Assembly: GCA_938017985.1 (NCBI GenBank)
Contig: CALIKS010000001.1
Coordinates: 1-54,744 of the forward strand
Length of the DNA stretch: 54,744 nucleotides
Origin: an uncultured archaeon
GTDB lineage: Archaea > Thermoproteota > Nitrososphaeria_A > Caldarchaeales > Calditenuaceae
Direction: 5' to 3'
Shown piece after piece: positions 1 to 54,744 of this stretch. Every line of letters begins with the position of its first letter. Position 1 is the stretch's first letter. Made by a program: the position numbers and the translations under genes. The notes below the pieces were generated by a model that saw only the letters and a list, made by a program, of their open reading frames with translations, did no database searches and was not told the DNA's origin.

Positions 1-668
<668 letters not shown>

Positions 669-727
669 GAGAATGCCTAGGGTTGCGGGTCTCTCAGATG
701 GGACGTGGCCCAAAATTTCCTTATTGT

Positions 728-1090
728 TTATTTCAGTAGAGATTGCGTCCTTTTAATTTTTTCAGTGATTATTTCGCGGATTAGGTCGCATGCCTCGATT
801 ATTCTCTTATCCTTAACGCTGTAGTAGATATTCATTCCAGACCTTCGAGCTGTTAGTAATCCCTGTTGTCTCAGGAATGCGAGGTGTTGCGACAAGTTTG
901 ACTGAGGTATGCCGGTCATATTTACAAGATCTGACACTGACAACTCTTCATGCTTAAGTAGGTTTAGGATCAATATTCTTTTAGGATGAGCCAGTCCTTT
1001 GCAGAATTCAGCTTGCACCACGTATAGCTCATCTAATTCGCTTTTTTTAGTGCGTTTTCGATGACTTCGTGATCTCTGAGATGGCTTCAT
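728..1090 (-). CDS. ArsR-family winged-helix transcriptional regulator
   Basis: This 120-residue protein has a basic N-terminal tail (KPSQRSRSHRKRTKKSE) followed by a single winged helix-turn-helix. The segment 'LSVSDLVNMTGIPQSNLSQHLAFLRQQGLL' is the typical ArsR recognition-helix region, followed by the wing 'TARRSGMNIYYSV'. I see no clear pair of metal- or persulfide-sensing cysteines, so the ligand is unknown. It is the last gene of a sulfur-transfer operon and overlaps the upstream flavoprotein gene by 44 nt in another frame, which argues for co-transcription. The simplest inference is that it autoregulates that operon, perhaps in response to sulfur species; this is context only. Confidence 0.85.
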   Translation of the reverse strand: MKPSQRSRSHRKRTKKSELDELYVVQAEFCKGLAHPKRILILNLLKHEELSVSDLVNMTGIPQSNLSQHLAFLRQQGLLTARRSGMNIYYSVKDKRIIEACDLIREIITEKIKRTQSLLK

Positions 1091-2306
1091 GACGATACTG
1101 TCCCTGCCTTACCGTTTTATAGCTTATATCTCTGAAATATAAGTTGAATATCCATTCAAGGTCACCTGATAATACATTCCAATATAATTTACTGAATATT
1201 CGTTTCATTAAGTATTTTATTCGTGATGGATTATTCGGGTTCGGTGGCGACTTGTAGGTCCCAGATATGAATATCGCCCTTCCGAATCCTACCTCCATCG
1301 GACAGTTTATTCTACCCGTATAACCATACTTCTCGCTCATTCCTTCAATTTCTGAGAAAATATTGTTTGCCACTATGACTGACTCTAAATGTGCGACGAC
1401 TCCTGACTTAGAGATTGGAATATCTGTAGCATCACCTATAGCGTATGCATCGTCGTAACTTTTGATAGTCATGTCTGTCCTGTTAGTCGGTATCCATCCA
1501 TCCCTATCCCCTATGCCTGATGCTCTGATTACCGGCGACCCAAAGTGAGGAGGCACAGCTATAAGCATGTCATATCGAAACTCTTCGCCTTCATACGAGT
1601 AGACTTTTCTAAGAGCGTAGTCTACTGACTCAAGGTTAAAGTATGGAACGACTTCGATGCCTCGTTCCTGAAAGAGCCTATCTACAACTTCTGAGACCGC
1701 GGCGGATGGATACGCCCTGCCATAAGGTGTTAAAAACAATATCTCGACATTTTTTCTTATACCCCTTTTTCTGAAGTACTCGTCGATTAGAAAAGCAGCC
1801 TCATTCGGCGACGGAGGACATTTATACGGAACTCCCGCAATAGCAATCAATATTCTGCCCCTCTCAAATTTCTGAAGGGTTTTCCAAATCTTTGCTGATT
1901 CTTCTGGGCTAGTGTGAAAATTTAGGCTTCCCTCGGAAAGCCCAGGAATAGAGCTAGGCATAGCGACGGCACCAGTAGCTATGACTAAATAATCATAAGA
2001 AACTTTTCGTTCCTTATCTGTATCTATTGTTCTATTAGTTAGATCAATATTAACTGCTCTCTCCAGCATCAATCTAATTTCCTTCCTTACTAGGCTAGCC
2101 TCATCTTTGACGAATTTTCTATGGTTGGCTCCCTTAAACGCTATGTCTAGGCTAGCAGGCTGAAAATAGTGGCCATAATTCTCAGCCAGCAATATTAATT
2201 TTATTTCTTGATTTATTATTCTTTTTCTAAGCCTCTTCGCAAGCAGGTTCGCAGTAAGTGTTCCACCTGTTCCCGAACCTATAATAACAATATTTTTAGA
2301 ATTCAT
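1047..2306 (-). CDS. FAD-dependent oxidoreductase, sulfide:quinone oxidoreductase-like
   Basis: The 419-residue protein starts with a dinucleotide-binding fold (VIIGSGTGGTLTANLLAKRL, residues about 6-25). It has a second NAD/FAD segment 'DYLVIATGAVAMP', the 'YKCPPSPNEAAFLIDEYF' segment typical of the SQR/flavocytochrome c sulfide dehydrogenase family (one conserved Cys), and the C-terminal FAD motif 'DDAYAIGDATDIP'. SQR enzymes oxidise sulfide or persulfides and pass electrons to quinone at the membrane. I do not see the full set of three SQR cysteines, so a persulfide or other sulfur substrate is possible. It directly follows tusA (start ATG just past that stop) and overlaps the ArsR gene. 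The start is supported by the glycine-rich motif lying right at the N-terminus. Confidence 0.85.
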   Translation of the reverse strand: MNSKNIVIIGSGTGGTLTANLLAKRLRKRIINQEIKLILLAENYGHYFQPASLDIAFKGANHRKFVKDEASLVRKEIRLMLERAVNIDLTNRTIDTDKERKVSYDYLVIATGAVAMPSSIPGLSEGSLNFHTSPEESAKIWKTLQKFERGRILIAIAGVPYKCPPSPNEAAFLIDEYFRKRGIRKNVEILFLTPYGRAYPSAAVSEVVDRLFQERGIEVVPYFNLESVDYALRKVYSYEGEEFRYDMLIAVPPHFGSPVIRASGIGDRDGWIPTNRTDMTIKSYDDAYAIGDATDIPISKSGVVAHLESVIVANNIFSEIEGMSEKYGYTGRINCPMEVGFGRAIFISGTYKSPPNPNNPSRIKYLMKRIFSKLYWNVLSGDLEWIFNLYFRDISYKTVRQGQYRHEAISEITKSSKTH

Positions 2307-2552
2307 CTATCTAGCCTTTTTTACTTTTATTATTATTCGGGTATGGCCTTCTTCTTCAATTATATCGATAATTTCGCTTCCGCTTTTCTTTGTCCATGCT
2401 TTGACATCACTCTTTGCTGCGGGGTCGGTTGCGAGTAGTTCTAATATGTCCCCGTCATTACTTTCTTTATAAGCCTTAAATAATTCTGTTATTGGACCTG
2501 GACAGTATGTCCCTCTAGCATCAACAATTTTTCGTCTAGTTTCAGTAGACAA
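2307..2552 (-). CDS. tusA: TusA-family sulfur carrier protein
   Basis: This 81-residue protein has the TusA/SirA signature 'DARGTYCPGPI' with the Cys-Pro-X-Pro motif near residue 17; the cysteine carries a persulfide. The rest fits the family's small alpha/beta fold (LELLATDPAAKSDVKAWTKKSG, then IIKVKK). TusA proteins pass sulfur between DsrE-type proteins and acceptors. The start is a TTG codon preceded by a GGTGAGG ribosome-binding site that overlaps the end of the upstream dsrE2-like gene. It lies between DsrE2-like and SQR-like genes, a known sulfur-oxidation or sulfur-relay grouping. Confidence 0.9.
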   Translation of the reverse strand: MSTETRRKIVDARGTYCPGPITELFKAYKESNDGDILELLATDPAAKSDVKAWTKKSGSEIIDIIEEEGHTRIIIKVKKAR

Positions 2553-2564
2553 AGCCCCTCACCG

Positions 2565-3065
2565 CTAGATAAAGATGATCTGTCCCCCCTCGCTTAATTG
2601 GAGGAATGTAGCGGCTCCGACTATTTCGTCAACTTCTGGAATTAAGTCCTCTTTACTCACACCCATCACGTCCATCGTTGTTGAGCATGCATACAGCTTA
2701 ACTCCATTATCCTTAGCATTTTTTATCAACTCGACTATCGTCGGCAGCTTAACTTTTTTTATCCTATTCTTAATCATTCTCGTCACCATCGAAGTCATTC
2801 CTGGTAGCATTCCCAAGATATTTGGTAATGGAAGTGCTGGGTTGCCGACTGATGAAAGCTTAAGATTGTTGACTTTTTTCTTGCTAATAACGTTCATCCC
2901 CCAAAAAGTGAAAAACATGTTTACCTCTATCCCCATTGCTGTTGCTGTTGTGGCTATCATAAATGCAGGATAGACCATGTCTAAGGTACACTTTGAAAGT
3001 ACTATAGAAATCTTTGAGACAGTTGCAGGACCTATGCTGTTTTTAATATCTGCATCTTTATTCAT
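2565..3065 (-). CDS. DsrE2-like sulfurtransferase (DsrE/DsrF superfamily)
   Basis: The protein has 166 residues. The pattern 'KISIVLSKCTLDMVYPAFMIATTATAMGIEVNMFFTFWG' followed by 'LPNILGMLPGMTSMVTRMIKNRI' and 'VKLYACSTTMDVMGV' is typical of DsrE2/peroxiredoxin-like sulfurtransferases. Candidate persulfide cysteines are in 'SKCTLD' and 'YACSTT'. The hydrophobic 'AFMIATTATAMG' segment is part of the fold or a weak membrane contact. It is the first gene of the operon dsrE2-tusA-flavoprotein-arsR and probably exchanges sulfur with the neighbouring TusA. The start is ATG at 3065. Confidence 0.87.
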   Translation of the reverse strand: MNKDADIKNSIGPATVSKISIVLSKCTLDMVYPAFMIATTATAMGIEVNMFFTFWGMNVISKKKVNNLKLSSVGNPALPLPNILGMLPGMTSMVTRMIKNRIKKVKLPTIVELIKNAKDNGVKLYACSTTMDVMGVSKEDLIPEVDEIVGAATFLQLSEGGQIIFI

Positions 3066-3129
3066 TAGCTTATCACTATATTAGCATTTCCTAATTAGCT
3101 AATAAACCTATCTTTTGATTTTATAATGT

Positions 3130-4758
3130 TCATCCCTTATATGATGATGTGAGAAAGTCTGGTAGTACTTTTTCTGTTTTTGTAATTCTTGCATCTAACA
3201 CGTTTACACCTCCATTTTTTAGAGAGTATTTGATAAACTCATTTACATCCTTCCTACTCAAGGCTACGGATGAGTATGCTCCATAGGCCTCAGCAATCTT
3301 ATCTATCTTTGGACTTGTGTATTCGCAGGCAATTAATCTTCCTTCAAAGCTTCTTTCTTGATAGTCTCTAATCGAGCCGTAGCCCGAGTCATTCATTACA
3401 ATAACTGATAAGTCAATGCCCAACTCGACAGCCGTTGCGAGCTCTTGGCTAGACATCATAAAGCTCCCATCACCCACGAATGCAAATACTGTCTTATCGG
3501 GCTGTGCAAGTTTTGCACCAATTGCAGCGGGCAATGCAAAACCCATCGAAGAATTACCTGCTGTGCAGAGGTACTTCCTCGGCCCACTTACCTTGACCCT
3601 AGTAATTGTATGCCAGAAAGAATATCCAGTATCCACTGAGATGATGCTATCACTAGGCATTAGGCTTAAGGCCTCTGATACAACGCCTGATGCTGTAAGC
3701 ACTTCATTCTTCATAGATTCGAAGCAACTCGACTCTCGACGTACATATTTTTTATACCAGTCTTTATCAATCTTCATATCCGTAATCCTTGATTTGATCA
3801 TCTTTAAGAGTAATTCAAGAAACGCCTTGACATCCGCATTTACTGCAAGCGTCGGTTTATAGTTTCTGCCTAATTCTTCAGAGTCAATGTCTACATGAAT
3901 AAGTTCTTTCATTTTTAATCTCCACCCCCCTGTCGACCTCTCTGAAAATCTGCATCCTAGCGCTAAGACTAAGTCGGCCTCAGAGGCGCAGGCAAGTGAT
4001 TCCTGAGTAAATAATTGTCCTATGAATTTTGGGTCAAACTCGTCAAAAGCGCCTTTTCCCATGATAGTCGTGCAAACGGGTGCATGGAGAATATTGGCTA
4101 GATATGCTGCTTCTCGGCAAGCATCTGAAGATACTACCCCACCTCCTAGAATAATTAGTATTTTTGAAGACCTTGTAATTAAGTCGAGCGCATTTTTCAC
4201 CTCATCTACTGTTGGATATTTTATTTGAGTCTCAGGGATTTCATAATGCACGGTCTCTGTCTCTTCTAGCAGATAGTCAAAGGGTAATTCAATGAAGACT
4301 GGTCTCCTTCTGCCACTGAGTGATAAATGATATGCATTACTCACTACTTTAAGTATCTCTGAGGGATGTGTAGGCCTAATCGATAATTTAGTAATGGGCT
4401 TGAAAATTGATAATTGGTCATATTCATGTATTGCTCCTTTTCCCCAGTTATTTGTCTTTATTCCTCCAGCTAACACGATTAGTGGTTGAGAATCGAGGTA
4501 GGCATTGGCTACTGCTGATAATGCATTAGTAGCTCCGGGACCAGCTGCTAGTAGACATACTCCGGGCTTGCCGCTCGCTCTTGCATATCCATCAGCCATA
4601 CATGCAGCACCATTCTCATGACGCGCCAAGACGTGTCTAATCTTGTTAGAATTTCTCAATGCGTCATAAATTGGAAGTGTATGTACGCCCGGAAGCCCAA
4701 ATATGTATTCTATGCCAAGCCGTTCTAATAGAGAAACTAACGCGTCTGCAATCTTCAA
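3130..4758 (-). CDS. Thiamine pyrophosphate-dependent enzyme, acetolactate synthase-like
   Basis: At 542 residues it has the family's usual length. The N-terminal Pyr domain contains 'ARHENGAACMADGYARASGKPGV' with the conserved activating Glu. The C-terminal PP domain has the TPP motif 'GDGSFMMSSQELATAVELG ... VMNDSGYGSI' (GDG to N). Acetolactate synthase, benzoylformate decarboxylase, sulfoacetaldehyde acetyltransferase and oxalyl-CoA decarboxylase share this layout, so the exact reaction is open. No ilvN-like regulatory subunit or other ilv gene is nearby, which argues against a standard branched-chain role. The start is TTG at 4758 with a GAGG site about 7 nt upstream; there is no ATG alternative near the family N-terminus. 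Confidence 0.88.
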   Translation of the reverse strand: MKIADALVSLLERLGIEYIFGLPGVHTLPIYDALRNSNKIRHVLARHENGAACMADGYARASGKPGVCLLAAGPGATNALSAVANAYLDSQPLIVLAGGIKTNNWGKGAIHEYDQLSIFKPITKLSIRPTHPSEILKVVSNAYHLSLSGRRRPVFIELPFDYLLEETETVHYEIPETQIKYPTVDEVKNALDLITRSSKILIILGGGVVSSDACREAAYLANILHAPVCTTIMGKGAFDEFDPKFIGQLFTQESLACASEADLVLALGCRFSERSTGGWRLKMKELIHVDIDSEELGRNYKPTLAVNADVKAFLELLLKMIKSRITDMKIDKDWYKKYVRRESSCFESMKNEVLTASGVVSEALSLMPSDSIISVDTGYSFWHTITRVKVSGPRKYLCTAGNSSMGFALPAAIGAKLAQPDKTVFAFVGDGSFMMSSQELATAVELGIDLSVIVMNDSGYGSIRDYQERSFEGRLIACEYTSPKIDKIAEAYGAYSSVALSRKDVNEFIKYSLKNGGVNVLDARITKTEKVLPDFLTSSYKG

Positions 4759-4874
4759 ATCTAAATCCTCAATAAATAGAAAAATAATAGCTATATATGT
4801 ATATGTTATGACTTAAAAATTATTTAGGAGTAGTTAGAAAAGTTATTTTTTAGTTCATAGTATTATTGGTCAGT

Positions 4875-6134
4875 ATGGCTTCTTTTGATTCTCTATGGAT
4901 ATGGGAGGATGAACGAATTAGAAAAAGGCTAAGTTGGTACTTAGGCGTCTCTATCAATAAGTATCCTGCTAAATATTTAATATGTAAAAGGATACCCGCC
5001 GAGTTCAATGCTGAACAGGAAGAAAAGGAACTATGGAGTATTCATCAGAATTGTGCGAAAAAATTCCAAGAAATATGGAAAGGCATCAAGAATGGTGAAT
5101 TAAGGTTAAATGAATTAGAAGTTGCGAGCCAGAGTTTTTTGGATCTAAAAGTTGAGTTGGTACAGAGAATGGTTAGACATTGTAATTTCTGCCGATGGAA
5201 TTGCAGGATTAACAGGATAGAAGAGCGTAAGACAGGGACGTGTCAGCTAGGAAGAATTAGCCGCGTCTCAACATATTTCCACCACATGGGTGAGGAACTC
5301 CCAATTAGAGGAAGAAAAGGGTCGGGCACAATCTTCTTTACCTCCTGCAATATGCGTTGCGGTTTCTGCCAAAACGGCGATATAAGTAAGGACAAGGACA
5401 ATGGAATAATCATTTCTCCAAGACAATTAGCAATGATGATGTGGGAACTGAGAGTTGAGGGATGTCATAATGTAAATCTTGTTGGAGGCGAACCCACAAT
5501 ACATCTACACACCATCGTTGAAGCCATTAATCATCTCGATAGAATTAACCCTACTCCAGAGGAATTACAATATATATGGTGCGTCAAGTCAGACTATTTC
5601 TATACGTTCAGAAGAAATTTTTCTGACGCGACTCATCAAGGAATCATTAATGTTCCAGTACTATGGAATAGTAATATGTTTATGAGTTTGGAGACGCTTT
5701 ATATTCTTAGAGAACTGGTAGACATATGGCTGCCAGACTTCAAGTTTGGAAATGATAAGTGCTCTCTGAGACTTGCTAGAACACCATGGTATTGGGATAC
5801 AGTTTCTCGTAACCATAAATTAATTTATGACTGGGGCGAAGACATAATTATTAGGCATTTAGTAATGCCTAACCATGTTGAGTGCTGTACAAAGCCGATC
5901 CTGGAATGGATTTCTAAAAACATGCCAGATGTACCCATCAACGTTATGGATCAGTACCGGCCAGAATGTTTTGCTGACCCTACATCACCTAGCTTTGATC
6001 ATAAATTGTCAGATATTGCTAGGAGACCGACACCGCGCGAAATAATTGAAGCTTACAGCTATGCTAAAAAACTTGGTCTTAATTTTGAATCAATAAGTTG
6101 GGAGAAGAACGTTACTGGATTAAAACTGATTTGA
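4875..6134 (+). CDS. Radical SAM protein, PflX / PFL-activase-like
   Basis: This 419-residue protein carries the radical SAM cluster motif 'CNMRCGFCQNGDIS' (CxxxCxxC) in the context 'GSGTIFFTSCNMRC', as in the PflX branch (COG1313). An N-terminal cysteine set ('CNFCRWNCRINRIEERKTGTC') precedes it, also typical of that branch. Downstream 'NLVGGEPTIH' is the GGE motif that binds the SAM amino group. PflX-type proteins are predicted glycyl-radical activators, but no glycyl-radical enzyme is in this window and the substrate is unknown. I use ATG at 4875; an in-frame TTG at 4866 would add three residues. Confidence 0.88.
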   Translation: MASFDSLWIWEDERIRKRLSWYLGVSINKYPAKYLICKRIPAEFNAEQEEKELWSIHQNCAKKFQEIWKGIKNGELRLNELEVASQSFLDLKVELVQRMVRHCNFCRWNCRINRIEERKTGTCQLGRISRVSTYFHHMGEELPIRGRKGSGTIFFTSCNMRCGFCQNGDISKDKDNGIIISPRQLAMMMWELRVEGCHNVNLVGGEPTIHLHTIVEAINHLDRINPTPEELQYIWCVKSDYFYTFRRNFSDATHQGIINVPVLWNSNMFMSLETLYILRELVDIWLPDFKFGNDKCSLRLARTPWYWDTVSRNHKLIYDWGEDIIIRHLVMPNHVECCTKPILEWISKNMPDVPINVMDQYRPECFADPTSPSFDHKLSDIARRPTPREIIEAYSYAKKLGLNFESISWEKNVTGLKLI

Positions 6135-6136
6135 CC

Positions 6137-6595
6137 TTATCTCTCAGATAGATGGATATTTTTTGCCTTATTGATGAGTTGGGTCGTACTGTACCTCCTT
6201 CTTGATAAAAGTTTTGGCGCCTTTACTATTTTTATTTTCCATTTTTTTGTCGTCGCTTCTTTTTGAAAAGCATTCATTATGCTTTTTTGGTCGTATCCAA
6301 AGACAACTACGTCGGGTCTATATTTTTCAATGATTTTCTTAAAACTCATTGGATTGAAACCAAGCACGGCTTTATCAACGTATTTAATAGAGTTAACAAT
6401 CTTGAGCCTATCATTTTCTGATAGGATGGGCTTTCTCCTCTTTCTTCTGAGCACCGTTTCGTCCCGTGCAATTACTACGATCAGTCTTCCATCTTTGCCT
6501 GCAAGTTTTTTGGCAAATTTTAACAGAAAGATGTGTCCAGGATGTATTAGATCGAAGACACCGCTAGTAATGACGGTTCTTGGATTCTTTACCAT
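6137..6595 (-). CDS. ribL: Cytidylyltransferase-like nucleotidyltransferase, probable archaeal FAD synthetase RibL
   Basis: The protein has 152 residues. The nucleotidyltransferase signature 'TSGVFDLIHPGHIFLLKFAKKL' (HxGH) is at residues about 10-31, with the later motif 'KPILSENDRLKIVNSIKYVD' (matching the S-R/N-x-x-R region). Length and motifs match archaeal RibL, which adenylates or cytidylates FMN to make FAD; glycerol-3-phosphate cytidylyltransferases look similar, so substrate is inferred. It overlaps the 3' end of the diphthine synthase-DUF357 gene by 7 nt, indicating an operon. It converges with the radical SAM gene, ending 2 nt from that stop. Confidence 0.8.
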   Translation of the reverse strand: MVKNPRTVITSGVFDLIHPGHIFLLKFAKKLAGKDGRLIVVIARDETVLRRKRRKPILSENDRLKIVNSIKYVDKAVLGFNPMSFKKIIEKYRPDVVVFGYDQKSIMNAFQKEATTKKWKIKIVKAPKLLSRRRYSTTQLINKAKNIHLSER

Positions 6596-7623
6596 TCAAA
6601 TGACACCTTTCTAAGCATTCTCAAGCAATCAAGCAGTCCCTCTGCATAAGAGATTGCGATTAATGAATCTTCGAGTCTTCCGGAATAGATAAAGTTCTTT
6701 GAATCCTCTACGTATGAAGTGACAACATTAATAATATCCTGCGCATATTCATCGAGCACTTGTTTATCAATTTTCTCTAATGCATTTCTAGTCTTAATGA
6801 TATATTTCTCAGCCCTCTTTTTTGATACATTAACTGGAACATACGTATCAATTAGTCTCGGGTCACAGCTAGCGATAGTTTTTAGTGCCTCTTTTTCGAT
6901 AAAGTGCAATTCACCTGGAATGATTAAGACATGTGGGGGTGGAGGAAGAACGAGTCTTGGAAGCGTCTTGATTAGGTCGCATTTTTTTGTCATAGATGGT
7001 ATGCCGACATGCGCGAGAGCAACTGCGATTTTTTCTTCACCGAATAGTCCTAGCCCCATCCTTTCTTCTGTCTTGATTAAGTAATTTGTAGCTTCCCCTA
7101 TTGTTAATCCGCCTCCAGCAGTATCGAGCAAGAGTAGAGTGTGAAGACCCATTTCTTGATTACGAGCAATGACGTGATAAATTCCTTCTAATACCTCATA
7201 TGTGGCGGCTTTTGGAATGGTTACTGTCCTACCAAACTTGTAGGAGGAAAGCCCAGAACAACTTATCGCTGCTGAGACAATAGATACTCCGTGAATTAGC
7301 TCTGTATTCACTCTTCTCTTTATGGCTTCAATTAGTATTGAGATGTGCGTAGTGGCTATAAATGGATCGCCTGTGACGGCAATAGAGACTATTTTTTCTC
7401 TTGCTTCGTCTATCAAGTCGTGTATGTGGTCTTCAAGTACTTCTCTGTTTGCATGTACTAATCTTTCTTTTAGCATTTCTCTTAGGTATCCCTCCAAGTC
7501 TGGCGAGATGTAGCCAGTATACTTGTCTAAGTAGACCTTTTCAGATGATAGTAATGCATCTTCCGCTGCTTTTGTGAGATAATTCCTAGTGCCAAGTCCT
7601 ATGCCGACGAATCTAAGCGTCAT
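6589..7623 (-). CDS. dphB: Diphthine synthase (DphB) fused to a C-terminal DUF357 domain
   Basis: Residues 1 to about 258 match archaeal diphthine synthase: 'MTLRFVGIGLGTRNYLTKAAEDALLSSEKVYLDKYTG' at the N-terminus, 'VTGDPFIATTH' and 'HGVSIVSAAISCSGLSSYKFGRTVTIP'. This SAM-dependent methylase modifies the EF-2 histidine on the way to diphthamide; EF-2 itself is at 36620-38809. Standard DphB has about 260 residues, but this protein has 344. The extra C-terminal part (about 265-344, with 'SYVEDSKNFIYSGRLEDSLIAISYAEGLLDCLRML') looks like the helical DUF357 domain. It overlaps the start of ribL by 7 nt. The fold of the extension is recognised by pattern only. Confidence 0.9.
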   Translation of the reverse strand: MTLRFVGIGLGTRNYLTKAAEDALLSSEKVYLDKYTGYISPDLEGYLREMLKERLVHANREVLEDHIHDLIDEAREKIVSIAVTGDPFIATTHISILIEAIKRRVNTELIHGVSIVSAAISCSGLSSYKFGRTVTIPKAATYEVLEGIYHVIARNQEMGLHTLLLLDTAGGGLTIGEATNYLIKTEERMGLGLFGEEKIAVALAHVGIPSMTKKCDLIKTLPRLVLPPPPHVLIIPGELHFIEKEALKTIASCDPRLIDTYVPVNVSKKRAEKYIIKTRNALEKIDKQVLDEYAQDIINVVTSYVEDSKNFIYSGRLEDSLIAISYAEGLLDCLRMLRKVSFEW

Positions 7624-7713
7624 CCTACCAAACTTCTTCTATTTGTCAGTAATTATATCTATTCTTTCCCGTATCGTGAAAATATTTTAGTAATAATTTA
7701 CTAAAGAGTATTG

Positions 7714-8751
7714 ATGAAGGGCGTTATCCTCGCTGCTGGGCGTGGTAAGCGATTAAGTCCTCTTACATCTACAAGGCCGAAGCATCTTTTACCCATTATT
7801 GATAAACCGCTCGTAAGACACGTTGCTGAGGCATTGGCCGAGGCGGGAGTAAACGAAGCATGCATTGTGATAGGGTACAAATCTGAAATGATAAAAGACA
7901 CCTTCAAAGATTTTAGCAAAATGAAAATAACATTTGCGGTTCAGAAAGAACAGCTTGGAACTGCTGACGCATTATTATATGCCGAAGAATTTATCGGAAA
8001 AGAAGAAAAATTTGTCCTGGTTTACGGAGATCTTACCATTGAGCCTGAACCTCTGAAAGAACTTATCAATATAGTTGGCTCAGTTTATGATGGAGGTCTA
8101 ATTGGAATAAGACATCTCGATTCGAAGAGATTCGGAATTATAGTACTTAAAGATGGGTTCTTGGAAAGTATCGTCGAAAAACCAGAAATTGCTCCACCCA
8201 CCTCTCTAGTCAATTCAGGAATCTACATACTACCCCATGAAATATTTAAGGCCTCAAGGAAGATTGAGAAATCAACAAGAGGAGAATATGAATTAACAGA
8301 TGCTATTACGTCTCTAGTAAAAGGGGGACGCAGGATAATTGTTTATGAATCAGAAGGCGAGTGGTGGTTTGATGTGGGGCACCCATCGGACCTGTTAGCG
8401 GCAAATCTCAGGCGTTTAAAGCTCAGCAAAAATTTTAGAAAGGAGGTTTTAACAATAAATGACTCATACATGGACAACGATGTTTATGTCTCTGATAATG
8501 TATGTATTGAATCTTCCGTCATAATGAGAAACGTTAAGATTGAAAGAGGTGCATCTATTCAATATTCTCTCATCCTAGAAAATGCAGTTATTAATTCACA
8601 TGCCTCCCTAAGGTATTGCATAATTGGTGAGAACGCTGAGATAGGAGAGGGCTCTTCTCTAATTGGTGAACTATCTAGTCCAATAGTTGTAGGTCCAGGA
8701 GTTAAGGTTCCATCTAGTACTAGATGCATTTCGGGTGCTCTCTTTCAATAA
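7714..8751 (+). CDS. Sugar-1-phosphate nucleotidyltransferase with left-handed beta-helix tail
   Basis: The 345-residue protein begins with the NTP_transferase signature 'MKGVILAAGRGKRLSPLTSTRPKHLLPI', followed by 'QLGTADALLYAEEFIG' and 'VLVYGDLTIEP' (the metal-binding Asp region). The C-terminal part (about 240-345) has hexapeptide-like repeats ('NDVYVSDNVCIESSVIMRNVKIERGASIQYSLI'). This architecture matches archaeal glucose-1-phosphate thymidylyl/uridylyltransferases and bifunctional GlcNAc-1-P enzymes; the sugar cannot be read off. It would supply nucleotide sugars for glycosylation such as the locus at 14.5-18.8 kb. ATG at 7714 is taken as the start; TTG at 7711 adds one residue. Its 3' end overlaps the convergent DUF99 gene by 7 nt. 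Confidence 0.88.
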   Translation: MKGVILAAGRGKRLSPLTSTRPKHLLPIIDKPLVRHVAEALAEAGVNEACIVIGYKSEMIKDTFKDFSKMKITFAVQKEQLGTADALLYAEEFIGKEEKFVLVYGDLTIEPEPLKELINIVGSVYDGGLIGIRHLDSKRFGIIVLKDGFLESIVEKPEIAPPTSLVNSGIYILPHEIFKASRKIEKSTRGEYELTDAITSLVKGGRRIIVYESEGEWWFDVGHPSDLLAANLRRLKLSKNFRKEVLTINDSYMDNDVYVSDNVCIESSVIMRNVKIERGASIQYSLILENAVINSHASLRYCIIGENAEIGEGSSLIGELSSPIVVGPGVKVPSSTRCISGALFQ

Positions 8752-9326
8752 GTAAAATTCTCAATGATTGTTCTAGCTAGTATTTTTGCTATTCTTAATG
8801 GTTCGGGAATCTTGCCGCTAATCGTTAGTTTGTTCAGTATTGTCTTTGCCTCGCTGAGTGATAGTCCTATTCTTCTTATGTAGAGAGTATGGTTAGTCCA
8901 GATCTTAACCTCCTCTCTCGGCCCATTCATCTCATATATTTCTAGTCTTTTCTCCCAGTCGTCTGGAAATCTTCTCTTAATATTTTCAGATAGCCCCTCT
9001 GAAGGTCTATAGGTAATGCATAATAGTGGGAGAGCCGTAAAACTAGAAACTGCGTTAAGATCAATTATATTAAATAGGCTAATTATGCAACCATTCAGCA
9101 TAATTAAATTTATGTCATTTCTGTTTAATTTCTGATACATTTTAATTATGGCTTCTGTCGAGTCCATGCCCTTTACAGCACATTTTCCAAATACGAAGCC
9201 GTCGATTATACCATCAGCCCTCATTACGACTCCTGCGAGCGATGCGTGTGTAGAGGATGCTTCTCTAAAGCTCTCGGCTATTCCCAAAACTCTATACGCC
9301 TTCTTAAATGGTGTAAACTTCTTCAT
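8745..9326 (-). CDS. DUF99 family protein (endonuclease V-like fold), divergent active site
   Basis: This 193-residue protein follows the DUF99/UPF0215 pattern: 'RVLGIAESF', then 'AGVVMRADGIIDGFVFGKCAVKGMDSTEAIIKMYQKL', 'LIMLNGCIISLFNIIDLNAV' and 'LPLLCITYRP'. The family has an RNase H/endonuclease V-like fold. As I recall the family, the N-terminal motif is usually G-I-D-D-(x)-P/F with acidic residues at the presumed metal site; here it reads G-I-A-E-S-F, so the first Asp is replaced by Ala. It may be catalytically altered or use another acidic residue. Its 3' end overlaps the sugar nucleotidyltransferase gene from the other strand. Start ATG at 9326. Confidence 0.78.
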   Translation of the reverse strand: MKKFTPFKKAYRVLGIAESFREASSTHASLAGVVMRADGIIDGFVFGKCAVKGMDSTEAIIKMYQKLNRNDINLIMLNGCIISLFNIIDLNAVSSFTALPLLCITYRPSEGLSENIKRRFPDDWEKRLEIYEMNGPREEVKIWTNHTLYIRRIGLSLSEAKTILNKLTISGKIPEPLRIAKILARTIIENFTY

Positions 9327-9376
9327 CTAGTAAATTTTCATGCATTAATAGTTATAAGTATTAAACCATTACGGAG

Positions 9377-10330
9377 CTATGTTACAAGAGCTTTTATCAC
9401 GTTTAGCCAAGCATTTGCCACGTTGAGGGGGTCATAGCCTCCCCCACCCATTGCCACTATTCTGCCTCTACATTTCTCCTCTGCTACATCTTTTAGTCTT
9501 TTTGCTGCATAATAATGAGAATTAGGAGTATACATAAGTCTAGTAATAGGGTCATCAATTATGCAATCTGCACCGCACTGAAAGAGAATTATATCGAAAT
9601 CTTGGCTTAAAAGAAACTCTAATCCTTTATCAAATGCTCCTTTAAAGGCCTCATCACCTGAGCCGGGCGGAAGTGGAATGTTTAATTTTTTTCCAATAGC
9701 ATTGCCCCTCCCTCTTTCATACTCATGTCCAGTCCCGGGATAGAGAGTTCGTCCATCTTGATGAATGTCTAAGAAAATTACGCGTGGATCATCTTCGAAC
9801 TCGTAGTAAACACCGTCTCCATGATGGGCATCAATATCTACGTAGGCTACTGAACGGCAGTTTCCCCTTGACAACGCGTACTCAATAGCGACTCCTGCAT
9901 CATTAAAGATACAGAAGCCTCCAGCTCTGTCGCGTCTTGCATGATGGAGGCCACCCATGGGGTTAAATCCTGAGCATGTTTCTCCGCTTAGCACCATCTT
10001 GAGAACACTCAGTGTTGAACCAACAGTGTAAGATGCCGCTTCATAGCATCCAGGATATGCCGGTGTATCACCGTAGTCCAAGTATCCATATCCTAGGCGG
10101 CATTTCTTCTCGACATAATCAATGTACTCTTCGTAGTGAAATAGGGCTATCTCTTCTCTACTTGCAAGTACTGGCTCTATGAATCTCACCTTATCCCTCA
10201 GCTCATCGATATTTCTGTCCAAGACCTCAAAGAACTTTATGAGTCTCTCCTTATTCATGGGGTGACTTCCTGGAAAACTATAACTAAGTAGCTGAGGGCC
10301 TCTAACAATTACAAACTTTCCCCTACTCAT
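9377..10330 (-). CDS. Histone deacetylase-family / acetoin utilisation-like deacetylase
   Basis: The sequence contains the hallmark class II HDAC/AcuC motifs: 'GGLHHARRDRAGGFCIFNDAGVAIEYAL' (charge-relay histidines), 'AYVDIDAHHGDGVYYEFEDD' (zinc-ligand Asp and His), 'FQCGADCIIDDP' (second Asp) and 'AMGGGGYDP'. The N-terminal 'SYSFPGSHPMNKERL' is the usual family start. These zinc enzymes remove acetyl or acyl groups from lysines or small amines; the archaeal substrate is not evident. I take ATG at 10330 (317 residues); a TTG at 10378 would add 16 residues that look unlike the family. It is divergent from the aldo/keto reductase gene. Confidence 0.9.
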   Translation of the reverse strand: MSRGKFVIVRGPQLLSYSFPGSHPMNKERLIKFFEVLDRNIDELRDKVRFIEPVLASREEIALFHYEEYIDYVEKKCRLGYGYLDYGDTPAYPGCYEAASYTVGSTLSVLKMVLSGETCSGFNPMGGLHHARRDRAGGFCIFNDAGVAIEYALSRGNCRSVAYVDIDAHHGDGVYYEFEDDPRVIFLDIHQDGRTLYPGTGHEYERGRGNAIGKKLNIPLPPGSGDEAFKGAFDKGLEFLLSQDFDIILFQCGADCIIDDPITRLMYTPNSHYYAAKRLKDVAEEKCRGRIVAMGGGGYDPLNVANAWLNVIKALVT

Positions 10331-10408
10331 TTTGATATAAATAGTGTTGTAGAACTTCTTAAAAATGCTTTTAACCAAGGAGAAATTACATCCTAAAAGG
10401 TATCAGTA

Positions 10409-11251
10409 ATGGAGCTTAGAAGATTAGGCAAAACCGGTGAGAAGATACCCGTGATTGGCATAGGTACTTGGAGAATCGGCGGAGACACTGCGCCTGATTA
10501 TAGCAAAGACAAAGAGGCTGTAGAAGCTATAAAATACGCTATCTCGCTGGGAATGACTCACATAGATACCGCAGAAATCTATGGCGCTGGGCACTCAGAG
10601 GAGATTGTCGGCAGAGCAATCAGGAATGTTAATAGAGAAGAAATATTCCTAGCTACAAAGGTTTGGCATACTAATCTGAGATACGACGATGTTTTAGCAG
10701 CATGCGAAAACAGTCTCAGGAGACTTAACGTCAAGTACATAGATCTTTATATGATTCATTGGCCTAATCCGTCAATCCCACTAGGAGAAACAATGAAGGC
10801 ATTGGAGAAGTTATTTAAAGATGGAAAAATTAGGTACATAGGTGTTAGTAACTTCAATGTTGAACAAATAGAGGAAGCGAGGCATTACTTATCCATCACA
10901 GATATAGTAGCAAACCAAGTCGAATACAACTTGTTTAATAGAGAAGTTGAGCGGGACCTACTTCCCTACTGCGAGAAGAATGGCATCACACTAACAGCTT
11001 ACAGACCGCTGGGAAAGGGTAGAATTGTGGAAGAAATAAACGACCCCAAGAGCAGAATTGGTAACACGCTTCGAAAACTCGCCACAAAATATGAAAGGAC
11101 ACCGATCCAAGTGGCCCTTAATTGGGTTATATGGCATGAATGCGTCGTCACAATACCGAAAGCAATACAGAAAAATCACATTGATGAAAATGCAGGTGGG
11201 GCCGGATGGAAGCTGAGTAAGATTGATTATAAAGAATTACTCAGTATATAA
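10409..11251 (+). CDS. Aldo/keto reductase
   Basis: This 280-residue protein has the AKR (beta/alpha)8-barrel motifs. The catalytic tetrad is visible: Asp in 'HIDTAEIYGAGHSEEIVG', Tyr in the same motif, Lys in 'FLATKVWHTNLRYD' and His in 'YIDLYMIHWPNPS'. 'YIGVSNFNVEQIEEA' and 'VANQVEYNLFNREVE' are the usual cofactor-site segments. It is a cytosolic NADPH-dependent carbonyl reductase of unknown substrate. Start is ATG at 10409. The gene ends in an A-rich spacer before the Lrp-type regulator; the two may be separately transcribed because a TATA-like box lies between them. Confidence 0.93.
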   Translation: MELRRLGKTGEKIPVIGIGTWRIGGDTAPDYSKDKEAVEAIKYAISLGMTHIDTAEIYGAGHSEEIVGRAIRNVNREEIFLATKVWHTNLRYDDVLAACENSLRRLNVKYIDLYMIHWPNPSIPLGETMKALEKLFKDGKIRYIGVSNFNVEQIEEARHYLSITDIVANQVEYNLFNREVERDLLPYCEKNGITLTAYRPLGKGRIVEEINDPKSRIGNTLRKLATKYERTPIQVALNWVIWHECVVTIPKAIQKNHIDENAGGAGWKLSKIDYKELLSI

Positions 11252-11288
11252 GGATAAATAAAAAACTTGAAAAAAACTTAGTAATAGT

Positions 11289-11296
11289 TTAAATAA
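11289..11296 (+). promoter_or_regulatory. TATA-like box upstream of Lrp-type regulator
   Basis: The A/T octamer 'tttaaata' lies about 37 nt before ATG 11330. An archaeal start point about 25 nt downstream would fall near 11315-11320, giving a short leader to ATG 11330 and arguing against the upstream GTG at 11303. Read by eye only. Confidence 0.4.
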
Positions 11297-11329
11297 TAAT
11301 AAGTGCACATACGAGTATTGAGAAAGATA

Positions 11330-11836
11330 ATGAAGAACAGGATCGATTCAAGAGATTTAGAGATATTACAGACATTGCAGAATGATGGGAGAGCTACCTA
11401 TTCAAGCATGGCTAGGCAGCTTAAAATTAGCGAAGCCGCAGTATATACACGTGTTAATCGACTCATAGAATCAGGATACATCAAAAAGTTTACTGCCATT
11501 TTGGATGAAAACAAGATTAACCTCAACATTGGTGCCTTTATCGGAATGAAAGTGAGTCCGAGTAAGTATGAGGCGGTTCTTAAACAATTGACACTTTATC
11601 CAGAGATACTAGAGATACATGACGTGACGGGCGATTATTATGCATTACTTAAGGTGAGAACCAGGGACAAGGAATCACTTGCTACACTGCTAGATAAGAT
11701 CGGGAAGCTTGATGGCGTGATATCCACAGAGACAAAGATAATATTAAGAACAATTAAGGAGACTACTGCACTTCCATTACAGCTGCTCTCCGGGATGAAA
11801 ACCACGCATACAATACCTACGAAAAGTATGACTTAA
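11330..11836 (+). CDS. Lrp/AsnC-family transcriptional regulator
   Basis: The 168-residue protein has an N-terminal helix-turn-helix ('RDLEILQTLQNDGRATYSSMARQLKISEAAVYTRVNRLIESGYIKKFTAIL') and a C-terminal RAM/effector-binding domain ('LTLYPEILEIHDVTGDYYALLKVRTRDKESLATLLDKI ... VISTETKIILRTIKET'). Lrp-type regulators act as dimers or octamers and often sense amino acids. A tail of about 20 residues after the RAM domain is not conserved. GTG at 11303 would give 177 residues, but the HTH position and the TATA-like box favour ATG at 11330. Targets are not evident. Confidence 0.9.
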   Translation: MKNRIDSRDLEILQTLQNDGRATYSSMARQLKISEAAVYTRVNRLIESGYIKKFTAILDENKINLNIGAFIGMKVSPSKYEAVLKQLTLYPEILEIHDVTGDYYALLKVRTRDKESLATLLDKIGKLDGVISTETKIILRTIKETTALPLQLLSGMKTTHTIPTKSMT

Positions 11837-11860
11837 AAGATGATCTTCAGGAAATTTAGT

Positions 11861-14380
11861 TTAGGCGAAGAATTGTTCGAGGCTCCCAATCCCAACTATT
11901 TTATCAAAATCTAGGTCGAGACTATCAAGTACTTGTTCAAAAGTGGACCGCATGTACTCAATATACTTCTCAATGTCTATTTGTTCCTTCCTAATTGGGT
12001 ATTTAGGATGAAGTGGGGCGACTCCTATACTATCTTTAGTCTTGACATAACTAATTATGTCTCCTGATGTGACTACTACATTTACTTGTTTCAACAGTCT
12101 AGCTGCTTTAACATGTTGTGGCGTTGTCTTAACGTAGCTTTCAGGCAGTTTTGAGAGCATCACGTTAAAGGCTAGATCCTCGAGTTTAAACTCTCTATTC
12201 TTTAGTTTTTTATACCAGTTCTTAATTAAGTCGGATATATGTTCTTTAGCGGCCTCTAAATCTTGTGGGGACTTTACGTTTTGCAGTTCCTGAAGCATTG
12301 AGTTGAAAGCTGCTCGTATAAACTCAGGTATGTGTCTTTTCTTACCTGTCAATCCCTTTACATCTACTACTCCTTTAGTCGTTAGTCCAAGATAGTTTTT
12401 CTTCCTCATGGAGAAGACAATATAGACATATTCTTTATCGACCTCAAGATCAAGTCCGAGATTTGAAGAGGTCCATTTAATTAAATCTTCAAGCATCTTT
12501 TCATCAGCATACTTAAGAAACAGCGAGTCCGTGTCACCATATATTACTATGCCACCTATTGATTTCACCTTACTTATGGTCTCCTTGAAGACGTACCTTC
12601 CAATAGCTGCTGTACTCTCAGCCAATGGTGGACAGTAGAGTGGAAATTCTTCAAAACCAAAAACACCATAACTAGCGTTAAGGAAAACTTTTATAGCCTT
12701 CTGAACAACGTCATACCAAATACGTTGTTCAGGAGCCAAAGATTTATCACTACTCTTCGGTTTATAAAATCCGACTCTGACATCACGCAAAGCGCCGATA
12801 ATTAAGCTTTGAAGACCTTTAACCTTAGAACACACCCAATGCTCAGTTTCAGGTATTTTATTTGTTTTGCATTCGTCATGTGGACATCTAATCGTCTCGT
12901 AGCTAAGATTCCATCTCTTAAGTGCAGAGGGATAAAGAGATGCGAAGTCTAGCACCTTTACGTCAAAATGTATTCCTGGTACGGGTTCGTATACAATTGC
13001 TCCTCGATATTTCTTTCCTTCTATAATGGCTTTTGTCGTTGTTCCTCCCTTTGCTGACAATATGTCTTCAGGCTTAGGGATTAGCCATTCTCTCCTCCTG
13101 TGTTCATAGTATAGCAGGTTCTTAATCCATCCTGAGACGCCGTGTCGACATAGGTCCTCCAGTGGTAATCTACTGATTCTTGCGAGAACAAATATTAGCC
13201 GTAACAGAAGCTTATTATTAACCGTCAAGAAATCATAGACTAGTTCCGCATCACCAAAGCTATACTCGGCAAGCTCTAAATCACTTAGCTCTGAGATAGG
13301 TTTCTCGAGCTTCACTTTTCCTTTACCAAGTAAAGACTGTGCTATGGCCTCAAGCGTATGTTCGCGATACTTATTGTCAAATGCATACACCTGTACTGAT
13401 TTATTTAAGAAAAAGCTATAGAGGTCAATATGGACTCCAGTAATAAATGTAGCTCCTTCACGTCCAATCACTATGGGGTTCTTCTCATGAGGAATTCCGA
13501 GTTTGTTAGCCCTGTTATAGAGATAGGGGAGGTCAAATTCATCCCCGTTAAATGTCGCAACCACCGCATACTCGCCTAGAATTGAGAAGACATCTTCAAT
13601 CATTTCTTTCTCAGAGTCATAGAATTTTAATTCAAAGTTGGTTTGTTCTCGACTCTCTACTGTCTGCCCCCTCCTCAGCATGAATACAGTTCTCCTACCA
13701 TCTGAGCCACAAATCGATACTGCTATTACCTTGTCCTCTGCCTTAGTAGCGCTTGGCACCCTAGTAGCCACTGGGCTCAGTACTTCAATGTCCAAAGATG
13801 CGTAAGGAGGGTCTGGTTGCTCGGCCTCTAGTAGTCTTATCCAATATGCAACTTCTTCATAATCTTCAGGTCTAAGATTCTTAATTCTCTTAGCTATTTC
13901 CATCGCCTCATCAATGCTAAGAGTTACTGGCTCTATGCCGTTATTGCCAACTCGGTAGGGCAGCCCTACAATCAATGACCTGTCATAAAGATAATTTATA
14001 TGATATGGAATGTCTGCTTCCCAAGCTGGTATTTTTTCCCTGACTGATTCAGACTTTCCACCTATCGTCAACGGATCTTTTGCAACCACTTTTGTCATTT
14101 CTACGTATTCATGCCTTAATGCATCAAACTTTTTTACTCGCTCAAACTTAAGAATGCTTGACATTAACGGCTGGAGCACTTTTTCAGCCTCAGTTGGTGA
14201 GAGAGTTGTCAGGCAGTATGGGAGATGTCCTGTCTCGTCATAAATCTGCTTGACGCGCTTAGATGTGTGGTCATACATTTTCAGGTATGCCCTACCCTTT
14301 GTGCCATCGTATCCGCATGAGAGTAGAAATAATAATTGTTCTTGACTGTCTTTAAATTCTTGGTCAAGTCTTAGCTGCAT
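11861..14380 (-). CDS. polB: Family B DNA polymerase
   Basis: This replicative-type polymerase of about 839 residues has intact proofreading motifs: Exo I 'ASLDIEVLSP', Exo II 'VATFNGDEFDLPYLYNRA' and Exo III 'EYSFGDAELVYDF'. Its polymerase motifs are A 'DFASLYPSALKRW', B 'KVFLNASYGVFGFEEF' and C 'YGDTDSLF'. All catalytic aspartates are present and there is no intein. It copies DNA 5'-3' at the fork with PCNA. ATG at 14407 would add nine residues; I prefer ATG at 14380 because the family N-terminus starts close to 'MQLRLDQEF' and a TTTATA box at about 14412-14420 (minus) would place the transcript start near 14390. The lineage class (B1 or B3) is not decided. Confidence 0.95.
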   Translation of the reverse strand: MQLRLDQEFKDSQEQLLFLLSCGYDGTKGRAYLKMYDHTSKRVKQIYDETGHLPYCLTTLSPTEAEKVLQPLMSSILKFERVKKFDALRHEYVEMTKVVAKDPLTIGGKSESVREKIPAWEADIPYHINYLYDRSLIVGLPYRVGNNGIEPVTLSIDEAMEIAKRIKNLRPEDYEEVAYWIRLLEAEQPDPPYASLDIEVLSPVATRVPSATKAEDKVIAVSICGSDGRRTVFMLRRGQTVESREQTNFELKFYDSEKEMIEDVFSILGEYAVVATFNGDEFDLPYLYNRANKLGIPHEKNPIVIGREGATFITGVHIDLYSFFLNKSVQVYAFDNKYREHTLEAIAQSLLGKGKVKLEKPISELSDLELAEYSFGDAELVYDFLTVNNKLLLRLIFVLARISRLPLEDLCRHGVSGWIKNLLYYEHRRREWLIPKPEDILSAKGGTTTKAIIEGKKYRGAIVYEPVPGIHFDVKVLDFASLYPSALKRWNLSYETIRCPHDECKTNKIPETEHWVCSKVKGLQSLIIGALRDVRVGFYKPKSSDKSLAPEQRIWYDVVQKAIKVFLNASYGVFGFEEFPLYCPPLAESTAAIGRYVFKETISKVKSIGGIVIYGDTDSLFLKYADEKMLEDLIKWTSSNLGLDLEVDKEYVYIVFSMRKKNYLGLTTKGVVDVKGLTGKKRHIPEFIRAAFNSMLQELQNVKSPQDLEAAKEHISDLIKNWYKKLKNREFKLEDLAFNVMLSKLPESYVKTTPQHVKAARLLKQVNVVVTSGDIISYVKTKDSIGVAPLHPKYPIRKEQIDIEKYIEYMRSTFEQVLDSLDLDFDKIVGIGSLEQFFA

Positions 14381-14509
14381 GATTACTAACAAGTTATATA
14401 TAGACACTCTCTATAAACTTTTACATAAATAGGCTCTCCCTAATTCATATTAATACAAATTGATGCTCACAAGTTATATAATAGAATCAATGCTACAAGC
14501 ATAGGCATA

Positions 14510-16771
14510 ATGAGAAATAAACAAGTGCTCTTCTTATCGATGCTATCAGGACTGATTGTTAGATTATTGGTAGCTCCGTTTACTGGACATGGATGGGATA
14601 TGTATGTCTGGCTTAAGAGCGGAGAGTTATTCTTGTACTCCGGGACAAATATATATGAAATTTCTGATGTAGCTGGTTTTCCATGGGGGTTTTATGCCTA
14701 CCCACCCCTATGGCTCTATTGGTTAGCTGCAGCTCAGTTATTAACAACGAGTTTTAGTCTCTCCATCAATGAACACATTATTCTAATCAAGTTGCCAATC
14801 ATTATTTCTGATATTCTGAGTGGATATTTACTCTATTTATTATTATTGAGGCTGAGAATTGACGAAAAGTTAAGCATTAGAATATCTATATTGTTTCTAT
14901 TTAATCCCTTGATAATTTTTGTCTCATCCGTCTGGGGAATGTTTGACTCTATCGCTACACTGTTCGTCTTACTATCATTACTATTGTTGATGAAGAATCA
15001 TGATTACACATCTATTCTCCTTCTAGGAATTGGAGCTGCAATCAAGATTTATCCCGCACTTCTTCTTCCATGTCTATTGATTTATATATACGATAAAAAA
15101 AGAAAATTAATAAAATCACTAATTATGGGATGTCTAATCTTCTCATTACCATTAATAATTTTCTCTTTTCCATATTTGTTTTCTCTTAATGCATACATCA
15201 CTAAACTATTTTACCATACATCTAATATTGGTCAATTTAATATTTGGACATTAATTACTCCTTTACTCAGCACTGAGATAAGCACGATTATTAGCATGAT
15301 ATTGTTTGTTACTTTTTATGGATACTACATTATTAAGAATAGAGGGGTACTTTCGCTCAGAGAACATTCAGTCAAAACATTTACGGCAATCTTGGCAGTT
15401 TTTCTCGCAACATCGATAAAGGTTAACGTACAGTACTTAACATGGATTATACCTCTAATGTTAATAGAACTCGCTGTCGACAAATATAGGAGGAAATTCA
15501 ATACAACTTCATTCATTATTATTAATCTAATGGGGATTGTTTTTATCGCTGCTTTTAGTCAACTAATAAGTTTTGACTTAGGCTCATTAGGAAGGGTTAA
15601 CAGTCTCGTGGTTTCTGAGAACTTTGTTGTCGGTGGTTTAATACTGTCTTCAGCGGGTGTTGCAGGATGGAGATTTATCTTAATGATGCTTGAATATTTG
15701 GGACTATCAAGGGTTAAGGAAGTACTTACTGGGAAAATAGGCGTGTCCCTAATTTTAATACTCTTATTGTTGTCTCTTTCACTGTTTCCATCTCCTGTCG
15801 GCATCGAGCTGCCGCGAGGTAATGTTAGAATTGCTGTTCCTGAAAGTGTACACTCGTTATTCATAGACGGAGATGTGTATCTTTCATCTGATGAGCATAA
15901 AAGGTTGGCGAGCTTCAATATAATTGTTTTTCCGTTTTCTTTGGACTTCTTTAACCAATATGAAGGTTACGTGCCTGATGAATCTGTTAACAATTACATG
16001 AAATTTAGAATAGACACTTCTGAGCTTAGAATGAGTCATTTAAGAAGAATTGTGCGAAATCTAAAGAGCAATGATATACGTGTACTCATCGGAGTTTTTA
16101 TTTCGCCCCGCCAAGAACTCGTTAGTTACGGTATACACGGATATTCTTCTGAATGGTTAATTAATAATCATCCCGAGGTAATAAAAAATGGTAAAGTCCA
16201 TTTTGGAGAAATCATAAACGAGTCAAATAGGCAGATGAAATATAGTTCTTATATTGCGGGAAAGATAGCAAGAGTTATTGAAGACTTTGATTTTGATGGA
16301 TTATATATATTGACTGAGCCGGAAGGAATTAGGACAATAAATGATGTAGATGCTATAATGCCATTAATAATTGATGCTAGAAAAGAGCTCGGCATAGATA
16401 AAATAGTCATCATTGATAGAGTCGACCCATTTCTTCCAAGCGATGCATTAATAAAAATAATGACTCAATGTGATTATGTCGTGCTTCATACATCGCCTTG
16501 GATTGATGGAATGCAATATGGAACACGTGCTAATAGAACGATTGAAATGTATTATCAACGGATAAAGCAGCTCAAGGAAGAGTTACCGAGTAAAAGATGG
16601 TCTCAGCTTCTATACTCAATCTATACTTTAGATATGACTAGTGGGTGGCTAACACCTGCGCTTGAAATACAGCTCGAAGTGGATACTTATAGTAATTTAT
16701 TAAATAACGGATACTCAATTTATTACGCGTCACGATACTTGCCATATAGATTGAATCTTAGAGAATCTTAA
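14510..16771 (+). CDS. Polytopic GT-C-type membrane protein fused to an extracytoplasmic barrel-like domain
   Basis: Residues 1 to about 430 are strongly hydrophobic with roughly ten or more membrane segments. The first loop contains 'APFTGHGWDMYVWLKSGELF' and 'YAYPPLWLYWLAAA', the pattern of GT-C mannosyltransferase/GT87-like enzymes that use lipid-linked sugars, with acidic residues in the first outer loop. Residues about 455-753 are soluble and resemble a (beta/alpha)8 glycoside hydrolase-like domain: 'LFIDGDVYLSSDEH', 'YSSYIAGKIARVIEDFDFDGLYILTEPEGI', 'DYVVLHTSPWIDG'. The fusion is unusual and I cannot name the activity. It is followed by a flippase-like membrane protein and a GT2, suggesting cell-surface glycan or N-glycan synthesis. 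Start ATG at 14510. Confidence 0.75.
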   Translation: MRNKQVLFLSMLSGLIVRLLVAPFTGHGWDMYVWLKSGELFLYSGTNIYEISDVAGFPWGFYAYPPLWLYWLAAAQLLTTSFSLSINEHIILIKLPIIISDILSGYLLYLLLLRLRIDEKLSIRISILFLFNPLIIFVSSVWGMFDSIATLFVLLSLLLLMKNHDYTSILLLGIGAAIKIYPALLLPCLLIYIYDKKRKLIKSLIMGCLIFSLPLIIFSFPYLFSLNAYITKLFYHTSNIGQFNIWTLITPLLSTEISTIISMILFVTFYGYYIIKNRGVLSLREHSVKTFTAILAVFLATSIKVNVQYLTWIIPLMLIELAVDKYRRKFNTTSFIIINLMGIVFIAAFSQLISFDLGSLGRVNSLVVSENFVVGGLILSSAGVAGWRFILMMLEYLGLSRVKEVLTGKIGVSLILILLLLSLSLFPSPVGIELPRGNVRIAVPESVHSLFIDGDVYLSSDEHKRLASFNIIVFPFSLDFFNQYEGYVPDESVNNYMKFRIDTSELRMSHLRRIVRNLKSNDIRVLIGVFISPRQELVSYGIHGYSSEWLINNHPEVIKNGKVHFGEIINESNRQMKYSSYIAGKIARVIEDFDFDGLYILTEPEGIRTINDVDAIMPLIIDARKELGIDKIVIIDRVDPFLPSDALIKIMTQCDYVVLHTSPWIDGMQYGTRANRTIEMYYQRIKQLKEELPSKRWSQLLYSIYTLDMTSGWLTPALEIQLEVDTYSNLLNNGYSIYYASRYLPYRLNLRES

Positions 16772-16792
16772 TTTTTTAGGCATATTTAACCG

Positions 16793-17821
16793 TTAAGTTT
16801 TCTCCTTTTTTATAAAAAACCGTATTGATAGTAACAAGCAAATAAACGTTATTATCAATGTTGTGATATGTGTTGCTAATCTCCAAGCCACGACAGCTTG
16901 TCCTGCCCACTCACCCGTCAATGAATGTACAAATAAAGAGACACCTAGCTCAGTTGTGCCGGAGCCTCCTAGCGTTATAGGCAGTGTCCCCAAAGCTGTT
17001 CCAGAATAAACTGCTAGTAATGATTGATAAAAACTAAGCTTAATACCGCTAGCAGAATAAATTAAATAGACTGAGAGTCCATAGATAACAGCCAACACTA
17101 TGGTAAGTAATATAGTTATGATAAGTAGTTTCTTATTTACTGATGAATGAAAATACTTGACTGAAGATGAGAAGGATTCATAAGTCGTTTTTAGCCAGTT
17201 GACGATTTTAATAAATAAGGGATGCCGGTCTAGCTTGCTTAAAATTTTATCCAGAAAGCGAGGAATGCCTCTTTGATAAAAAGCTGAGAGGAATACTGTT
17301 AAGTAGAATAGAAGGATGGGGAGAGCTATTGTTAATAGTAGAAATGCTAAAGCGGCGTCTCCTCTTATAAAGGCATCAATGGCTGCTACAATGTTTATCG
17401 ATGTACCTATAAAGACGTCGTAAAAAGTCTCGGAGTAAGAAATCCAAATAGCTCTGCCACTATCTAATCCACGCTTTACTAAATATCCTATGCGGAAAAT
17501 TTCATCACCGATGTATGAGAGCGATGTAGCGGCTATAAACTCGCTTCCAACCCTAATAGTTATGCATTCATGAATCTTGGTCTGGAAGCTTACTTTTGAG
17601 GCCTTAAGCAAAATGTAGAATCTTAGTCCTTGTAGTAATAGCCTAATAATTATTAAAGACGAGACTAATATTATTGGCTTGACTCCTATATTTATTATAT
17701 TATCTATACTTAATCCTAAAAAAATATAATAAATCCAGGGTGTCGATATTCCAACTATTACTCCGGCTATCAATAATTTCCAAGAAATCCTATTTTGGTT
17801 GGACTTTAGGAACCGAAGCAT
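16793..17821 (-). CDS. Flippase-like / LPG-synthase-TM family (UPF0104) membrane protein
   Basis: The 342-residue protein has about eight predicted membrane spans ('LLIAGVIVGISTPWIYYIFLGL', 'LLIITILLTIVLAVIYGLSVYLIY' and others). It carries family segments 'AATSLSYIGDEIFRIGYLVKRGLDSGRAIWISYSETFYDVF' and 'GTALGTLPITLGGSGTTELGV', which match the AglD/lysylphosphatidylglycerol synthetase TM region family. Archaeal members often accompany glycosyltransferases and are thought to handle lipid-linked intermediates. It is divergent from the GT2 gene (ATG starts 53 nt apart) and convergent with the GT-C fusion gene. Confidence 0.8.
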   Translation of the reverse strand: MLRFLKSNQNRISWKLLIAGVIVGISTPWIYYIFLGLSIDNIINIGVKPIILVSSLIIIRLLLQGLRFYILLKASKVSFQTKIHECITIRVGSEFIAATSLSYIGDEIFRIGYLVKRGLDSGRAIWISYSETFYDVFIGTSINIVAAIDAFIRGDAALAFLLLTIALPILLFYLTVFLSAFYQRGIPRFLDKILSKLDRHPLFIKIVNWLKTTYESFSSSVKYFHSSVNKKLLIITILLTIVLAVIYGLSVYLIYSASGIKLSFYQSLLAVYSGTALGTLPITLGGSGTTELGVSLFVHSLTGEWAGQAVVAWRLATHITTLIITFICLLLSIRFFIKKEKT

Positions 17822-17850
17822 TATTTATCCAAAGAAAAATAATTATTGTG

Positions 17851-17858
17851 TTTTATAC
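17851..17858 (+). promoter_or_regulatory. TATA-like box for GT2 gene
   Basis: The octamer 'ttttatac' is centred about 20 nt before ATG 17874. It fits a leaderless or nearly leaderless transcript and supports 17874 rather than the upstream in-frame ATG at 17799, which lies inside the divergent gene. Visual call only. Confidence 0.4.
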
Positions 17859-17873
17859 TTTTTTAGTAAGGAG

Positions 17874-18761
17874 ATGCGTTCTGTCTCATTCGGCATTCCA
17901 TCTTATAATGAATCTCAAAATGTAATTAGAATAGTGGAGATGATCAGTAATCAGTCTCTTCCGGCACATATCAGCATTAAAGAGATAATCATTGTAGACG
18001 ATAGCGACGAGAATGAGTATGGCGCCTTAATGAATGGGCTTCGAAAATTTCGAGCTTTACCTCTTAGAGTTATTCATAACTCTTCCCGTCTTGGAGTAGC
18101 TAATGCTTGGAATATCCTTTTTTCCCTGATTGATGGCGACGTATTAGTTTTGTATGATGCCGACGTTAAAATTATGGCCGAAACGACATATAGGCTATTA
18201 AGACCCATGCTTCATGATGATAGTATTGGGCTTGTGGCTGCATGTACCAGACCATTACCTAGCCCTTCACTTGCAGGCATGATGACTACTTTTATCACTG
18301 ACTGGCTTGGCGAGATTAGAACATACTATCCATTCTCGAAGTATCTGGCTATGGGCCGAGGAATTGCAGTTAAGAGAGCAGTCGTTCAAAATCTTAGGAT
18401 TCCCAACCATGTGATATCAGTAGACCTATACCTTCAGCTATTTACTATAAGTCTTGGCTTCAGAACCGCATACGCGTCTGATGCAATAATCGAGTTCAAG
18501 ACCCCTGATTGTTTAATCGAGGCTATATCTCAGGTACTTAGGGGCTACTGTGGGCATAGGCAGTTAAAAAACGTTACGAATAAAATATTATCTGAACCGC
18601 CGATTAGCACTCAGGTTAAATTTGTGTTCAATGTAGCTAAGCGTAGCCTCAGGAGGACGCTTGCGACATTATTAGGATATTCTTTAGTTCCTTTCTTTTT
18701 TCCAAAGATTTACAGGGATTCTTGTAGCTGTTTATGGAGAGTTGCTAGGACTACTAAATAA
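17874..18761 (+). CDS. Glycosyltransferase family 2
   Basis: The protein has 295 residues. It begins 'MRSVSFGIPSYNESQNVIRIVEMI', the classical GT-A family 2 N-terminus, with 'IKEIIIVDDSDENEYG' and the metal-binding 'DVLVLYDADVKI' (DxD-like DAD). The C-terminal part is less conserved and has weak hydrophobic stretches near the end. It probably transfers a sugar from a nucleotide donor to a lipid or glycan acceptor in the same pathway as the two preceding membrane proteins. An upstream ATG at 17799 would add 25 residues that precede the GT2 fold and overlap the divergent gene, so I reject it. Confidence 0.87.
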   Translation: MRSVSFGIPSYNESQNVIRIVEMISNQSLPAHISIKEIIIVDDSDENEYGALMNGLRKFRALPLRVIHNSSRLGVANAWNILFSLIDGDVLVLYDADVKIMAETTYRLLRPMLHDDSIGLVAACTRPLPSPSLAGMMTTFITDWLGEIRTYYPFSKYLAMGRGIAVKRAVVQNLRIPNHVISVDLYLQLFTISLGFRTAYASDAIIEFKTPDCLIEAISQVLRGYCGHRQLKNVTNKILSEPPISTQVKFVFNVAKRSLRRTLATLLGYSLVPFFFPKIYRDSCSCLWRVARTTK

Positions 18762-18830
18762 TGAGGACTTTTCGCGAAAATTCATAAGAATATAGTTAAT
18801 TAGGGGTAAATCAATACTGTTTGCTGTCAG

Positions 18831-19457
18831 ATGAGTACTGAGTGGCAGCCAAAAACAACAGTGGGCAGGCTTATAAAAGAGGGCAAAATAACATCAATAG
18901 AGGAACTCTTTGCCCAAAACCTTAGAGTAACCGAGCCAGAGATAGTCGATGTTCTTTTACCTACACTCGAGCAAGAAGTTATTGACGTAAAATTAGTTCA
19001 AAGACAGACAGATGCAGGTGAAAAATCTAGGTTCAAGGCAATAGTAGCGGTTGGTAATAGGGATGGATTCGTCGGATTAGGTACTGGTAAATCCTCCCAT
19101 GTCGTGATGGCCATCGAGAGCGCAGTTAGAAAGGCAAAGATGAATCTTACATATGTGAAAAGAGGTTGCGGTAGCTGGGAATGTGTATGTGGTGAACCAC
19201 ACAGTATTGAGTCCGTCGTTTATGGAAAGTGGGGGAGCGTAAAGGCAGTGCTTTTACCTGGGCCAAGAGGACTTGGACTCGTAGCTGGAGACGTCGCTAA
19301 AATAATGCTTAAGCTAGCTGGCATTAAGGACTGCTGGATGAGAACTTTCGGAGAGTCTAGAACCACGCTAAGCATGGCAGGAGCTGTTTTCCAAGCATTA
19401 AAGAACACGAACAGAATAGTATTACCGACATACTGGAGAGGGCAGAGCTCATCATGA
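18831..19457 (+). CDS. rpsE: 30S ribosomal protein S5
   Basis: This 208-residue protein matches archaeal S5 (eukaryotic uS5). The N-terminal RNA-binding domain includes 'VQRQTDAGEKSRFKAIVAVGNRDGFVGLGTGKSSHVVMAIESAVRKAKMNL' and the C-terminal domain 'GKWGSVKAVLLPGPRGLGLVAGDVAKIMLKLAGIKDCWMRTFGESRTTLSMAGAVFQAL'. It contributes to decoding accuracy in the small subunit. It opens the visible tail of the spc operon and overlaps rpmD by 4 nt (ATGA). The upstream part of the operon (S8, L6, L18 and so on) is absent here; a glycosyltransferase gene lies upstream instead. Confidence 0.97.
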   Translation: MSTEWQPKTTVGRLIKEGKITSIEELFAQNLRVTEPEIVDVLLPTLEQEVIDVKLVQRQTDAGEKSRFKAIVAVGNRDGFVGLGTGKSSHVVMAIESAVRKAKMNLTYVKRGCGSWECVCGEPHSIESVVYGKWGSVKAVLLPGPRGLGLVAGDVAKIMLKLAGIKDCWMRTFGESRTTLSMAGAVFQALKNTNRIVLPTYWRGQSSS

Positions 19458-19936
19458 ATAACAACGACGCATCATGCTATCTTGTCGTTAGGCTCAGGGG
19501 TACCTCAGGGCTCAGCTTTGAAATAAACAGTACTTTGAATATGCTTAACCTAAAACGGGCTAACTGGGCAACACTCGTCCCAAACGAGTCATCAATGATC
19601 GGGATGCTTAGAAAAGTCGAGAAGTACATTACTTGGGGAGAGCCTGACGAGCAATTATTAATTAGGCTGGTTACTCAAAGAGGTGAGCTTCAACCTGGAG
19701 TGAATGCTGATAAAGTTTTAAAAGAGATAGGCCTCTCTACTATTGACGAGCTTATTAAAAAAATATTGAATGGTGAGCTCGGCGTTAATGTTCTCTGGAG
19801 GATTTATAAACCCTATTTTAGACTTCATCCGCCTAGGCGTGGATTCAGACACAAGACCAAGAGACCCTACAAGGAAGCTGGAGAATATGGATATAGAGGA
19901 AAGGGCATCTCGGAGCTGGTTAATCGTATGATTTAG
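19454..19936 (+). CDS. rpmD: 50S ribosomal protein L30
   Basis: At 160 residues it has the archaeal L30 (uL30) length, longer than the bacterial form. Motifs: 'YLVVRLRGTSGLSFEINSTLNMLNLKRANWATLVPN' at the N-terminus and 'YKPYFRLHPPRRGFRHKTKRPYKEAGEYGYRGKGISELVNRM' at the C-terminus, as in archaeal/eukaryotic L7/L30. The ATG overlaps the S5 stop (ATGA), so translation is likely coupled. A 57-nt gap with a TATA-like stretch separates it from L15. Confidence 0.97.
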   Translation: MNNNDASCYLVVRLRGTSGLSFEINSTLNMLNLKRANWATLVPNESSMIGMLRKVEKYITWGEPDEQLLIRLVTQRGELQPGVNADKVLKEIGLSTIDELIKKILNGELGVNVLWRIYKPYFRLHPPRRGFRHKTKRPYKEAGEYGYRGKGISELVNRMI

Positions 19937-19948
19937 CGCGAAACACAG

Positions 19949-19958
19949 CTATATATAT
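19949..19958 (+). promoter_or_regulatory. TATA-like box upstream of rplO
   Basis: The stretch 'ctatatatat' lies about 38 nt before the L15 ATG at 19994, in the only sizeable gap of this ribosomal cluster. It could start a transcript for rplO-secY-DUF106-L34e with a short leader. Position and composition are the only evidence. Confidence 0.4.
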
Positions 19959-19993
19959 GTCCTCGTCATATTGGTTTTTTCGGTTAGACAACT

Positions 19994-20437
19994 ATGCCCA
20001 CTCGATTTAGAAAGGTGAGAAAACTCAGAGGGTCGAGATACCATGGCTGGGGACAGATTGGACAGCATCGAAAACATGGAGCCAAGGGAGGCAGAGGGAT
20101 GGCAGGTGCACATAAACACAAATGGACATGGGTCTTGAAGTATGCTCCTGACTACTTCGGCGAGAAGGGAATGGTTCCCCCTAGGAGGAGACTCGTTAGA
20201 GCAATCAACCTTAATCAAATCTCAATCATTGCTGAGCGACTATTAAACTCGAAGGATGCAAATTATGACGGTGATAAATTAGTGGTAGATTTGACTAAAC
20301 TGAACTATGACAAGGTTTTAGCGTCAGGAACGTTAAGCCTCCCAGTCAAGATCATTGCTAAATCATGGACTGATAGGGCAGAGAAAAAAATTAAGAACCT
20401 CGGTTCAATAATTATTAGTCCAGGACCACAAGAGTGA
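19994..20437 (+). CDS. rplO: 50S ribosomal protein L15
   Basis: The 147-residue protein matches archaeal L15 (uL15): 'KVRKLRGSRYHGWGQIGQHRKHGAKGGRGMAGAHKHKWTWVLKYAPDYFGEKGM' is the glycine- and basic-rich N-terminus that runs into the 23S core, followed by 'LPVKIIAKSWTDRAEKKIKNLGSIII'. It is followed after 8 nt by secY, the standard order. Start ATG 19994. Confidence 0.97.
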   Translation: MPTRFRKVRKLRGSRYHGWGQIGQHRKHGAKGGRGMAGAHKHKWTWVLKYAPDYFGEKGMVPPRRRLVRAINLNQISIIAERLLNSKDANYDGDKLVVDLTKLNYDKVLASGTLSLPVKIIAKSWTDRAEKKIKNLGSIIISPGPQE

Positions 20438-20445
20438 GTTGATAA

Positions 20446-21876
20446 ATGTCGATTGATGTAAGATCACTGTTAGACGCTACTTCACGTCTCTTACCTGAGA
20501 TTAAGAAGCCAGGACGAAAGCTTTCTTTGGCGGAGCGTCTCGTCTGGACGGCTTTGGTACTTGTAGTTTATGAAGCAATGGGGAGCATTGTGCTTTATGG
20601 TGTAGATATTTCCCCGACTGCTCAGGCTAGTCCACTCCTTTTAAACGTAATATTTGCCTCACAAATAGGCACTCTTACTACCCTCGGAATTGGGCCAATA
20701 GTCACTGCAGGCCTGATTTTGCAGCTATTAGTAGGAGCGGAACTAATTCGCTTAGACTTGACCAAGCCTGAAGACAGGGCTCTCTTTACTTCTGCCAGCA
20801 AGTTCTTGACGATAATAATCGCGCTTTTCCAAGCGGCTGCATATGTGATGGCGGGCTACTTCGGTTTTCTGTCAGCAACTGCTCAAATAGCTGTATTCGT
20901 CCAGCTCGTTGCTGCGACCCTTGTTGTAATGCTTTTAGATGAGACGGTCCAGAAAGGTTGGGGAATTGGAAGCGGAATAAGTCTATTTATAGCTGCAGGA
21001 GTGGCTGGACAGATTTTCTCTGACTTGTTCTCACCGATAACTCTTCAGGATGGCTACTTTCATGGTGTCATATTAGCGATGTTTCAAGCCATATTTAGTG
21101 GTTATAGCTTAAGTGATGTCTTTATTAGACAACAGGTTGGTCGAGGAGACATTCTAGGATTGATATCAACAGTGGTCATAATTTTACTCATCATATATGC
21201 AGAGGGGATAAGAGTAAACATTCCCATATCGCATTCTCGTTTTGCCGGATATAGAGGACAATACCCTGTTAAGCTACTATACGTCTCCAACGTTCCTGTA
21301 ATATTCGCCTCGACAATATTCACAAACATTTATTACATCATATCAATTATCTGGTCGAGGTTTAACCCAAATAACTCTAATTGGATTCTAAATATTTTAG
21401 GCACATTTGAAGCAACGGAGGGCGGTATGCCTATAGTAAAGGGCGGATTGGCCTACTATGTTTTGGGCCCTAACTCGTTCTCAGACGCCGTCTCAGACCC
21501 AGTGAGGTCCCTAGTCTTTGTGGGATTAATGGTAGGGATGTGTATAGCCCTTGGTAGGTTCTGGGTCAGTGTAGGCGGACTCTCACCTACCACGGTTGCA
21601 CAACAATTAATAGCTGCTGGTATGCAGGTACCCGGTTTTAGGAGATCTCCACAAATCATAGCCAGCATCCTAAGCCGTTACATCTATACCGTAAGCATAG
21701 TGGGCTCGATCATTGTTGGGCTATTAGCAAGTGTTGCTGGATACTTAAATGCATTTGGTACCGGGACTGGAATATTACTAATGATTGGCATCCTCAACCA
21801 GCTTTATCAGCAACTCGTTAGAGAACGAATAACTGAGATGTATCCAGCCGTTGCGAGACTTGTAGGTGAGGGATGA
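20446..21876 (+). CDS. secY: Preprotein translocase subunit SecY
   Basis: This 476-residue polytopic membrane protein has ten membrane segments. SecY signatures include the plug/TM2 region 'SQIGTLTTLGIGPIVTAGLILQLLVGAELI', 'GWGIGSGISLFIAAGVAGQIF', the cytoplasmic loop 'IPISHSRFAGYRGQYPVKLLYVSNVPVIF' and 'SPTTVAQQLIAAGMQVPGFR'. It forms the protein-conducting channel with SecE and Sec61beta. The next gene overlaps it by 11 nt and encodes a DUF106 insertase-like protein, the usual archaeal neighbour. The adenylate kinase gene often found between secY and DUF106 is not present. Confidence 0.97.
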   Translation: MSIDVRSLLDATSRLLPEIKKPGRKLSLAERLVWTALVLVVYEAMGSIVLYGVDISPTAQASPLLLNVIFASQIGTLTTLGIGPIVTAGLILQLLVGAELIRLDLTKPEDRALFTSASKFLTIIIALFQAAAYVMAGYFGFLSATAQIAVFVQLVAATLVVMLLDETVQKGWGIGSGISLFIAAGVAGQIFSDLFSPITLQDGYFHGVILAMFQAIFSGYSLSDVFIRQQVGRGDILGLISTVVIILLIIYAEGIRVNIPISHSRFAGYRGQYPVKLLYVSNVPVIFASTIFTNIYYIISIIWSRFNPNNSNWILNILGTFEATEGGMPIVKGGLAYYVLGPNSFSDAVSDPVRSLVFVGLMVGMCIALGRFWVSVGGLSPTTVAQQLIAAGMQVPGFRRSPQIIASILSRYIYTVSIVGSIIVGLLASVAGYLNAFGTGTGILLMIGILNQLYQQLVRERITEMYPAVARLVGEG

Positions 21877-22381
21877 CATGCCATTTACTCAGGCAGCAAT
21901 CGAGATCCTCTTAATATCTCTCCTGATCGCTATAATTAACGCAGTTATCAGAAGAGCTGTCATAACTAAGGAGGATGTAAAAAACATGCAGGAGGCAGCG
22001 GAGTATAGAAGAGAATTAATGAAGGCCGCTAAGGAAAAAGATGTAAAAACACTCCAGAAGTTGGAGAAGAAGAAAGAATATTTTCAAAAAATAGAAGCCA
22101 AGACATTTGGGAAGAACATGATGATTATGATGATTAGCCTGGCAGTATTCTTTTCATTTTATTATTGGGCAATGGCAAGATATGGCATGGGGCCAGTCTT
22201 AGACGTGCCGCCTGGGCTTTACCTCCCCTTCGTCGTTGTTGATGGAAAAGTAAATTTTTTTGGCTGGTACTTACTAACCGCCATGTCTTTCAGCCTACCG
22301 ATAAACAAGTTTTTAAGTCCAAAAACTCCAAGTATGTTAGGTGACATGGGAGGTGCCAAAGAGGTCTCAAAGAACAAGTAA
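21866..22381 (+). CDS. DUF106 membrane protein (EMC3/TMCO1/Oxa1-like insertase)
   Basis: The 171-residue protein has three membrane segments (about 8-28, 88-110 and 130-148). A charged cytoplasmic coiled coil lies between the first two ('KEDVKNMQEAAEYRRELMKAAKEKDVKTLQKLEKKKEYFQKIEAKTFGKNM'). This is the DUF106 layout, the archaeal relative of EMC3/TMCO1 and YidC/Oxa1, which insert membrane proteins near the translocon. The start overlaps secY by 11 nt. The 3' end overlaps the L34e gene in another frame. Start ATG at 21866 or 21878; I keep the longer form. Confidence 0.88.
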   Translation: MRDDMPFTQAAIEILLISLLIAIINAVIRRAVITKEDVKNMQEAAEYRRELMKAAKEKDVKTLQKLEKKKEYFQKIEAKTFGKNMMIMMISLAVFFSFYYWAMARYGMGPVLDVPPGLYLPFVVVDGKVNFFGWYLLTAMSFSLPINKFLSPKTPSMLGDMGGAKEVSKNK

Positions 22382-22625
22382 AGTAAGGAGAGTTATGGTT
22401 AGGACGCCTGGCGGAAGAGTATCATGCCATATTGAGGACAAGAAGCCTAACCGTCATAGATGTGCATGGTGTGGAGAAATTCTTCAAGGAATAGTTAGAG
22501 AAAAATTAAGTAGTGCTCCGAAATCTGCAAAGAGGATTGCTAGGATCTTTGGCGGGTACCTTTGTCATAGATGTCTTGAAAGGTCATTAAAGCTTTCAGT
22601 CTTTTCTGAGTGGAAGATAATTTAG
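22353..22625 (+). CDS. rpl34e: 50S ribosomal protein L34e
   Basis: The protein has 90 residues. The pattern 'MPKRSQRTSKVRRVMVRTPGGRVSCH' followed by a zinc-ribbon-like 'HRCAWCGEILQG ... GGYLCHRCLERS' is diagnostic of L34e. I choose GTG at 22353 because it gives the family N-terminus and a GGTGA ribosome-binding site sits 8 nt upstream (22340-22344) inside the DUF106 gene. An in-frame GTG at 22341 adds four residues; ATG 22395 would remove conserved residues. L34e is missing from some archaeal lineages, so its presence here is of taxonomic use. Confidence 0.92.
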   Translation: MPKRSQRTSKVRRVMVRTPGGRVSCHIEDKKPNRHRCAWCGEILQGIVREKLSSAPKSAKRIARIFGGYLCHRCLERSLKLSVFSEWKII

Positions 22626-22627
22626 TC

Positions 22628-23206
22628 TTATTTTATCCTAAAATACTCCTTAGCAGTTAGAAGTACAATTTTAAAGACAGTCTCAGCGTTTAAGTTAGAT
22701 GTATCGAGAAGTAAATGGAATGGTGATAAATCTTCCCCAAGCCTGATTCCATAGAGATTGTAATATAGCACATAGTTCTTTTTGTCCCGCTCCATAATTA
22801 TCTTCGCGGCCTCCTCAAAACTTATCTTGTCTCTCCGTTGCATTCTTCTGGCACGCGAGTCGACTGATGCCTTTAGCCATACTTTAAACCCGTCATCGTA
22901 GAGCCAAGGCAATACCCAGCTGTCAATCACTGCTGATTCTTTTTCAGCAATTTTCTTTAACTCTTCATCAACTTTTTTGTCGAACTCAGGGTCGTTTTTC
23001 CTCATGTTTAGAAATTTTATCCCTTCATCAGTATCCCACCACCTCTTTCCAACGGGGTTGAATCCAAGGTTTATTGCAAGTTTTCTAAGAGCGTCCCCGC
23101 CTGAGTAATACTTAATACCCAACTTAGAGGATAATTTCTTACATAGTGTACTTTTCCCAGTGGCTGCCAATCCACTCACAAGTATGAGAATTTTTTTCTT
23201 TGCCAT
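22628..23206 (-). CDS. cmk: Cytidylate kinase, archaeal type
   Basis: This 192-residue P-loop kinase has 'ILVSGLAATGKSTLCKKLSSKLG' (Walker A), 'YYSGGDALRKLA' and the lid/arginine region 'ASVDSRARRMQRRDKISFEEAAKIIMERDKKNYVLYYNLYGI', as in archaeal CMP/dCMP kinases. It phosphorylates CMP in nucleotide salvage. In many archaea cmk lies in the same direction between L34e and L14e; here it keeps the place but is on the opposite strand, ending 2 nt from the L34e stop. This points to a local inversion. Confidence 0.88.
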   Translation of the reverse strand: MAKKKILILVSGLAATGKSTLCKKLSSKLGIKYYSGGDALRKLAINLGFNPVGKRWWDTDEGIKFLNMRKNDPEFDKKVDEELKKIAEKESAVIDSWVLPWLYDDGFKVWLKASVDSRARRMQRRDKISFEEAAKIIMERDKKNYVLYYNLYGIRLGEDLSPFHLLLDTSNLNAETVFKIVLLTAKEYFRIK

Positions 23207-23251
23207 ATAACGAGTTTTATATAGCAGGTAAAAAACTTAAGCGCGCTGAAA

Positions 23252-23259
23252 TTTATAAC
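23252..23259 (+). promoter_or_regulatory. TATA-like box upstream of rpl14e-cbf5
   Basis: 'tttataac' is centred about 29 nt before ATG 23284, the spacing expected for a leaderless or short-leader archaeal transcript of rpl14e and cbf5. The inverted cmk gene upstream means these genes need their own promoter, which supports the call. Confidence 0.5.
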
Positions 23260-23283
23260 TAAGTTAATTGACTGAATTTATGA

Positions 23284-23562
23284 ATGATTGAGGAGATAGG
23301 ACGAATAGTTGTGAAGACTCGGGGCAGAGAGGCCGGATTAAAATGTGTAATAGTTGATACTGCTGGAGATGGAACTGTCATCGTTACTGGACCTAAACAA
23401 CTTACTGGCGTTAGGAGGAGGAAAGCAAACCTAATGCATCTAGTATTTACTCCGAATAAAATTGATATTAAGCGTAATGCAAGCGATGAAGAAGTAACAT
23501 CAGCAATTGAAAAAGCAGGGTTAATTGACTATATGAAGAAAAGAGTCGAGGTGAATCGATGA
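23284..23562 (+). CDS. rpl14e: 50S ribosomal protein L14e
   Basis: At 92 residues, the sequence 'EEIGRIVVKTRGREAGLKCVIVD' followed by 'VIVTGPKQLTGVRRRKANLMHLVFTPNKIDI' matches archaeal L14e (KOW-type fold with the basic 'RRRK' segment). The C-terminal helix 'SDEEVTSAIEKAGLIDYMKK' is also typical. The cbf5 ATG overlaps its stop by 4 nt (ATGA), the usual L14e-cbf5 pairing. Start ATG 23284. Confidence 0.93.
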   Translation: MIEEIGRIVVKTRGREAGLKCVIVDTAGDGTVIVTGPKQLTGVRRRKANLMHLVFTPNKIDIKRNASDEEVTSAIEKAGLIDYMKKRVEVNR

Positions 23563-24601
23563 CAATTTACTTGAAATACTCAGAGCCCCCTTGGCATCGC
23601 CAAGGAGAACCTATTGTTTTAAGAGAGGCTGAAAGTGACCCCTCATATGGAGAGCCACCGAATAGCAGGTCTCTTGAAAGATTGATGAAGTTGGGATTCA
23701 TACCTTTAGATAAACACATAGGACCGACAAGTCACGATGTGACTGCACAGGTTAGACGTATCTTAGGAATTGATGAAGTAGGACATGGCGGGACCCTAGT
23801 GACAAGCGGGGAAATCCCGCTGTGTCAGGTGTTCTGCCAGTCCTCTTAGGCAGAGCTACGAAGGTTGCAGGAATAGTGATGCGTAGTCCAAAAGAATATA
23901 TATGTCTGATGAAGCTTCATGAAGAAATAACTGACGAAGAGCTTGAATGGGGACTCAGCCATTTTATTGGTGAAGTTTATCAGACTCCTCCAGTTAGGTC
24001 AAGCGTTGCTAGGCGGCCAAGAATAAGGACTATATATGAACTAGAAGTGATAGAAAGGCTCGGTAAGGATGTACTAATGAGAATTGCGTCTAGTGGAGGA
24101 ACATACATTAGAAAATTATGTCATGATATGGGGATACTACTAGGCATCGGTGCGCACATGCAAGAATTGAGGAGGACTAGGTCTGGTATAATTACAGAGA
24201 AGGAGGCCTATCCATTGATTGATGTTTACTGGGCGAGCTGGTTATGGCGAAACGATGAGGATGATAGGGAATTGAAAAAAATTATCAGACCGGTCGAAGA
24301 CATATTAGCACTACTTCCAAGAATCGAGATATTAGACACAGCAGTAGACGCTATCTGTCATGGAGCATCATTGGCGGCTCCCGGAATAGCAAAGATAAAT
24401 ACTCAAATAAAAAAGGGAGATGTTGTCGGAGTATTCACGTTGAAAGGCGAGGCAGTGGCCTTAGGTGTTGCATTGAAATCTACAGAAGAAGTCTTAAGGG
24501 AAGGTGGAATTGTTGTTAAGACAGAAAGAGTAATAATGGAAAGAGGGACGTATCCCTCCGTCTGGAGACGAGTAAAAAGACATAAAGACACCAATAAATA
24601 A
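23559..24601 (+). CDS. cbf5: tRNA/rRNA pseudouridine synthase Cbf5 (dyskerin homologue), interrupted by a 14-nt intron
   Basis: The gene is read as two exons, 23559-23799 and 23814-24601, giving 342 residues. Exon 1 ends in 'LDKHIGPTSHDVTAQVRRILGIDEVGHGGTL' and exon 2 continues 'DPAVSGVLPVLLGRATKVAG', the TruB-family catalytic motif. The catalytic Asp codon is itself split (G from exon 1, AT from exon 2). Downstream are 'KEYICLMKLH', 'RPRIRTIYELEV', 'GTYIRKLCHDMGILLG' and a C-terminal PUA domain ending near 'TYPSVWRRVKRHK'. Read without splicing, the frame stops at 23847-23849 after 96 residues. Cbf5 is the H/ACA RNP pseudouridylase. It follows L14e with a 4-nt overlap. Intron evidence is in the intron entry. 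Confidence 0.92.
23800..23813 (+). other. 14-nt BHB-type intron in cbf5 pre-mRNA
   Basis: Removing exactly these 14 bases joins 'acc cta g' to 'at ccc gct gtg tca', giving Thr-Leu-Asp-Pro-Ala-Val-Ser. The flanks fold as a bulge-helix-bulge. The outer helix is 23787-23793 (ggcggga) with 23815-23821 (tcccgct), 7 pairs. The 5' bulge is 23798-23800 (AG|T) and the central 4-bp helix is 23794-23797 (ccct) with 23808-23811 (gggg). The 3' bulge is 23812-23814 (AA|A). The loop between is only 23801-23807. Both cuts fall after the second bulge base, the archaeal tRNA-splicing-endonuclease rule. Crenarchaeal cbf5 genes are known to carry introns of this class. Confidence 0.9.
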
Positions 24602-24645
24602 GAGTTATCAAGCAGGATAACTAGTTATTGAAGGCCTAGAAAACT

Positions 24646-24745
24646 GCCGGGGTGGCAGAGCGGACTAATGCGCAGGCCTGGAGAGTATTGCTGGGAAGCC
24701 TGTGGCCCATTCTGGGCCGCGCGGGTTCGAATCCCGCCCCCGGCG
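24646..24745 (+). tRNA. tRNA-Ser (anticodon GGA) with a 13-nt intron
   Basis: The acceptor stem is 24646-24652 (gccgggg) with 24738-24744 (ccccggc), and the discriminator G is 24745. The T arm is 24721-24737 (gcggg ttcgaat cccgc). The anticodon stem is 24673-24677 (caggc) with 24698-24702 (gcctg), and the anticodon GGA is 24680-24682. A long variable arm (ggccc/gggcc) confirms the serine class. No CCA is encoded. The anticodon loop is 20 nt rather than 7 because of the intron. It sits just after cbf5 and before a GT4 gene. Confidence 0.96.
24684..24696 (+). other. 13-nt canonical intron (37/38) in tRNA-Ser(GGA)
   Basis: The intron follows position 37. The BHB is visible: central helix 24678-24681 (ctgg) with 24691-24694 (ctgg; two G-C and two G-U pairs), 5' bulge 24682-24684 (AG|A), 3' bulge 24695-24697 (GA|A), and the anticodon stem as outer helix. 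Removal restores a 7-nt loop with GGA. Confidence 0.9.
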
Positions 24746-24801
24746 CATTGATCATAATTTTCAATCTATATCAATGACTTCTCATGGAGTAATTAGAGGA
24801 G

Positions 24802-25977
24802 TTGGTTAGAATCCTCACCTTTACTGGAATGCTTGCCGGGCTTGATGCAGCCTCACTCCATGCCGAGTATTATGAAGAATACCTACATCTAACCAGATAT
24901 CTTGATGAGGTAACAATAGTAACAGACAATGTTAAGTCGATGGATAATTTCGGCACTCAAAAATTGAAAGTCATTAAGTTGCCGGCCATAAGGATTCCGA
25001 AGATATATGGCTTAACAAAGATTCTATTTTATTGTCTTGCAACGCTAATAACAAAAAATAAATATGATATAATTTATGTAAGAACATTTAGTCCTCCTGA
25101 ACTATTTGCCTTATGGATAGCGAAACGTCTCTTAGGTGCTAAGAGTGTCCTTGTGCTACCAGGCACATGGCTGTTCGGCGCACCTAATGAGAAGATAAGC
25201 CTCAAGGTAAAAATATTTAGATGGATATTAAGAAAGGCGTTATACGCTGCTGACTATGTCGTTCTATACTCTCGTCTAATGCTTCCTGAAGTTTGCCTCT
25301 ACGCGCCAAGACTAAGGACGAATGAAAAGAAAATAGTGATAATAAGAAATGCAGTGAATACTCAGAGGTTTAGACCCGGCATTCCACTCTCAAAAGAATA
25401 TCAGTCATTCATTGATTCTTCAGATTACATACTCTATGTTGGAAGAATAAATGAGAAGAAAGGCGTCGGAGACCTCGTGAAGTCGCTTAATAAGGAGATT
25501 TTAGGAGAAGCTAAGCTTGTATTAGCAGGTAAGGGAGAACCTGAGTACTTAAGGGCGCTGAGAGAGGAGATAGAGAGGAGGGGAATAAGAAAAAATGTGA
25601 TTCATTTAGGAGAAGTGCCTAACAGGGAATTGCCAAGCATTATGTCGAACGCGAGATTCATGGTTTATGCGACTAAAGGAGGGGAAGGGATACCTAGAGC
25701 AATACTAGAATGCATGGCATGTGGAAGACCAGCTATAGCTACTAGAGTAGCAGGAATCCCAGACGCTGTTAGACATCTGCAGACAGGAATCTTGGTTGAG
25801 CCGAACGATGTAGCTTCGCTGGGAGATTGGATAGGTAAATTACTTCGTGATCCACAGCTCGCTGAAAAGTTGGGCCAAGCATCGCGAGAGTTAATCGAGA
25901 AAGAATTCAGCTATGAGTCAGTAATCCCAAAGCTAGTTAATTTATTCAATTATCTGGCCAATCAGCCCAAAGCCTAA
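24802..25977 (+). CDS. Glycosyltransferase family 4
   Basis: This 391-residue protein has a GT-B fold. The N-terminal domain resembles GT4 acceptor domains ('YDIIYVRTFSPPELFALWIAKRLLGAKSVLVLPGTWLFG'). The C-terminal donor domain has 'YILYVGRINEKKGVGDLVKSL', 'LVLAGKGEPEYLRALREEIE' and the E-x7-E motif region 'GEGIPRAILECMACGRPAIATRVAGIPD'. It is a retaining glycosyltransferase using a nucleotide sugar; acceptor unknown. The start is TTG 24802 with a GAGGA ribosome-binding site immediately upstream and no better ATG. It is isolated from the other glycosylation genes at 14.5-18.8 kb. Confidence 0.9.
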   Translation: MVRILTFTGMLAGLDAASLHAEYYEEYLHLTRYLDEVTIVTDNVKSMDNFGTQKLKVIKLPAIRIPKIYGLTKILFYCLATLITKNKYDIIYVRTFSPPELFALWIAKRLLGAKSVLVLPGTWLFGAPNEKISLKVKIFRWILRKALYAADYVVLYSRLMLPEVCLYAPRLRTNEKKIVIIRNAVNTQRFRPGIPLSKEYQSFIDSSDYILYVGRINEKKGVGDLVKSLNKEILGEAKLVLAGKGEPEYLRALREEIERRGIRKNVIHLGEVPNRELPSIMSNARFMVYATKGGEGIPRAILECMACGRPAIATRVAGIPDAVRHLQTGILVEPNDVASLGDWIGKLLRDPQLAEKLGQASRELIEKEFSYESVIPKLVNLFNYLANQPKA

Positions 25978-26056
25978 GAACAGATTAAAAGGTATTCGAG
26001 GTATTATTAGGGTAGGATGAAAGTGGAGTCTCATAGTTAAAGAGATATATCGTCTC

Positions 26057-26611
26057 ATGGTTATTACAGATTTGGTAAAAATGCAAGGCAGACAATTGTA
26101 CGATGTAATTGAAGACGAGCTGACTGAGGTTAGGGTAAATATTACTAAGGACATATCAAGACTGATAATTGCAGGAAAGCTTTACGAGAATGTCAGATCT
26201 GGCGAGACGCTGAGCATTCCATACTGGGTGGCTTCTAGACTCGTAGAGAGAGGTGTGGCAGAATATGCAGATAAAATTCTTGACCCGGCTACTATCGCAC
26301 AGATAGCATGGCGTGAGAGACGTAGTATAGCCGAGCTTATTGGACTTCCGCCAAAGTTTTACAGCGAGGCGAGGCGCTTATTAAGGAGGCTTGCCGATAC
26401 TCAACCAGAACAAGCCCTCGCGGTTGGAAGAAACTTAAGAGATATCATTACAAATAGGACGTCCAAACTATTATCATACGCGTCTAAGAATATACCAGTA
26501 GATAAAATAAAGAACATTACGGAGGAGGAAGCATCACTATATCTCGAGGTCAAGAATGTTCTCGATAAATGGCTAAAATTATTAGGAGTTATTGGTGAGG
26601 ATAATGGCTGA
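26057..26611 (+). CDS. GINS complex subunit, archaeal Gins23-like
   Basis: The 184-residue protein has a small N-terminal beta domain ('GRQLYDVIEDELTEVRVNITKDISRLIIAGKLYENVRSGETLSIPYWVASRLVERGVAEY') followed by the helical GINS A domain ('IAQIAWRERRSIAELIGLPPKFYSEARRLLRRLADTQPEQALAVGRNLRDIITNRTSKLLSYASK'). The identity is supported by the overlap with the MCM gene (8 nt), because gins23-mcm operons occur in Crenarchaeota. It would activate MCM together with a second GINS subunit and GAN/Cdc45, neither of which is in the window. ATG 26057 is used; ATG 26081 is an alternative. Confidence 0.8.
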   Translation: MVITDLVKMQGRQLYDVIEDELTEVRVNITKDISRLIIAGKLYENVRSGETLSIPYWVASRLVERGVAEYADKILDPATIAQIAWRERRSIAELIGLPPKFYSEARRLLRRLADTQPEQALAVGRNLRDIITNRTSKLLSYASKNIPVDKIKNITEEEASLYLEVKNVLDKWLKLLGVIGEDNG

Positions 26612-28613
26612 GAGTGAAAGACCACTTGAAGATAGATTAATACAGTTTTTTAAGTCAGATAAGTATAGAGAGCTCATCTCACGGGCTGTTCTGTCAGGTA
26701 AAAAATCAATACCGGTAGACTTCAATGATATACTCCTATTCGATCAGTCTTTTGCAGAACTTCTCTTCGAAAGGCCTAATGATTATTTGCCTATTCTTAA
26801 CAGGGCCGTTAAGACCCAGCTTGAATTAGAATACCCGGAATATGCAGAAAAGATTGGAAAATTCTATGCTAGGATTAGGGGGCTACCTGAGGTAGTCAAG
26901 ATTAGACAGATTAGGGCTGAACATCTCCGCAGATTAATAATGATTGATGGCATTGTTGTCAGGGCGACGACTGTAAGACCAATCCTCGAGGCGGCTACCT
27001 ATCAATGTAAGTATTGCGGAGCAAAGTACAAAATGGATGGTGGTAGACCTCCAACCAGATGCAAGAATCCAAGATGTGCGAGTAGGAAGCCTCAATTCGA
27101 ATTAATCGAAGAGGAGTCAATGTTCGTAGATTATCAAGTATTAGGCGTACAGGAGAAGCCAGAGGATCTCCCGCCAGGTCAGTTGCCCAGGCTCCTCGAA
27201 GTTAGGTTAAGAGACGACATTGTGGATGCTGCTGCTCCAGGAGACAGAGTAGTAATTTGTGGAATACTGCAAGCAATAGGTGAGAAGGGAGATACAGCGG
27301 CTCAGCCGATGCGGATCTTCCTTGAAGCAGTATCGATTGAGACTAGAGGTAAGGAGATGGAGTCGTTGCTCATCACTCCAGAAGAGGAGGAGTTGTTTAG
27401 AAAGATGGCCGCTGATCCAGAGATTCATCGGAAACTCATAGCTTCAATTGCACCATCAGTTGAGGGAATGGATTACATAAAGGAGGCAATCATGCTTTCC
27501 CTTTTTGGTGGTAGACAAAAAGTATTCAGTGACGGCGTCAAGGTTAGGGGCGACATACACGTATTACTAGTAGGCGATCCCGGCACCGCTAAATCAACAC
27601 TTTTACAATTTGCGGCACAGATAGCTCCCAGAGGTGTCTACACCTCAGGTAGGGGAAGCACTGCGGCCGGCCTGACGGCGGCCGTGGTGAGAGATGCCGG
27701 CGGAGGAATGGTACTCGAGGCTGGTGCGAGTGTCTTGGCGGACATGGGCGTATGTGTGATTGATGAGATTGATAAGATGAGGCCTGAGGACCGGGTTGCG
27801 ATGCATGAGGTCATGGCTCAGCAGACAGCGAGCATAGCTAAGGGCGGAATAGTTGCGACGCTGAACGCGAGGTGCAGCATCCTCGCAGCGTCTAATCCAG
27901 AGCTGGGTAGGTATGATCCGTATAGGCCATTTAATGAAAATGTTAATCTCCCCATAACCCTGCTCTCTAGGTTTGACCTAATATTCGTAATTAGGGATGA
28001 GCCAAACGTCGAGACCGACCAAAAAATATCTCGTCACATAATTTCTCTTCATAGCGGGGAGGAGAGGAGCGTCACTTCTCCGATTCCTCCCAATCTTCTC
28101 AAGAAGTATATTGCTTATTCCAAGAAGATTGAGCCTATACTTACGCCGGAGGCTGCTTCAGCCTTACAACAGTTTTACCTGCAGATGAGAAGCGTCTACG
28201 AGAAGACCTCAACTGTATCTATTACCGCTAGGCAGCTAGAGTCACTCATCAGGCTGGCAGAGGCCAGAGCTAGGGCAGCTCTCAGAAATATTGTGACGGA
28301 AGAGGATGCAAAAGCAGCGATAGAGCTTATGAGAAAAAGTTTGTCAGAAGTGGGAATAGATGTTGAGTCCGGTAAACCAGACATAGACGTGATAATGACG
28401 GGTAAACCCATGAGTGTCAGGGAGAAGCTAAGCCTAGTTCTTGACGTTATAAGACAATTAGAACAGCAGCATGGATACGCAGATGACACCGCTCTTCGAC
28501 AGGAACTACAAGAGCAAGGATTGAGCAAGGGTGAGATCGATAGAATAATTAACAGAATGATAACTGAGGGGAGAATCTATTCCCCTAAGCCCGGCGCATA
28601 TAGACTGACCTGA
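26604..28613 (+). CDS. mcm: Replicative DNA helicase MCM
   Basis: This 669-residue protein has the MCM N-terminal domain with a zinc-binding set ('CKYCGAKYK ... CKNPRCASRK'). The AAA+ core has Walker A 'LLVGDPGTAKSTLLQFAAQ', Walker B 'ADMGVCVIDEIDKM' and the arginine finger 'LLSRFDLIFVIRDEP'. A C-terminal winged helix ('HGYADDTALRQELQEQGLSKGEIDRIINRMITEGRIYSPKPGAYRL') follows. There is no intein. ATG 26604 is chosen because GGTGAGG lies just upstream within the gins gene; GTG 26592 would overlap that site. It is co-transcribed with gins and followed after 10 nt by Hel308. Confidence 0.97.
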   Translation: MAESERPLEDRLIQFFKSDKYRELISRAVLSGKKSIPVDFNDILLFDQSFAELLFERPNDYLPILNRAVKTQLELEYPEYAEKIGKFYARIRGLPEVVKIRQIRAEHLRRLIMIDGIVVRATTVRPILEAATYQCKYCGAKYKMDGGRPPTRCKNPRCASRKPQFELIEEESMFVDYQVLGVQEKPEDLPPGQLPRLLEVRLRDDIVDAAAPGDRVVICGILQAIGEKGDTAAQPMRIFLEAVSIETRGKEMESLLITPEEEELFRKMAADPEIHRKLIASIAPSVEGMDYIKEAIMLSLFGGRQKVFSDGVKVRGDIHVLLVGDPGTAKSTLLQFAAQIAPRGVYTSGRGSTAAGLTAAVVRDAGGGMVLEAGASVLADMGVCVIDEIDKMRPEDRVAMHEVMAQQTASIAKGGIVATLNARCSILAASNPELGRYDPYRPFNENVNLPITLLSRFDLIFVIRDEPNVETDQKISRHIISLHSGEERSVTSPIPPNLLKKYIAYSKKIEPILTPEAASALQQFYLQMRSVYEKTSTVSITARQLESLIRLAEARARAALRNIVTEEDAKAAIELMRKSLSEVGIDVESGKPDIDVIMTGKPMSVREKLSLVLDVIRQLEQQHGYADDTALRQELQEQGLSKGEIDRIINRMITEGRIYSPKPGAYRLT

Positions 28614-28623
28614 GGATGAGTAC

Positions 28624-30786
28624 TTGAAGATTAGCGATACAGGACTCGACGAGCGATTAATTGTCGGCTTAAGGAAGGAAGGGATAGAGACATTATATCC
28701 TCACCAGATCGAGGCAATAAAGAAAGGATTACTTGTTGGACGAAACATGGTAATCTCTGCACCCACCGCGTCGGGTAAGACGCTCCTTGCTATGCTTGCC
28801 GCTCACCGTCAACTTACACTTGGCAAGAAAGTTCTCTACCTAACCCCATTGCGTGCATTAACATCTGAGAAATATCAGGACTTTAAACGAATATTTGAAA
28901 ACTCAAACATTCCCGCATCGATAGCCGCAGTCTCGGGTGATTACGATGATCCCGGCGAATGGATTGGTAGGCGGGACTTCATAGTCTCGACTTATGAGAA
29001 GGCAGACAGTCTCATTAGGCATAAGGCTAGCTGGTTAAGCGGCGTGGGATTAGTAGTCATTGATGAGATTCACATGATAGGAGACAGGGAAAGAGGACCA
29101 ACACTAGAGATGACAATATCAAAACTATCGGAGGTCGTTAAAGATGCGCAGTTTCTATGTTTAAGCGCAACAATAAGAAATGTTGAGGAGATTGCAGAAT
29201 GGTTAGAAGCTGTACCTATTATCAGTAATTTTAGACCTGTACCATTGATAGAGGGAGTACTGAGAGGAAACAAGCTCACTTTATGTGACAATACAGTGAG
29301 GCGGGTCAGGAGCAGTGGAGATCCATTATCGGCAGTCGTAGCAGATGGGCTCATAGACGGTGGACAAGTACTGGTATTTGCACTGACTAGGCGGAAGGCA
29401 GAGAGCTATGCAGCTAAGCTTGCCGAAGTAGTTCCTTATGTTGCTCAGTTCAGCGACGAGATAAAAAGCTCACTGGAGAGAATAGCAGAGAATATTCTTG
29501 AGTCTGAGCCGGAGTCTCCTTTTTCCGAGAAATTAGCATTATTAGTTAATAGGGGCGTTGCTTTTCACCACGCCGGACTTGGACATGCTCATCGTAAAGC
29601 AGTTGAAGATGCGTTCAGGTCAAGGATTTTGCCAGTAATATGTGCTACTCCGACGCTTGCTGCAGGCGTTAATCTTCCTGCCAGACTAGTTGTTATTCCA
29701 GAGTTTAGGAGATATGACTCACATTATGGTCCTTCTTCATTGTCAGTGATGGAGTATAAGCAGCTGTGTGGACGGGCTGGTAGACCAATCTATGATAATG
29801 TCGGATATGCGATAATCATAGCTAGGAATAAAGAGGAGGAAGAATATTTCATGCAAAAGTATGTAAAGGGAGAGCCTGAAAAAATCTATTCATGTTTAGG
29901 AAGCGAGAGGCATTTAAGGTCTCACATACTCTCACTCATAGCATCCGAGCTTGTATCTTCAGAACTAAGCCTGAGAAGAGTCCTGAGCAGAACGTTTTAT
30001 GCACACCAATTTGGCGGAAAGATTATTGAAGAAAAAGTCGATACAATACTTGAATTTCTCCAAGAAAACGAAATGATTAGGAGAGATGACGGAATCATAG
30101 CAACACCCTTAGGACAGAGAGTATCTCAGCTCTACATCGACCCGCTGTCTGCAGTGAGGATTGTACACTACATAAGAGATGCCGGACACTTAACCGAGAC
30201 AGGAATGCTACAAGTGATAAGTATTACTCCAGACATGGCTGAATATAGCTTTGCAAGGATTAGGAGGCAGAAGATAGAGAGATATATCGACTCGATGAGT
30301 GATGAGCTCATCGAGCCTCCACCCGACCCCGTAGAAGACCCTGAGGGATACGAGTTCTTCTTAGACTCAATGAAGAATCTACTAATCATGAAGGAATGGA
30401 TAAACGAAATACCAGAAAGACAAATCTACGACGAGTTCAACATTGAACCAGGAGATTTTGCTGCGCTTAGGGAAAGAGCCGAGTGGCTCAGCTATGCAGC
30501 CTCACAACTATGCTTGACTCTTGGAAGAAAGTCTCTTTTTAAGGCATACGAGACACTTACTGTAAGAATTAAGCATGGCGTGAAAAATGAACTCTTAGAG
30601 CTTGTCTCACTACCAAGCATAGGTAGAGTAAGAGGAAGAAGTCTTTGGAATCATGGAATACGCTCGTTAAAAGACCTTGAAGAAGCATCGGTTGAGGAGC
30701 TCTCAAGAATTCCCGGAATCGGTAAAAATTTAGCAGAAAAGCTAAAGAAGAGCCTTCCTGGACAGTCTGCCGCTCTGAAGAAATAA
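28624..30786 (+). CDS. hel308: Hel308-type ATP-dependent DNA helicase
   Basis: This 720-residue Ski2-like superfamily 2 helicase has Q motif 'LYPHQIEAI', motif I 'SAPTASGKTLLAML', motif II 'LVVIDEIHMIGD', motif III 'LCLSATIRN' and motif VI 'YKQLCGRAGRP'. C-terminal winged-helix and ratchet regions follow, ending in a helix-hairpin-helix ('LSRIPGIGKNLAEKLKKS'). It unwinds lagging strands at stalled forks, consistent with its place after mcm. The start is TTG 28624 with GAGG about 9 nt upstream; no ATG fits. The last 45 nt overlap the convergent CitG-like gene. Confidence 0.94.
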   Translation: MKISDTGLDERLIVGLRKEGIETLYPHQIEAIKKGLLVGRNMVISAPTASGKTLLAMLAAHRQLTLGKKVLYLTPLRALTSEKYQDFKRIFENSNIPASIAAVSGDYDDPGEWIGRRDFIVSTYEKADSLIRHKASWLSGVGLVVIDEIHMIGDRERGPTLEMTISKLSEVVKDAQFLCLSATIRNVEEIAEWLEAVPIISNFRPVPLIEGVLRGNKLTLCDNTVRRVRSSGDPLSAVVADGLIDGGQVLVFALTRRKAESYAAKLAEVVPYVAQFSDEIKSSLERIAENILESEPESPFSEKLALLVNRGVAFHHAGLGHAHRKAVEDAFRSRILPVICATPTLAAGVNLPARLVVIPEFRRYDSHYGPSSLSVMEYKQLCGRAGRPIYDNVGYAIIIARNKEEEEYFMQKYVKGEPEKIYSCLGSERHLRSHILSLIASELVSSELSLRRVLSRTFYAHQFGGKIIEEKVDTILEFLQENEMIRRDDGIIATPLGQRVSQLYIDPLSAVRIVHYIRDAGHLTETGMLQVISITPDMAEYSFARIRRQKIERYIDSMSDELIEPPPDPVEDPEGYEFFLDSMKNLLIMKEWINEIPERQIYDEFNIEPGDFAALRERAEWLSYAASQLCLTLGRKSLFKAYETLTVRIKHGVKNELLELVSLPSIGRVRGRSLWNHGIRSLKDLEEASVEELSRIPGIGKNLAEKLKKSLPGQSAALKK

Positions 30787-31683
30787 TACAGCAAGTGAAG
30801 CACATAGGACATCTGCCGACGACCCAGGTCTAAAATCGTTCTTTCTTAAGTACTCATCCAGTAGGTTCAGCATCCTTTGCCCGTCCCTAGTCGCGGCCCC
30901 TCCTGCTTTTAATACGCGTCTTGAAAGCTCCATTACGATTCTAGCGCTTTCTATTCCTGATTTTTTAGAAATATGAGTGTCAGGCCTTTTTGACATTACT
31001 TCGAGTAGAGCATTGATTGATGAGATCTCGATGTCATTTGTTTTTTTCAACCATGATTTTAGCGATTTTAGACAGACATCAAACGTTAATGAGTAGTTAT
31101 TTATGTACTCGCCAATTATTTCGTCCCTTTTCTCGTAGGGTCTAAATACGTCTAGAATTGTTGCCTTTCTATTCTCAATCAACTTGTACGTCTCTTGCCT
31201 ATTTACATCTAGGAAAGGGACTCTTCCCAGGCCTCTTGGAGAAATTTTTGCTATAGACCTTAGGATACATGTGCAGTCCCTCCAGTCCATTGTCTTCAAT
31301 ACTTTTTTAATCGTTCTCCTAAGCTTCTCAGTTTTTCTCCATTCATTCCTAGAACCTAATACGCCCGCAGCACATGAAAGAGGAAATGATAACAATAATG
31401 CGCCTAGGTGCGTGTTTCCACCATCTTGGACACGAAGCATGTCTTCGACTGCATTTAAGATATAATTTCCTAGCCTTCCCCTCCATGCATGCCTGCTGCC
31501 GCTTATGGCTGCTAATCTAAACCAGCGATAGAACGCGACTGATGATGCCTGAAAATTCAGTATGTCCATTTCATGAAATTTATGTAGTTTGTCCACCAAT
31601 CCAGGCTTTGGTGAGACAGTAGACTCTACCAGCATTGCCGTGACTAGGCATCTTGCCACCTCGTCGCCTACAGGGATTGACAT
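30742..31683 (-). CDS. Triphosphoribosyl-dephospho-CoA synthase (CitG/MdcB) family protein
   Basis: The 313-residue protein has the family motifs 'LVESTVSPKPGLVDKLHKFHEMDILNFQASSVAFYRWF' and 'MLRVQDGGNTHLGALLLSFPLSCAAG' (conserved GGNTHLG), plus a C-terminal 'RRVLKAGGAATRDGQRML'. Bacterial CitG makes the prosthetic group precursor of citrate lyase; archaea usually lack that enzyme and no citrate or malonate lyase gene is nearby, so this member probably has another phosphoribosyl-transfer role. It follows a predicted methyltransferase gene with only a few bases between (31683 and 31687), suggesting a shared operon. Confidence 0.8.
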   Translation of the reverse strand: MSIPVGDEVARCLVTAMLVESTVSPKPGLVDKLHKFHEMDILNFQASSVAFYRWFRLAAISGSRHAWRGRLGNYILNAVEDMLRVQDGGNTHLGALLLSFPLSCAAGVLGSRNEWRKTEKLRRTIKKVLKTMDWRDCTCILRSIAKISPRGLGRVPFLDVNRQETYKLIENRKATILDVFRPYEKRDEIIGEYINNYSLTFDVCLKSLKSWLKKTNDIEISSINALLEVMSKRPDTHISKKSGIESARIVMELSRRVLKAGGAATRDGQRMLNLLDEYLRKNDFRPGSSADVLCASLAVLFLQSGRLSRKALL

Positions 31684-31686
31684 CGT

Positions 31687-32586
31687 CTAGTAATGTCTTC
31701 TCTCGACCTTATATCCATAGACGCACTCAAGGTTGCTGTCCCAGTTGACTCTGAAGCCGGTCTCCATCATTCTTTTCATTACGCCTGCATATATTTTCCT
31801 TCCTCTTCTCTTTCCAGGACTTCCGACATAGTGGACTATGCGTCCACCCGTCCTTAAGACTCTATGAAGCTCCTGATAAAATTCTGATGAGTAGAGCTCC
31901 CCAGCCATTGAGAATCTAGGTGGATCATGAATTACCACGTCGATTGAACCATCATTCATGCGGGCTATATAGTCTATAACGTCGCTCTTAACAGTTGTGA
32001 CGTTATTGCTGGCTAACGCTCTTGACCATGGATTAATCCTCGCCAATTCGTATACATTTTCGTCCTTTTCGACAGTGATTACATGGCTGGCGCCCATTCT
32101 CAGCGCAGATATAGCAGTATATCCTAGGCCCATACACGTGTCTAGAACTGTTTTATTTCTTAGTTTTCCTGCGAGTTTAACCTTTGCAGCGGCATCTAAT
32201 TCTGGAAATGTTCCCTCTACTCTATGCATATGGATGCCGTCTATCTCAATCGTTGGCGCATGTCCCTGAGCTGTCCTCACTAGTTTATAGTAATGACGGG
32301 CCCTGACCTCGGCTATAGATAATGAGTTACCTTGAAGAATATAAATAGATCTTTCATCCTCCCTAACTTCTCTTAGCTGATCGATTCTTAATTCATTATC
32401 ACCAATCAAGACATATTCGCCCTTTATGAAACACTCAGTAGTTGATAGGTGGAGGTCTAGTGAGACTCCAATAGTTTTAATACCTTTCTCGTATGCTTGT
32501 AGGATTTTAGCAGCCGAATCACATGTAATGAGATAAGCAATAATCGGCTCGAACCTTTTCTCTTCTCTTCTTAGATTTTCAGCCAT
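31687..32586 (-). CDS. Predicted archaeal SAM-dependent methyltransferase (COG2521-like)
   Basis: The protein has 299 residues. A Rossmann methyltransferase core begins near residue 140: 'KTVLDTCMGLGYTAISALRMGASHVITVEKDENVYELARINPWS' (motif I and the acidic motif II), then 'IDVVIHDPPRFSMAGELYSSEFYQELHRVLRTGGRIVHYVG' with DPPR as motif IV. 'DPPR' is close to the (N/D)PP(Y/F) used for base or amide N-methylation. The N-terminal 130 residues are an unrecognised domain, perhaps RNA- or protein-binding. The substrate is unknown. It probably heads an operon with the CitG-like gene. Confidence 0.82.
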   Translation of the reverse strand: MAENLRREEKRFEPIIAYLITCDSAAKILQAYEKGIKTIGVSLDLHLSTTECFIKGEYVLIGDNELRIDQLREVREDERSIYILQGNSLSIAEVRARHYYKLVRTAQGHAPTIEIDGIHMHRVEGTFPELDAAAKVKLAGKLRNKTVLDTCMGLGYTAISALRMGASHVITVEKDENVYELARINPWSRALASNNVTTVKSDVIDYIARMNDGSIDVVIHDPPRFSMAGELYSSEFYQELHRVLRTGGRIVHYVGSPGKRRGRKIYAGVMKRMMETGFRVNWDSNLECVYGYKVERRHY

Positions 32587-32801
32587 TCCTCTTAATCATC
32601 CATCTCTAATTAGAGTTTAGCTAGAGTATCAGTATAAGATTCTTGCTTGTCAAGACATATTAAAAGATTATCAAAAGATTGTTGCTTCCCGCATCCCAGC
32701 AGAGTTAGACATCAATATGCGTTTGGACAATGATAAAAAAGTAGATTATTAAGTAATTATTAGTCTAAAATAAATTATGGAGATGGCTGGGTGATGTCGT
32801 G

Positions 32802-33308
32802 ATGGATAGACTCTGGGCGCCTTGGAGAATGGCATATATAGGTGGGCCGAGACAGCAGGGCTGTATACTCTGTACAAAGCCAAAGGAGAGGAATGATAGA
32901 GCCAACCTAATAATTATTCGTGGTGATGTATGCTTCGTAATGTTAAATGCTTATCCATACAATAATGGCCACCTTATGGTCGCTCCTTACAGACATGTTG
33001 GAGACCCAAGTAGGCTAAGCTATAAAGAATCATCAGAGTTAATGAGACTATCAATTCTTAGTATTGAGCTTCTCAGGCGAGCCCTTGCACCATCAGGCTT
33101 CAACATAGGAATGAACATCGGACGAGTGGCCGGAGCCGGAATAGCTGACCATTTACACATGCATGTTGTTCCTAGATGGTCTGGTGACACTAATTATATG
33201 CCCATCATAGCTGATACTAAGGTTCTTCCAGAGTATCTAGATACTACCTATACAAAATTGATGGAATATTTACCTTCAGAAATAAAGTCAAGGCTTCAAT
33301 CACCATAA
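32802..33308 (+). CDS. HIT-family nucleotide hydrolase
   Basis: The protein has 168 residues. The histidine-triad motif 'HLHMHVVPRW' is present, with the upstream 'MLNAYPYNNGHLMVAPYRHVGDPS' segment and a possible zinc pair 'CILC'. The N-terminus 'MDRLWAPWRMAYIGG' is typical of Ap4A phosphorylase/HIT-like proteins in archaea and actinobacteria. It cleaves nucleotidyl phosphates such as Ap4A or AMP-lysine. ATG 32802 is preferred (GGGTGATG site just upstream); GTG 32799 adds one residue. The 212 nt before it are AT-rich and hold no other gene that I can see. Confidence 0.9.
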   Translation: MDRLWAPWRMAYIGGPRQQGCILCTKPKERNDRANLIIIRGDVCFVMLNAYPYNNGHLMVAPYRHVGDPSRLSYKESSELMRLSILSIELLRRALAPSGFNIGMNIGRVAGAGIADHLHMHVVPRWSGDTNYMPIIADTKVLPEYLDTTYTKLMEYLPSEIKSRLQSP

Positions 33309-33353
33309 GGACGCATCCTCAAATATAGCTAGTTTTTATTGAATTGAGCAGAG

Positions 33354-34010
33354 ATGATGAAGGCTCTACTAACGGATCTTGATGCCACGATCATAGATAA
33401 TAGGGAGAGACGTGTCATGGCTGTAGAGCGTGTTATAAACATTAAAATTGACAATGTAAAGAGGATTCAGGCATATAACGCCCTTACGATTGAGGATGTC
33501 GCTAAAATCGCTGGAGTAGAGTCGAGGAGTAAAGAAATGGATGAGATAATCAATACTTTTCTGGACGACTTGGAATTGTATAAATTTGATCGTCCTGTTG
33601 AGGGCGCGGTAGAAACGCTTAACCATCTTCATAAAAATGGGCTAATTATTATTTATGTTACTGGGAGGCCAGGACTGGATTACATTCTTCCATTTCTCGA
33701 GAGTATGGGGTTTCCAATAGGACCTGTATATTATCAGAGGATAGCTGGAGAGGGGGCCACTGAGATTAAGAAAAGCCTCTTAGAAAAAGCAGTTATTGAG
33801 AATGGAATAGACCCGCGCATGTCAGTCAGTCTAGGAGATATGCCCCATGATGGCATCGCTTCGCGTCTCCTCAACATTTACAGCATCGGCACCACGCAGG
33901 TCTCAGGCATATCCCCAGAAATTATTAAGCAATACTTCGATGATGTAATAACACATATATCTAATCTGCCACTCGTTCTTAGTCGGTTAGAAAAAGAAAA
34001 AAGGAGCTAA
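33354..34010 (+). CDS. HAD-superfamily hydrolase
   Basis: This 218-residue protein has HAD motif I 'ALLTDLDATIIDNRERR' (DxD), motif II 'LIIIYVTGRPG', a motif III Lys within 'EIKKSLLEK', and motif IV 'VSLGDMPHDGIA' (GDxxxD). A cap region lies between motifs I and II. It is a phosphatase-type enzyme of unknown substrate. It sits between HIT and TYW1 genes in the same direction, with short gaps of 33-45 nt, so the three may be one transcript. Start ATG 33354 (MMKALL). Confidence 0.85.
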   Translation: MMKALLTDLDATIIDNRERRVMAVERVINIKIDNVKRIQAYNALTIEDVAKIAGVESRSKEMDEIINTFLDDLELYKFDRPVEGAVETLNHLHKNGLIIIYVTGRPGLDYILPFLESMGFPIGPVYYQRIAGEGATEIKKSLLEKAVIENGIDPRMSVSLGDMPHDGIASRLLNIYSIGTTQVSGISPEIIKQYFDDVITHISNLPLVLSRLEKEKRS

Positions 34011-34043
34011 ATGATACTATTATGGGAGCGGTGAAAAACCGGA

Positions 34044-35066
34044 GTGGAGGCGCTTAAATTCTCTGAGGATAGAATAAAGAAATACGAAGCTGCTGGTTAT
34101 AGACTCATTGGAAGCCATAAACATGCAGGAGTAGAGATATGCAGGTGGACTAAGTCTAGGTTGAGAGGAGGAAGAAACTGCTATAAATCAATCTATGGAA
34201 TCGACTCGAGAAGATGCATACAGATGACCCCCACCGTTGATTTCTGCAACTTCGCCTGTCCATGGTGCTGGCGTCCGTTTGGACTTCATAGAAATAAAGC
34301 ACACGGAACGGTCTGGGACGAGCCTTTAACAATTGTTAAAGAAATGATAAAGGCTCAGAGAGAGTTGCTTTCAGGATTTGGCGGCAATCCACTCACGAGT
34401 AAAGAATCATTTAACAAGGCTATGAGGCCAGCACACGTAGCCATCTCTCTTGACGGTGAGCCAACACTATATCCGTTTTTGGCAGATCTCATTAATGAGG
34501 TAAAGAGTAGGGGCATGACAAGCTTCCTCGTCACTAATGGTTCCCTCCCAAATAGGCTGAAGGAATTAATTGAGAGGAATGCTATTCCAACAAACCTTTA
34601 CGTCAGTGTCTACTCAACGAGTAGCGAGGATTACGACCTAGTAACTAGGTCGTCCGTGCCGGGAGCTTTTAGAAAAGTATTTGAGAGTCTTAGTCTTCTA
34701 AACAGATTCGGTGAGAATGGCTGTAGGACAGTTTTCAGGATGACTGTCGTAAAGAACGTTAACATGAAGGATCCTGACGGATACGCCTACCTAATTAAAA
34801 TGGCTGAGCCACACTTCGTAGAAGTTAAGGGATATGCATGGCTTGGCGAGTCGAGGCTCAGACTGCCTAGAACGACTTCACCAACTTTCGATGAGCTCGA
34901 AAATTTCGCTGAAAAAGTAATCGAGAAGACAGGTTATAAAATCAAGATGCGTGACAGGATTAGTAACATAGTTGTCGCCGTAAGAGATGAGGATACTTGG
35001 AGATGGAACATAGAGCTCGCTAAAAAATTTCTTAAACTTGATGGAGTTCCTGCCAAAAATTATTAA
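34044..35066 (+). CDS. taw1: 4-demethylwyosine synthase TYW1 (radical SAM)
   Basis: The 340-residue protein has the TYW1 pattern: 'HKHAGVEICRWTKSRLRGGRNCYKSIYGIDSRRCIQMTP', the radical SAM triad 'CNFACPWCWRP' and 'HVAISLDGEPTLYPFL'. The additional N-terminal cysteines (CRW, CYK, C in RRC) bind the second Fe-S cluster. It condenses pyruvate carbons onto N1-methylguanosine-37 of tRNA-Phe in wyosine biosynthesis. It is the archaeal form without the flavodoxin domain. The start is GTG 34044; a GGTGA site is about 9 nt upstream. Confidence 0.95.
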   Translation: MEALKFSEDRIKKYEAAGYRLIGSHKHAGVEICRWTKSRLRGGRNCYKSIYGIDSRRCIQMTPTVDFCNFACPWCWRPFGLHRNKAHGTVWDEPLTIVKEMIKAQRELLSGFGGNPLTSKESFNKAMRPAHVAISLDGEPTLYPFLADLINEVKSRGMTSFLVTNGSLPNRLKELIERNAIPTNLYVSVYSTSSEDYDLVTRSSVPGAFRKVFESLSLLNRFGENGCRTVFRMTVVKNVNMKDPDGYAYLIKMAEPHFVEVKGYAWLGESRLRLPRTTSPTFDELENFAEKVIEKTGYKIKMRDRISNIVVAVRDEDTWRWNIELAKKFLKLDGVPAKNY

Positions 35067-35135
35067 GAAAAAATTGAATAGATATAATTAAATCTTTAAA
35101 AAATAGTTTTTTCTAATTTTTCTATCGTTAAAGAG

Positions 35136-36539
35136 ATGAAACTAGTCTTTAAGTTCGGTGGTACCTCTTTGGCTAATGGCCAGAGGATTAAGCATGCTGC
35201 AAAATTAGTAATGAATCATCTAGCCGAGAATAAGATAGTTACAGTATGTTCAGCGATGGGTGATACGACTGATAATTTGATTGATGCATTAGAGGCGGCT
35301 GTCAGTGGAGATGAGGAAAAAACCAATGACATATTGACACAAATATCAAACATACACATTGATGCGATTAAGGATGCCGTAAGCCTAGATAGTGCGAGAG
35401 AAATAGTATATTCTGAGATATCTAATAATCTTGAGAGGCTCAGACAAGTGCTGAACAGTGTTTATTTCTTAAGAGAAGCAACTCCAAGGACTCGTGACTA
35501 TGTATTATCCTTCGGCGAGAGAATGTCTACAAGAATTATGTGGGGCGCACTCACAAGCTTGGGGGTAGAGGCAAAATACCTCGAAGGGGGAGAGGCCGGG
35601 ATAGTTACTGATTCATCATTCGGCGAGGCTGACCCAATAATGGATATTACGGTTAAGGAAGTTAGGGAGAGGATTAATGACTTACTGAATAAAAACATTA
35701 CTCCCGTTGTCACGGGCTTCATAGCAGTTAGTATTGATGGAGCCATTACTACACTGGGTAGGGGAGGCTCAGACTACACAGCTACCCTCATTGCTTATTC
35801 AATCAATGCAGACGAAGTATGGTTATGGTCAGATGTAGATGGATTAATGACGGCAGACCCGAGAATTGTGAAGAATGCAAAAGTCATACCAGAAATATCG
35901 TTTGAGGAGGCAATGGAGATGGCGCTCTTCGGCGCAAAGGGGCTACATCCAAGGGCCCTCGAACCAGCATGTCAAGGAAAAATAAAGGTAAGAATAAAGA
36001 ATACGCTTAACCCGTCAGCCCCTGGCACGTTAGTGTCGGAGACGGCAAAGGGTTTTGACAGCGTCGTTAAAGCAGTCTTAATTGTTAAAGAAGTTGCTAT
36101 GATTACTTTGAAGGGCTCATCAGTCGCTGGAAAGGCCGGCACAGCTGGAAGAATCCTCAGCGAGCTGGGTAAATTAGGAGTAAACTTGATGATGATTTCT
36201 CAAAGCGTATCTGAGTCGGCTCTCTCATTCATAGTTAGACGAAGGCTGAGCAGTACAGTTATAAATAAGCTCGAGAAGGAGTTCGTCCAGACGGGTATCT
36301 TAAAAGAAGTTGAGTGTGAGCCCGACGTCGTAGTAGTCGCTGTGGTCGGTGAAGGCATGAGAGGCACGCCTGGAGTTGCTAGTAGGGTCTTCGGAGCCGT
36401 AGCAAAAAGGGGCATAAACATTAGGATGATTGCTCAAGGCTCATCAGAACTGAATATATCATTCGTTGTCAAGGAGAAGGATGGAGTCGAGGCAGTAAAT
36501 GCAGTCCATGAGGAATATGGACTAGGAGACAAAAATTGA
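35136..36539 (+). CDS. lysC: Aspartate kinase
   Basis: This 467-residue protein begins 'MKLVFKFGGTSLANGQRIKHAAKL' (KFGGTS catalytic motif). It continues with 'EATPRTRDYVLSFGERMSTRIMWGAL', 'GFIAVSIDGAITTLGRGGSDYTATLIAYSINADEVWLWSDVDGLMTADPR' and two C-terminal ACT domains (about 315-467). It makes aspartyl phosphate for lysine, threonine and methionine synthesis; the ACT domains suggest allosteric feedback. It stands alone, after an AT-rich 69-nt gap and before EF-2. Start ATG 35136. Confidence 0.95.
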   Translation: MKLVFKFGGTSLANGQRIKHAAKLVMNHLAENKIVTVCSAMGDTTDNLIDALEAAVSGDEEKTNDILTQISNIHIDAIKDAVSLDSAREIVYSEISNNLERLRQVLNSVYFLREATPRTRDYVLSFGERMSTRIMWGALTSLGVEAKYLEGGEAGIVTDSSFGEADPIMDITVKEVRERINDLLNKNITPVVTGFIAVSIDGAITTLGRGGSDYTATLIAYSINADEVWLWSDVDGLMTADPRIVKNAKVIPEISFEEAMEMALFGAKGLHPRALEPACQGKIKVRIKNTLNPSAPGTLVSETAKGFDSVVKAVLIVKEVAMITLKGSSVAGKAGTAGRILSELGKLGVNLMMISQSVSESALSFIVRRRLSSTVINKLEKEFVQTGILKEVECEPDVVVVAVVGEGMRGTPGVASRVFGAVAKRGINIRMIAQGSSELNISFVVKEKDGVEAVNAVHEEYGLGDKN

Positions 36540-36570
36540 GATAATGATTAGTGACTAGTCAAAATTAAGG

Positions 36571-36579
36571 TATATAAAA
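36571..36579 (+). promoter_or_regulatory. TATA box for EF-2 gene
   Basis: 'tatataaaa' is preceded by 'aagg' and lies 45 nt before ATG 36620. A start near 36600 leaves a short leader carrying GGAG at 36611-36614, well placed for ATG 36620. Confidence 0.55.
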
Positions 36580-36619
36580 TGTGGAGAGACAATGCATTGA
36601 TAGAGAGTAAGGAGAGGAA

Positions 36620-38809
36620 ATGCCCAGAATAAAAAAGATTTCCGAAGTATTGGACATCCTGAGAAACAAGGACAGGATTAGGAACATCGGCATAATTGCG
36701 CATGTTGACCATGGAAAGACAACGACGAGTGACTCCCTCCTGGCAGCGGCTGGACTATTATCGCCAGCACTGGCAGGTAAGGCACTTGCACTAGATTATT
36801 TAGAGGAGGAACAGCAGAGACAGATGACGATTAAGGCGGCAAACGTATCACTCTACTACGAGATGAATGGAGCTCCCTTCATAATTAACTTGATAGATAC
36901 TCCTGGACACGTTGATTTTTCGGGAAGAGTGACTAGGGCGCTAAGGGCGATTGATGGTGCGGTCGTCGTGGTGGATGCGGTTGAAGGAGTCATGACTCAG
37001 ACAGAGACAGTCATAAGGCAGGCGTTGGGAGAAAGAGTAAGACCAGTACTATACATAAATAAGGTTGACAGGCTGATTAAGGAACTACGCCTAACCCCTG
37101 AAAAAATCCAGGAAACTCTCGGGCGAATCGTGTTAGAAGTTAACAGATTAATAGACATGTATGCTGAGCCAGAATACCGTGAGAAGTGGAAGCTAAGTTT
37201 CCAATCAGGAACCGTTGCTCTGGGTAGTGCAAAAGACAGATGGGGCTTTACTGTTCCCCAGGCGCAGAAGAGAGGTGTAAAATTCAGCGATGTTTTACAG
37301 GCATTCATTAACAATAATATAGATTGGCTTAAGGAGACGATGCCGCTCCATGAGGCAATACTTGAAATGGTGATTAATCATCATCCCCCGCCTCACGTGG
37401 CTCAACGCTACAGAATACCGAAGATTTGGAAAGGTCCGCTAGAATCTGACGTTGGCCAGGCAATGATTGAGTGTGACGAGAATGGACCGGCCGTTATGGT
37501 GGTGACTGATGTTAAAGTTGATCCACAGGCAGGAGTCGTAGCTACGGGAAGACTATTCAGTGGAACGGTATCTGACGGTGACAGTTTGGTAATAGTTGGC
37601 CGGAACATCCAGAGCAGGGTGCAGCAAGTAGCTGTCTATATGGGGCAGACCAGAGAGATAGTGTCAACACTACCAGCTGGCAACATACCGGCACTTCTAG
37701 GAATTGAAGACGCTAGGTCAGGCGATACGCTGGCTGTAAAAGAGACGGTGCCCTTCGAGTCTCTGAAATATGTCTCTGAGCCTGTAGTCACGATGTCGAT
37801 CGAGCCTAAACATAGTAAAGACCTACCAAGACTGGTTGATTTTCTCCAGAAGTTAACTATCGAGGACCCTACATTGGTGACCGTTGTCCGACCAGAGACA
37901 GGCGAGTACTTAATCAGCGGTATGGGTACTTTACACCTCGAGATCGCACTTACATGGATACAGAAAGCTGGGCTCGAAGTAGTTGCAGGAAAACCAATTA
38001 TCCTATACAGAGAAGCAATAGGAAAGAAAGGCAGAGTATTCGAAGGAAAGTCTCCTAATAGGCACAACAAGATATACCTGTACGTAGAGAAGCTCGAAGA
38101 AGAGATTATCGAATTAATTAGGAGAGGCGAGATATTCGATGAGATGGATAGAAAGCAACTTGCAAAGATATTAAGAGACCATGGATGGGATGCAGATGAG
38201 GCAAGAGGTGTCTGGACAATAGACCCAAATGGGAACATCCTTGTAGACATGACTAAGGGTGCTCAATTCTTACATGAAAGCAAAATGATGATTATCGGGG
38301 GGTTCCAACGAGTTGTTCAAGAAGGCCCTCTTGCAGGTGAGAGGATGAGGGGAGTTAAGGCGGTATTAGTAAATGTTGATCTTCATGAAGACCCCGTCCA
38401 TAGGGGCTATGCTCAGATAGCACCGGCGACGTGGAGATCGCTCTACGCAAGCATTCTTAGCGCCGACCCTGTCTTACTTGAACCTGTCTTGAAACTTGAA
38501 GTAAAGGTGCCTCCCGACTTAATGGGTGCAGTCACATCAATTGTAAGCTCAAAAAGAGGAAGAATACTCGATGTGAAACAGTCTGAATACATTACTGTCG
38601 TTTATGGTGAAATACCTGCAGCCGAGACAGGAGATTTGTCAGAAGTCTTGAGAAGTTCCACGATGGGCAAAGCATTCTGGGGAACCGAGTTCTTCGCCTG
38701 GAGGCCAGTGCCGGCATCACTCCATGAAAAAATAATAATGGAGATTAGGAAGAGGAAGGGAATGCCTCTTACACTTCCAAAGATCTCTGACTATGTAGAA
38801 GAAGAATAA
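36620..38809 (+). CDS. fusA: Translation elongation factor 2
   Basis: The 729-residue protein has all GTPase motifs: G1 'AHVDHGKTTTSD', G3 'LIDTPGHVDF' and G4 'YINKVDRL'. The domain IV segment 'DLHEDPVHRGYAQIAPA' contains the diphthamide-modified histidine (HRG). A DphB is encoded at 6589-7623, consistent with diphthamide synthesis in this organism. EF-2 drives translocation on the ribosome. There is no intein and the length is normal. A TATA box and ribosome-binding site precede it. Confidence 0.97.
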   Translation: MPRIKKISEVLDILRNKDRIRNIGIIAHVDHGKTTTSDSLLAAAGLLSPALAGKALALDYLEEEQQRQMTIKAANVSLYYEMNGAPFIINLIDTPGHVDFSGRVTRALRAIDGAVVVVDAVEGVMTQTETVIRQALGERVRPVLYINKVDRLIKELRLTPEKIQETLGRIVLEVNRLIDMYAEPEYREKWKLSFQSGTVALGSAKDRWGFTVPQAQKRGVKFSDVLQAFINNNIDWLKETMPLHEAILEMVINHHPPPHVAQRYRIPKIWKGPLESDVGQAMIECDENGPAVMVVTDVKVDPQAGVVATGRLFSGTVSDGDSLVIVGRNIQSRVQQVAVYMGQTREIVSTLPAGNIPALLGIEDARSGDTLAVKETVPFESLKYVSEPVVTMSIEPKHSKDLPRLVDFLQKLTIEDPTLVTVVRPETGEYLISGMGTLHLEIALTWIQKAGLEVVAGKPIILYREAIGKKGRVFEGKSPNRHNKIYLYVEKLEEEIIELIRRGEIFDEMDRKQLAKILRDHGWDADEARGVWTIDPNGNILVDMTKGAQFLHESKMMIIGGFQRVVQEGPLAGERMRGVKAVLVNVDLHEDPVHRGYAQIAPATWRSLYASILSADPVLLEPVLKLEVKVPPDLMGAVTSIVSSKRGRILDVKQSEYITVVYGEIPAAETGDLSEVLRSSTMGKAFWGTEFFAWRPVPASLHEKIIMEIRKRKGMPLTLPKISDYVEEE

Positions 38810-38842
38810 AATACTGCCCATTTGCTCGCTAAATTTAATACT

Positions 38843-40459
38843 TTATAAGCCCCCATAATTCGACGTCGCATATTCAGTAAATTTTCCCTTCTTCTCGAAT
38901 TGTTTTTCATAAAGAATCTTAAGTCTCTGATAGGTAGAGACCTCGTCTGGGCTCTTATCGTCTCGTATACGTACTATTCTTGCAAATCTTAATGCATAAC
39001 CACTTTCATAATGTGGACTCTTTTGAATCTCGTTATATGAAACTTCGACGACGACAAATGGCTTAACAATGACTCCCCATTCCTGAGCTGAGGTTTTTAA
39101 AGAGAGGAGACGATTAGTCATTGCTTCAAATTCCTTATCAGTCAGCCCCTTGAATGTTTTTCCTACCATTAAGTAACGCCCAGTCTCCTCATCTCTTACT
39201 GCTAAGTGGTAATTGCTTAGCCATCGCTTTCTCCTTCCATGTCCCCACTCAGCAGCAATGATTACGAGGTCTAGGTTCTCTGCGGATTTTATCTTTAGCC
39301 ATGTCGTGCCTCTTCTACCGGGTGTATATGGACTTCTCAGGTCCTTAGCCATTATGCCTTCATGTCCCTGAGCAATAACCTTATTGAAGAAGTCTTCAAC
39401 AACTGTTTTATTATCACTCATAATGAAGGGTGTCAGAACTTCCTTATCAACGATGGACTCAAGCAACTTCCTCCTCTCAAGGTAAGGTCTGTCAATAATG
39501 ACCTCTCCATCCACCATTAGGGCATCAAATATCCATATCTTCAGCGGGACCCTCTTAATCACTTCTTCAACATCTCTTTCCCGAGTTACTCTCCTCAAAG
39601 TGTCTTGGAAAGGCAATGCCTTGCCAGAAGTGTCAACCGCTATTACCTCGCTATCTAAAATAGCTGAAAAGGCATTGATCGACCGCTTTAATACATCAAT
39701 TATGTCGGGCATGTTTTTAGTGACGTCTGACAACCTACGAGTAAATAACCTAATCTCGCTTCCTTGCTTATGAATCTGTAATCTGACCCCATCATATTTT
39801 GGTTCAAAGCTTGAAAGTCCTCCATGCTTATCTAATGCATCTTGTACATCATAACACATCTCTGCAAGCATCGGTCTAACTGGATTAAAAATCCTAATCC
39901 CTATTCTTCCTGATAACTGTTTAGACAATGCGAGACGAACAAGCTCACCCACATCACCAATAATCATATCAAATCTTCTAACAGCATGATCATCGATACC
40001 AGAAATAGCTGCCACGGCATCAAGTAGTAGCCCAACATTAACCCCATGACGCATCTCTCCGGACAATATTCTGAGAAGCCACTCAAGTTCATCTTTACTA
40101 CAACGTGAAAAAAGAGATTCTAAAACAGCTAATTTTTTCTTCATTGAACCTTGACCCTGAATTTGAGAAATTAATTTTAGCGATGACCATACATCATTAA
40201 TAGTTAATGGCGCGGACAACAGGCTTAAATTTTTTCCTGACTTTAGAGCTTTCATAATAATTTTCCATCCAACATTTAGTGGTGACCCATCTTTCTCTTC
40301 AGAGAGACGACCTATTAATAGGTAAGATGCTGTTTTACCATCAACTGGAGACAATCTCTTTAGATAATTAGCTATTAATTGTACCTTCTTTAGCCGACTA
40401 TTTGTACTCTCGAGCAGACGGCAGAGCTCAACTAACTCGGAGAAGAGAGACTCCGCCAT
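38843..40459 (-). CDS. lig: ATP-dependent DNA ligase
   Basis: The 538-residue protein has the N-terminal DNA-binding domain typical of archaeal/eukaryotic ligase I. Next come motif I 'SFEPKYDGVRLQIHK' (catalytic Lys in KYDGVR), motif III 'FDALMVDGEVII', motif IV 'GHEGIMAKDL' and motif V 'TWLKIKSAENLDLVIIAAEWG'. The OB domain includes 'GYALRFARIVRIRDDKSPDEVST'. It seals nicks during replication and repair. ATG 40459 is taken; GTG 40462 adds one residue. The gene converges on EF-2 with about 33 nt between. Confidence 0.96.
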   Translation of the reverse strand: MAESLFSELVELCRLLESTNSRLKKVQLIANYLKRLSPVDGKTASYLLIGRLSEEKDGSPLNVGWKIIMKALKSGKNLSLLSAPLTINDVWSSLKLISQIQGQGSMKKKLAVLESLFSRCSKDELEWLLRILSGEMRHGVNVGLLLDAVAAISGIDDHAVRRFDMIIGDVGELVRLALSKQLSGRIGIRIFNPVRPMLAEMCYDVQDALDKHGGLSSFEPKYDGVRLQIHKQGSEIRLFTRRLSDVTKNMPDIIDVLKRSINAFSAILDSEVIAVDTSGKALPFQDTLRRVTRERDVEEVIKRVPLKIWIFDALMVDGEVIIDRPYLERRKLLESIVDKEVLTPFIMSDNKTVVEDFFNKVIAQGHEGIMAKDLRSPYTPGRRGTTWLKIKSAENLDLVIIAAEWGHGRRKRWLSNYHLAVRDEETGRYLMVGKTFKGLTDKEFEAMTNRLLSLKTSAQEWGVIVKPFVVVEVSYNEIQKSPHYESGYALRFARIVRIRDDKSPDEVSTYQRLKILYEKQFEKKGKFTEYATSNYGGL

Positions 40460-40526
40460 CACTATTCAACGTCACTACATAAACATACATCCTTCTAAAA
40501 AGACTTAATTTTTTAAATATCTGAAG

Positions 40527-40937
40527 TTACTTTAATGGTACGTACATGCTGCTTTTAGTCGCACCGACCCCAGGACGCCCATGCACAACTCTTTTATTAG
40601 TTATCGCAAACTCTCCCAACCTATGACCTATCATCTCGGGCCTAATCTCTACGGGCTGAAATTCCTTTCCATTATGCACCCATATTGTTAGACCGACCAT
40701 TTCTGGTAGTATAATCATGTCTCTGGCATGTGTCCTGATCGGCTTATTACTACTAATTTTCTTGAATTTCCTGATCTTTGCGAGTAATTTTCTCTGAGCC
40801 TCCGTCAGTCCTCTCTTAAGGCTGCGGCGCTGCCTACTCGTCAGTAGTTTTATGAATTGATCCATACTCATATCTTGAAGCTGTGTTATCGTATATCCAC
40901 GGTAAGTAAACTCCCTGACCATCTGATTTCTACTCAT
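40527..40937 (-). CDS. rpsS: 30S ribosomal protein S19
   Basis: At 136 residues it is archaeal S19 (uS19): '[52 protein letters not shown]', then '[62 protein letters not shown]'. In most archaea rpsS is in the S10 operon between L2 and L22; here it stands alone, with DNA ligase on one side and the divergent ubiquitin-like gene on the other. Start ATG 40937. Confidence 0.97.
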
Positions 40938-41066
40938 CTAAGGCTATATTTAAAGTAAATGAGCACGAGGGTTAACTAGGTATTGAGCGTTGGGCATTTT
41001 CAAGATATCCTTCTGATATTCTCCTGTGTATACCTGGAATCTACTCTTGGCGTTAATCGATATTTG

Positions 41067-41074
41067 CTTATAAC
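41067..41074 (+). promoter_or_regulatory. TATA-like box for ubiquitin-like gene
   Basis: 'cttataac' is centred about 45 nt before ATG 41115, predicting a transcript start near 41096. The resulting short leader carries GAGG (41104-41107), 7 nt before ATG. This pairing supports expression of the small gene and its start. Confidence 0.5.
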
Positions 41075-41114
41075 TAAAGAAAATACTTGGCCTATAGTGT
41101 GAAGAGGCGTGAGG

Positions 41115-41345
41115 ATGATCATCGTTCCTTTAGTGGGTAGTCCTAGGAAAATCGTCGTTGACGTGGATCCGAAGACACTCGTAGGTAGTGTCAAGAAGTC
41201 TGTTTGTAAGATGCTTAATTTGCCTGTCGATAGTTTTAGGTTGGCGGTTAGGGGTAGGATTCTCGTGGAGTCTGCCTCGCTCGAAGAGGAAGGAGTCAGT
41301 GAAGGGTCGTCTTATTATCTATTCCCAGGAGTGGTTGGTGGTTAG
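41115..41345 (+). CDS. Ubiquitin-like / MoaD-SAMP-like beta-grasp protein ending in Gly-Gly
   Basis: The protein is exactly 76 residues from ATG 41115 and ends '...YLFPGVVGG'. Placed beside human ubiquitin as remembered, it aligns over all 76 positions without a gap, with about 18 identities, including I13, V17, P19, V26, K27, P37, D39, R42, L43, G47, L50, L56, L69, G75 and G76. Ubiquitin's K48 is Arg and K63 is Glu. The tail 'LFPGVVGG' also recalls the MoaD/SAMP ending 'FPPVAGG', so a sulfur carrier or small archaeal modifier is an alternative. No E1, E2, RING or JAMM gene is in the window. GTG 41109 would add two residues; the GAGG site and TATA box favour 41115. Confidence 0.8.
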   Translation: MIIVPLVGSPRKIVVDVDPKTLVGSVKKSVCKMLNLPVDSFRLAVRGRILVESASLEEEGVSEGSSYYLFPGVVGG

Positions 41346-41448
41346 ACACAATCTCGAGCCCAACTCTTCGAAGCGTAAGGTTTATTACTGAAGTTGCTTT
41401 GTAGTCTTCGAGGGGTGCCGACGTGGGAGGTGGGTGTCTTCCAGATAG

Positions 41449-42282
41449 GTGGTCGACTTCCATAAGGGCATTGCTGTCAAGCCTAGTCTTCTGGGGTTGA
41501 CGAGTCAGGAGAGGAGGACAGGCCTCTTTAGGCTTTACAGTGCTGCTCTGCTCTCTGGGATTGACTTATTCGTCATTGATTCTGAGAGGATGAGTGATGA
41601 TTTTAGTGTTAGTATTATTGCTGAGTTGTTTGAGCTTGCTGATGAGGTTGAGGGGCCGGTTGTTGTTCCGACGGTTCCTGTGAGGAGGAGTGATTTTGAT
41701 GGGAGGATGCGTGAGCTTCTTGAGTGTTTGTCGGGCGTTGAGCGTGGTGGGTTATGCCTTGTTGCTGGTAATCCTCATTACTTGTCTGTTGAGGAGGCTG
41801 GTAGGAGGGCTGGTTTGCTGTTGATGGAGGCGGTGGGATATGCGCGTTCTAGGCTTGGTGATGGTTTGATCATGGTTGGTACGGAGAATGTTGAGTCTGT
41901 TGCTCTTAGGTGTTGTTTGAGGTATAGGTGTCTTCCGTTCTTTCTTCTGGATGAGGGTGTCGTGGAGATGGCTTTGTCTTTTAGGAGTGTTCTTGATGTT
42001 CCGGTTGCTGTTTATGTTCCGTTTTTCATTGGTGATGGCTTGACTCGGGAGGCTTATGATGCTCTTCTGGCTTATGCCTCGAGGAGAAGGAGGATGTCGA
42101 GGTTGGTGGCGAGTAATTGTAGTGTGGATGAGGCTTTGAGTCGGTTTATGCTTGTGGGTGATGGTTCTGTCGTCGGCGAACGGTTGAGGGAGTTGTGGAT
42201 TGGTGGTTTTGACGTGGTGGTTGGTTTTCCTGCGTGTAGGGCTGAGAGGCAGGTGTATCTGTTTGGAGGTCTGGTTTTTTAG
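41449..42282 (+). CDS. Hypothetical protein downstream of the ubiquitin-like gene
   Basis: I do not recognise this 277-residue protein with confidence. It has alternating hydrophobic strands and helices consistent with an alpha/beta barrel: 'GIAVKPSLLGL', 'GIDLFVIDSERM', 'GPVVVPTVPVRR', 'GGLCLVAGNPHYLSVEEAGRRAG', 'LIMVGTENVESVALRCC', 'VPVAVYVPFFIG' and 'FDVVVGFPACRAE'. The pattern 'LVAGNPHYLS ... VGTENVESVAL' reminds me of haloarchaeal luciferase-like DUF7388 proteins, from memory only. There are no membrane segments. GTG 41449 directly follows an in-frame stop and is the most upstream start; GGGAGGTG lies 16 nt upstream. It is 103 nt after the ubiquitin-like gene on the same strand. Codons are rich in G and T. 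Confidence 0.6.
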   Translation: MVDFHKGIAVKPSLLGLTSQERRTGLFRLYSAALLSGIDLFVIDSERMSDDFSVSIIAELFELADEVEGPVVVPTVPVRRSDFDGRMRELLECLSGVERGGLCLVAGNPHYLSVEEAGRRAGLLLMEAVGYARSRLGDGLIMVGTENVESVALRCCLRYRCLPFFLLDEGVVEMALSFRSVLDVPVAVYVPFFIGDGLTREAYDALLAYASRRRRMSRLVASNCSVDEALSRFMLVGDGSVVGERLRELWIGGFDVVVGFPACRAERQVYLFGGLVF

Positions 42283-42288
42283 TTTTTT
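42275..42288 (+). terminator. Oligo-T terminator between convergent genes
   Basis: Two T6 runs (42275-42280 and 42283-42288) flank the stop codon of the plus-strand gene. Oligo-T tracts end archaeal transcripts without needing a hairpin. The converging IPK gene ends at 42290. Confidence 0.5.
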
Positions 42289-42289
42289 G

Positions 42290-43063
42290 CTATATTATTA
42301 GTCTTGTTCCGAGTACTGGTCTTCCCAGTAGTGCTTCTACTACTCGTTCAGGATATAGTCCATTGACTATCGATACCTCTACTCCGGCCTCTACTGCGTT
42401 GTATGCTTCTTCGATCTTGTTTGCCATTCCTCCAGTTGCGTCTCCTATGTCTCTGTAGTGGATTCTTAGGTGTGCTCCTCTCTTCAGCTCCTTTATTATT
42501 TGTCTCTCATTGTCTCGGTAGTTGTATACTCCGTCGACGTCTGTTGCGAATACGAGTGTCTTTGCTGATAGTTTCCTTGCGAGGTAGACTGCGATTGAGT
42601 CTCCTGAGAGTACTGTGAATTTTAGTGTCCTGTCGAACGTTACGTCTCCGCAAGTTACTGGCGTGACTCCAATGTCTAGCGATGCGAGGAACGGGTCTAG
42701 GTCTACCGACTCGATTATTCCTCGTCTCGTCCTGAAGACTATTCCAGCGGGTATGCCGATGCATGGCAGGCCTATCTCGTTCAGTATCTCCACTACCTTG
42801 CTGTTCAGTTGTCTAACGGAGCTCGAAGTCTTTACGAATCCCTCGAGGCTTGAAGGGTCTCTGTATCCCATGTTTAGGTTATATTCTTTTGCTAATGGAT
42901 GTCCATAAGTGCCCGCTCCATGAACAATTATGAGAGGCTTCGGCCAAAGAGTCTTTAATGACTCGCCTATCGCCCTCAGCTTCTCTTCCCTTATCTCGCG
43001 CGTCTTTTTGCTCTTATCAGTTATTACTGAACCGCCGATCTTTAGAACCATCAGTGTCCTCAT
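42290..43063 (-). CDS. ipk: Isopentenyl phosphate kinase
   Basis: This 257-residue amino acid kinase-fold protein has 'MVLKIGGSVITDKSK' (N-terminal KxGGS), 'KPLIIVHGAGTYGHPLAKEYNLN' with the IPK-specific His in HGAGxxGHPxA, 'PVTCGDVTFDRTLKFTVLSGDSIAVYLARKLSAKTLVFATDVDGVYN' and 'GDATGGMANKIEEAYNAVEAGVEVSIVNGLYPE'. It makes isopentenyl diphosphate in the archaeal mevalonate pathway. ATG 43063 or 43051 are both possible. An open frame extends far upstream, antisense to the M42 peptidase gene, but that extension shows no family likeness and is not included. Confidence 0.94.
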   Translation of the reverse strand: MRTLMVLKIGGSVITDKSKKTREIREEKLRAIGESLKTLWPKPLIIVHGAGTYGHPLAKEYNLNMGYRDPSSLEGFVKTSSSVRQLNSKVVEILNEIGLPCIGIPAGIVFRTRRGIIESVDLDPFLASLDIGVTPVTCGDVTFDRTLKFTVLSGDSIAVYLARKLSAKTLVFATDVDGVYNYRDNERQIIKELKRGAHLRIHYRDIGDATGGMANKIEEAYNAVEAGVEVSIVNGLYPERVVEALLGRPVLGTRLII

Positions 43064-43132
43064 ATTACTATCAACTATCTGTTGGTCAGTATTAACTATT
43101 TGACGAGGCGTTATTGGTATGATTCTGAGGAT

Positions 43133-44206
43133 ATGAGGACAGACTTGAGTTCTTGGCTCTATGAAGGTCTGCGTGACCTCTCGCTGGCTTATGGTCCTCC
43201 GGGCAGTGAGGATGAGGTTGTTGGGCTGATATTGGATAGGCTTGGAGATGCTGCTGAGAATCATTGGAGAGACGGCATGGGTAATCTCTTCGTAAAGATT
43301 AGGTCTGGCAAGGGGCCTAGAGTGATGCTCGTAGCCCATATGGATGAGGTCTCGATGATCGTCAAGCATGTCGATGAGGATGGCTTCCTCCATATTGCTC
43401 CTCTCGGATGGCTCGATACAAGAGTGCTCCTTGGTCAGAGAGTCGTGGTTCATGGCAAGAGATTGATTGAGGGCTGCATAGGCGCCAAGCCTCCACACAT
43501 CACTACTCAAGATGAGCAGAAAATAGTTCCAAGCTTCAAGGATCTCTACGTAGACATCGGTGCTAGTAACAGTGAAGAAGCGGCATCGCTTGGAGTAACT
43601 AATGGCGCCTACGTTACTTTTCCTTCTCATTTTTCCCGAGTGGCTGGTACCCGCGTGCTGGGAAAATCTTTCGACGACAGGGCTGGATGCGTCTCCGTAG
43701 TTGCAATCTCTAGGCTCATACATGAAGAGAGGGTTGACTGCGAGCTCTACGCAGTCTTTACGGTTCAGGAGGAGCTTGGACTCAGGGGTGCATCGACGAT
43801 TGTGAACCAGGTCTCTCCTGAGCTTGCGGTTGTGTTTGAGTGTACGGTTGCGGCTGATACTCCTGGGAATCCTGCGTCTGAATATGTAACGAGGGTTGGT
43901 AAGGGTGCGGCCATTAGGGTTCTCGATTCCTCTATGCTTACTCGTCGAGACGTCGTGGAGTACCTCGTGAGGCAGGCGGAGAATAACGGTGTTCCTTATC
44001 AGCTCCAAGTGATGACTGGAAGCATTACGGATGCTGGGAGGATACACGTGCAGGGTAGGGGTGTTCCAACCGGGGTCATCTCTACGCCCTGTAGGAATCT
44101 TCATACTCCTAATCTTATCCTTGACTTGAGGGACCTTGAATGCGTGGTTAGGCTCGGGTACTATGCTGTCGCTAATGCCTCTAGCTTCCTCAGTAGCCAT
44201 GTTTAG
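43133..44206 (+). CDS. M42-family aminopeptidase / endo-1,4-beta-glucanase-like peptidase
   Basis: The 357-residue protein matches the M42 (tetrahedral aminopeptidase) family. Dinuclear metal-site motifs are 'RVMLVAHMDEVSMIVKHVDEDGFLHIAPLGW', 'LGKSFDDRAGCVSVVAISRL', 'AVFTVQEELGLRGAS' (catalytic Glu pair) and 'AVVFECTVAADTPG', with a final His region near 'VISTPCRNLHTP'. It degrades peptides in the cytosol. ATG 43133 fits the family N-terminus ('MRTDLSSWLYEGLRDLSLAYGPPGSEDEV'); TTG 43082 would add 17 unrelated residues. It is divergent from IPK and followed by a strong inverted repeat. Confidence 0.92.
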   Translation: MRTDLSSWLYEGLRDLSLAYGPPGSEDEVVGLILDRLGDAAENHWRDGMGNLFVKIRSGKGPRVMLVAHMDEVSMIVKHVDEDGFLHIAPLGWLDTRVLLGQRVVVHGKRLIEGCIGAKPPHITTQDEQKIVPSFKDLYVDIGASNSEEAASLGVTNGAYVTFPSHFSRVAGTRVLGKSFDDRAGCVSVVAISRLIHEERVDCELYAVFTVQEELGLRGASTIVNQVSPELAVVFECTVAADTPGNPASEYVTRVGKGAAIRVLDSSMLTRRDVVEYLVRQAENNGVPYQLQVMTGSITDAGRIHVQGRGVPTGVISTPCRNLHTPNLILDLRDLECVVRLGYYAVANASSFLSSHV

Positions 44207-44245
44207 TGTTAAGCATCACGAATTTTTTGAAAAAATGCTTAACAC
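44206..44245 (+). terminator. 11-bp perfect inverted repeat with T6/A6 centre after the M42 gene
   Basis: The left arm is 44206-44216 (gtgttaagcat) and the right arm 44235-44245 (atgcttaacac), perfect over 11 bp. The 18-nt spacer contains T6 (44223-44228) and an A run. It begins at the last base of the M42 stop codon. A terminator is the simplest reading; an operator is possible. Confidence 0.55.
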
Positions 44246-44382
44246 CTCTCCCATCCCTTCTATGTCTGTCACTATTCCAGGCGGCTTCATCTCTCTGCTC
44301 ACTCATCAATAATACATACAGGCAGGTTGAAGATTAATTCTGCGACATAATTAATTAAATAATTCCTGACATGCTATGATTG

Positions 44383-44874
44383 ATGCAGTATCATAGGCTA
44401 AGTAAGAGGGATGCGAGGATTCTGGCTGAGAGGATTGCCTCTACTGGGCTGAGAGTCTCGGGAGAGCGGGCGTCAGTCATGGAGGATGAGGGATTAAGAC
44501 TATACAGTCTGGGAGGAGCAATAATTATTGAGCTGGGCAAGTTGTATATTCCAGTCATTGATGAGTCCGTAAATAATGAACTCTTAACTAGTCTTCCATC
44601 AGTAACAGTGGATATGGGCGCGGTCAAACACATCGTGAATGGGGCAGACGTCATGAGGCCTGGCATTGTTTCCTTTGAGCCGAGATTCGAGAAGAATGAC
44701 TTAGTAGTCGTGAGGGATGTTAGGTATAGGAGGGCAATAGCCATCTGCAGGGCTCTGGTAAGCTCAGACGAGGCGGAGTCGATGAGTCATGGAAAAATAC
44801 TTGAAAACCTACATTACGTGGGCGATAAGTACTGGCGGCTCTCGAGGAAACTATTAGAGATAGAGAAGACCTAG
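44383..44874 (+). CDS. PUA-domain RNA-binding protein
   Basis: The 163-residue protein has an N-terminal alpha/beta region and a C-terminal PUA domain (about 78-155): 'SVTVDMGAVKHIVNGADVMRPGIVSFEPRFEKNDLVVVRDVRYRRAIAICRAL', the pattern found in archaeal COG2016/MCT-1-like proteins. Such proteins bind structured RNA or the small ribosomal subunit. ATG 44383 is used (TTG 44380 adds one residue). It converges on the archaellum-operon tail, overlapping the 175-residue gene by 4 nt. The 137 nt between the inverted repeat and this gene are AT-rich and hold nothing else I can identify. Confidence 0.85.
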   Translation: MQYHRLSKRDARILAERIASTGLRVSGERASVMEDEGLRLYSLGGAIIIELGKLYIPVIDESVNNELLTSLPSVTVDMGAVKHIVNGADVMRPGIVSFEPRFEKNDLVVVRDVRYRRAIAICRALVSSDEAESMSHGKILENLHYVGDKYWRLSRKLLEIEKT

Positions 44875-45395
44875 TCTATGTGCTGCCTAAGCCTCTCATA
44901 CTCCTCGAGTAGCGTGGCGAAGTCTTTCTTCAATTCAGCCAGCATTAATTTCACCTCTTCTATATCCACCTCATCCTCAGGCATTGCCTCGCCCTGAGGC
45001 TCATTCACTTCTACTTTATCCTCATTTGACTGCTGTTGTCCTTTATCTTCACTCGGGGCTAGCCTCTCTGTCCGCTCCTGCTCTTGGCCTTGCTTTTGAG
45101 CCCTCTCAGACTGCTTATGGGTCTGAATAGTTATACTCGCAGGTTTCTGAGGACTCTTCAAGCTTGTCATAGCAGTAGTCCTCATCGTATTAGAGGCCGC
45201 TTGTTGAGGACTACTCTGCTGCACCATTATTCTCTTACCAGCAGCAGGCCTCGCTTCTAGGTATGGAGAGAACTTCTCGTCAGCCATGTATTCTTCATAG
45301 ACCTTACTGGGCCTCGACTTCAGCGAAATCCAAGCAGCTATCAGCGTCGCCATAATCAGGGCCATGAGTATTAGTGCTGCGGTATCGCTGCTCAT
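44871..45395 (-). CDS. Small membrane protein with Gln-rich linker and C-terminal coiled coil
   Basis: I do not recognise a family. The 174-residue protein has one N-terminal membrane span ('TAALILMALIMATLIAAWISL', about 5-25). A long low-complexity hydrophilic linker rich in Gln, Ser, Lys and Glu follows ('QSERAQKQGQEQERTE'). It ends in a short predicted coiled coil ('DIEEVKLMLAELKKDFATLLEEYERLRQHI'). It follows arlJ after 5 nt and is the last gene of the archaellum-type operon, so it may be an accessory subunit, for example one contacting the motor ring. ATG 45395 is chosen over TTG 45398. Confidence 0.7.
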   Translation of the reverse strand: MSSDTAALILMALIMATLIAAWISLKSRPSKVYEEYMADEKFSPYLEARPAAGKRIMVQQSSPQQAASNTMRTTAMTSLKSPQKPASITIQTHKQSERAQKQGQEQERTERLAPSEDKGQQQSNEDKVEVNEPQGEAMPEDEVDIEEVKLMLAELKKDFATLLEEYERLRQHID

Positions 45396-45400
45396 CAATT

Positions 45401-46861
45401 CTATCCCACCGCCTCCTTTATCGCCTCTGTATAGGACGTCAAGGAACCGAAGAGGGAGTAGGATACATGCTTCATGAAGAGGTAGGAAGTCATCGAGATT
45501 GTGAGGATGATGCCGAAGTATAGGAGGAGATGAGTCCAGGACTTTCTCTCAGCGATGTGGATAGCGATTCCCGAGCCGGCCGAGTTTACGAGTATGAGGC
45601 AGAGCAGGAGGGAGGACAATTCGCCTGGAGTAATGCTTGGAGTAAGCATAAGAATCTGAGAGGCCATCGAGGAATACATGTAAAGCATGATGAATAGGGA
45701 GGACATGAGACCCATTACTGCGGCGACAGTCACAGCGGTCGGCATCAGTATCCCCTTGATGTAGGAGGAGACCTGCTCCCGCCTCCTCCTCATGCTCAGC
45801 CTATCGTTCAGATAGTCGTACAGGAGCCTGCCAAGCTCTGACATCGGTGCTCCCTTGTCAAGCGCCTCGACCAGGATGCCGCATGACTCGTAGACCAGCC
45901 TACTACAAGTCTCCCTCACGAACTGTCTGAAGGCTACGGGAATCGAGAGGCCACACCTAATCCTGAGGTGGAGGCTCCTTAGATGTTTAGTCAGCTCTCC
46001 ATAATCATTTATTAGCAGTGAGGAGACTGCCTTCTCTACCACCTGCAAAGTGCTGAGCGACTCGCCCATTCCCTTCATCAGGAATGGCAGCTCCCGGTCA
46101 ATCCTAGAGATGCGCCTCATACGCCACGCGACGAACCCTGCAAAAACGGAGACTGAGAGGCCGGCGAGAAGCATGGCCCAGCCCGCAGCGTCTGGACCCG
46201 CTAGAAAAATCATCAGGGGAGAAAAGACGAGGCAGAAAGCGAAGAGAATCCTAGAGGCCCTGTCTGAGAGCCAGAGCCACCACTCGACGTATCCACTCGG
46301 CCCCGTAAGCGAGTCCATCCCAGAGACCCTTGAGGCATAGTAGGAGAGAAGCACGAAGACCGTGAAGAGGGCGGCAACAACGCCGAAGACCACGAGCCGA
46401 GAGTCGACGCCGCTGAAGACTATAGACATGACCGAGAGCGAGATGATGAGGAAGCTCGAGGAACTCATCAGCGTCGCCTGAACATCGCCTATCGTCTTTA
46501 CCCTGTCCATCGACCTCTCAAAGTTAGTCCTGAAATATTCGCGGGACTTCTCATACTCATTCCTCACGACCCCCGAGAGCCTGAGCCCAATGTTCGCCGC
46601 CCTCGAGAGCTTCTCCGCCATCTCCCTGAACGGACCGGACTCGGCCCTAGCGGCATGCCTAAGAGAGTCCGAGACAGAGTATCCCCAGCCAGTCATCAGC
46701 CTAGAGGCATTCCTAAAAATTCTGAGCTGCCTACCCATCGGTCCAGAAGTCTCGGCCGCAGAGAGTATGAGCGTCCTATCGTCAGGCTCAGTCAACGCGA
46801 GCGATGCTAGATATAGAAGCGCCGCGTCCCTCTCATGCGTCTCTTCCTTTCTACGCCTCAT
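45401..46861 (-). CDS. arlJ: ArlJ/FlaJ-type archaellum (type II secretion F-like) membrane platform protein
   Basis: The protein has about 486 residues with two type II secretion F-like repeats. Basic cytoplasmic segments ('RRRKEETHERDAALLYLASLALTEPDDRTLILSAAETSGPMGRQLRIF' and 'LPFLMKGMGESLSTLQVVEKAVSSLLINDYGELTKHLRSLHLRIRCGLSIPVAFRQFV') alternate with clusters of membrane spans (about 7-9 in all). It is the membrane platform that the ATPase ArlI works on. A TTG at 46885 is in frame, but ATG 46861 overlaps the arlI stop by only 11 nt and is preferred. It lies directly after arlI, the standard order. Confidence 0.87.
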   Translation of the reverse strand: MRRRKEETHERDAALLYLASLALTEPDDRTLILSAAETSGPMGRQLRIFRNASRLMTGWGYSVSDSLRHAARAESGPFREMAEKLSRAANIGLRLSGVVRNEYEKSREYFRTNFERSMDRVKTIGDVQATLMSSSSFLIISLSVMSIVFSGVDSRLVVFGVVAALFTVFVLLSYYASRVSGMDSLTGPSGYVEWWLWLSDRASRILFAFCLVFSPLMIFLAGPDAAGWAMLLAGLSVSVFAGFVAWRMRRISRIDRELPFLMKGMGESLSTLQVVEKAVSSLLINDYGELTKHLRSLHLRIRCGLSIPVAFRQFVRETCSRLVYESCGILVEALDKGAPMSELGRLLYDYLNDRLSMRRRREQVSSYIKGILMPTAVTVAAVMGLMSSLFIMLYMYSSMASQILMLTPSITPGELSSLLLCLILVNSAGSGIAIHIAERKSWTHLLLYFGIILTISMTSYLFMKHVSYSLFGSLTSYTEAIKEAVG

Positions 46862-49754
46862 CAGGCTCAAGATTCTCTGAGACAATTCTCTCAGCCTCCT
46901 CTAGGCCGAACTTGTAGGCCGCGGATACTGCCTGGTAGACCTTCCTGTAGCTCAGTATTCCCATACCTGTAAGTGACTGGAGAAACTCGGCCCTCCTGTT
47001 TAGCTCACCGTAGATCTTCCTCACCTCCCTCGATGAGAGTCCCCGCATCTTCGCGACCTTGTCCTCGAGCAGCACGCTCGTCCCCTCGCCCCTGAACTCG
47101 TGGATATCACTAGAGGGATTCCAGCTGAAGACCTCGACGAAGTTTATCGAGCCTGTCTCGGGTTCTAGTCCAAGAATCTCGTTGATGCTGATGACTCTTC
47201 TCTCAAGCCTCCCAGTCCTAGGATGCCTGACCGCGCTCTGAATAGCTACGGCGTTAAGATTGTCAATATATGTCTTAGGAATCTCGATCGGGCTGCCCGT
47301 CAGTCTCTGGATGAGCTTCTGGACGCTTCCAGCGTGGAATGTTGAGAGGACTCCGTGCCCAGTGTCCATTAATGGATGAATGCTGGGCGAGCCGCCGATG
47401 TAGTATTCATCGCCGTTGAGGACGAGGTCGTAGACAGTGGTGCTTCCGCCAGGCTCTACGTTCGTTACGTAGACATCATTATTCTCAGGGAGATAGATAT
47501 AGGTATGCTTATATCCGAAGTAGACGTGGGGCCTGCTTCCTGAGAGCCAGCACTTAGCAGCGATGATTCCTGCGTCAGGGATGTTACATCTCAAATAATT
47601 GACGCATTCTAAGCCTTCACGCCTCTCTTCCTGGTATTCATGATTAATGCCTGAATATGCCTCGTCTATTTTTTCTAGTAGGCTGAAATAATCATTAGCC
47701 GCGTTGTTTATCGATTCATCATGGTCTTTGCCGTGAATCTTTGAGATAAGTAGTTTAAGCTCGATGTTGAGCTCGTCTGTGAGACTTGTCGGGATAGAGG
47801 AGTACCTAGTAAGGGCTCGAGACGCGTCTAGGACTCCCCTGAGATATGGTGCGATGTAACCATGCCTAAGTCCCCAGGGTGCTCCGATTATATAGTCATC
47901 TACAGGAATGGCTAAGCCCTTCATGAGTATCCAGTGGACAAGCCTCTCCGGAATACTCCTGAATATGTAGTGATTATCTCTATTCCTATCTTCTCTCCCT
48001 ATCCAGCCCAGGCTTCTGAGTAGTTCTGCCATTCTTCGGTGAGAGTCTTCATTATCGGCACTGAGATGCCACTCGTATCTTCCCCTCCTATTCTGAATGT
48101 AGTCCCCGCCTAGGAGCCTGCCTATCATCCACCAGACGTCAGGAGAGCCTGTACTGATGGATAGCGTCTCAGTATTCATTCTTAAAGTACTCCTCGCAAG
48201 CCTCCTGGTCGCTAACTTTATTCCCCTAATGCCTCTTCTCCACGAATCGAGGAGCTCAGAGGCCTCGACCTCCATTTCTCCATTATCCGTATTAATGATG
48301 AACCGATGATTCGGAGAGACTCTCAATGATAATCCATCGCTCGCCTCAATCCTAATCGACTGATCGCACTGCCTCTTAGTCAAGGCGACGCATTCTGACA
48401 ATCTAACTTCATTGGTGTTTGGACTGGTTGAGTAGACCATCAATTCCTCACTGGGCCTGACCATTCTTCCCAGATTAGTTACTTTCTCGCCATGTATTCT
48501 CAGCTCATCATAAAGCTCGGAGATTAGGCAAATTCCATTGCTCGTCATTATGTATGCATCCTCGACGCACTGCATTGCTTGGAATGCAATTGCTGCCTCG
48601 GCTCCCCTAATCTCGCCGACGAGTATGTAGTTCGGCCTCTGACGCAGCGCGGCCTTTAATAGGTCGAAGAGCTCAACTCCCTCGCCCTCCTTCTGCCCCC
48701 TCCTAGTGACCTCGCATACCCAATTATCATGAGGAACAACTATCTCTGGGACATCCTCGATCGAGACAATCTTTGCGTCGGGCCTGATGAAGACTGCTGC
48801 AGCCCTGAGCAGGGTGGTCTTGCCGGACGCCGTTTCGCCTACAAACCATACATTGAGATTATTCTCGAGAAGTAGCCATAGGTAGGCGGCTGCCTTAGCA
48901 CTAATCGTATTCCACTTGATTAGCTGAGTAATGCTGATAGGCACGTCGCTGAACTTTCTGATAGTGAAGTTTGAGCCCCTCCTACTAACATCAGAGCCAT
49001 AGACAATGTTGATCCTAGAGCCGTCTGGAAGCATGGCGTCAGATATAGGAGACCTAACATTCACAGGCCTGCCAGCCTTTACTGAGATTCTATAGACAAG
49101 CTGGTTTAATTCCTCCTCATCCCTGAGCTCAATGCTAGTGGTGCAGCTTCCGAAGACCTTATGCTCGACAAATATAGGTCCGAGACCTGGACAGCTTATG
49201 TCCTCGATGTATGGGTCCTTGATGAGGGGCTCGATAATTCCCATCGCTGCCTTCTCCATCAATACTACATGCCTAATCGCCTCTGCGAGAATGGGGTTTA
49301 CTCTTACTCTCCATATTACGCCCCTTCTCTTGACTGATATGTGCTCAGTCATGTCTAAGGACTCGTCAATCATTAATATCTCGTCGAGAAGCCTAGTCAA
49401 GATCTCTATCTGTTCGTCCCTATTTCTGGGGGGCTCTACGTCCATGAGCCTAACGGCCAGCGCGTCTTCTATACTCTCCATGCAGCTCCAGGCATCTTTT
49501 GGGACCTCGGGCTGAACAACCCTGTAGATATTCCTGCCACCACCCTCATCTGTATAGACATGAATAAAGAACGGGTCTCCGATTGGATAGATAATGTTGA
49601 CTCTGTCGAGATATCGTAGTTCCCTCGAGAGCTGCACTAGATAGTCTGGAGGAGAAACCCCGCTCCTTTCAAGCTCATCTAGATATAATGAGAGATGTGG
49701 ATTATTTGATAGTGCCTCTACCATGCTTTGGCTTCTCTGTTCCTGAAACATCAT
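46851..49754 (-). CDS. arlI: ArlI/FlaI-type secretion ATPase containing an intein
   Basis: The precursor is 967 residues; the extein is about 565. Extein motifs are Walker A 'WFVGETASGKTTLLRAAAVF', the Asp box 'KIVSIEDVPEIVVPHDN', Walker B 'NYILVGEIRGAEAAIAFQAMQ' and the His box 'TGHGVLSTFHAGSVQKLIQRL'. The intein (residues 396-797) lies between 'AFQAMQ' and 'TGHGVL', i.e. between the Walker B and His boxes. ArlI is a hexameric ATPase that powers archaellum assembly and rotation. The ATG overlaps the arlH stop by 4 nt, and an AGGTGA site lies just upstream. Without splicing the active site would be disrupted. Confidence 0.92.
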   Translation of the reverse strand: MMFQEQRSQSMVEALSNNPHLSLYLDELERSGVSPPDYLVQLSRELRYLDRVNIIYPIGDPFFIHVYTDEGGGRNIYRVVQPEVPKDAWSCMESIEDALAVRLMDVEPPRNRDEQIEILTRLLDEILMIDESLDMTEHISVKRRGVIWRVRVNPILAEAIRHVVLMEKAAMGIIEPLIKDPYIEDISCPGLGPIFVEHKVFGSCTTSIELRDEEELNQLVYRISVKAGRPVNVRSPISDAMLPDGSRINIVYGSDVSRRGSNFTIRKFSDVPISITQLIKWNTISAKAAAYLWLLLENNLNVWFVGETASGKTTLLRAAAVFIRPDAKIVSIEDVPEIVVPHDNWVCEVTRRGQKEGEGVELFDLLKAALRQRPNYILVGEIRGAEAAIAFQAMQCVEDAYIMTSNGICLISELYDELRIHGEKVTNLGRMVRPSEELMVYSTSPNTNEVRLSECVALTKRQCDQSIRIEASDGLSLRVSPNHRFIINTDNGEMEVEASELLDSWRRGIRGIKLATRRLARSTLRMNTETLSISTGSPDVWWMIGRLLGGDYIQNRRGRYEWHLSADNEDSHRRMAELLRSLGWIGREDRNRDNHYIFRSIPERLVHWILMKGLAIPVDDYIIGAPWGLRHGYIAPYLRGVLDASRALTRYSSIPTSLTDELNIELKLLISKIHGKDHDESINNAANDYFSLLEKIDEAYSGINHEYQEERREGLECVNYLRCNIPDAGIIAAKCWLSGSRPHVYFGYKHTYIYLPENNDVYVTNVEPGGSTTVYDLVLNGDEYYIGGSPSIHPLMDTGHGVLSTFHAGSVQKLIQRLTGSPIEIPKTYIDNLNAVAIQSAVRHPRTGRLERRVISINEILGLEPETGSINFVEVFSWNPSSDIHEFRGEGTSVLLEDKVAKMRGLSSREVRKIYGELNRRAEFLQSLTGMGILSYRKVYQAVSAAYKFGLEEAERIVSENLEPDEA
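47364..48569 (-). other. Intein inserted in ArlI, 402 residues, degenerate LAGLIDADG endonuclease
   Basis: The insert begins with Cys ('CVEDAYIMTSNGICLISEL', block A) and has block B 'LRVSPNHRFII'. The endonuclease-like motifs are 'WMIGRLLGGDYIQ' and 'YLRGVLDASRAL'. Splicing block F is 'VYDLVLNGDEYYIGG', and the insert ends 'SIHPLMD' before extein Thr. The first residue and blocks A, B and F fit a class 1 intein. Two oddities stand out: the last residue is Asp (GAC at 47364-47366) instead of Asn, and the penultimate His is absent (Met). The second LAGLIDADG motif has Ser where the catalytic Asp should be, so the endonuclease is probably dead. Confidence 0.9.
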
Positions 49755-50467
49755 GCCTTCACCTGGCTGAAGGGAAGTATCTTGATGCCGAATGATGGGT
49801 CGACCTCAAAACTGATTATCTGGGATGACGGCTTATTAGCTCCCCTGACCTTTAAGATCTGCAGGGTCTTGTAGATCTTGTCTCCGACCTCCTTAATCAT
49901 CAGTGAGAAATGCGCATCGGATATTGACCTAATCCTGACTAGGAATTCCTGGGAAAAGGCATAGGGATGAATAGTGATGATGAATGATAAATTATAATTC
50001 TCGCTGATGGACTTCATTTCAGAGAAGAATCTCAAGACGTCCTCTTCCTCCGCGCCAGTTATAAGTACGGTCAGCGAATCTATGCAGTAGATATCGAACT
50101 TTGATGATTTTTTCTGGATATAGTTCAGGATGGATAGGAACATCTGTTTTGCGTCCTCCGAGCTCCACTCTTCTTGCTTCACGCTGAGTGGGATGACCTT
50201 TAGACTGCCCATCAGGTAGTGTTTCTTAGAGCTGAATCCTAAGCTCTCCATATTTCTTACAATTGCTCTTCCTCCTCCCTCCGTCGAGAATATACAGACC
50301 CTGTATCCAGATTCTAATGCTCCATGAGTTATCTGCTGAACTAGTACACTCTTTCCAGAGTCATTCGGCCCCTCGACAATTATAAGCGCCGGTAAGATGA
50401 TTCCACCAATCCTTCTATCGAGCTCATCGTTAAGCGTCTTGAGAACTCTATGAAGAGCATCATGCAT
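49751..50467 (-). CDS. arlH: ArlH/FlaH-type RecA/KaiC-like ATPase of the archaellum
   Basis: The protein has 238 residues. The N-terminal 'NDELDRRIGGIILPALIIVEGPNDSGKSVLVQQITHGALESGYRVCIFSTEGG' contains Walker A (GPNDSGKS) in the ArlH context, and 'SKFDIYCIDSLTVLITGAEEEDV' is Walker B. ArlH is an autophosphorylating RecA-family protein that stabilises the ArlI motor ring. It overlaps arlF by 8 nt and arlI by 4 nt, a tight operon. Start ATG 50467. Confidence 0.92.
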   Translation of the reverse strand: MHDALHRVLKTLNDELDRRIGGIILPALIIVEGPNDSGKSVLVQQITHGALESGYRVCIFSTEGGGRAIVRNMESLGFSSKKHYLMGSLKVIPLSVKQEEWSSEDAKQMFLSILNYIQKKSSKFDIYCIDSLTVLITGAEEEDVLRFFSEMKSISENYNLSFIITIHPYAFSQEFLVRIRSISDAHFSLMIKEVGDKIYKTLQILKVRGANKPSSQIISFEVDPSFGIKILPFSQVKA

Positions 50468-50978
50468 GACTAGATATCACCCCAACCTCGCCGAGCGGAG
50501 AAACATAGATAAGCGAGATTTGACGAGAATGGACGCAGAATTCTGGAATCCTCACATCGATCTTAACGGTCTCACCATCATCGACTCTCCCAGTCATTTT
50601 TTCTATGCTTGATGGGTTAAGAAGCTCAGGCCCACCGTTTAGAGAAACGTCGATGATTCGCCATTCCTCCTCATACTTGGTCAGGTAGACCCTGGAATTG
50701 TTATTCATATCCATGCATGAAACAAAGACGTCAGACCTGACTAGTTCACGTATCGAGAAGTCTTCTCCTGTAAACATTACACTCAGCCGGGCGGTGCTAT
50801 TCTCAATGAGCAACCCATTAATGACCACGCTGTGTTGCCGAGACCAATGATTAACTCTCTGAAGCTCATGAATAGTGGTTATTTCGCTCCTAAGCATTAG
50901 GAAGAACTGGGCATAACTCGTCATTATCAAGAGGAGGACCATGCCGCCGACGAGGACCGAGCTTAGGCTCGACAACAT
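50460..50978 (-). CDS. arlF: ArlF/FlaF-like archaellum stator/pilin-like protein
   Basis: The 172-residue protein has one N-terminal membrane span ('SSVLVGGMVLLLIMTSYAQFFLML') with a short cytoplasmic tail. An extracytoplasmic beta-rich domain follows ('LSVMFTGEDFSIRELVRSDVFVSC ... SRVYLTKYEEEWRIIDVSLNG ... KMTGRVDDGETVKIDVRIPEF'). This matches the class III pilin-like ArlF, which binds the S-layer and acts with ArlG as part of the stator. Position between arlG and arlH supports this. ATG 50978 is preferred over GTG 50984; a GGGGTGAG ribosome-binding site is just upstream. Confidence 0.78.
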   Translation of the reverse strand: MLSSLSSVLVGGMVLLLIMTSYAQFFLMLRSEITTIHELQRVNHWSRQHSVVINGLLIENSTARLSVMFTGEDFSIRELVRSDVFVSCMDMNNNSRVYLTKYEEEWRIIDVSLNGGPELLNPSSIEKMTGRVDDGETVKIDVRIPEFCVHSRQISLIYVSPLGEVGVISSHA

Positions 50979-50986
50979 ACTCACCC

Positions 50987-51481
50987 CTAGACGGAGAAGT
51001 ATCCGTCAAATGATAATCCATTAAAGAGGACAAGCCTAACCACGTAGTCGCCGATACCTAGATGAGAGCTCGGCACAGCGATAATAACGATTGTTTCTCC
51101 GCGGCTCCATTTACCGTCAAGGTCAGCATCATTCATATACTCAATGCTCCATTTTCCCCGCGAGACCATCTCAGAATATGAATAAACCTCTATCATCCGA
51201 CTAGATATTAGGTAGACCTCGATGAGGCTCACCTCTCCTAGGCTAAACTCCCTCATGCCAGTATTCTTGACGAATATCTTTACTACTCCAGCATCAGCAT
51301 CATAGATCGAGAGGACTATCTTGACGTCTGTCTGATACCTCTCCTTGAGGTCTCTAAGACTAGCACGCTGAAAATCATTTAGAAGAGAAGAATTAGAGGA
51401 ATAGGCAGCAGCAAAGGCTGAAAAAGCAACGATCGAGACTACCAGGAAAAGCGACTCAATTATTACTGACGATCCACTCAC
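50987..51481 (-). CDS. arlG: ArlG/FlaG-like archaellum protein
   Basis: The 164-residue protein has an N-terminal membrane helix ('SSVIIESLFLVVSIVAFSAFAAAYSSNSSLLNDFQRASLRDLKERYQTDVKI') matching ArlG, followed by an immunoglobulin-like beta domain ('VKIFVKNTGMREFSLGEVSLIEVYLIS ... DADLDGKWSRGETIVIIAVPSSHLGIGDYVVRLVLFNGLSFDGYF'). ArlG forms filaments that are capped by ArlF at the S-layer. GTG 51481 is used; it overlaps the ribosome-binding region that follows the previous gene. The gene order G-F-H-I-J is the crenarchaeal one. Confidence 0.78.
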   Translation of the reverse strand: MSGSSVIIESLFLVVSIVAFSAFAAAYSSNSSLLNDFQRASLRDLKERYQTDVKIVLSIYDADAGVVKIFVKNTGMREFSLGEVSLIEVYLISSRMIEVYSYSEMVSRGKWSIEYMNDADLDGKWSRGETIVIIAVPSSHLGIGDYVVRLVLFNGLSFDGYFSV

Positions 51482-51484
51482 GGC

Positions 51485-52114
51485 TCATCCCCTGATCAAT
51501 GAGTCGCCGAGCAGTAGTTTGCCAAGCGTGACGATGAGTAGGCCGATGTTGGGATCGCTTGGATTATTGAGGAATATTGAGAGTAAGTGGAGACAGAGGA
51601 GGTAGGCATCACTTCCAGGCTGGGGATACTTCTCATGCACGTCTTCCCTCAAACTCCTAACAATCATCTCGGCCATCTCACGAATCTGTCTCTTGAGAAA
51701 TTCAGACTCCCCACCCACGCCCCTGATCAAGAAGAGCATACGCTCCAAGTTATGATGTCCAACAAGCCTAATGATGAATGACGTCGCGACGTAGAGGTTT
51801 AGATCTAATTGTCCACCCGAGAATTCTGATACATTTCTTGTATGCATAGAGGAAGACTCAGGTCCTCGCCACTGACTTTGAGATTTACCCTCAGTCTTAG
51901 CTGCCTCCTCACTGGTCTTAAACTCTATGCCTGATGGCCTCTTGAGCATTGGCCTAGACTGCTGGGCGGGTGGCGAAGTGATTACTGCGTTATCTATCTC
52001 GGCGATGAGCTCCCTAACATCCATTATTGTCTTCTCTATTGGCTCCTTGAGTTCCCGTATCTCCTCCTCTAATCTCTTCAGGTCCGTTCTCTGACCTATG
52101 CCGGACTTGGACAT
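51485..52114 (-). CDS. Archaellum accessory protein, ArlC/D/E-like
   Basis: The protein has 209 residues and no membrane span. The N-terminal coiled coil ('TDLKRLEEEIRELKEPIEKTIMDVRELIAEIDNAV') and a Ser/Gln-rich linker lead to a C-terminal domain: 'LDLNLYVATSFIIRLVGHHNLERMLFLIRGVGGESEFLKRQIREMAEMIV'. That domain resembles the FlaC/D/E domain, in which 'FLxxRVGxxNLxxLLxYY' is typical. In euryarchaea ArlC/D/E link the archaellum to chemotaxis through CheF; in Crenarchaeota the same slot holds ArlX. So this may be an ArlD/E-like linker in a crenarchaeal-style operon. Start ATG 52114 with GGAG just upstream. Confidence 0.6.
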   Translation of the reverse strand: MSKSGIGQRTDLKRLEEEIRELKEPIEKTIMDVRELIAEIDNAVITSPPAQQSRPMLKRPSGIEFKTSEEAAKTEGKSQSQWRGPESSSMHTRNVSEFSGGQLDLNLYVATSFIIRLVGHHNLERMLFLIRGVGGESEFLKRQIREMAEMIVRSLREDVHEKYPQPGSDAYLLCLHLLSIFLNNPSDPNIGLLIVTLGKLLLGDSLIRG

Positions 52115-52126
52115 CTCTCCTCAGCC

Positions 52127-52699
52127 CTATAGATCGATTATGACGCAGCTCTCATCACAACTCCTAAGTAAGTATCTGCCGCGGCCTAGTAATCCATCCC
52201 TCACTGCCCTGCCTAGCAATTCCTCCACGTATCCCCTGATGAAGAAGCATTGCGGATGACTGCAGAGATCTGTTCTCAACTCGTCTGAAGAATAATTATC
52301 GTCTATCCGGGTAAGTTGAATGGTATTGTGCTTATCGCCCCAGTCGTTCATGATTCCTAGGGCCTCAGCCTGGATCTTCTCAACGATTCCTCCACCTCTA
52401 TTCTTCACTTCGAGCCAAGAATTCTCTGAATACTTCTTCCCATAGTGATAAATCATTACTAGTGAGGATGTAGGGTCAGTCATGAGTGAGAGTAAGTGGT
52501 GAACCCTCTCAATCCTACGCCAACTAATCCTACCTCCAGCCACATATTCTTTTCTATGGTTAATTAAAAATGATACTCCGAGCATGAATGTCGCGAGTCC
52601 AAAGGTGGTCGTCACGATTCTATAGTCAGCATAGATGAGTGCACAGAAAGTAGAGATGAAGGTGAGTGATAGTGCTATGAAGGCTGAGGAGTCAATCAT
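52127..52699 (-). CDS. Membrane protein of unknown function in archaellum operon
   Basis: I do not recognise this 190-residue protein. It has two N-terminal membrane spans ('AFIALSLTFISTFCALIYA' and 'IVTTTFGLATFMLGVSFLI'). A soluble alpha/beta domain follows with 'RIERVHHLLSLMTDPTSSLVMIYHYGKKYSE' and a Cys-rich end ('DLCSHPQCFFIRGYVEELLGRAVRDGLLGRGRYLLRSCDESCVIIDL'). It could be the ring-forming membrane partner that ArlX provides in Crenarchaeota, but no similarity was recognised. ATG 52699 is chosen because GGAGGTGA sits 11 nt upstream, overlapping the stop region of the previous gene; ATG 52720 is the longer alternative. Confidence 0.65.
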   Translation of the reverse strand: MIDSSAFIALSLTFISTFCALIYADYRIVTTTFGLATFMLGVSFLINHRKEYVAGGRISWRRIERVHHLLSLMTDPTSSLVMIYHYGKKYSENSWLEVKNRGGGIVEKIQAEALGIMNDWGDKHNTIQLTRIDDNYSSDELRTDLCSHPQCFFIRGYVEELLGRAVRDGLLGRGRYLLRSCDESCVIIDL

Positions 52700-52700
52700 T

Positions 52701-53165
52701 TTAATCAGTCTCACCTCCATCGAGATGAGAAGAGTTTAGGGTATAGCAACAATGATAATCATGCTGAATGACTACGCATTCATACGCACTAAATATTTTT
52801 CGTCTAATCATTAATAAGTAACTTGTGAGTATTCCGCGGACTATGCCGCAGAGAGGAAAAATGTCTAAATCATAGTTATTATTAATCCAGAAGTTGTAGA
52901 CGTATCTCCTATCAACGACGAACTCATTCAGTTGAAGATTGACATTGGGAATGATGATTGAGAAGAGTTCTTCCGGATAGACGTGACTATCTGTCAATTC
53001 ATGGATTACTATTTCACCGATTCTTCTTCCAAAATGATAGAAATAATCTGAGATGGAGGGCCTTTCAACCAAGACGGATAATATTTCCTTCAGTGTGTTA
53101 ATCTCCCCGAGAGTTATTGGTGCGATTTTTGTTCTAGGTTTTACTATTTTTTCTATATTTTTCAT
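52701..53165 (-). CDS. V4R-domain-like protein, first gene of the archaellum operon
   Basis: The protein has 154 residues. The pattern 'YFYHFGRRIGEIVIHELT' followed by 'CGIVRGILTSYLLMIRRKIFSAYECVVIQHDYHCCYTL' resembles the V4R (4-vinyl reductase) domain, whose end usually reads 'C...G.L.G......v.E..C...G...C.F'. V4R domains bind small ligands or metals and often sit in regulators. There is no HTH, so it would act through protein contacts. It is the promoter-proximal gene (ATG 53165, leaderless from a good TATA box), which suggests a regulatory or sensory role in motility. The family call is by pattern only. Confidence 0.6.
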   Translation of the reverse strand: MKNIEKIVKPRTKIAPITLGEINTLKEILSVLVERPSISDYFYHFGRRIGEIVIHELTDSHVYPEELFSIIIPNVNLQLNEFVVDRRYVYNFWINNNYDLDIFPLCGIVRGILTSYLLMIRRKIFSAYECVVIQHDYHCCYTLNSSHLDGGETD

Positions 53166-53185
53166 GCTAATATATATAATATAGT

Positions 53186-53193
53186 GATATAAA
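53186..53193 (-). promoter_or_regulatory. TATA box of the archaellum operon
   Basis: On the minus strand 'tttatatc' is preceded by 'aaaaata'. Its centre is about 25 nt before ATG 53165, so the transcript would be leaderless. The intergenic gap 53166-53329 is very AT-rich (only about 160 nt) and holds no gene that I can identify. Confidence 0.6.
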
Positions 53194-53329
53194 TATTTTT
53201 TGCTTAAAACTCAAAATTACATATAAGGATTAATGCTGATTGGAATGAGAGGCCATAATTCTTTAAAATTATGAATATTTTTGCATCATATAGATTTTCT
53301 ATATTTTCAGTACGGGTGTAGTGAGGAGG

Positions 53330-54742
53330 CTAAGTAATTGGGATTATTTTGGGTATTAGTGATTCCTCGGTTGTCTGGACGGCGTATAGCGGCGTTCTAG
53401 GCTTTATTCCGTACATCAGTATTGTTCCGTGCCTCCGGGTGATCTTGAAGTAAAGGTCTGCGAGAGGCGTTATGCTGGTAGTTAACCATGGTTTTGTAGG
53501 CTTTAGCAGCCACATGATTACACCCGGCCTCGTTTTCAAGTCGTCCATAATGTTGTAAATCAACTCTAATGCCTTCTCGCCGAATAGTTGTGCGAGTCTG
53601 TCGATGCCTATTATGGTTAGTAATGGTGCGCCGAATCTTTTGGAGAGCAACGCTCCAGTCTCTAGGAATTTCTTGGCGAAGGTCTCGTCTATGCTTAGCT
53701 TTATTATGTTTGAGGCAATTTTTTCTCTCCGTCCAAGCTCCACAACGATGTTTACGTATTGTAAAAATCTAGACTCCTCGACCCCGAACGTTATGGCTAG
53801 CTCCTTTAGCATGTCCCACGAGACGCCTCCTGAGGGAATAATAATTAGTGGTCTTCCCTTCAGGACGGAGCTTGCGGCAAACGGTGTAGCTATCAAGCTA
53901 TATTCTCTGAAAGTGAGCTTGGGGTCGATCTCGAAGAGTATTGCCGACTTGTCCGGATATCCGCCTATCTCTCTGTCAAGTTCAGGTATACCTGTCGAGT
54001 ATCTGCCAGGCGGGTCTTGTGGATACTTAACTTTTCTCGCTGATTCTTTTGTCGGAAGCTTTGTGGGTGGTAATGGGTTGAAACCACTATGCAGAGTGTA
54101 ACATATAGTAGGATTCCTCAGTTCAGTTCCTCTCATCTTTATAATCGTTAATTTTCTGAGGAGCTTATCCTCAATTATTTCTGACTCGAGATGAATAGCC
54201 CCATCCGCAATGAAGTCTATGTAATCATACTCAGATTTCTTTCCGGGAACTCTCTCTTCCTTTATCAGTACTGTCGTACATTCCAGCTGCCTCATGATGC
54301 TGGAAAAAATCGTGTGTAGGAATGCCCTCCCCTCTGCATCGCTCTTGAACATCTGGCTTAACGCGGTGTATGAATCTATGACGAGCCTCTTCGCCCTTAT
54401 TGCTCTTACGACGTCGCTAATTATGCCTACGCTCGAAGATATTCCCGCCTCGAGAAGCGTTGGAAGTGCTATGTATCGGAATTTGTCCTCATTTTTCAGC
54501 TTCTTGAAGTCGTATCCAAACTCCTTCATGTAGATGTAGAACCTCTCATCATCCTCGATGAGTGAGGCGTATACTCCGGGCTCATTACACTTCGTTATTC
54601 CATGATAGATTAGGCTTGCCGCAAATGCAGTCTTACCAGAGCCCGGGACGCCTGATACAACTATTATTCCTCCCTTTGGGAGACCCTTGACTACTTCATC
54701 GATGCCCTCTATTCCACACTTTACGAAGTTTTCACTACTCAT
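53330..54742 (-). CDS. KaiC-like ATPase with a degenerate second RecA domain
   Basis: The 470-residue protein begins at ATG 54742, two bases from the window edge. The N-terminal RecA domain is intact: Walker A 'VVSGVPGSGKTAFAASLIYHG', Walker B 'RAKRLVIDSYTAL' and the KaiC-like 'CGIEGIDEVVKGLPKGG'. From about residue 245, 'YSTGIPELDREIGGYPDKSAILFEIDPKLTFREYSLI' starts a second RecA-like domain lacking a Walker A lysine (GxxGxGK is absent). Archaeal KaiC-like proteins are implicated in signalling and sometimes motility; ArlH is of the same superfamily. It is co-directional with and upstream of the archaellum operon, but the 164-nt gap with its own promoter suggests a separate transcript. Confidence 0.85.
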   Translation of the reverse strand: MSSENFVKCGIEGIDEVVKGLPKGGIIVVSGVPGSGKTAFAASLIYHGITKCNEPGVYASLIEDDERFYIYMKEFGYDFKKLKNEDKFRYIALPTLLEAGISSSVGIISDVVRAIRAKRLVIDSYTALSQMFKSDAEGRAFLHTIFSSIMRQLECTTVLIKEERVPGKKSEYDYIDFIADGAIHLESEIIEDKLLRKLTIIKMRGTELRNPTICYTLHSGFNPLPPTKLPTKESARKVKYPQDPPGRYSTGIPELDREIGGYPDKSAILFEIDPKLTFREYSLIATPFAASSVLKGRPLIIIPSGGVSWDMLKELAITFGVEESRFLQYVNIVVELGRREKIASNIIKLSIDETFAKKFLETGALLSKRFGAPLLTIIGIDRLAQLFGEKALELIYNIMDDLKTRPGVIMWLLKPTKPWLTTSITPLADLYFKITRRHGTILMYGIKPRTPLYAVQTTEESLIPKIIPIT

Positions 54743-54744
54743 CG

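Follow-up and report, generated by a model that had tools for sequence, protein, structure and literature searches.

A second, unlinked ubiquitin paralogue with an altered C-terminal tail in the archaeal family Calditenuaceae

The ubiquitin system of Caldiarchaeum subterraneum, comprising ubiquitin, E1, E2, RING and Rpn11, has been described and reconstituted (PMC5654768, PMC6043591); in it, a ubiquitin terminating in Gly-Gly is charged by E1 and E2 (PMC5654768). Published reconstructions of archaeal ubiquitylation for Caldarchaeales, the order formerly known as Aigarchaeota, contain one ubiquitin with one E1, one E2 and one RING protein. Residue 72 of the modifier is a critical determinant of E1 specificity, being Arg in ubiquitin, Glu or Gln in SUMO and Ala in NEDD8, and the eukaryotic E1 UBA6 serves two modifiers with different tails (reviewed in PMC12355090). 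Here we describe a second ubiquitin, Ubl2, in a hot-spring archaeon of the Calditenuaceae, a family of this order (PMC10547907), and in its relatives; a literature search that reached few subscription papers turned up no earlier account of one in the family.

The C. subterraneum ubiquitin (CsUb; 6fj7, 2mqj, 6fnn) and Ubl2 share the ubiquitin fold, ~40% identity, a Gly-Gly end, a similar first strand and turn, and a hydrophobic patch. However, CsUb is encoded in an E1/E2/RING/Rpn11 cluster and has Arg at -5 (ITRTVGG), whereas the Ubl2 gene is unlinked and its product has Pro at -6, Gly, Gln or Glu at -5 and nothing after the Gly-Gly; neither the cluster location nor the TRTVGG tail with Arg at -5 that identifies CsUb orthologues is seen in Ubl2. 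Like Ubl2, NEDD8 (Ala) and SUMO (Glu/Gln) are ubiquitin relatives that differ from ubiquitin at residue 72, but they have their own E1 and E2, and for Ubl2 no ubiquitin-type E1 or E2 beyond the clustered pair was found; the likeness is one of pattern, and we do not claim orthology. Bacterial BilA-type and CBASS-linked systems also represent prokaryotic ubiquitin-like conjugation machinery, although Ubl2 lacks an operon with E1, E2 and JAB genes, and PADLOC returned no match for it.

The Ubl2 gene and the ubiquitin pathway of its genome

Ubl2 is encoded on contig C1 of its assembly, within the 54,744-nt stretch of DNA analysed here (the window). The features of the locus are as follows.

41068..41073, + strand: TATA-box-like TTATAA, a putative promoter element ~41 nt 5′ of the ATG, read from the sequence
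41101..41107, + strand: Shine-Dalgarno-like GAAGAGG, 7 nt 5′ of ATG 41115, likewise read from the sequence
41109..41114, + strand: alternative in-frame GTG start of Ubl2, yielding 78 aa, comparable to the orthologues
41115..41345, + strand: coding sequence of the second ubiquitin-like protein (Ubl2), 76 aa, with Gly-Gly immediately 5′ of the stop codon
41322..41342, + strand: codons of the Ubl2 tail FPGVVGG, with Pro at -6, Gly at -5 (Arg in clustered ubiquitin) and the Gly-Gly end
41449..42282, + strand: DUF7388 (PF24114) gene, 3′ of Ubl2, a neighbour not kept beside Ubl2 orthologues

The ORF runs from ATG 41115 to TAG 41345 and encodes 76 residues ending in GVVGG:

MIIVPLVGSPRKIVVDVDPKTLVGSVKKSVCKMLNLPVDSFRLAVRGRILVESASLEEEGVSEGSSYYLFPGVVGG

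A preliminary description of this DNA had reported a Gly-Gly-terminated ubiquitin-like protein of this length, preceded by a TATA box and a ribosome-binding site; the ORF is confirmed, and sequences resembling both signals are present. It had also remarked that the length equals that of ubiquitin. This holds for the ATG start, but the match to 76 aa may be coincidental and deserves little weight: from GTG 41109, Ubl2 would have 78 aa, as does the clustered ubiquitin, and its orthologues have 78–79 aa. The Shine-Dalgarno spacing is better for ATG 41115 than for GTG 41109, whereas GTG gives the orthologue-like length, and either codon may be the start.

Gene order around Ubl2 is kept within genus g4 only and not between genera. 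The DUF7388 protein (PF24114, E 2e-13) and other neighbours were considered as operon partners and rejected, as they do not recur beside orthologues of other genera; the DUF7388 gene is probably outside the Ubl2 system, given that the adjacency is not conserved. The sole neighbour that recurs across genera is an isopentenyl phosphate kinase homologue, which lies close to Ubl2 in g1 and g3. Elsewhere in the window, a type II/IV secretion ATPase (46851-49754) contains a likely intein of ~402 aa (47364-48569, − strand), with a Cys start, a splice junction before TGHGV and an end that is apparently Asp rather than the usual Asn.

No E1, E2, RING or JAMM gene was found among the genes examined around Ubl2 in the window, and no conjugation gene lies beside any orthologue, so that Ubl2 is an orphan in terms of linkage, as first described. 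However, all of these functions are encoded on other contigs of the same genome (assembly of 1.63 Mb in 72 contigs, 83% complete), the ubiquitin cluster being on contig C65.

C65:16474: Rpn11-type JAMM, upstream of the clustered ubiquitin and divergent
C65:16990-17211: clustered ubiquitin, found by search of Ubl2's own assembly
C65:17265: E2, 3′ of the clustered ubiquitin (PF00179, E 1.3e-28)
C65:17770: single ThiF-type E1 (PF00899, E 5e-58)
C4:12633 and C4:14736: two RING-type proteins, on a third contig

The best PDB matches of the C65 E1 are eukaryotic UBA1 proteins, and a C-terminal ubiquitin-like domain is present. The genome search for E1 and JAMM genes proposed with the preliminary description thus yields a UBA1-like E1 and an Rpn11-type JAMM; no MoeB-type E1 was found. 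In other Caldarchaeales families a small RING gene adjoins the ubiquitin cluster; none was seen there in the Calditenuaceae cluster regions read, where RING matches are off-cluster and, in most genomes, comprise one small and one larger RING protein near each other (here G000:C4:12633-14936).

Relationship of Ubl2 to ubiquitin

Aligned without gaps to human ubiquitin, Ubl2 has 18 identities, although the register in the first strand is not the homologous one, since the natural alignment with archaeal ubiquitins is offset there by 2 residues. The count is exactly that estimated initially and includes all nine residues named at the time (V26, K27, P37, D39, R42, L43, G47, L50 and L56); across 2000 composition-preserving shuffles, the mean was 4.8 identities (sd 2.1) and the highest count 14. 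Ubl2 matches the Pfam ubiquitin family PF00240 (E 2.1e-8; 34.2 bits, curated cut-off 25.4); its orthologues fall below the cut-off, yet join the family by profile. Engineered polyubiquitins aside, the closest PDB sequence matches are the Caldiarchaeum ubiquitin entries 6fj7, 2mqj and 6fnn (E 5e-12 to 1e-11). The AF2 model of Ubl2 (mean pLDDT 86) has a predicted beta-grasp ubiquitin fold, and a structure search with this model returned 6fnn first (TM 0.88), the other top PDB matches being ubiquitin or ubiquitin-like. Hence, profile and predicted structure both give the ubiquitin fold rather than an unrelated one.

Comparison of profiles with hhalign matched the Ubl2 alignment to clustered ubiquitins with a probability of 98.1% (E 8e-14), whereas the probability was 7.4% against MoaD/SAMP proteins from the same genomes and 7.3% for clustered ubiquitins against those MoaD/SAMP proteins. 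Although Ubl2 shares a Gly-Gly end and Pro at -6 with SAMP, MoaD, ThiS and Urm1, its profile similarity to them is therefore not above background (7%), and no ThiS match was listed for Ubl2 in the Pfam scan at E up to 1. Identity to its own genome's clustered ubiquitin is 39%. We conclude that Ubl2 is a second, unlinked ubiquitin paralogue. The initial proposal of a class intermediate between ubiquitin and MoaD/SAMP, or of a MoaD-like protein body, is rejected on the profile comparison; together with the structure match to Caldiarchaeum ubiquitin, this confines the MoaD-likeness to the tail.

Orthologues of Ubl2 were found in 8/8 genomes of the Calditenuaceae genera g1 (which includes Ubl2's own genome), g3 and g4, in 0/4 genomes of g2 and in 0/32 other genomes of the class, the last of which have the clustered copy only; all genomes compared are environmental assemblies. 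The orthologues form one clade (support 97/92). The tree groups Ubl2 with Caldarchaeales ubiquitin, as the profile and structure searches do, and outside all clustered ubiquitins, at a point where long branches meet. An origin inside the clustered-ubiquitin family was not rejected by the AU test (p 0.44), and for a protein this short the tree therefore does not fix the age of the duplication. In the tree of clustered ubiquitins, g2 is the earliest split within Calditenuaceae, which is consistent with Ubl2 having been present in the ancestor shared by g1, g3 and g4. A single scan of viral contigs gave no relative, and we set aside a viral origin. Within g4, dN/dS is 0.13–0.17, and Ubl2 is under purifying selection. 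Identity between genera is 28–38%, conservation being weak apart from the tail and turn motifs, and no lysine is invariant across the orthologues.

The C-terminal tail and possible routes of activation

The Ubl2 tails read FPGVVGG, YPQGEGG and YPEVMGG; trypsin would find no cleavage site close by, so that detection of remnants on lysine calls for a different protease. All eight orthologues have Gly-Gly followed directly by the stop codon, a point on which the preliminary description had left itself open to refutation, and all eight have Pro at -6. Position -5, which corresponds to Arg72 of ubiquitin, is Gly, Gln or Glu in Ubl2, and Arg in 0/8. Clustered ubiquitins have a core of [IV]TRTVGG, with Arg at -5 in 33/33 and Pro at -6 in 0/33. 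Among the clustered ubiquitins (loci L002-L030 and L053-L060), those of several genera end straight in Gly-Gly; others have extensions of 2–20 residues, which Rpn11 would have to remove. Pro at -6 is present in 14/14 of the local MoaD/ThiS/SAMP tails read, which bears out the early remark that the tail looks like MoaD/SAMP. However, this residue alone is not diagnostic of MoaD/SAMP, since a Ubl-E2 fusion in g2 also has Pro at -6 and retains the Arg.

A Gly-Gly end can serve sulfur transfer as well. Such an end, combined with a MoaD-like tail, might suit a sulfur carrier, as raised in the preliminary description; Ubl2 would then form a thiocarboxylate at its C-terminus and serve tRNA thiolation or the molybdenum or tungsten cofactor. 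Nevertheless, Ubl2's own genome already encodes three MoaD/ThiS-type proteins (tails LPAVSGG, LPPIAGG and IPMIHGG; relatives have up to five or six), leaving no gap to fill, and the fold and profile of Ubl2 are those of ubiquitin. We therefore rejected replacement of a missing MoaD as the main reading, and consider a sulfur-carrier role very improbable.

We propose instead that Ubl2 is a second covalent modifier of Calditenuaceae whose E1 and recognition specificity have changed, making it an archaeal parallel to the division of ubiquitin into ubiquitin, NEDD8 and SUMO; we regard the chances for and against this proposal as about evenly balanced. The Gly-Gly end is invariant and would need no processing before use. 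The C-terminal glycine would be adenylated, and Ubl2 would then be attached to proteins as a tag separate from ubiquitin. The likeliest E1 would be the cell's only ubiquitin-type E1, shared with ubiquitin but with altered recognition; we favour this enzyme because it is the sole E1 found in 8/8 Ubl2 genomes, a MoeB-type E1 being found in 6/8. With Pro at -6 and without the Arg-72 equivalent, Ubl2 would be distinguishable from ubiquitin for the E1 and for deconjugating JAMM proteases. Several observations argue against a second modifier: only one ubiquitin-type E1 and one E2 were found, which would have to charge Ubl2 despite the lost Arg-72 equivalent; Ubl2 is unlinked to conjugation genes, with an unconserved neighbourhood and without an invariant lysine; a Gly-Gly end also suits sulfur transfer; and sequence conservation is weak apart from the tail and turn motifs.

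The main rival to a shared E1 is a move of this ubiquitin paralogue to a SAMP-type pathway, with activation by a MoeB/UbaA-type E1 through the MoaD-like tail and conjugation without E2. The invariant Pro at -6 shared with local MoaD/SAMP tails, the loss of the Arg-72 equivalent and the separate MoeB-type E1 in six of the eight genomes are all consistent with this route. In addition, SAMP/JAMM and ubiquitin/Rpn11 systems coexist in C. subterraneum, and their proteases differ in specificity (PMC6043591). A search of the Ubl2-carrying genomes of g1, g3 and g4 for a further ubiquitin-type E1 or E2 gave none besides the clustered pair and MoeB. However, a MoeB-type E1 was not found in two of the genomes, namely Ubl2's own (83% complete), where its absence may be an assembly gap, and G009 (93% complete). 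By profile, moreover, the protein body is that of ubiquitin and not of MoaD, and the g2 fusion has the same Pro while keeping Arg. Hence, we consider the SAMP-type route unlikely, though a serious competitor.

Given the lack of a conserved lysine and of partner genes, Ubl2 might alternatively be unconjugated, acting as a free ubiquitin-like ligand, for instance one that competes at E1, E2, RING or the proteasome or serves as an adaptor for them. Consistent with this, the positions of the hydrophobic patch (named in PMC6043591) are, by alignment, still hydrophobic or aromatic. A strict Gly-Gly-stop in 8/8 orthologues at 28–38% identity between genera is, however, hard to explain if the C-terminus is unused, which makes a free ligand quite improbable.

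More tentatively, we suggest that a ubiquitin system with two modifiers arose independently in Calditenuaceae, in which a duplicate altered at the E1-specificity residue marks different proteins, either via the shared E1 or because a MoeB-type E1 has captured it. A second ubiquitin in eight genomes, altered at the specificity residue, would show ubiquitin splitting into parallel tags outside eukaryotes, and suggests that archaea too may have divided ubiquitin into separate tags, like eukaryotic SUMO and NEDD8. Ubl2 could also provide a small thermophilic test system for how one E1 handles two modifiers.

Fused ubiquitin-like proteins in related genomes

Genus g2, which has no Ubl2, encodes a Ubl-E2 fusion of 273 aa in 4/4 genomes (loci L046:7095-9869, L035:8232-9531, L048 and L050, in G001, G004, G006 and G008). 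The Ubl part ends in PRPVGG and is followed by an E2 domain with an HPN motif and an aligned cysteine. A JAMM gene follows the fusion, and the surroundings are pilin and secretion genes. An extra ThiF-type E1 lies directly upstream of the fusion in three of the four genomes, whereas in G001 the distance is ~17 kb; in G004 there is also a Prok-RING-like gene near the fusion. No full-length match to the fusion was found in 296 other genomes searched. Since g2 thus has, in place of Ubl2, a Ubl-E2 fusion accompanied by a separate E1 and JAMM, Calditenuaceae may be a natural experiment in diversification of the ubiquitin system.

Two loci in a different family of the phylum have a free Gly-Gly-ended Ubl next to an E1 bearing a fused N-terminal Ubl domain.

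L040 (G067:C3:41113-42054): free Ubl and Ubl-E1 fusion
L061 (G081:C8:21758-22698): free Ubl and Ubl-E1 fusion
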